Shown here: piece by piece, positions 1-12,211 of the stretch
Numbering within the stretch: the first letter of the stretch is position 1
How the letters are laid out: every line of letters starts with the position of its first letter
Translations under genes and position numbers: made by a program
Source: Agathobacter sp.
GTDB taxonomy: Bacteria; Bacillota_A; Clostridia; Lachnospirales; Lachnospiraceae
Direction of reading: 5' to 3'
Length of the DNA stretch: 12,211 bases
NCBI GenBank assembly: GCA_017936725.1
Contig: JAGBEZ010000008.1
Coordinates: 1 to 12,211 of the forward strand
Notes under the pieces: model-generated
Seen by the model: only the letters and a program-made list of their open reading frames with translations
Told to the model about the DNA's origin: nothing
Databases searched by the model: none

Positions 1-510
1 CATGTGGCAGCCTGGTTCGATTGCTTCCATATGAACCACGTTTCCTTCACCTGTTGCTGGAAGGATGATATTCTTAGAGTTTGTAACCTGTGTAAGCGCT
101 TCATCTGCCCAGAAACCTTCGCAGTCTGGACAGAACCAGTATTCGATACAGCCATTGTAGTGGCAGCCTGGTTCTACTGCTTCGTAATGTACTAGTTTGT
201 CGCTTCCTGTCGCTGGAAGTACTACATTTTTGATATTTGTAAGCTGTGTAAGCGCTTCATCCTGCCATACCTGTTCACAGTCGTAGCATACCCAGTGTTC
301 CATCTGTCCATCCATGTGGCAGCCCGCTTCGATTGCTTCCATGTGAACTACATTTCCTTCGCCTGTTGCTGGAAGGATTACACTCTTAGAATTTGTAACC
401 TGTGTAAGTGATTCATCTGTCCAGAAACCTTCACAACCTGGGCAGTACCAGTATTCTACATTACCATTGTAATGGCAGCCTGGTTCTACTGCTTCCATAT
501 GAACTACATT
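1..510 (-). repeat. 156-bp (52-residue) tandem coding repeat, three full units and a partial fourth
   Basis: Unit boundaries are at 510-355, 354-199, 198-43 and 42-1 (cut by the edge). The GCH codons fall at 480, 324, 168 and 12, exactly 156 bases apart with no indels. Each full unit reads roughly VVHMEA[VI]E.GCH, EYW or EHW, C..C, [TAQ]DE.LTQ.TN and LPATG. Units alternate in type: the first and third have GCHYNG with EYW[YF]CP.C, and the second has GCHMDG with EHWVC..C. The fourth begins like the second. One Cys-x-x-Cys plus a GCH per unit could bind metal or form a disulfide; this is inference. Similar repeats are known from surface proteins of gut Clostridia. Confidence 0.9.
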
Positions 511-2127
511 TTCATGTGTGTGTGGTTCTTCTGGTTCAACTGGTGTTTCTTCATCTGTCACTTTAAAATAAATCGAAGTTGAAGGAGCAGTAGCATTAAT
601 CTCTGCAAGTTCTTCCCACTCAACGTTCATGGTTACAACATCATCTAATACTAATGATTTTAACCAAGCAAGGTTTTCTGTCTGGGTTGTAGTTGTGTCA
701 TGACCCATAAGAATGATTTTTCCCTCGCCAAGGCCTTCTGTGATTGCACCATTGTTTGCGGCTACGTCAGTAGATTTTACAACATATGAACCATCATCAT
801 TCTGTTCTAAAATAACGGTATACCAGTACGCATAAGTTGATGCTGGCTGTCCTGTGATGGTTGAAATACTATCTTCTGCATCTTTAGATGCGAATGCATA
901 AATATGTTCAACTCCTGCAGACCAGTCATAGCCATTTGCAAAAGTAACATATCCTTTTTCGTCATCTTCTGCATTTACATCTACGCTTGATTTATAAACT
1001 TCTGGATCGATATAAAACTGTGTATCCTTTAATGCACCCGTCTTTAATGTGTTTGCATAACCGCCATTAAAGAAGCTTTCATACTCGAAAAATGCTACAC
1101 CCACACCATTGTTCAGTACGGTATTTGCCTGTCTAGATAAAGAATCTACAGTGAAACCATTCTGTGCTGAAAGACCAATAACAACATTCTTTTCGCTGCC
1201 ACCAGCTACTTTTATAGTATTACTAGTTATGCTATTTATCTGGTTTTCATAATATGCCATTGGCACAACTAAGTCGCCATATCCTTTGCTCATCCAAAGT
1301 TCTGCTGACTGCATAAATAAATTCTTTCCATCCTGATAAAATGGATATACAGATAAAGAAAGAATTAAATCAGGGTTGATTGCTTTTAATTCGATTGAAC
1401 AAGCTTTTACAAATTCAGTTACCTGCTGCTGTTTAAAGAGAACAAATTTGCTTGGTTCATCATAAGGACTACAACCATATTCAGCCTCAAATGCACTGAT
1501 TGTATAATCATCAAATCCATAGTCGATGGAATTTGTTTTCTGTGGATAACGAACATAGTCTAACTGAAGTCCGTCAATATCATAGTTTTCTACAAGAATT
1601 TCGTATAAGCTAACAATCCATTCACGACATTCTGGTCTAGCTGGATTTAAGAAATACATTGGTCCATACATTGTATCTTCGTAGTTATTTCCATTTGTAT
1701 CTGTAAGGAGCCAGTCTTTTTTCGCTGCATATACTGGACCACCGCTGTTCTCCCATGCCATTCCGATAAAGAAAGACTCTACCCAACAATGTAACTGGAT
1801 GCCTCTTTCATGACATTCATCAATATATGCCTGAAGTACGTCAAATCCATTATACATTGGATTCTGATAGGTATAATCATACTCTACTGGGAAAATTGTA
1901 TATCCATTGAATACAGTTTCCAAGAAAATAGTATTAATACCTGCATCTGCAATCTTTTCAACAGCTGCTTCTACCTGCGCTGCTGTTTTTTCCTTTGGTC
2001 TAAGCCATAATGCTCGCATTGGATTTTCTGCTTCTTCTGCACTTGCTGGAACGGCACCCTGTAACATGGTAACTACCATTCCTAAAACAAGGACAAGTGA
2101 AAGAAGTGCTTTTCTTATTTTTTTCAT
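1..2127 (-). CDS. Secreted GHL10 (DUF187-type) glycoside hydrolase with C-terminal Cys/His repeats, partial (3' end outside window)
   Basis: The frame is open from ATG at 2127 to the left edge: 709 codons with no stop, so the C-terminus is missing. GGAAGGA lies upstream of the ATG. Residues 1-30 are a Sec signal peptide with probable cleavage after ASA. Residues 35-370 are a GHL10 domain, with NPMRALWLRP at the start, HCWVES near 113 and DGLQLDYVRYP at 185-195. The family includes E. coli DigH, which acts on denuded peptidoglycan glycan; the substrate here is unknown. Residues 395-510 are the module shared with three other proteins of the window (Y400 D W, G426 Q, L466 G E G). From residue 540 a 52-residue repeat with GCH and CxxC begins. 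The catalytic part is a paralogue of the 445-residue gene just upstream, but it sits behind a terminator and so probably has its own promoter. The surface anchor, if any, must lie in the missing part. Confidence 0.9.
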   Translation of the reverse strand, partial: MKKIRKALLSLVLVLGMVVTMLQGAVPASAEEAENPMRALWLRPKEKTAAQVEAAVEKIADAGINTIFLETVFNGYTIFPVEYDYTYQNPMYNGFDVLQAYIDECHERGIQLHCWVESFFIGMAWENSGGPVYAAKKDWLLTDTNGNNYEDTMYGPMYFLNPARPECREWIVSLYEILVENYDIDGLQLDYVRYPQKTNSIDYGFDDYTISAFEAEYGCSPYDEPSKFVLFKQQQVTEFVKACSIELKAINPDLILSLSVYPFYQDGKNLFMQSAELWMSKGYGDLVVPMAYYENQINSITSNTIKVAGGSEKNVVIGLSAQNGFTVDSLSRQANTVLNNGVGVAFFEYESFFNGGYANTLKTGALKDTQFYIDPEVYKSSVDVNAEDDEKGYVTFANGYDWSAGVEHIYAFASKDAEDSISTITGQPASTYAYWYTVILEQNDDGSYVVKSTDVAANNGAITEGLGEGKIILMGHDTTTTQTENLAWLKSLVLDDVVTMNVEWEELAEINATAPSTSIYFKVTDEETPVEPEEPHTHENVVHMEAVEPGCHYNGNVEYWYCPGCEGFWTDESLTQVTNSKSVILPATGEGNVVHMEAIEAGCHMDGQMEHWVCYDCEQVWQDEALTQLTNIKNVVLPATGSDKLVHYEAVEPGCHYNGCIEYWFCPDCEGFWADEALTQVTNSKNIILPATGEGNVVHMEAIEPGCHM

Positions 2128-2211
2128 GTTTTTATTTCCTTCCATACATTTCAATTTATAAATGTACATTTTTGCTAAAATTTTTCACTTCACAAAGAAT
2201 TTCTAAGAAGT
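2128..2211 (-). promoter_or_regulatory. AT-rich leader of the distal GHL10 gene with two small palindromes
   Basis: This stretch lies between the upstream terminator and the start at 2127, so a promoter is expected here. I see no -35/-10 pair with good spacing; TATAAA (2160-2155, minus strand) is the best -10-like box and lacks a convincing -35. It overlaps a perfect 12-bp palindrome, AAATGTACATTT, at 2160-2171. TTTTTGCTAAAA at 2169-2180 resembles TTTTTAGCAAAAA at 5259-5271 upstream of the first gene of the cluster. The ribosome site GGAAGGA precedes the ATG. Confidence 0.35.
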
Positions 2212-2249
2212 AAAAAACGCATCCCGCAGAGCTACTTCTACGAGATGCG
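2212..2249 (-). terminator. Intrinsic terminator after the 445-residue GHL10 gene
   Basis: Read on the minus strand, CGCATCTCGTAGA pairs with TCTGCGGGATGCG in about 13 base pairs, including two G-U wobbles. The loop is short and a run of six T follows (2217-2212). It begins 16 nt after the TAA of the 445-residue gene and separates it from the second GHL10 gene. Confidence 0.88.
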
Positions 2250-2264
2250 CCTTATTATACGTCA

Positions 2265-3602
2265 TTATTCTGAATCACGTTTTTTCTTTTTTGAGCTGAC
2301 AATTAAATAGATAACCTCTCCAATAATTGCAAGAACTGCAACTGCTAATACAACGTAAAGAATGATTTCTCCTACGTTAACAGGTTCATCTACATCTATA
2401 ACATCATCTCGTTCTACATCAGTTTTGTATGTATCTACATCAATATTAAACTGTGTATCTTTTAAAGCAGTATTCTCTAAACTGCCAGCATATCCTTTGC
2501 TGTAGAATGTTTCATATTCAAAGAACGACACGCCTGCACCTGCTTCAAGAATCGTATTAACCTGATTCTGAACAGACTCTAACGTAAAGTCATTGATTGT
2601 AGAAACACCCATTACAGTATTTGCAGGACTATCACAAGCAACAGCTATAGAACTATTGGTTAAAGAACTCATGCCCTCAGAATACGACATTGCAACGAGC
2701 AAATCGCCATATCCCTCGTCCATCCACAATTCTGCAGATTGCATAAAGTTACTAACGCCCTTGCTATAATATGGAGATACAGATAATGAAAGAATCAAAT
2801 CTGGGTTGATTTCTCTTAATCTCGTAGAACACATTTTAACATATTCTGTTACCTGTAGACGTTTATAATATTCAAACACACCTGCTTCGAAACTGTTTGA
2901 TTTTACTTCGCGAGGATCAAATACTTCTTCGCCTTGTTCCTCACGCCACTCCATAAAAGCTTCTGCCGTGTAGTCATCGTAACCATAGTCCTTACTTGCG
3001 GTTTTTTCCGGATAACGACAATAGTCGAGCTGAATACCATCTGCATCATAGTTCTCTATGATAATCTCATACAGACCTACAACCCACTCTCTACACTCTG
3101 GTCTAGCTGGATTTAAGAAGTACATTTTACCATACATAGTTTCTTCCCATGGATTTCCTTCTCTATCTGTCAACAGCCAGTCTGTACCTTTAAGGGCCTT
3201 GTATACAGGACCGCCGCCGCGATTTGTCTGCAACCCTATAAAGAAAGATTCTACCCAGCAATGCAGTTGCATCCCACGGCTATGGCAAGCATCAATATAT
3301 GCCTGAAGCACATCAAATTCTTGATGAATAGGATGTTGAGAAATATAATCGTATTCTACAGGAAAAATGGTAAATCCTTCGTAAACGGTTTCTAGAAAAA
3401 TAGTATTAATCCCTGTATCCGCCAACTTCTGAACATTTTGTTCTACCTGTTCCTTAGTCCATTCCTTTGGGCGAAGCCATACTGCACGCATTGGATTTGA
3501 CTCCTCTTCGCTAGCATAAGCTATAGTAGCTTCGCACAATGGTGCAAGCACCATACCCAAAATTAATATAACGGAAAGAAGTTTTTTTACAAATCGATTC
3601 AT
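2265..3602 (-). CDS. Membrane-anchored GHL10 (DUF187-type) glycoside hydrolase
   Basis: A 445-residue protein. The signal peptide is residues 1-30 (AYA before SEE). The GHL10 domain spans about 35-390 with NPMRAVWLRP at 36-45, HCWVES at 114-119, NPARPECREW at 164-173 and DGIQLDYCRYP at 188-198. A membrane segment at about 411-435 is followed by SSKKKKRDSE, so the enzyme is predicted to sit outside the cell on a C-terminal anchor. Family members are thought to cleave glycan backbones, and E. coli DigH acts on denuded peptidoglycan; that substrate is not shown here. An AGGAAGG lies upstream of the ATG. It is the third gene of the minus-strand operon, 33 nt after the 252-residue gene, and is closed by the terminator at 2212-2249. 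Unlike its paralogue at 1-2127 it lacks the shared module and the Cys repeats. Compared with that paralogue it has a longer acidic loop near 215-240. Confidence 0.92.
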   Translation of the reverse strand: MNRFVKKLLSVILILGMVLAPLCEATIAYASEEESNPMRAVWLRPKEWTKEQVEQNVQKLADTGINTIFLETVYEGFTIFPVEYDYISQHPIHQEFDVLQAYIDACHSRGMQLHCWVESFFIGLQTNRGGGPVYKALKGTDWLLTDREGNPWEETMYGKMYFLNPARPECREWVVGLYEIIIENYDADGIQLDYCRYPEKTASKDYGYDDYTAEAFMEWREEQGEEVFDPREVKSNSFEAGVFEYYKRLQVTEYVKMCSTRLREINPDLILSLSVSPYYSKGVSNFMQSAELWMDEGYGDLLVAMSYSEGMSSLTNSSIAVACDSPANTVMGVSTINDFTLESVQNQVNTILEAGAGVSFFEYETFYSKGYAGSLENTALKDTQFNIDVDTYKTDVERDDVIDVDEPVNVGEIILYVVLAVAVLAIIGEVIYLIVSSKKKKRDSE

Positions 3603-3635
3603 ATCTTCTTTTCCCTTCCTAATACCGTATTATTA

Positions 3636-4394
3636 TTAAGCGTTTTTCTTTTTGCTTACTACAACGATTACGCCAACGATAGCGATTACAACAACAACTA
3701 CTACAGCGATTACGAGTGGGTTAATTCCACCTTCTGCATCTTTGTCAGCATCTTTGTCAGCATCTTTATCAGCATCAGCGTTTGCATCATCTTTGTTTGC
3801 GTCATCTTTGTCTGCATCATCAGTTGCTTCTGTTTCTGGTTCTGGTTCATCAACTTCTACAGGAACTGTTGAAAGGAATGCACCGTCAACATAATCATAT
3901 ACATCGTACATAGCACTTGGATGAACGCCAAGGTAGAATTCTTTTCCTACTACGAGGTTAGTGTTGTAGAAATCATAATCAGCCTGTTTAGCGCCAGCAA
4001 GGTTAGCATGGTACATGATTACCATTTTACCTTCGCCAAGTGTTGTGTTATGGAATGGGTTTGCAACACCGTCTGGTGTTGTGTAAGCTTCTTTAACAAC
4101 CCAAGCGCCTTTTGCTTCATCTAATTCTAATAAAGCGCTACAGAACCAACCAAATACAGCTGGATCCTGCTGACCTGTTAAAGTTCCCATTGTCTGTGTT
4201 TCATCTAATGAGATGAATGCAATAACGTCCTGGTAAGAACCGAAGTTCCAGTCGTACATGTTTGCACATGTGATAACACCCTGTGTGGTGCCTTCTGCTT
4301 CTGCAGCTTTATAGCTTGCAGCATTACCAGCGATTGGTAATACTACAGCTGCTAAGATTAATAAAGAAAGAACAATTTTTGTAAGTTTCTTCAT
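3636..4394 (-). CDS. Surface protein made of one shared YDW/LGxG module, Asp-Lys-Ala linker and C-terminal membrane anchor
   Basis: A 252-residue protein of unknown function. Residues 1-26 are a signal peptide almost identical in its first half to that of the upstream 227-residue protein (MKKLTK start), so the two are probably tandem paralogues. Residues 43-165 are the shared module: Y47 D W, G74 Q, W83, L119 G E G K M and VGKEF at 149-153. Residues 178-222 form an acidic linker (EPEPETE, then DDADK, DDANK and DADK repeats). Residues 224-246 are a Val/Ile-rich membrane segment followed by SKKKNA. No catalytic motif is visible, so a binding or scaffold role outside the membrane is the simplest reading. 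GGGAAG precedes the ATG. It is the second gene of the operon, 44 nt after the 227-residue gene and 33 nt before the GHL10 gene. Confidence 0.87.
   Translation of the reverse strand: MKKLTKIVLSLLILAAVVLPIAGNAASYKAAEAEGTTQGVITCANMYDWNFGSYQDVIAFISLDETQTMGTLTGQQDPAVFGWFCSALLELDEAKGAWVVKEAYTTPDGVANPFHNTTLGEGKMVIMYHANLAGAKQADYDFYNTNLVVGKEFYLGVHPSAMYDVYDYVDGAFLSTVPVEVDEPEPETEATDDADKDDANKDDANADADKDADKDADKDAEGGINPLVIAVVVVVVIAIVGVIVVVSKKKNA
3735..3824 (-). repeat. Asp-Lys-Ala low-complexity coding repeat (12-15 bp units)
   Basis: Codons for residues 191-220 of the 252-residue protein. They include three near-perfect copies of a 12-bp unit coding DADK (about 3736-3776) and two of a 15-bp unit coding DDANK. 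The segment forms a charged stalk between the module and the membrane. The near-identical DNA units could change number by slippage without breaking the frame. Confidence 0.8.
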
Positions 4395-4438
4395 AATTAT
4401 CTTCCCGCTTTCTTTTTTAATTGTTTTTTGTGATTTAA

Positions 4439-5122
4439 TTATGCGTTGCGTTTTTTAAGTCCAAGAGCTACGAAAGCAACTGCTACGAAGAGCATAGAAG
4501 CCATAGCTACTACTGGTGTAGCATCACCTGTTGAAGGTACGTTTGAACCAGCATTGTTTGAACCAGCGTTGTTTGAACCAGCGTTGTTTGAACCAGCGTC
4601 TGGTGTTGTTGTAGTTGTTCCTGAATTGCCAGCTGAAGCTGCTGCTTTTTCAATTGAAACAGATACAGTTGAACCCCATTGCAAACCTACCAACTCATCA
4701 AAAGAATTGCTTAATTTTACTTTGTCGCCAACTTTTAAGCTTGATAAGAAAGCAAAGTCATCTGCTTTTGCTGTAGTACTGTGAGCCATAAGAGCCATTT
4801 TGCCCTGACCGAGTTTTGAATCATAAATTTTGTTTGCTGAACCCACTTCTGAAGCTGTAACAGTACATACGCCGTCAGCACCTTCTTCTAAAAGAACAAT
4901 ATGCCACCATTCGAATGTATTGCCGGTCTGTCCGTTAATTGAGTTAACTGACTGTGTATCATCTGCAGCGAAAATATAAATATGATCTACGCTTGCGCCA
5001 TTCCAGTCATAACCATTTACCATATCTGCAGTAGCTTTCTCAGCTGCCTGATAGTTTGTTGCACTAGCTAATACTGTTAATACTAAAGCTAATGAGAGGA
5101 TGAGTTTTGTTAATTTTTTCAT
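4439..5122 (-). CDS. Surface protein made of one shared YDW/LGxG module with a sortase-type C-terminal signal
   Basis: A 227-residue protein of unknown function. The signal peptide is residues 1-26 (YQA before AEK). Residues 34-145 are the shared module: Y38 D W, G64 Q, W72-W73, L104 G Q G K M, H114 and VGDKVKL. After a Thr-rich stretch there is an AGSNN repeat (176-194), then VPSTGD at 195-200, a hydrophobic segment at 201-221 and LKKRNA. This is the layout of a cell-wall sorting signal, with Val in place of the usual Leu of LPxTG. No sortase gene is in the window, so anchoring by transpeptidation is inferred. AAGGA precedes the ATG. It is the first gene of the operon, about 75 nt downstream of the predicted start of transcription, so it is likely to be the most abundantly made. 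No catalytic residues are evident; glycan binding is a guess. Confidence 0.87.
   Translation of the reverse strand: MKKLTKLILSLALVLTVLASATNYQAAEKATADMVNGYDWNGASVDHIYIFAADDTQSVNSINGQTGNTFEWWHIVLLEEGADGVCTVTASEVGSANKIYDSKLGQGKMALMAHSTTAKADDFAFLSSLKVGDKVKLSNSFDELVGLQWGSTVSVSIEKAAASAGNSGTTTTTPDAGSNNAGSNNAGSNNAGSNVPSTGDATPVVAMASMLFVAVAFVALGLKKRNA
4541..4600 (-). repeat. Four 15-bp tandem repeats coding AGSNN
   Basis: Plus-strand units GTTTGAACCAGC[AG]T[TC] run back to back at 4541, 4556, 4571 and 4586, differing at one or two positions. They code the flexible AGSNN linker just before the VPSTGD sorting motif. The near-identity of the units suggests recent expansion or a capacity for length variation. 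Confidence 0.9.
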
Positions 5123-5204
5123 TTTGTTTTCCTTCTTTCTTTTTTATTTTTTTGCGCTAATTTTTTTCCAAGCACCGCGCATATGCCATTTTTGGATAAT
5201 TGTA

Positions 5205-5233
5205 ATTATAATCGCAATCTCTCAAAAGTTCAA
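5205..5233 (-). promoter_or_regulatory. Sigma-A type promoter of the surface-protein/GHL10 operon
   Basis: On the minus strand, TTGAAC (5233-5228) is separated by exactly 17 bases from a perfect TATAAT (5210-5205). Transcription would start near 5198, giving a leader of about 75 nt to the ATG at 5122. The spacer contains GAGATTGCG (5221-5213), one arm of the inverted repeat described separately. Confidence 0.82.
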
Positions 5234-5326
5234 CAAAAATATATAAACTTGCAACCTTTTTTTAGCAAAAATACCTATATTTGAATGTACTTTCATCGAG
5301 ATTGCGCGTTCTTTGAATGTATTTTC
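5213..5326. promoter_or_regulatory. Candidate operator cluster upstream of and inside the operon promoter
   Basis: CGCAATCTC at 5213-5221 lies in the -10/-35 spacer. Its exact complement GAGATTGCG lies at 5298-5306, with centres 85 bp apart (about eight helical turns). Flanking the upstream arm are two direct copies of TTTGAATGTA[CT]TTTC at 5280-5294 and 5312-5326, 32 bp apart. TTTTTAGCAAAAA (5259-5271) is a short near-palindrome. These look like binding sites for one or more regulators, but no protein can be assigned from sequence alone. No gene or clear terminator for the upstream acetyltransferase gene was seen in 5123-5332. Confidence 0.4.
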
Positions 5327-5332
5327 TTTGTT

Positions 5333-6250
5333 TTATAGGTTTTTGTACGCGCCACAATAGGTTCGCTCTGGTAAAAAGCCAAATTTCCCATAAAATTTGG
5401 TCAGTATTGTCCAGTCAATATTCACACGATCCCTGCCGAGTGCTTTTAACTGCATCAGACATTTATATAGAAAATACTCTCCCACACCTTTGCCTCTTGC
5501 CTTTTCGGCAATTCCTATCGGGCCGAGCTTCCCTCTGCCGTCCGGTTCTTTTGACAGCATGCAAAATCCCAGCACCTCTGTCCGTACTTTGTCCCAAAGC
5601 AGCATGATTTCCTGATTCGACTTGCCTTCTTTTAGCGCACACTCTACCTCGAACTTCCATCTTCCTGGAAATTCCTGTTCTAAAAACGCAAGCAGCGCTA
5701 CTTCCTCGCCTCGATAAGCGCATGCCATCCATTGCGTATCAAATGGTTCTGACAAAAACGCCTCCATTTGTGGATTCTTTTGTACATTTCCCTCTAAGTC
5801 ATAGTAGACAAAGTCATCCGTAACCACAAACTGGTTTTTTCGAAAGAATCCGCACAGTTTTTCTGTCACTTCTGGCAGTCCAGAAAAGAAACAAAAGAAA
5901 TCCTGTCCTACAATCCATTTTTGGATTCCCATTTCTTTTAAAGTACTTTGCGCTTTTTCTAATAGAAGAGAGCCATATCCATTTCGCTGCGCTTCTTCTT
6001 TTACCGCCAGGATGCTAAGCCAAGCCGTAGCAGGAAGTAAATCTTCACAGTCTGGAATTTTTACTCCGATAAATCCCAGGCACTCTCCATTTTCCCATAA
6101 TGAATAACTGGCCTCCTCGCAAAAACAACGGTGCGAAAAAAGTTTTTGCTCTAATGCTTCCTTTGTAACGTAATAATGCAAAGGAATTGTCTCTTGACAC
6201 AGGCTTGCCAAGTATTCGATATCGCTATGTACCAACTTTCGCCATTTCAT
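5333..6250 (-). CDS. Double-domain GNAT family N-acetyltransferase
   Basis: A 305-residue cytoplasmic protein with two GNAT folds in tandem, about twice the usual length. The N-terminal copy (about 1-150) has an acetyl-CoA motif of the form AVKEEAQRNGYGSLLLEKA near 82-100. The C-terminal copy (about 175-305) has GIAEKARGKGVGEYFLYKCL followed by a FYGKFGF motif near the end, typical of the GNAT C-terminal strand. Such tandem forms often have one active and one degenerate copy; both Q/RxxGxG/A loops look intact here. The acceptor is unknown. The ATG at 6250 is separated by one nucleotide from the TAA of the upstream RpiR gene, so the two are almost certainly cotranscribed and translationally coupled. 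This suggests acetylation of an amino sugar or another ligand tied to the regulator, but that is inference. Confidence 0.9.
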   Translation of the reverse strand: MKWRKLVHSDIEYLASLCQETIPLHYYVTKEALEQKLFSHRCFCEEASYSLWENGECLGFIGVKIPDCEDLLPATAWLSILAVKEEAQRNGYGSLLLEKAQSTLKEMGIQKWIVGQDFFCFFSGLPEVTEKLCGFFRKNQFVVTDDFVYYDLEGNVQKNPQMEAFLSEPFDTQWMACAYRGEEVALLAFLEQEFPGRWKFEVECALKEGKSNQEIMLLWDKVRTEVLGFCMLSKEPDGRGKLGPIGIAEKARGKGVGEYFLYKCLMQLKALGRDRVNIDWTILTKFYGKFGFLPERTYCGAYKNL

Positions 6251-6251
6251 T

Positions 6252-7085
6252 TTATTTCTCCCGTAACGCAGAAAGCGTATTCTTGTATTTTTGTATTTTT
6301 GCAGAGGCCTCTCTCTCCATATAGTATGCGTATAAAATATCGAACATGATTAATATCGAAAGCTGTGGAGATACCTTCATTCCGAAATCCAGATTTTTTA
6401 CATATGCCACGCGTAGTATATCGTCGCAATAATATTCCACCCCTGGCTCCACGTGTGAAGTTATGAGTACCACTTTCGCCTTACTTTTCTTCGCCATTTG
6501 AAGGCAGTCCAGCACCTCTTTTGTTTTTCCACTTAAGGAAATCCCGATTACAAGGCACTCGCTGTCCACCAAAGCTGCGCGCATCATCATGATGTGCGGG
6601 TCTGTAACCACATCTACGTCAACTCCAGCTCGCATAAGGCGAAGCTGCATTTCTCTTGCGGCAAGCCCCGAGCATCCAAGACCGCAAATGAAGACCCTGC
6701 GACAGGCATCCAAGAGTCTTGCGACTCTTTGAATCTGCTCCTCGTCAATCAATTCATAATCATCATGAATAATCGATTTGTAGTAGCCGTAATTCTTTTT
6801 GGTCACATAAGATATATCCTTGTCCACTGGGATATCACTCTTTTCATATTCCAAATCCTTTTCATATAAAAAGATTAGCTCACGATACCCTTTGTAGCCA
6901 CATTTTTTTGCAAATCTCGACAAAGATGCTTCCGAAACATATAGTTGCTTGGCGATATTTTTGGAAGAAAGATCGCATTTTTCCGTATTATTCAAGAAAA
7001 ACTCCGCGATATTTTTCTCCACCGCTGTCATCTCATCATAGCAGTTTCGAATGTTTTTTTTCGTCTCATTTTTAAAGCTTACCAT
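6252..7085 (-). CDS. RpiR/MurR family transcriptional regulator (HTH + SIS domains)
   Basis: The protein has 277 residues from ATG at 7085. An N-terminal RpiR-type helix-turn-helix covers about 20-75 (SSKNIAKQLYVSEASLSRFAK, one residue long of a standard core, is its heart). A C-terminal SIS sugar-phosphate-binding domain covers about 115-260 with FICGLGCSGLAA at 132-143 and GISLSGKT at 181-188. The family binds phosphosugars such as MurNAc-6-P (MurR) or ribose/hexose phosphates and controls their catabolic genes. I chose 7085 because AGAGG (7098-7094) sits 8 nt upstream; an in-frame GTG at 7094 overlaps that site and would leave almost no leader after the -10 at 7110-7105. The gene is divergent from the phosphodiester glycosidase gene and cotranscribed with the GNAT gene. 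It is the natural candidate to regulate the surface-enzyme genes around it. Confidence 0.92.
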   Translation of the reverse strand: MVSFKNETKKNIRNCYDEMTAVEKNIAEFFLNNTEKCDLSSKNIAKQLYVSEASLSRFAKKCGYKGYRELIFLYEKDLEYEKSDIPVDKDISYVTKKNYGYYKSIIHDDYELIDEEQIQRVARLLDACRRVFICGLGCSGLAAREMQLRLMRAGVDVDVVTDPHIMMMRAALVDSECLVIGISLSGKTKEVLDCLQMAKKSKAKVVLITSHVEPGVEYYCDDILRVAYVKNLDFGMKVSPQLSILIMFDILYAYYMEREASAKIQKYKNTLSALREK

Positions 7086-7104
7086 ATTCATCACCTCTGC
7101 CCAT

Positions 7105-7131
7105 ATTATACCATAAAATGCCCCTTAACAA
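7105..7131 (-). promoter_or_regulatory. Promoter of the RpiR-GNAT operon (extended -10)
   Basis: On the minus strand, TATAAT at 7110-7105 is preceded by TGG, giving an extended -10. A possible -35 is TTGTTA (7131-7126, 15-base spacer) or TTTTGT (7133-7128, 17-base spacer). The predicted start of transcription near 7098 leaves a very short leader before the ATG at 7085. Confidence 0.65.
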
Positions 7132-7144
7132 AACTACTTTTTCC

Positions 7145-7171
7145 TTGAAACTGGTAAGATATCGGTATAAT
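7145..7171 (+). promoter_or_regulatory. Promoter of the phosphodiester glycosidase gene
   Basis: TTGAAA (7145-7150) is followed after 15 bases by a perfect TATAAT (7166-7171). With the usual 17-base spacer the -10 would be TAATAT (7168-7173). The ribosome site AGGAGG at 7203-7208 is ideal, 9 nt before the ATG at 7218. Confidence 0.65.
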
Positions 7172-7217
7172 ATATAGGTAACAATATTAGGAAAAACCCA
7201 AAAGGAGGGAGAACATT

Positions 7218-9308
7218 ATGAAAAGAACAAAACGTCTCTTTTTCATCACATGTCTTTTGGTTTTCATGCTGAGCTTGACCGCTTGCTCGCAGGGAAATCA
7301 GGACGGCAAAGGCAAGAATGAACTTCCAAAAAATGTAGTTCACGAAAGCCTATCTGTTACTAGTACCGTAAATGGAAACACCGTTTCCGCACAGTCACTT
7401 ACCTTTAACCCAGCCGACGGATATATTCCAGTTGTTTTTGAAGCGAATGCTGGATGGGCTTCTTTATTAGAAGATCATTATAAAACCGCTACTGGAGAAC
7501 GCTACGGATATGATGTAGTAGGTATCATCAACGGCTCATTCTTTAGTATGGATACCGGCACGCTGAACGGAAACACAATTACCGACGGACGTATTACTTG
7601 TGCCCATGATGGTTTCACAGGTGAAATGGTTACCTTCGGTGCCGACGGTGCTATGCGCATTGTTAATAGTGCTTTGGAGTACAAGGTTTCCATCAACGGA
7701 CAAAATTATGACAGTGCACTTTATTATATCAACAAGGTTAGCCCAGCTGGCTCTGTAAACGACAAACTCTATTACTGGGATTCTGCTTGTGGCGCCAAAT
7801 CGGACGCAACAGAAGCTGGCTACGAGCTCCTTTTTAATAAGAAAGACAATACCGAATTATCTGTAGGAAAAACTTTAGTAGGCGAACTTGTTTCCGTAAC
7901 AGAAACCACCGAAGAAACCAAAGGAATCGAAATCGGAAGCAATCAGTTTGTTTTATACTGCAAAACAGCTTCTCCTTTCGCTCAGAATTTAAAGACCTTA
8001 ACACCTGGTTCACAGGTACGTATTGATGTAAATGAAACCATTGAAGAATCAAGAGAAGTCATGGAAAACTGTTCTTCTGCAATCACTAACGTAGGCTGGC
8101 TAGTGAAAGATGGTGTAGATCAGACAGAAATCAACAAAACAATCGGAACACACTCTGTAGACCTCGAAGCTCGCTGGACTGCATTTGGTACCAAAGAAGA
8201 TGGCTCTTACGTATTCTTTACCACAGAAGGTGCTGCTACTGGCGAAGGCGGCTCAGTTACCCTTCGTGACGTTGCCAAAACTATGATGGATATGGGCTGT
8301 ACCAATGTTATCCGTATGGATGGCGGCGGTTCTTCCGCAATGTATCTTTGTGATGCAGGCGAAGGAAAACCAGGATTTGTCCAGGTATCGGAACGTGCCG
8401 TTTCTGACTGTATTATGGTAGTAAAACGTGATTCTATGGCTCCATCTAAGGAACTTAAGAGCGATTTAGAAGCTGCTATCTCTACTGCAAAGAACCTCTA
8501 CGACCAGACAAAGAGCGAAGAAATCAAAGCGGCTTATGACTATGCTTCTGCTATCGCAGAATCAGCTACCGCAACGGAAGGTGAATACAAAAAGGCTTGT
8601 ATGAAAATTGCAAATGCCATCTACTACATCGAAGACCTCAAAGCACTTGTCTCTGCTGCAGAAATGGAAGACAGCTCCATCTATAGCGACTATGCTTATA
8701 TTGAGCTTACAACCGCCATTGCTAATGCAAAAACAAAGCTTGACAACAATGCATCAAAAGAAGAATTGGTGACTTGCTACAATGATTTGTTACACTGGTA
8801 TACACTTACCGGAGCGATCGATGTCAATGTCGCAACTGGAAAGCCTTATACCACAAATATTCCTTTCAACGCTAACTATGCAGATACTGATAACAAAGAA
8901 CTGACCGACGGACTCCTCGGTGATGCTTCCAATACATACTCTCCAACATGGATTGGATTCAATGAATTCTCAGCTGACGCTAGCGAAAGCTTAGACGTTA
9001 TCGTAGATTTAGGCGAAACAATGAGCGGCTTACGCAACTTCACCGTAAACGCACACCATCAGCCAAGCTGGGGAATCGTACTTCCAGCTAAAGTAACTGT
9101 TTATGTTTCTGACGATGGTAAATCATGGAAAGAAGTTGCAGCAACAACTGTTGCTACTGAATCTATCGAATCTATTAATCCCGCAGCGGTCAACATTGTT
9201 GCAACCGCGGCAGAAGATGTATCTGCACGTTATGTAAAATATTCTATTACTCCATATGGAGAATTTATATTTATCAGTGAAGTAACTGCTGAAGTGCATT
9301 ATGAATAA
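7218..9308 (+). CDS. Lipoprotein phosphodiester glycosidase (NAGPA/DUF2233 family) with helical linker and F5/8 type C domain
   Basis: A 696-residue protein. Residues 1-23 are a lipoprotein signal peptide with lipobox LTAC (Cys23), placing it on the outer face of the membrane. Residues about 60-403 form the phosphodiester glycosidase domain, with GIINGSFFS at 102-110, RWTAFGTKEDGSYVFFTTEG at 319-338 and RMDGGGSSAM at 366-375. The human relative removes GlcNAc from a GlcNAc-phosphomannose diester (the uncovering enzyme); bacterial substrates are mostly unknown. Residues about 410-530 are predominantly helical, with two FIVAR-like repeats. Residues about 536-695 are an F5/8 type C (CBM32-like) domain with DVIVDLGE and VYVSDDGKSWKEV, probably for glycan binding. 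It is a single-gene unit divergent from the RpiR-GNAT operon and ends before a bidirectional terminator. It lacks the shared YDW/LGxG module. Its role in removing a sugar from a phosphodiester is family knowledge; the substrate is open. Confidence 0.92.
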   Translation: MKRTKRLFFITCLLVFMLSLTACSQGNQDGKGKNELPKNVVHESLSVTSTVNGNTVSAQSLTFNPADGYIPVVFEANAGWASLLEDHYKTATGERYGYDVVGIINGSFFSMDTGTLNGNTITDGRITCAHDGFTGEMVTFGADGAMRIVNSALEYKVSINGQNYDSALYYINKVSPAGSVNDKLYYWDSACGAKSDATEAGYELLFNKKDNTELSVGKTLVGELVSVTETTEETKGIEIGSNQFVLYCKTASPFAQNLKTLTPGSQVRIDVNETIEESREVMENCSSAITNVGWLVKDGVDQTEINKTIGTHSVDLEARWTAFGTKEDGSYVFFTTEGAATGEGGSVTLRDVAKTMMDMGCTNVIRMDGGGSSAMYLCDAGEGKPGFVQVSERAVSDCIMVVKRDSMAPSKELKSDLEAAISTAKNLYDQTKSEEIKAAYDYASAIAESATATEGEYKKACMKIANAIYYIEDLKALVSAAEMEDSSIYSDYAYIELTTAIANAKTKLDNNASKEELVTCYNDLLHWYTLTGAIDVNVATGKPYTTNIPFNANYADTDNKELTDGLLGDASNTYSPTWIGFNEFSADASESLDVIVDLGETMSGLRNFTVNAHHQPSWGIVLPAKVTVYVSDDGKSWKEVAATTVATESIESINPAAVNIVATAAEDVSARYVKYSITPYGEFIFISEVTAEVHYE

Positions 9309-9325
9309 GAAATATTTAACCTTCT

Positions 9326-9370
9326 AAAAAAACACCGACATGGAAGAAATCTTCCATGTCGGTGTTTTTT
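9326..9370. terminator. Bidirectional intrinsic terminator between convergent genes
   Basis: CACCGACATGGAAG and CTTCCATGTCGGTG form a perfect 14-bp stem around an AAAT loop. A run of A lies on the left and a run of six T on the right, so either strand ends in a U tract. It lies 17 nt after the stop at 9308 and 26 nt before the stop of the opposing gene at 9397, and should serve both. Confidence 0.95.
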
Positions 9371-9396
9371 ATAATGATTCTTTTATATGACAAATA

Positions 9397-12147
9397 TTAT
9401 TCTGTATATATCGATATCGTACCTTCTTCTAAATCATAAGTAACACGGATATTACTCTTGAAGATAGAGCGTGTGTTCACATTTGCAACTCCGTAATCCT
9501 CAACTGTTCCCTGAGAAAGCATATCTATAAGGTCGTAATTCGCTGTACCATGACTTGTGATAGCAAATCCTCCTTCTGGAACTACAATCTCAAACAGATT
9601 ATATCCAATACCACCAGAAGCCCAGTCGTTCGCAAAACCGTCTAGCAAGGAGATTGCAGGGTTTTTGGTATAATCCGTATAGTAAGGATTTACATAATAG
9701 GTGGTGCCCATTGGTCCGCCATAACCGCTTAGAGGCCAAAGTACTGCGTATGCGATTCTTCCTTCGCTATCAACCACAATGTAATAACGCCATCCATTTC
9801 CAATCCAACTGCCAGTACCTGTTGAAGTATCTGTAATGGATTTCAGTTCTGTACCTGCTGTAGTCCAAAGTGCAATGCTATCTGCTCCTGCATCGCTGTT
9901 TGTCGTGCTAAATGTCACGCTAGTAGGCGCATCCGGATCTGCCTCAACTTCTTCTGCTTCTATGGTTAGAGTTTTTGCATCCGGATCATAGGTAAATGTA
10001 CAGGTGCCTGCACTGGTTCCATTGTAGTAAAGCATCTTACCATTCGTGCTGTAGAAGCCGCCTGCACCATTAAAACTTGTGGCTGTACTGAAATCTCCGA
10101 TTATCTGGGTATTTTCTGTAGTAAGTCTTTCGCCGTTATACGAAAACGTAATATTGTTTCCAGAATTAAAGGTATGGGTCGCGGTATAAGTTCCACTGGT
10201 TGCATTATAGGTCGCATCCGCATCAAAGGCTCCGCTATATGCTAGTCCAACATTACTTCCATCTTCTTTACAAGAAATGGTTGTAAACTCAAAGTTTTCT
10301 TCAAAACAATACATGTAGCTTTCACGAAGCAAATCATTGTTTTCAAATAAAGTAGAAAAACCGGATTGTGGACCGAAACCTAATACGATTCCATCCATTT
10401 CTACTTGGAAATTTGTCAGATGTTCATGTCCGCAGAAGAATGCAACTGAACTTTCTTTTTCCTTCATGGTTGTAAAGAAGCCTGTATTCTCGTAAGTAGG
10501 TCCGCCACTTCGAATGGATTCAATGCTGGCATTTGACAATTCCTGTTTGATTATAAAGTTTGCACCATTGCCTGCGAGTGCTGCTTTGTATGCCGTATAA
10601 TATTCTGGAAGCTGAATGTGAGAAAATACTACTGAAGGCATGGTTCCGTCACCAGAATAAAGGGCATTCAATTCATCAATCTCACTTTCGTACCAAGCAA
10701 TCTGACCTTTTGTAATCGAATCATAAGAACTAATGCTGCTGTTATAAGCGCCACCATCCATAAGGATAATTGCACCTAAAAGTTCTGTACCATTATGATT
10801 TAGTACTAAAATAGAGAAATTTCCGTAGCGGTTGTTGTCCGTATCTACATATCCTCTATCAAAAAGCAGATATCTTGCATCGCAATTCTCCATATATTCG
10901 GAAAGAGATTCTTTACTATAACCATCCGCTGTGCTTTCTGCATCATGATTTCCATAAATAAAAGTCCAAGGTGTCTTGAGACTTTCCATAATCTCTATAA
11001 ACTCCTGCAGCCCTTCTGTGCCTGTTGTCATGATATTGTCACCAGAACACACGATTAAATTTGGTTTTTGAGTATCTACAACATATTGCATATACTCTTT
11101 TGTTCTTTCTTCTCTGTTATTATGGTAGTTCTTTCCTTCTGTACCAAAATGCAAATCTGCAAACTGCACAACCTTAAGTGGTTCATCGGAAGACTTGTAC
11201 ACTGCTAAGCCGTTTGGAATGTCTGCTTCTGTAATTCTTCCTTCATTTACAGGTGCATCATATGTATAGGAAAGTGTTACATCTGTAATCTCTCTTGACG
11301 CAGACTGAAGTGTAGCAATGTCAACATTGAGTTTAAATTCTTCACCTACTTTTGCATAATTCTTAAAGAAGTTGTAAGCTTTTGTCTGACTCACCTTCGC
11401 TTGATTGCTAAAAACAACAACCATTCTTCCATCTCCTAAGGTCGCAGACTCCGCTTCATTGGTACCATCTGCTGCACAAACCTCGGTAACTTCCCAGGTA
11501 TCGTTTGCAGAGTTATAGTCGAAAACAACTCCGTTCCACCACCCCAAGAAAGACGAAGACTGTCCATGAAGGGAATATGGTGTTGCCGTAGCATCTGATG
11601 ATGCGAATACATAAATCTGTCCCGTCGTATTGGTCCAGTCATACTTATTTGCATAAGTAAGGTCTGCTGTTACTGTTAATGGAGCTGTCTCTACTTCCGC
11701 CTGTCCGATGATGTCAGTTCTTGAAGCGGTAGAAACTTCTCCATCTACGGTTACATATTTTACCGTAATCGTCACTTCTTTTCCCGCATATGCGCTAGTA
11801 AGATAACCATTAATCGTATAGGTTACAAAGTATCCTTCTACGCCATAGATCTGTTGTGTTGTATATGGCACCCCATCTGCATATAGTCCATCATATGCCG
11901 TTGTACATACGAGTTCCTTTGTCGTATTCCCGTCGATTGTTAACGTGAATGATATGCTTTCGTAATTTTCTAAGGCATCCACATACGCAACTAAACGCAC
12001 ATCTTTCTCTTCTTTTGTTTGATATTTAATTAACTGTGCAACCTCTGTCGGCACTGCCGCTGTTGCAATCGCTGGCGTCATGGCAATTATGACACATAAA
12101 GTCAATAATATCGTAAGTATTCTGTTTTTTGTTTTTCTCTTTTTCAT
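9397..12147 (-). CDS. Secreted multidomain calcineurin-type metallophosphoesterase carrying the shared YDW/LGxG module
   Basis: A 916-residue protein. The signal peptide is residues 1-30 (ATA before AVP). Residues about 32-150 are a beta-rich N-terminal domain that I do not recognise. Residues 164-280 are the shared module (Y169 D W, G195 Q, W203-W204, L237 G D G R M, VGEEFKL). Residues about 322-600 form the metallophosphoesterase with all classic metal ligands: D331-x-H333, G369-D-N, G399-N-H-D, H510 and G573-H-E-H576. The long region from about 625 to the end seems to contain two further beta-rich domains with a boundary near 745-755 (acidic EAEEVEADPDAP). No membrane segment or sorting motif closes the protein, so it may be released or bound through its accessory domains. 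AGGGGG precedes the ATG by about 8 nt. It converges on the phosphodiester glycosidase gene. Hydrolysis of an exposed phosphomonoester or phosphodiester on a glycan is inferred, not shown. Confidence 0.92.
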   Translation of the reverse strand: MKKRKTKNRILTILLTLCVIIAMTPAIATAAVPTEVAQLIKYQTKEEKDVRLVAYVDALENYESISFTLTIDGNTTKELVCTTAYDGLYADGVPYTTQQIYGVEGYFVTYTINGYLTSAYAGKEVTITVKYVTVDGEVSTASRTDIIGQAEVETAPLTVTADLTYANKYDWTNTTGQIYVFASSDATATPYSLHGQSSSFLGWWNGVVFDYNSANDTWEVTEVCAADGTNEAESATLGDGRMVVVFSNQAKVSQTKAYNFFKNYAKVGEEFKLNVDIATLQSASREITDVTLSYTYDAPVNEGRITEADIPNGLAVYKSSDEPLKVVQFADLHFGTEGKNYHNNREERTKEYMQYVVDTQKPNLIVCSGDNIMTTGTEGLQEFIEIMESLKTPWTFIYGNHDAESTADGYSKESLSEYMENCDARYLLFDRGYVDTDNNRYGNFSILVLNHNGTELLGAIILMDGGAYNSSISSYDSITKGQIAWYESEIDELNALYSGDGTMPSVVFSHIQLPEYYTAYKAALAGNGANFIIKQELSNASIESIRSGGPTYENTGFFTTMKEKESSVAFFCGHEHLTNFQVEMDGIVLGFGPQSGFSTLFENNDLLRESYMYCFEENFEFTTISCKEDGSNVGLAYSGAFDADATYNATSGTYTATHTFNSGNNITFSYNGERLTTENTQIIGDFSTATSFNGAGGFYSTNGKMLYYNGTSAGTCTFTYDPDAKTLTIEAEEVEADPDAPTSVTFSTTNSDAGADSIALWTTAGTELKSITDTSTGTGSWIGNGWRYYIVVDSEGRIAYAVLWPLSGYGGPMGTTYYVNPYYTDYTKNPAISLLDGFANDWASGGIGYNLFEIVVPEGGFAITSHGTANYDLIDMLSQGTVEDYGVANVNTRSIFKSNIRVTYDLEEGTISIYTE

Positions 12148-12148
12148 A

Positions 12149-12211
12149 ATAGCCCCCTACTTCTATTACGGTTTCCACTAAAGACATAGCCCCCTCGTAA
12201 AAACGAGGGGG
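12149..12211 (-). promoter_or_regulatory. Leader of the metallophosphoesterase gene: duplicated ribosome-site sequence and edge hairpin
   Basis: Read on the minus strand, AGGGGGCTAT occurs twice: at 12158-12149, where it is the ribosome site of the gene, and at 12195-12186. The upstream copy is the 3' arm of a perfect 8-bp hairpin CCCCCTCG/CGAGGGGG (12211-12190, loop of six). The free CCCCCT arm could instead pair with the real ribosome site. No good promoter is visible before the window ends, so the transcript start is unknown. Confidence 0.45.

Follow-up and report, generated by a model that had tools for sequence, protein, structure and literature searches.

The CHAP and GH25 families comprise peptidoglycan hydrolases, sugar phosphates are often sensed by MurR/RpiR regulators, and DigH of E. 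coli is, we presume, a GHL10 protein. The GHL10 domain of Cwp19 has been reported as a peptidoglycan lytic transglycosylase, and this protein carries a separate C-terminal extension of three CWB2 domains that is thought to keep the enzyme on the wall (PMC6016235). A structural study of Cwp19 reports confirmed glycoside hydrolase activity and leaves the precise substrates open (PMC5765458), and DigH is described as hydrolysing peptide-free glycans (PMC12288456). Here we describe a locus within a 12,211-nt window, that is, the whole stretch of DNA that was analysed, in which a GHL10 enzyme likewise has a distinct C-terminal extension. This extension differs from that of Cwp19 in consisting of a module of about 135 residues followed by Cys-rich repeats, and no Pfam CWB2 match occurs in the window proteins. 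The module is shared by four surface proteins of the locus, lacks a family name and is rare.

Gene content of the locus

Open reading frame inspection and Pfam assignment revealed eight large genes in the window. A minus-strand row comprises, in order, a MurR/RpiR-type regulator with HTH_6 and SIS domains (6252..7094; PF01418, PF01380), a GNAT acetyltransferase (5333..6250; PF00583, 68.1 bits), display proteins of 227 aa (4439..5122) and 252 aa (3636..4394), and two GHL10 enzymes, GHL10b (2265..3602) and GHL10a (1..2169). An NAGPA phosphodiester glycosidase gene diverges from this row on the plus strand (7218..9308; PF09992, 80.3 bits), and beyond it, again on the minus strand, lies a gene for a calcineurin-like phosphoesterase protein of 916 aa (9397..12147; PF00149, 50.1 bits) with its Metallophos domain at aa 324-522 (10582-11178, minus strand).

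Both GHL10 enzymes were recognised by PF02638 far above the cut-off of 27.9 bits (111.1 for GHL10a, 96.6 for GHL10b). GHL10a comprises 723 aa within the window, continues past its edge and has its GHL10 domain at aa 51-313 (1231-2019, minus strand); its closest solved relative is Cwp19 (E 4.8e-10), and amylase-type enzymes rank next, starting at E 1.2e-06. GHL10b (445 aa) has no module and ends in a hydrophobic tail. The Cys-rich repeats of GHL10a (aa 556-723; 1-504, minus strand) are about 50 residues long, occur in three full copies and one partial copy with the pattern ..EPGCHYNG..YWYCPGCEGFW..LPATG.., and match no Pfam family over its cut-off; a similar C..C stretch was also seen in the NAGPA protein of another locus (L024).

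As originally predicted, two of the proteins amount to little more than the module and an anchor. According to its translation, the 252-aa protein has a signal peptide-like start, the module, an acidic linker and a C-terminus of a hydrophobic stretch and KKKNA, devoid of LPXTG. The 227-aa protein combines a signal peptide-like start and the module with an LPXTG-like tail (4442-4540, minus strand) of VPSTGD, a hydrophobic stretch and KKRNA, which failed to reach the thresholds of NCBIfam (24.3 bits where 47 are required and 13.0 bits where 15.9 are).

A shared module in four proteins

The original prediction placed a common segment at 598-945, 3900-4268, 4688-5023 and 11308-11658. Open frames do run through all four intervals on the minus strand, and profile matching set somewhat wider edges, giving copies of 132 to 140 residues in GHL10a (aa 404-535; 565..960), the 252-aa protein (aa 37-176; 3867..4286), the 227-aa protein (aa 28-159; 4646..5041) and the phosphoesterase (aa 159-294; 11266..11673). 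Pairwise Smith-Waterman comparison of the four segments yielded z values of 13.8 to 32.7 in all six pairs, and in none of these was the real score reached by any of 1000 shuffles, with identities of 25 to 37% in most pairs. Outside proteins matched independently in BLASTP: a 371-aa protein of locus L001 recovered GHL10a (E 5.7e-20), and a 716-aa protein of locus L012 recovered the 252-aa protein (E 1.6e-17), the phosphoesterase (E 8.5e-26) and the 227-aa protein (E 7.3e-12). The four segments are thus one homologous module, carried by anchored display proteins and by enzymes alike, both in the window and among its outside relatives.

Counting on the translations also bore out the proposed motif spacing, with YDW followed by GQ after 26, 27, 26 and 26 residues and GQ by LG after 40, 45, 40 and 42 residues (GHL10a, 252-aa, 227-aa and phosphoesterase copies, respectively). 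LG[EQD]G[KR] is present in all four copies and the VG.[EK][FV].L strand in three, its place being taken by LDDVVTM in GHL10a. The methionine proposed to close the motif held for three copies and failed for GHL10a, which has isoleucine there. Across 29 copies, counted after removal of P0001 and P0011 as identical or nearly so to copies in the window, and with positions numbered on the 227-aa protein, the most conserved residues were V88 (29/29), N36 and G105 (28/29), L104 and W72 (27/29), Q65, H114 and G132 (26/29), and W40 and G64 (25/29), among further positions. H114 is missing from the phosphoesterase copy of the window, from its relative P0012 and from one L012 copy.

None of 19 module copies scanned against Pfam and NCBIfam exceeded any cut-off, so a confident match to a characterised domain did not arise in these searches. 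PHROGs, queried with both display proteins as well as the phosphoesterase, yielded no module match over the cut-off or at a convincing E-value, and a PDB sequence search with the module returned nothing convincing, the best hit being a sortase-type protein at E 0.09. A literature search of titles and abstracts retrieved nothing on such a module or on an NAGPA insert, which at that level of text is no proof of absence.

Two further stretches of the phosphoesterase deserve mention. The region 5' of its module (11692..12051, minus strand) has no family name and recurs, as judged by pairwise identity, in the CHAP/GH25 protein P0017; together with the module it accounts for 61% identity between both proteins over 271 residues (aa 33-293). 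Within the last 185 aa (9397-9954, minus strand), which match no assigned family, a VPEGGFAITSHG run slightly resembles the histidine region of the module. Profile comparison gave no link of this VPEGGFAITSHG region to either the module or the NAGPA insert, with an hhalign probability of 0.5% against each.

Predicted fold and relation to the NAGPA insert

The module of the 227-aa protein was modelled with high confidence (pLDDT 92.8) as seven strands and four short helices, which may form either the originally proposed beta-sandwich or a barrel. Because the copies are homologous, the fold of this one modelled copy should extend to the other three. Its two best fold matches were 5h3k (Slr0280) and 6ozd, both NAGPA-family chains by sequence, in stretches lying directly before the catalytic C-terminal half. 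These NAGPA-family inserts are thus likely fold relatives of the module, and the suggestion that it may be undescribed holds for Pfam and NCBIfam names but probably not for the fold.

The NAGPA of the window has such an insert in its catalytic domain (aa 157-288; 7686..8081, plus strand), delimited by a separate model, fold matches and profile comparison. Its model, built apart from that of the module, again ranked 5h3k and 6ozd first and second, over the same stretches. Strand order in module and insert agrees until the last strand, which is an extra one in the module. The module further differs from the insert in being free-standing, tandem-repeated, attached to other enzymes and marked by the W/GQ and LGxG[KR] motifs. 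Since all four copies sit in proteins with no PF09992 match, that is, outside an NAGPA catalytic domain, we do not file them as members of the NAGPA insert but regard them as alike in predicted fold.

The fold link between module and insert, as predicted by the models, is fairly well supported. We infer common descent of the two, for which the sequence support is weak: profile comparison with hhalign gave P 0.0034 and a probability of 9.5%, which is not significant, and none of 60 permuted decoys equalled the real score. The strongest competing view, which concerns origin only and would fit any function, is that module and insert are unrelated and the former is a beta-rich domain whose resemblance reflects a common arrangement. 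A middling Z, the weak Foldseek score of the module (nothing at E <= 0.001 in PDB or viral models) and the low hhalign probability speak for it. We nevertheless deem it rather unlikely, given that module and insert share their two top-ranked chains, over the same stretches, that the third entry in the module's list (3.5) is well below them, that strand order is shared up to the last strand, and that the decoys score lower.

Relatives, distribution and gene order

Searching with the 227-aa protein returned nine proteins, one practically identical to the window's own (P0001) and eight display proteins combining the module with VPSTGD or VPATGD (P0002-P0009). The module of the phosphoesterase retrieved eight large proteins (P0010-P0017), on four of which (P0010, P0013, P0014 and P0017) the Pfam analysis was repeated. 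P0011 and P0012 are phosphoesterases resembling that of the window, P0010 has three module copies, P0013 joins CHAP to two copies, and P0014-P0017 join GH25 to one copy, CHAP being labelled in P0015-P0017 and part of the given name of P0014, a protein from an Agathobacter sp. MAG. Relatives with taxon names are labelled Lachnospiraceae or Agathobacter, and the others just Clostridia or Eubacteriales, so that the window probably stems from a member of the Lachnospiraceae.

The module family is rare and patchy at the search sensitivity used. In two scans of the genome collection, 149 pattern matches yielded no relative and 68 yielded one locus, L001. Whole-genome samples were positive in 1 of 62 genomes of the L001 genus (its own), 2 of 397 of its family, 1 of 4 of the genus of the second positive genome (again its own) and 1 of 391 of the class (that of L001). 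When 179 ORF pieces from a set of collected loci were scanned with the module profile, matches occurred solely in loci already known as carriers.

A divergent cousin of the module was noticed in P0014 (aa 386-507) and likewise in P0013 and P0015-P0017. It scores weakly in these CHAP proteins against a module profile built without it (6.1 to 13.5 bits, the latter in P0014), and hhalign assigns it a probability of 67% against the module and 23% against the NAGPA insert. A genome search for the cousin gave 0/299 hits and, having been run without a positive control, is uninformative.

RpiR regulator, module display protein and GHL10 enzyme follow each other in the same order in the window, L001 and L012, and constitute the core of the locus. 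L001 matches the window in gene order: NAGPA, RpiR and GNAT are followed by two display proteins, one of 371 aa bearing two module copies and one of 244 aa, and then by two GHL10 enzymes, of which the second is truncated where the contig ends. The NAGPA of L001 is adjoined by a cell wall hydrolase (Hydrolase_2) with SH3 domains. L012 has RpiR, the 716-aa display protein with four module copies and one GHL10 without the module. Identities between window and L001 reach 76% for RpiR, 73% for GNAT, 68% for NAGPA and for GHL10b, and 72% for GHL10a over the available part, against only 32 to 44% for the display proteins. The display part is thus what changes fastest, in both sequence and copy number.

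The window NAGPA has a C-terminal stretch resembling F5/8-type domains below the cut-off (PF00754, 24.8 against 28.2 bits). Dockerin (PF00404) and F5/8 type C domains occur on many of the listed NAGPA relatives (P0045-P0137), which suggests an additional use of this kind of NAGPA in cellulosome-like settings.

Candidate functions of the module

Fusion partners of the module are GHL10 and phosphoesterase in the window, CHAP in P0013, and GH25, mostly with CHAP, in P0014-P0017. Because these include wall-cutting enzymes, the module may bind wall glycan, and the same partners suggest a ligand common to its copies. Our preferred reading, for which we judge the chances about even, is that the module represents the NAGPA insert in free-standing form, binding bacterial wall glycan and gathering wall enzymes there. 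With no catalytic role of its own, it would bind peptidoglycan glycan strands or a wall phosphoglycan. Secreted GHL10, CHAP, GH25 and phosphoesterase proteins would each be kept on their polymer by one or two copies, and display proteins anchored by sortase or in the membrane would use one to four copies to retain that polymer, whole or in fragments, on the cell. Besides the fusion partners and the fold link, this reading draws on Cwp19 as best solved relative of GHL10a, on the gene order conserved in three loci and on the wall hydrolase next to the L001 NAGPA. More tentatively, a small domain internal to NAGPA could have become a mobile, tandem-repeatable glycan-binding module, founding a new wall-glycan-binding family that diverges quickly on display proteins and is common to the enzymes of a single surface locus governed by RpiR.

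Among other functions, binding of a glycan of host or dietary origin (mucin, plant or starch-like) comes next. The locus would then serve in foraging, with RpiR as sensor of a sugar phosphate, the enzymes degrading the glycan and the display proteins tethering the cell to it. Such a role finds precedent in the GHL10 enzyme DogH, reported to release maltose from starch (PMC9967864), and would suit the dockerins of many listed NAGPA relatives and the sub-threshold F5/8-like stretch of the window NAGPA. Against it stand the fusions of the module to CHAP and GH25 peptidoglycan hydrolases, the rank of Cwp19 as best solved relative of GHL10a and the lack of any sugar transporter noticed within the window, which together make foraging unlikely.

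We consider it less probable still that the module is a protein-protein docking unit whose copies bind each other, or a common protein, to form a surface complex. Docking would be in keeping with anchored proteins that carry as many as four copies in tandem and are encoded in the same gene row as a module-bearing GHL10, but the four-copy display protein of L012 adjoins a GHL10 without the module, and this, together with the low identity among the window modules, gives no sign of a fixed self-interface.

A degenerate sortase-like or other catalytic domain around H114 is very improbable. Local but sub-threshold Pfam Sortase (PF04203) matches around the histidine in 4 of 19 copies (best 18.2 against a cut-off of 26.6 bits) speak for it. 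Against it, the residue is absent from phosphoesterase copies and one L012 copy, and the 60% conservation listing of the 29 copies contains no Cys or Arg, the conserved catalytic residues of sortases. No sortase figures among the 50 matches listed from the Foldseek PDB search and the fold comparison, a scope beyond which further families may match.

The module is now bounded and has a likely fold relative in the previously unexplained NAGPA insert; were the module a binder derived from that insert, the insert itself would be a built-in substrate-binding domain of NAGPA. As both occur in one locus, the function of either can be tested through the other. Should the wall-glycan reading hold, with denuded glycan strands or a wall phosphoglycan as ligand, the module would represent a wall-binding family of a new kind and offer a way into the role of loci combining GHL10 and NAGPA.

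A survey of large Bacillota proteins interprets NAGPA beside TelC-type and changing ligand-binding domains, accompanied in some cases by a peptidase for which peptidoglycan is the predicted target, as possible conflict systems (PMC12419801). The surface part of our locus is possibly under fast evolution, to judge from sequence comparison, and fast-changing display proteins would, by analogy, fit this view too. Between the corresponding segments of the window (3636-5122), L001 (6299-8182) and L012 (1535-3685), the number of module copies per display protein ranges from one to four.
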